From Planctomycetota bacterium (GTDB lineage: Bacteria > Planctomycetota > UBA11346): 6,738 nucleotides of DNA. Both the position numbers and the translations under genes were made by a program. The notes under the pieces were generated by a model. It searched no databases. It saw only the letters and a list, made by a program, of their open reading frames with translations, and had not been told where the DNA came from. The stretch spans positions 1 through 6,738 of the forward strand of contig JAHEDF010000215.1 of NCBI GenBank assembly GCA_024641365.1. Reading direction: 5' to 3'. Below, piece after piece: positions 1 through 6,738 of the stretch. How positions within the stretch are numbered: the stretch's first letter is position 1; every line of letters begins with the position of its first letter.

Positions 1-96
1 CCACTGATCGGTTACGAGTTTATCAGATTCCGCAGCTGGCACTAATCCGATAAACAAACTGACAAACATCACTGTGAACAATGAAACGATACGCAT
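1..96 (-). CDS. N-terminal fragment of a secreted protein (signal peptide only, runs off left edge)
   Basis: Read on the minus strand, ATG at 96-94 opens a frame of 32 codons that continues past the window edge without a stop. The translation starts MRIVSLFTVMFVSLFIGLVP followed by AAESDKLVTDQW. This is a basic residue, a long hydrophobic stretch and an Ala-Ala-Glu boundary, so a Sec signal peptide cleaved near residue 22 is likely. A good Shine-Dalgarno, AGGAGT (109-104 on the minus strand), sits 7 bases before the ATG, which makes this start convincing although the piece is short. The mature part visible is about ten residues, too few to assign a family. The gene is divergent from the peptidase gene at 384. 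Confidence 0.7.
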   Translation of the reverse strand, partial: MRIVSLFTVMFVSLFIGLVPAAESDKLVTDQW

Positions 97-383
97 ACTT
101 TTTACTCCTACGGACTCTTCTATCAGGTCAGGTATTTTTGGCGAGTCATAGTATCTTTATACACCTTCAGTGTGGCTAGGTGTCGTAATGAAGTTAGTCC
201 GCTACTTTCACCTCGGACCCCATCAAAACCGCGTTAGTACTGTTTTATTCACCACTAAGAGAGTAAATGGTCTCACCCACTTTTGCTCTCATATGCGCAT
301 GTCACATTTGTTCGATCCGCAGAGATGTTACATAGCCTGTCAAGGTATTTTACACCATTACTATTCGCTCACAGGGGCTTTAT
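97..383. other. Intergenic region between divergent secreted-protein genes
   Basis: These 287 bases separate two divergent starts and so should hold both promoters. Apart from the two ribosome binding sites at its ends (AGGAGT for the left gene, AGGGGC at 373-378 for the right gene) I see no convincing feature. Possible -10 boxes exist on both strands but none pairs with a good -35 at the right spacing. A frame open through 170-547 has no start-site support and no recognisable protein, and it is a shadow. Confidence 0.5.
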
Positions 384-1043
384 ATGCTTACCAAGATTAT
401 GATTCTGTGGTCACTCGTTTGTTTTATAGCAACAGCAGCAGACCAAACTCCGGCACAGAAGGATGCATCGACCAAAATGACATTTGTTATTACAGCCTAT
501 GGGCCATTTGCTGGGCGTGGAAAAAATGGTTCTTCCACATTACTTAATTCTTTACGAGAAGATCCCGCGTTTGCACAGGTCACATTTCATGTGTTAGATG
601 TTGGATGGAGACAGGTCGATGAATTCATAAAACAATCCGTCACAGATAAATCAATTACAGGCATTATTGGTCTTGGGGAAGGGCATCCTGGTTTAATAGC
701 AATAGAATGTGTTGGTCGTAATAATAAGGGTGGTACGGACGTATTCGGAGTCGAAGAAAAATCAGGACCTATCAATGGTGTTGCATCAACAAATCACAAC
801 AAATCGCGGCTACGCTACAGCATTAATCCTGAATTACCAATTTCGCTCCCCATTGTCATCAGCAACAATGCCGGAGATTATTTATGCAATTACTTACTTT
901 ATAAGTGCAATGACACGGCTGTTAAAATCAGTGGTTTTATTCACCTACCACCACAAGGCGTTACCGCTGATGAAGCCTATTTATCTGTCGTAAGACCATT
1001 AGTTAGGGATATTTTGTTACAAAATATTCCTAAACCAGAATGA
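384..1043 (+). CDS. Exported pyroglutamyl-peptidase I-like cysteine peptidase (family C15)
   Basis: This 219-residue protein resembles pyroglutamyl-peptidase I, which removes N-terminal pyroglutamate from peptides. Visible family landmarks, in order, are the N-terminal ITAYGPFAGRGKNGS segment (36-50, matching the family's GFxPFGG..N.S), a GLGEGHPGLIAIECVGRN segment containing the presumed catalytic Glu108, ISNNAGDYLCNY with the nucleophile Cys168, and SGFIHLPP with His187. The triad is therefore complete. What is odd is the first 19-20 residues (MLTKIMILWSLVCFIATAAD), which look like a Sec signal peptide with cleavage after Ala-Ala; classical members are cytoplasmic. Excluding the leader, the length of about 200 residues is normal for the family. 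The ATG at 384 has AGGGGC five bases upstream. The gene ends 6 bases from the convergent nsrR and has no terminator of its own in the gap. The family call is firm; activity and substrate are inferred. Confidence 0.85.
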   Translation: MLTKIMILWSLVCFIATAADQTPAQKDASTKMTFVITAYGPFAGRGKNGSSTLLNSLREDPAFAQVTFHVLDVGWRQVDEFIKQSVTDKSITGIIGLGEGHPGLIAIECVGRNNKGGTDVFGVEEKSGPINGVASTNHNKSRLRYSINPELPISLPIVISNNAGDYLCNYLLYKCNDTAVKISGFIHLPPQGVTADEAYLSVVRPLVRDILLQNIPKPE

Positions 1044-1049
1044 AGACAT

Positions 1050-1499
1050 TTACTGCGTGACACGTTCATCAAGTAAGATTCGTACCATACGAGTACGATT
1101 TGGTCCTGTAACGATGTCATGCAAAGTATATTTGTCTAAACTAGTAAAAAAGGCCTCTAAGGCCTCAGCAACTATTCCCTTTAATTTACAACTGCCATTA
1201 ATGGGACAGGTATTATTTTTAACATCAAAGCATTCTAATATGTAGGACTGGCTTTCTGTTTCTTTAACAAATGAACCAATTCGAATATCTTTTGGGTGCA
1301 ACGATAAGGTTATTCCACCTCCCTTACCGCGTGTCGTTTCCAAATATCCATTTTTACTGAGGTAATTAACGATTTTAGCCAAATGGTGCCGAGAAATCTG
1401 GTATGCCGTTGCAACCTCATCCAATTGAAATGAATCCCCTTTTATAGCTGCAAACATCATGGTGCGGAGCGCATAATCACTAAATAAACTGATTTTCAC
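1050..1499 (-). CDS. nsrR: NsrR, Rrf2-family nitric-oxide-sensing transcriptional repressor
   Basis: This 149-residue cytoplasmic DNA-binding protein is of full Rrf2 length. It opens MKISLFSDYALRTMMFAA, has a winged-helix region with recognition-helix residues ISRHHLAKIVNYLSKNGYL (35-53) and the basic wing RGKGGG (57-62), and carries three cysteines, Cys90, Cys98 and Cys104, in the NsrR pattern ECFDVKNNTCPINGSCKL. Asp8, the fourth cluster ligand known from Streptomyces NsrR, is present. The tail SLDKYTLHDIV is also NsrR-like. In this family the [Fe-S] cluster is nitrosylated by NO and repression is lifted. Translation starts at a GTG (1499-1497); AAGGAT on the minus strand (1515-1510) lies 10 bases before it. 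The gene is divergent from the haemoglobin lipoprotein, and a consensus-like NsrR operator lies between them. IscR or RsrR are less likely because of the cysteine spacing and the operator. Confidence 0.9.
   Translation of the reverse strand: MKISLFSDYALRTMMFAAIKGDSFQLDEVATAYQISRHHLAKIVNYLSKNGYLETTRGKGGGITLSLHPKDIRIGSFVKETESQSYILECFDVKNNTCPINGSCKLKGIVAEALEAFFTSLDKYTLHDIVTGPNRTRMVRILLDERVTQ
1146..1165 (-). repeat. Terminator-like hairpin inside the nsrR coding region
   Basis: On the minus strand the sequence AGGCCT, TAG, AGGCCT is followed directly by a run of T. It can fold as a 6-bp GC-rich stem with a 3-base loop and a six-T tail, the shape of an intrinsic terminator. It encodes residues around ALEAFF (113-118) of NsrR, roughly 95 bases before the stop codon. 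The stem is short and could be a coincidence of two Glu-Ala codon pairs. Confidence 0.35.
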
Positions 1500-1542
1500 G
1501 GTGTTTTAAATCCTTATTTTCAGCAATCTCTCTTATTTTTAC

Positions 1543-1556
1543 AACAATCAATTGTT
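1543..1556. promoter_or_regulatory. Short inverted repeat overlapping the nsrR -10 region
   Basis: AACAAT, two spacer bases CA, then ATTGTT form a perfect 14-base dyad. It overlaps the candidate TATAAC -10 element and start point of nsrR, so it could be an operator. It does not resemble the NsrR box at 1617-1647, so if it is functional a different regulator would bind. AT-rich dyads of this size also arise by chance. Confidence 0.25.
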
Positions 1557-1582
1557 ATATCAGTAACCACTCCCCGTATCCA
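1554..1582 (-). promoter_or_regulatory. Candidate sigma-70-type promoter for nsrR
   Basis: On the minus strand, TGGATA (1582-1577, four of six matches to TTGACA) is separated by 17 bases from TATAAC (1559-1554, five of six matches to TATAAT). This would start transcription near 1547 and leave a leader of about 48 bases before the GTG. The choice rests on matches by eye only. Confidence 0.4.
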
Positions 1583-1616
1583 CTTGGAACACAATCGCGG
1601 CAAAACTGAGGCTTGC

Positions 1617-1647
1617 TTTAAAGATGTATTCAGAATACATCTTTAAA
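1617..1647. promoter_or_regulatory. NsrR operator: perfect 31-base inverted repeat
   Basis: The left arm TTTAAAGATGTATTC (1617-1631) and the right arm GAATACATCTTTAAA (1633-1647) are exact reverse complements around a single central A (1632). The core AAGATGTATT...AATACATCTT (1621-1643) matches the published NsrR consensus (AAGATGYATTT, one base, AAATRCATCTT) except that the innermost pair is C/G rather than T/A. It lies 56 bases before the haemoglobin start and 117 bases before the divergent nsrR start. A weak -35-like TTGCTT (1613-1618) abuts it, so a bound repressor would cover the promoter region of the haemoglobin gene. No T-run follows either arm, so a terminator is unlikely. Confidence 0.85.
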
Positions 1648-1648
1648 A

Positions 1649-1666
1649 GAAACCGCAAATGGTTTC
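1649..1666 (+). repeat. Leader hairpin upstream of the haemoglobin gene
   Basis: GAAACC and GGTTTC form a 6-bp stem around a 6-base loop (GCAAAT), just after the NsrR box. If transcription starts in or just beyond the box, this would sit in the 5' untranslated leader. It is a modest structure and might be chance. Confidence 0.3.
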
Positions 1667-1685
1667 ACCACAAACATCCTTTCCA

Positions 1686-1702
1686 AGAAGGAAAATCCTT
1701 TT
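1686..1702 (+). promoter_or_regulatory. Ribosome binding site of the haemoglobin gene, inside a small hairpin
   Basis: AAGGA at 1688-1692 is the only good Shine-Dalgarno near the gene and lies 11 bases before ATG 1704. It decides the start in favour of 1704 over the in-frame ATG at 1659, which has no such site and lies only 11 bases past the operator. The site can pair with TCCTT (1696-1700) across an AAA loop; one G-U and one A-U pair extend the stem to seven pairs. The fold would hide the ribosome binding site. Confidence 0.5.
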
Positions 1703-1703
1703 C

Positions 1704-2303
1704 ATGAAAAGCCTACTATCTTGTATCACGACCGCTTTACTATGCGTTGCATTACTTATTAGTAGCGGTTGCACTGCTAGTAATACACGGGCTGAATCTG
1801 CACCTGCAGCAACGAACACGGTTTGTCCAATAAGTGGTAAGGCAGTCGACCCAAAGGTCACGGTGGTCTATGAAGATATCACCTATGCTTTTGCAGATGA
1901 AGCATGCCGCACAAAATTTAATGATGATCGTGCTAAAAGTTTATACCAACGACTCGGCGGGAAAGCTGCCATTAGTGCCGTGGTAGATGCCTTCTATGTA
2001 AAAGTATTAGCAGATGATCGCATCAAACATCATTTTGCCGATATCAATATGGAAAAACAACATCGTCGCCAAAAAGAATTTTTATCAGCAGCCTTTGGCA
2101 GTCCCGTAGCCTGGACTGGTCGTGATATGAGACGTGCACATAGCAATTTAACCCTCACGGAAAAAGATTTTGGCGCAGTCGCTGAAAACTTAGTAGCAAC
2201 ACTAAAAGACTTCAAAATAAAACAGGAATTGATTGATGAGGTAGTTGCCATCGCAGTTAGCGTTAAAGACGATGTGCTCAATAAGCCTAAACCGACAAAA
2301 TAA
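1704..2303 (+). CDS. Lipoprotein with YHS-like module fused to group 1 truncated haemoglobin
   Basis: This 199-residue protein has three parts. Residues 1-23 form a lipoprotein signal (MKSLLSCITTALLCVALLIS then SGC), with lipidation expected at Cys23. After a short Ala/Ser/Thr linker, residues 40-78 resemble a YHS/TRASH-type metal-binding module: CPISGKAVDPKVTVVYEDIT then YAFADEACRTKF, keeping Cys41 and Cys68 but with Ala where the usual F-C cysteine stands. Residues 79-192 are a group 1 truncated haemoglobin beginning SLYQRLGG, with B10 Tyr98, E7 Gln119, E11 Gln123 and proximal F8 His146 (in RRAHSNL). Tyr B10 and Gln E11 are the residues used for O2 binding and NO dioxygenation in mycobacterial HbN. 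An NsrR box lies upstream, so NO detoxification at the cell envelope is the likely role. A strong terminator follows, so it is probably transcribed alone. An in-frame ATG at 1659 would add 15 residues before the signal and is less likely. Haem domain: very sure; YHS: fairly sure. Confidence 0.9.
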   Translation: MKSLLSCITTALLCVALLISSGCTASNTRAESAPAATNTVCPISGKAVDPKVTVVYEDITYAFADEACRTKFNDDRAKSLYQRLGGKAAISAVVDAFYVKVLADDRIKHHFADINMEKQHRRQKEFLSAAFGSPVAWTGRDMRRAHSNLTLTEKDFGAVAENLVATLKDFKIKQELIDEVVAIAVSVKDDVLNKPKPTK

Positions 2304-2350
2304 GACGTCTTCGTTAGTTTTCTAAGAAAATACAAAATCGTATTTATTCA

Positions 2351-2384
2351 CGGTTGGCGATATTTGATCGCCAACCGTTTATTC
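2351..2384 (+). terminator. Intrinsic terminator after the haemoglobin lipoprotein gene
   Basis: CGGTTGGCGAT (2351-2361) and ATCGCCAACCG (2367-2377) form a perfect 11-bp GC-rich stem with a 5-base loop, followed by TTTATTCT. It begins 47 bases after the haemoglobin stop codon and should end that transcript before the DUF6807 gene. Confidence 0.85.
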
Positions 2385-2559
2385 TATGGCTATTACCCAC
2401 GCCATGAGTAAAATCATATATGCAATATGTAGGCTCAAAAAACTTGGTAGTTTTGCTCAATGAGTGCTGATAATTTCCTTTTTCATGGCATCTTATTTAG
2501 AAAGACTTCCCCATAGCCCCATAGCCTTCAACGTATAGGTAGAGTCGACGTAGCATTAA

Positions 2560-2573
2560 AGTAGTACACTACT
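2560..2573. promoter_or_regulatory. 14-base dyad upstream of the DUF6807 gene, possible operator
   Basis: AGTAGT, spacer AC, ACTACT form a perfect inverted repeat 27 bases before the start codon, where a repressor could block transcription. It contains a weak -10-like TACACT. No matching -35 or known regulator consensus was recognised. Confidence 0.3.
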
Positions 2574-2600
2574 GACATAAATTCTTAGAAAGGCGTTCCT

Positions 2601-3521
2601 ATGCGCATTTTATCAACAGGTTTGGCTATTTTATTCGCAAGCTGCTCATCAATATCCTTGTATGCAGCAGATGCGGTAGGCACCGTTGTCGATACCCCTG
2701 GACAACATGCTGACGTCGTTGTCGCGGGTAAACCTTTGGTTCGATATATGTATAATTTCGATGAGGCGAATAAATTTGATACAGCTAAAGTCTACCTCCA
2801 TGTCATGGCACCTGATGGTGAGTCTACGCTGACCAAAGGTACAGGCGATAAATTCCCCCATCACCGTGGCATCTTTATTGGCTGGAATAAAATATCACAT
2901 GGCGGAAAAAGTTACGATATCTGGCATGTAAAAAATACTGATCAAAAACACGTGAGTTTTTCCTCCGCCGCTCCTGATGACAAAACAACACCCATTACTG
3001 CGAATATTGCTTGGCGCGATAGTGAAGGTAAAGTACTCATTAATGAATCGCGTAGTTATATTGTACGACACGATGATCCAGCTGCCTATGCATTAATTGA
3101 TGTTGTTACAACTCTCACACCAGTTGGTAGTGATATCGTATTAAATGGTGATCCAGAACATGCAGGAATTCAATTTCGTGCCCATGAAGAAACGGTTGCT
3201 AATAAATCAGCAAAATACACGTTTCCTGAAACCCTGGCTGATGAGAAAGCTGTTAAAGCTGCTCAAGATTTACCCTGGATCGCTTTGAACTATCAAAACA
3301 AAGGTAACTCCTGGTCAGTTCAATTTATGAATCACCCAGATAACCCCAAAAACACCCGCCATTCAGCGTATCGTGATTACGGTCGTTTTGGTCACTTTCC
3401 GGTTGTCAAAATAGCAGACGGCTCGAGCGCAACGTTGCGCTACCGAGTCCGAATCACTGCCGGTGATATGCCTGATTTAGAAACTTTAAATAAAGCACAC
3501 GCGACTTTTATCGGTAAATAA
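2601..3521 (+). CDS. Secreted DUF6807 ('PmoA family') protein
   Basis: This 306-residue protein begins with a Sec signal peptide (MRILSTGLAILFASCSSISL then YAADA, cleavage near residue 22-25), so it works outside the cytoplasm. The body matches the DUF6807 family, often labelled 'PmoA family' in databases. Conserved-looking clusters are FPHHRGIFIGWNKI (85-98), YDIWHV (105-110), GDPEHAGIQFRAHE (183-196), MNHPDNP (243-249) and GRFGHFP (261-267). These are rich in His and Asp and could form an active or metal site, but no activity is established that I know of. The database name is misleading: nothing resembles the membrane subunit of methane monooxygenase. The family is common in Planctomycetota and Verrucomicrobiota, commonly beside sugar-handling genes, so a carbohydrate role is only a guess. 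ATG 2601 has AAAGG seven bases upstream. The gene is bounded by terminators on both sides, so it is probably transcribed alone. Confidence 0.85.
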   Translation: MRILSTGLAILFASCSSISLYAADAVGTVVDTPGQHADVVVAGKPLVRYMYNFDEANKFDTAKVYLHVMAPDGESTLTKGTGDKFPHHRGIFIGWNKISHGGKSYDIWHVKNTDQKHVSFSSAAPDDKTTPITANIAWRDSEGKVLINESRSYIVRHDDPAAYALIDVVTTLTPVGSDIVLNGDPEHAGIQFRAHEETVANKSAKYTFPETLADEKAVKAAQDLPWIALNYQNKGNSWSVQFMNHPDNPKNTRHSAYRDYGRFGHFPVVKIADGSSATLRYRVRITAGDMPDLETLNKAHATFIGK

Positions 3522-3547
3522 TAGTATTGATTATGTGCAAAGATTAG

Positions 3548-3582
3548 CCGTTAGCAGTATATGCTGCTAACGGTTATTTTTT
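3548..3582 (+). terminator. Intrinsic terminator after the DUF6807 gene
   Basis: CCGTTAGCAG (3548-3557) pairs perfectly with CTGCTAACGG (3564-3573) around a 6-base loop and is followed by TTATTTTTT. It lies in the 69-base gap between the convergent DUF6807 and DUF1501 genes. The T-run favours the plus strand; the minus-strand side lacks a clear T tract, although the stem could still slow the opposing transcript. Confidence 0.85.
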
Positions 3583-3590
3583 GTACTGTT

Positions 3591-5015
3591 TTAGGCAAGA
3601 ATCTTTTTAATCACGTGTCCATGCACATCCGTTAAACGGAATCGACGCCCCTGAAATTTGTAGGTCAAACGTTCGTGATCTATGCCTAGTAAATGCAAAA
3701 TGGTCGCATGGAAATCATGAATGTGTATTTTATCTTCTGAGACAATGTTATACGAAAAGTCATCAGTCTCGCCAAAAATCGTTCCCCCTTTAATACCACC
3801 GCCAGCAAACCACATCGGGAAGCAGCGCGGATGGTGATCGCGTCCATAATTGTTACGTTCTATTTTTCCTTGTGAGTAGGCAGTACGGCCAAATTCACCG
3901 CCCCAAATGACTAAGGTTTCATCAAGCATGCCACGTTGTTTCAAATCTTGAATTAATGCCGCTGCACCCTGATCGGTTTCCTCACATTGTTTTTTAACGC
4001 CCCCAGGGCAACCACCATGTTGATCCCACCCTTGATGATAAAGTTGAATGCAACGCACACCGCGTTCAGCTAAGCGACGTGCCATTAGGCAATTATTAGC
4101 AAACGTCCCAGGTTTTTTCACATCCGGTCCATATAATGCTAGCGTATCTCCACTCTCTTTTGATATATCGACAGCTTCTGGAATGGAACTCTGCATACGA
4201 TAGGCCATTTCATATTGTGCCAATCGTGAATCTATGCCTGGGTCAGGTACACGTAATTTTTGTACTTTTTCTAATTCATGCATGCGATTTAGCACATTAC
4301 GTCGCGCTTCTGTAGAAATTCCACCTGGGTTATTTAAAAACAGTACGGGATCATTTTCAGGGCGAAACATGACGCCTTGGTATTCAGAGGGCAAAAATCC
4401 ATTACCCCATAAACTGGCAAATAGGGGCTGTCCCCCCTTACCCTTTGTACGCATGACGACAAAGGGCGGTAAATTCACGTTATCGCTACCGAGTCCATAT
4501 TCCAACCATGCACCGATTGATGGACGTCCAGGAAATTGTGATCCAGATTGCATAAATGTATTTGCTGGACCATGATTAATTGCTTCCGTATACATGGTTT
4601 TAACCAAGCAAATATCATCAACAATTTTGGCCGTGTGTGGCAATAATTCACTTACTTCCATACCGCATTGGCCATGTTTTTTAAATTTATACGGGTTTGC
4701 AGCTACAGGGAGCGATGACTGATTTCCGGACATGCCAGTTAATCGCTGACCACCGATAATTTCTTTCGGCAATTCTTGACCATGCATTTTTTCCATTACT
4801 GGTTTATAATCGAATGTTTCAAACTGCGACGGCCCTCCAGCCATATATAAATAAATTATCCGCTTTGCTTTAGCTGGGTGATGTGTTCCGCCTAGAACAC
4901 CTGGCCTTTTGCCTGAAGTATCTTCAATTGCTGCTAATGACGGAAAAAATCCTCCGCCGATGGTCAATCCACCACTTATTCCAGCGCCTAACTTTAAAAA
5001 ATGTCTTCTATCCAT
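3591..5015 (-). CDS. Tat-exported DUF1501 protein (alkaline-phosphatase/sulfatase-like fold)
   Basis: This 474-residue protein has the usual length for the family. It starts MDRRHFLKLGAGISGG, a twin-arginine signal, and should be exported folded. Family landmarks are IIYLYMAGGPSQFETFD (53-69), NHGPANTFMQSGSQFPGRPS (147-166), YHQGWDQHGG (326-335), DETLVIWGGEFGR (365-377), GRDHHP (391-396), WFAGGGIKGGTIFGETDDF (402-420) and HIHDFHATILHLLGIDHERL (431-450). DUF1501 proteins are distantly related to sulfatases and alkaline phosphatases, and the conserved Asp/His residues here would suit a metal site, but no substrate is known. It is the second gene of an operon with the LamG-DUF1553 gene, 11 bases downstream; its Shine-Dalgarno AAAGGGC (5028-5022) overlaps the upstream TAA. 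The partnership with DUF1553 proteins is a standard arrangement in Planctomycetota and relatives. Confidence 0.92.
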   Translation of the reverse strand: MDRRHFLKLGAGISGGLTIGGGFFPSLAAIEDTSGKRPGVLGGTHHPAKAKRIIYLYMAGGPSQFETFDYKPVMEKMHGQELPKEIIGGQRLTGMSGNQSSLPVAANPYKFKKHGQCGMEVSELLPHTAKIVDDICLVKTMYTEAINHGPANTFMQSGSQFPGRPSIGAWLEYGLGSDNVNLPPFVVMRTKGKGGQPLFASLWGNGFLPSEYQGVMFRPENDPVLFLNNPGGISTEARRNVLNRMHELEKVQKLRVPDPGIDSRLAQYEMAYRMQSSIPEAVDISKESGDTLALYGPDVKKPGTFANNCLMARRLAERGVRCIQLYHQGWDQHGGCPGGVKKQCEETDQGAAALIQDLKQRGMLDETLVIWGGEFGRTAYSQGKIERNNYGRDHHPRCFPMWFAGGGIKGGTIFGETDDFSYNIVSEDKIHIHDFHATILHLLGIDHERLTYKFQGRRFRLTDVHGHVIKKILA

Positions 5016-5021
5016 GTTTAT

Positions 5022-5029
5022 GCCCTTTA
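5022..5029 (-). promoter_or_regulatory. DUF1501 ribosome binding site overlapping the upstream stop codon
   Basis: On the minus strand the upstream gene's TAA (5029-5027) shares two bases with AAAGGGC (5028-5022), six bases before ATG 5015. Such a layout favours translational coupling of the two genes and confirms both gene ends. Confidence 0.7.
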
Positions 5030-6738
5030 TCGCACCATGTAAAATGAATCAAGATTCATAACTGCGCTTGCTACAGATGCCCACGCTGCCAATTCATGAG
5101 GCGGTACATTTTTCTCAGGTTTTCCTCCGCCGCCGATCGCTAGGTAACTTTTAGTGACATCTGGCACCTTACTAAAATAATCGAGTTGTTCTTTTACCAA
5201 GGTTAAGAGAATTTTCTGTTCATCAGCTGTAACTTGACGACTCGTCAGGCGCAGAAAAATATCGCCAATAATATCTTCAGATTTTTTAAATTTTGCTAAT
5301 GCTGCCACAGCAATCAACCGGGCATTTTTAACATATAATGGACTATTCAGTAACACCAATGGTTGTAACGGAGTTGAGGTCGCCTCTCGCTTAACCGTAC
5401 AGACATGGCGTGGTGGCGTTCCAAAAATTACCAACTCTGGAGGTGGGTCATTGCGCCTTAAATTCACATATAAACTTCGTCTGTTTGATTCAATAGATGT
5501 ACTATTCCCACAAATGGTCAGGTTGAGCCAGCCGCCTGCAATAATTGCATTATCACGTAACATTTCAGCGCTCATGTAATAAGATGGTCCGCGTGCCAAT
5601 ATTTTATTCTCAGGGTCTGTATCCAATAATTTATTAGAGCCACTCGAATCTTGACGGAAAGTTGCCGAGGTCACTATGTATTTAAATATCTCAGCAACAT
5701 CCCACCCGGAATCGATGAAACGACGTGATAAATAATTGAGTAAATCTGGGTACGTCGGCATAGCTCCCTGAAATCCGAAATCATTCGTGGTCAATACAAT
5801 ACCGCTGCCAAAAATAAGTTGCCAATAACGATTTACAGTTACTCGCGCTGTTAAAGGATGATCGGGATGTGTCAGCCATTTGGAAAGACCAAGCCGATCA
5901 CGAGTATATTCACTGCCAAATGGAAAAATTCTCTCTGGTGGTCCTGGTTCAACTTCTTGGTTCAAATCCGGGTCACTATAAAGACCACGTTTTAACACAT
6001 ACGTTTTACGTCGTTCTGGTAATTCAGCCATAACCATCATGCGAGCCATACCATCTATATATTTATTGGTGACGCGTCGTGCCTCTGCGAGTTGATTTAC
6101 GGCTTCTGCCACTGCTGCAGACTGCGTGGCTTGATAGTACGACAATAATTCCGCATCACTTTTAGGTTTAGCCTTTTTGTCATGCAAAGATCGAACTTCT
6201 AATGCAGTCAACTCACGGTCAAATATAGCTACGTCATCAATTTTTGAGTTTTTAAATCCATTATCACGAAAACGAGCAGCCAACTCTATAGAACGTCCTT
6301 TAGAGTAATGAATTTCTTTATTTAGATTGTCTCGAATAATATCAACCGGCACTAGTTCGCCATTAATATGTAATTTGATTCCCGCTGCTCGACCAGAACC
6401 ATCATAGGTCATAGTCAAACGAGTCCATGTGTTAATTGGAATATCTTGTTTTGTTCGAACGCGGATCTCATTTCCGGGTGAAAAATGGATCAACGCAAAG
6501 TCTAATTTTCCTTCATGTATCAACAATTCATAACCGCGACTTCCCGCATCAGTCCACGCTTGAGAACGATGCAGAATAACCGCTCGCTTATGAGCGACGG
6601 GCATTTCTATGGCAACACTGATAGAAAATGGTGCGTGACGGGCAAAAGGACCAATTCCACCAATTTTTAATTCAGTATCACCATCAAATGCTGCTGCCTT
6701 ACCCGATATACCATCAACGAGCGTATTTGATCCCAATG
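5027..6738 (-). CDS. LamG/concanavalin-like plus DUF1553 (PSD1) protein, N-terminus missing
   Basis: About 570 C-terminal residues are in the window; the frame continues past 6738, so the apparent TTG start at 6736 is not real. Numbering is from that codon. Residues 1 to about 185 form a LamG/concanavalin-A-like jelly roll (GKAAAFDGDTELKIG; WTRLTMTYDGSG; KIDDVAIFDRELTALEV), a fold often used for glycan binding. A helical linker (about 190-245) follows. Residues about 250-569 are DUF1553/PSD1, with RLGLSKWLTHPDHPLTARVT (281-300), NRYWQLIFGSG, SGWDVAEIFKYIVTSATFRQ, SAEMLRDNAII, CTVKREATSTPLQPLVLLNS and the closing VMNLDSFYMVR. In this family a cytochrome-c-like PSCyt1 and DUF1549 (PSCyt2) normally precede LamG and should lie just outside the window. 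An exported redox or glycan-related function is commonly presumed, not shown. The stretch after LRDNAII is shortened and lacks the usual GGPSV-type motif. Confidence 0.9.
   Translation of the reverse strand, partial: LGSNTLVDGISGKAAAFDGDTELKIGGIGPFARHAPFSISVAIEMPVAHKRAVILHRSQAWTDAGSRGYELLIHEGKLDFALIHFSPGNEIRVRTKQDIPINTWTRLTMTYDGSGRAAGIKLHINGELVPVDIIRDNLNKEIHYSKGRSIELAARFRDNGFKNSKIDDVAIFDRELTALEVRSLHDKKAKPKSDAELLSYYQATQSAAVAEAVNQLAEARRVTNKYIDGMARMMVMAELPERRKTYVLKRGLYSDPDLNQEVEPGPPERIFPFGSEYTRDRLGLSKWLTHPDHPLTARVTVNRYWQLIFGSGIVLTTNDFGFQGAMPTYPDLLNYLSRRFIDSGWDVAEIFKYIVTSATFRQDSSGSNKLLDTDPENKILARGPSYYMSAEMLRDNAIIAGGWLNLTICGNSTSIESNRRSLYVNLRRNDPPPELVIFGTPPRHVCTVKREATSTPLQPLVLLNSPLYVKNARLIAVAALAKFKKSEDIIGDIFLRLTSRQVTADEQKILLTLVKEQLDYFSKVPDVTKSYLAIGGGGKPEKNVPPHELAAWASVASAVMNLDSFYMVR

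Follow-up and report, generated by a model that had tools for sequence, protein, structure and literature searches.

The 6,738-nucleotide stretch of planctomycete DNA analysed here (the window) probably encodes a small NO circuit comprising an NsrR-type repressor, its operator, and an exported globin that would remove NO. In the proposed mechanism, the repressor carries an Fe-S cluster and binds a palindrome at 1617-1647, where it would repress the divergent globin gene and perhaps its own gene too. NO would damage the cluster, repression would be lifted, and the globin would be made and exported, lipid-anchored in the lineage of the window. Its haem (Tyr B10, Gln E7, Gln E11, and His F8) may then convert NO and O2 to nitrate, or hold NO, within the envelope. 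NO would thereby be met in the envelope before reaching the cytoplasm. Re-reduction of the haem may draw on an envelope electron pool, perhaps c-type cytochromes. Full counting of the exceptions and of the patchy occurrence described below slightly lowers our confidence in this reading.

The gene at 1050-1499 (reverse strand, 149 aa, GTG start) likely encodes an NsrR-type repressor, with NO sensing predicted. Its product matches the Rrf2 winged-helix family PF02082 (E 8e-29; 100.9 bits against a cut-off of 30), and its best solved relative is an NsrR (5n07, E 2.9e-21). Cys90, Cys98, Cys104, and Asp8 are the same in all 25 aligned sequences, a chosen set that includes the window regulator, leaves out L068 and L070, and does not hold every regulator found. 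These residues are candidate Fe-S ligands, with Asp8 as the putative acidic fourth ligand by analogy with Streptomyces NsrR. NCBIfam scores do not decide the name of the regulator. The window regulator scores 105.1 bits with the NsrR equivalog model (cut-off 182) and 105.9 bits with the RirA model (cut-off 193), a tie far under both cut-offs. Thus, the gene is filed as NsrR-type and not as a certified NsrR.

The palindrome at 1617-1647 is a probable NsrR operator. It reads TTTAAAGATGTATTC-A-GAATACATCTTTAAA, a perfect 31-bp palindrome of 15 pairs around one central base. This is the longest perfect palindrome in the window, the next longest having 9 pairs. Its core (1621-1643) has two mismatches to the NsrR consensus AAGATGYATTTNAAATRCATCTT, and no match arose in 200 shuffles of the window. 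The consensus, gATGyAT-N5-ATrCATc, is that of Rodionov 2005 (PMC1274295). An operator of this form near NO-related genes was one test of NsrR membership, and such an operator was found.

The gap between the regulator and the divergent globin gene (1500-1703) spans 204 bases. We found no further convincing gene and no promoter-like site within it. The sole other ORF of at least 60 aa reaching the gap (1643-1861, reverse strand) runs antisense through the globin gene. The initial annotation had described nsrR, a near-consensus operator, and a divergent globin with nothing else between them; the PF02082 and 5n07 matches, the palindrome, and the empty gap bear this out.

The gene at 1704-2303 (forward strand, 199 aa) encodes a YHS-like/group 1 truncated haemoglobin with a predicted export signal (PF01152, E 1.9e-16). 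We prefer the start at ATG 1704 because AAGAAGGA, a likely ribosome-binding site read from the sequence, lies at 1685-1692 on the same strand and because homologues begin there. An earlier ATG at 1659 was ruled out on these two grounds. The signal sequence (1704-1772, forward strand) ends in ISSG-C23, which fits what we take to be the lipobox pattern, and by this pattern match the protein passes the lipoprotein test. We propose that the window globin is lipid-anchored in its own lineage.

The globin gene is followed by a stem-loop of 12 pairs at 2350-2378 (forward strand; z -3.95 for the segment 2304-2400). The T tail behind this stem is modest; a role as the intrinsic terminator of the globin gene is thus likely and not more. 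Of the strong terminator first described, the stem stands and the strength is tempered by the tail. A plasmid search with the globin returned 45 records, none with a single place covering 80% of the query, and therefore no full-length globin relative there.

The globin domain (1938-2285, forward strand) has a 2-on-2 fold, and its assignment to group 1 is backed by both sequence and predicted model. Its best PDB match is 2ksc, a group 1 truncated haemoglobin (E 2.9e-28). The AF2 model of the whole product (mean pLDDT 81.2) contains the signal, the YHS-like segment, and the globin only, in agreement with the earlier claim that the fusion has no reductase domain. At E 1e-6 or better, we found 765 globin homologues. 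The residues that we take to be B10 (Tyr98), E7 (Gln119), E11 (Gln123), and F8 (His146) are Tyr, Gln, Gln, and His in all of the best 120 of these. At position E10, where Synechocystis GlbN has its His ligand, the window globin carries Arg, and the same best 120 of 765 carry Lys (85), Arg (33), or Gln (2). In a tree of 80 globins, from which L030 was left out as too short, the window globin clusters with three loci from Planctomycetota (support 100/99). Within this set, L002 has the highest identity to it (71%).

A degenerate YHS-like segment lies between the signal and the globin (about 1815-1937, forward strand) and was overlooked in the initial annotation. Pfam YHS matches in relatives and the model delimit it as Cys41-Pro, a beta-hairpin, a helix, and Cys68, with the motif N-x-x-CPISGK...VYE...YAFA. 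Pfam YHS (PF04945) matches the segment in 16 of 20 aligned members; the window protein is unmatched. Among 11 globins inspected singly, nine match YHS at no more than 26.6 bits against a gathering score of 30.3, and L056 and L015 are unmatched, so that neither these globins nor the window protein reach that score. Modelled alone, the segment forms a hairpin and a helix (mean pLDDT 86.3). Fold look-alikes of the 53-residue segment are weak and a hint only; they include ribosomal large-subunit chains (which we take to be L24e), toluene monooxygenase hydroxylase, and MYND fingers, families that together form one broad group. Searched as a profile against solved structures, the segment had no match up to E 1.

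Conservation of the segment is uneven. Cys41 is present in 120 and Cys68 in 89 of the best 120 of 765 homologues; classical metal binding by the segment is therefore doubtful in many of them. A motif search is passed by 58 of 81 loci (the window and 80 relatives). By eye, some of the other 23 are variants or wrongly started, and L079 and L080 are without the segment. Seven globins of one clade (L056, L057, L058, L061, L062, L068, and L070) keep the hairpin part alone, lack the Cys-Pro part, and carry clear lipoprotein signals.

Judged by the predicted signals, export of the globin is the rule and a lipid anchor the minority state. Ahead of the motif, 119 of the best 120 of 765 homologues carry a hydrophobic stretch, and 78 of the 81 loci have one within the first 40 residues. 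Those under the hydrophobicity threshold (L035, L042, L079, and protein P0034) appear, by eye, to have wrong or missing starts. A lipobox occurs at 8 of 81 loci, namely the window and the seven L056-clade loci, several of which are labelled Opitutae, and all eight have a divergent regulator. Cys occupies the lipobox column in 3 of the best 120 of 765 homologues. The globin had been put forward as lipid-anchored and working outside the cytoplasm; across relatives the export signal supports the second part, while the lipobox count confines the first to a few loci.

The regulator, box, and globin co-occur well beyond the window. Our locus set comprised the best 80 of 97 relatives from a species-genome scan, 81 with the window; some loci are cut short upstream, and boxes were called at p 0.01 or less with 200 shuffles each. 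A divergent Rrf2 gene lies within 500 bases of the globin in 26 of the 80 relatives (27 of 81 with the window), another eight have one elsewhere on the locus, and 46 have none. A significant box lies upstream of the globin in 24 of the 26 divergent relatives (25 of 27 with the window), in six of the eight with Rrf2 elsewhere, and in 18 of the 46 without. The nsrR-box-globin order sought in related genomes is thus found there.

Genome-wide scans also place the box at the globin. We scanned 11 genomes (3.6-7.9 Mb) at up to two mismatches, and in 10 the best NsrR-like site of the genome lies in the globin-regulator gap. Nine of these 10 have no other site at that level, and G002 has no site at all; a reversed-pattern control gave 0 sites in all 11 genomes. 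Across 30 distinct sites, symmetric departures from the consensus exceed expectation, with 19 identical symmetric changes, a number reached by 16 of 5000 shuffles. Taken by themselves, the 24 divergent sites give a modest effect (180 of 5000), and the 13 sites without Rrf2 on the locus have no symmetry excess (1574 of 5000).

Box presence follows the regulator when whole genomes are considered. With the window regulator as query, 16 of 18 genomes match at E 1e-10; with the regulator alignment, 28 of another 44 do so at 1e-30. We pooled these 62 genomes, one locus each, and called a match strong at 52% identity or more among the first 18 or at E 1e-60 or better among the other 44. The box is significant in 25 of 32 strong-NsrR genomes, 6 of 12 weak ones, and 3 of 18 without a regulator match (strong vs. 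none, Fisher p 5.9e-5). This argues for the NsrR-type control of the globin that had been proposed from the window. In the class of G012 (286 genomes, G012 included), the globin occurs in seven genomes, the regulator in 19, and both in six (p 2.5e-7); the globin occurs without the regulator in G166, and a strong regulator without the globin in G157. Among the 23 genomes of the class of G001, three have the globin and four the regulator at 1e-30, strong in the globin-bearing G001 and G003 and weaker in G022 and G026, which are without the globin. With 3 of 23 and 7 of 286 genomes, the globin is patchily distributed.

On these sequence comparisons, regulator-globin coupling is common but not obligatory. 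L002 (a planctomycete) and L024 (Brevifollis) keep the globin with neither box nor regulator in the genome, and 15 of the 18 genomes without a regulator match show no significant box. Relatives of this kind had been named beforehand as evidence against the circuit, and that evidence has in part materialised. These two exceptions, the patchy globin, and the 46 of 81 loci without Rrf2 on the locus all count against the circuit. Exceptions run both ways: 7 of 32 strong-NsrR genomes are without a significant box, and 3 of 18 regulator-less genomes have one. Gaps in MAGs could explain some of them. The counts are not independent, as the loci are partly near kin and the genomes partly incomplete MAGs.

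Flavohaemoglobin is the best studied bacterial NO dioxygenase; it is mainly cytoplasmic and has its own flavin reductase. The Hmp model is over cut-off in none of 18 related genomes, compared with 2 of 14 control genomes. Hmp-model matches in the 18 cover either the globin part or the reductase part, never both. The NsrR output of these relatives is therefore not a typical Hmp, which sustains the earlier suggestion of an output other than flavohaemoglobin, extended from the relatives to the window organism. PF00042 occurs in 6 of the 18 genomes; five of the open frames are 140-163 residues long and the sixth 331. As possible donors, we considered the six strongest reductase-only matches (G003, G004, G006, G007, G013, and G015). 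Those in G004, G006, and G007 are on other contigs than the globin and, by eye, near cytochrome-like ORFs; checks of all six found no link to the globin. Proteins of about 430-470 residues, encoded close to cytochrome-like ORFs in three genomes (L110, L111, and L112), combine an Hmp-like reductase part with what looks by eye like an N-terminal membrane segment.

Gene neighbours in relatives fit an exported globin. At 15 of 80 loci, all in records with the label of Verrucomicrobiota or of its members, the opposite strand encodes an upstream NnrS with at least 72% identity. A NirK-cytochrome c fusion and an FGE-sulfatase/SCO1 protein occur at four of 80 (L014, L027, L028, and L034); the query loci L004 and L014 are included in these counts. 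The NirK model TIGR02376 is over cut-off in 6 of 18 genomes. NnrS and NirK are NO-making or NO-related, which is consistent with an exported globin. At L014, the NirK-cytochrome c fusion (2532-5381, reverse strand) lies beside the FGE-sulfatase/SCO1 protein, with NnrS beyond, and is divergent from the globin. L074 has a weak NnrS match. Among its own genes, the window has no NnrS, NirK fusion, or FGE-sulfatase/SCO1 protein.

Three other readings were weighed. Instead of turning over NO as a dioxygenase, the globin might serve in the envelope as a binder, sensor, or peroxidase whose target is NO, O2, or peroxide, acting stoichiometrically or on other ligands. The model of signal, YHS-like segment, and globin, with no reductase domain, would suit such a role, as would the window, where no donor or reductase gene lies beside the globin. 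However, Tyr B10, Gln E7, and Gln E11 are invariant in the best 120 of 765 homologues, and NO dioxygenase activity is reported for trHbN, a truncated globin of mycobacteria (PMC6950321). We find this reading doubtful, though it has a real share of the probability. The regulator, in turn, might be a RirA- or IscR-type Rrf2 protein sensing iron or Fe-S, with the globin answering iron or oxygen and not NO. The NsrR and RirA models tie for the window, all 25 aligned regulators match both, and the cysteine spacing of x7 and x5 equals what we take to be the RirA spacing. Yet 5n07, the best solved relative, is an NsrR, the neighbours of related globins include NnrS and NirK, and the operator fits the NsrR consensus (PMC1274295), so we regard an iron-sensing regulator as unlikely.

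It seems more improbable still that the palindrome autoregulates nsrR only and that the globin is controlled otherwise. The box does lie in a shared divergent gap in which no promoter was located. But significant boxes also stand before globins that have no adjacent divergent regulator: at such loci, one is present in 12 of 17 genomes with a strong NsrR elsewhere, compared with 3 of 18 genomes with none (p 0.002). For NsrR-type control of an NO-removing globin, we offer one extension tentatively and at somewhat less than even confidence. In some Planctomycetota and Verrucomicrobiota, the exported YHS-like/globin fusion may be a periplasmic NO dioxygenase that uses c-type cytochromes and not NAD(P)H as donor and serves the NO of periplasmic NirK. 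It would also be the chief or only target of the NsrR-type repressor.

The circuit resembles NsrR-hmp circuits, in which an Rrf2 repressor is often beside an NO-removing globin target and the operator consensus is the same (PMC1274295). The window target differs in being a truncated globin that is predicted to be exported and has no reductase domain. The same survey reports Hmp as the most conserved NsrR regulon member and nnrS as another, and it predicts the Legionella glbN-lpg2536 operon as a sole NsrR target. Thus, the link of NsrR to a truncated-type globin is already known, and the exported YHS-like version, as predicted here, is the new part. In Legionella, the partner of glbN is a gene for a hypothetical ferredoxin reductase (PMC1274295), whereas the window globin has no adjoining reductase gene. 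The window globin also carries a predicted export signal followed by a YHS-like segment. Other group 1 truncated haemoglobins (mycobacterial HbN, Chlamydomonas, and Synechocystis) share its fold and haem-pocket residues, while the export signal, YHS-like segment, and E10 Arg are those of the window. Bradyrhizobium Bjgb-Flp likewise involves a single-domain globin, NO protection, and a link to nitrogen-oxide metabolism; in contrast, its detoxification is cytoplasmic, with a flavoprotein donor and NasS-NasT control (PMC4724949).

Related reports touch on parts of this arrangement. PMC10866078 reports that two other phyla have both nsrR and glbN, and that nsrR was absent from every additional phylum of its mat community. 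Some globins are known to associate with membranes (PMC3820574), and some Hmp is reported in the periplasm, with the haem holoenzyme seemingly cytoplasmic (PMC6950321). Within the open-licence literature, we found nothing on truncated hemoglobin, lipoprotein, and NsrR together, nor on the YHS domain with truncated hemoglobin or with globin. On sequence grounds, we consider the recurrent NsrR-type circuit with an unusual output to be real. If the proposed circuit is right, NO would be met in the envelope with an electron source other than that of flavohaemoglobin. The NsrR-linked exported globin is then a candidate NO-defence route in two environmental phyla, with a possible role for the YHS-like segment.

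Further features were noted in G001 and in the window. G001 has an extra NsrR-like site (L103, 3151-3173; G001:C20), which belongs to a longer dyad on the 5' side of a single-domain globin. A long ORF overlaps this site, and another Rrf2 gene lies downstream of the single-domain globin; the site perhaps marks a second NO circuit. In the window, the gene at 384-1043 (forward strand) is pyroglutamyl-peptidase-like with an N-terminal hydrophobic stretch and scores under curated NCBIfam cut-offs. The enzyme it resembles is normally cytoplasmic, and its product may be a relative that is exported. The remaining genes encode a DUF6807 protein (2601-3521, forward strand), a DUF1501 protein (3591-5015, reverse strand), and a laminin-G/PSD1 protein (5027-6736, reverse strand), a set typical of Planctomycetota.
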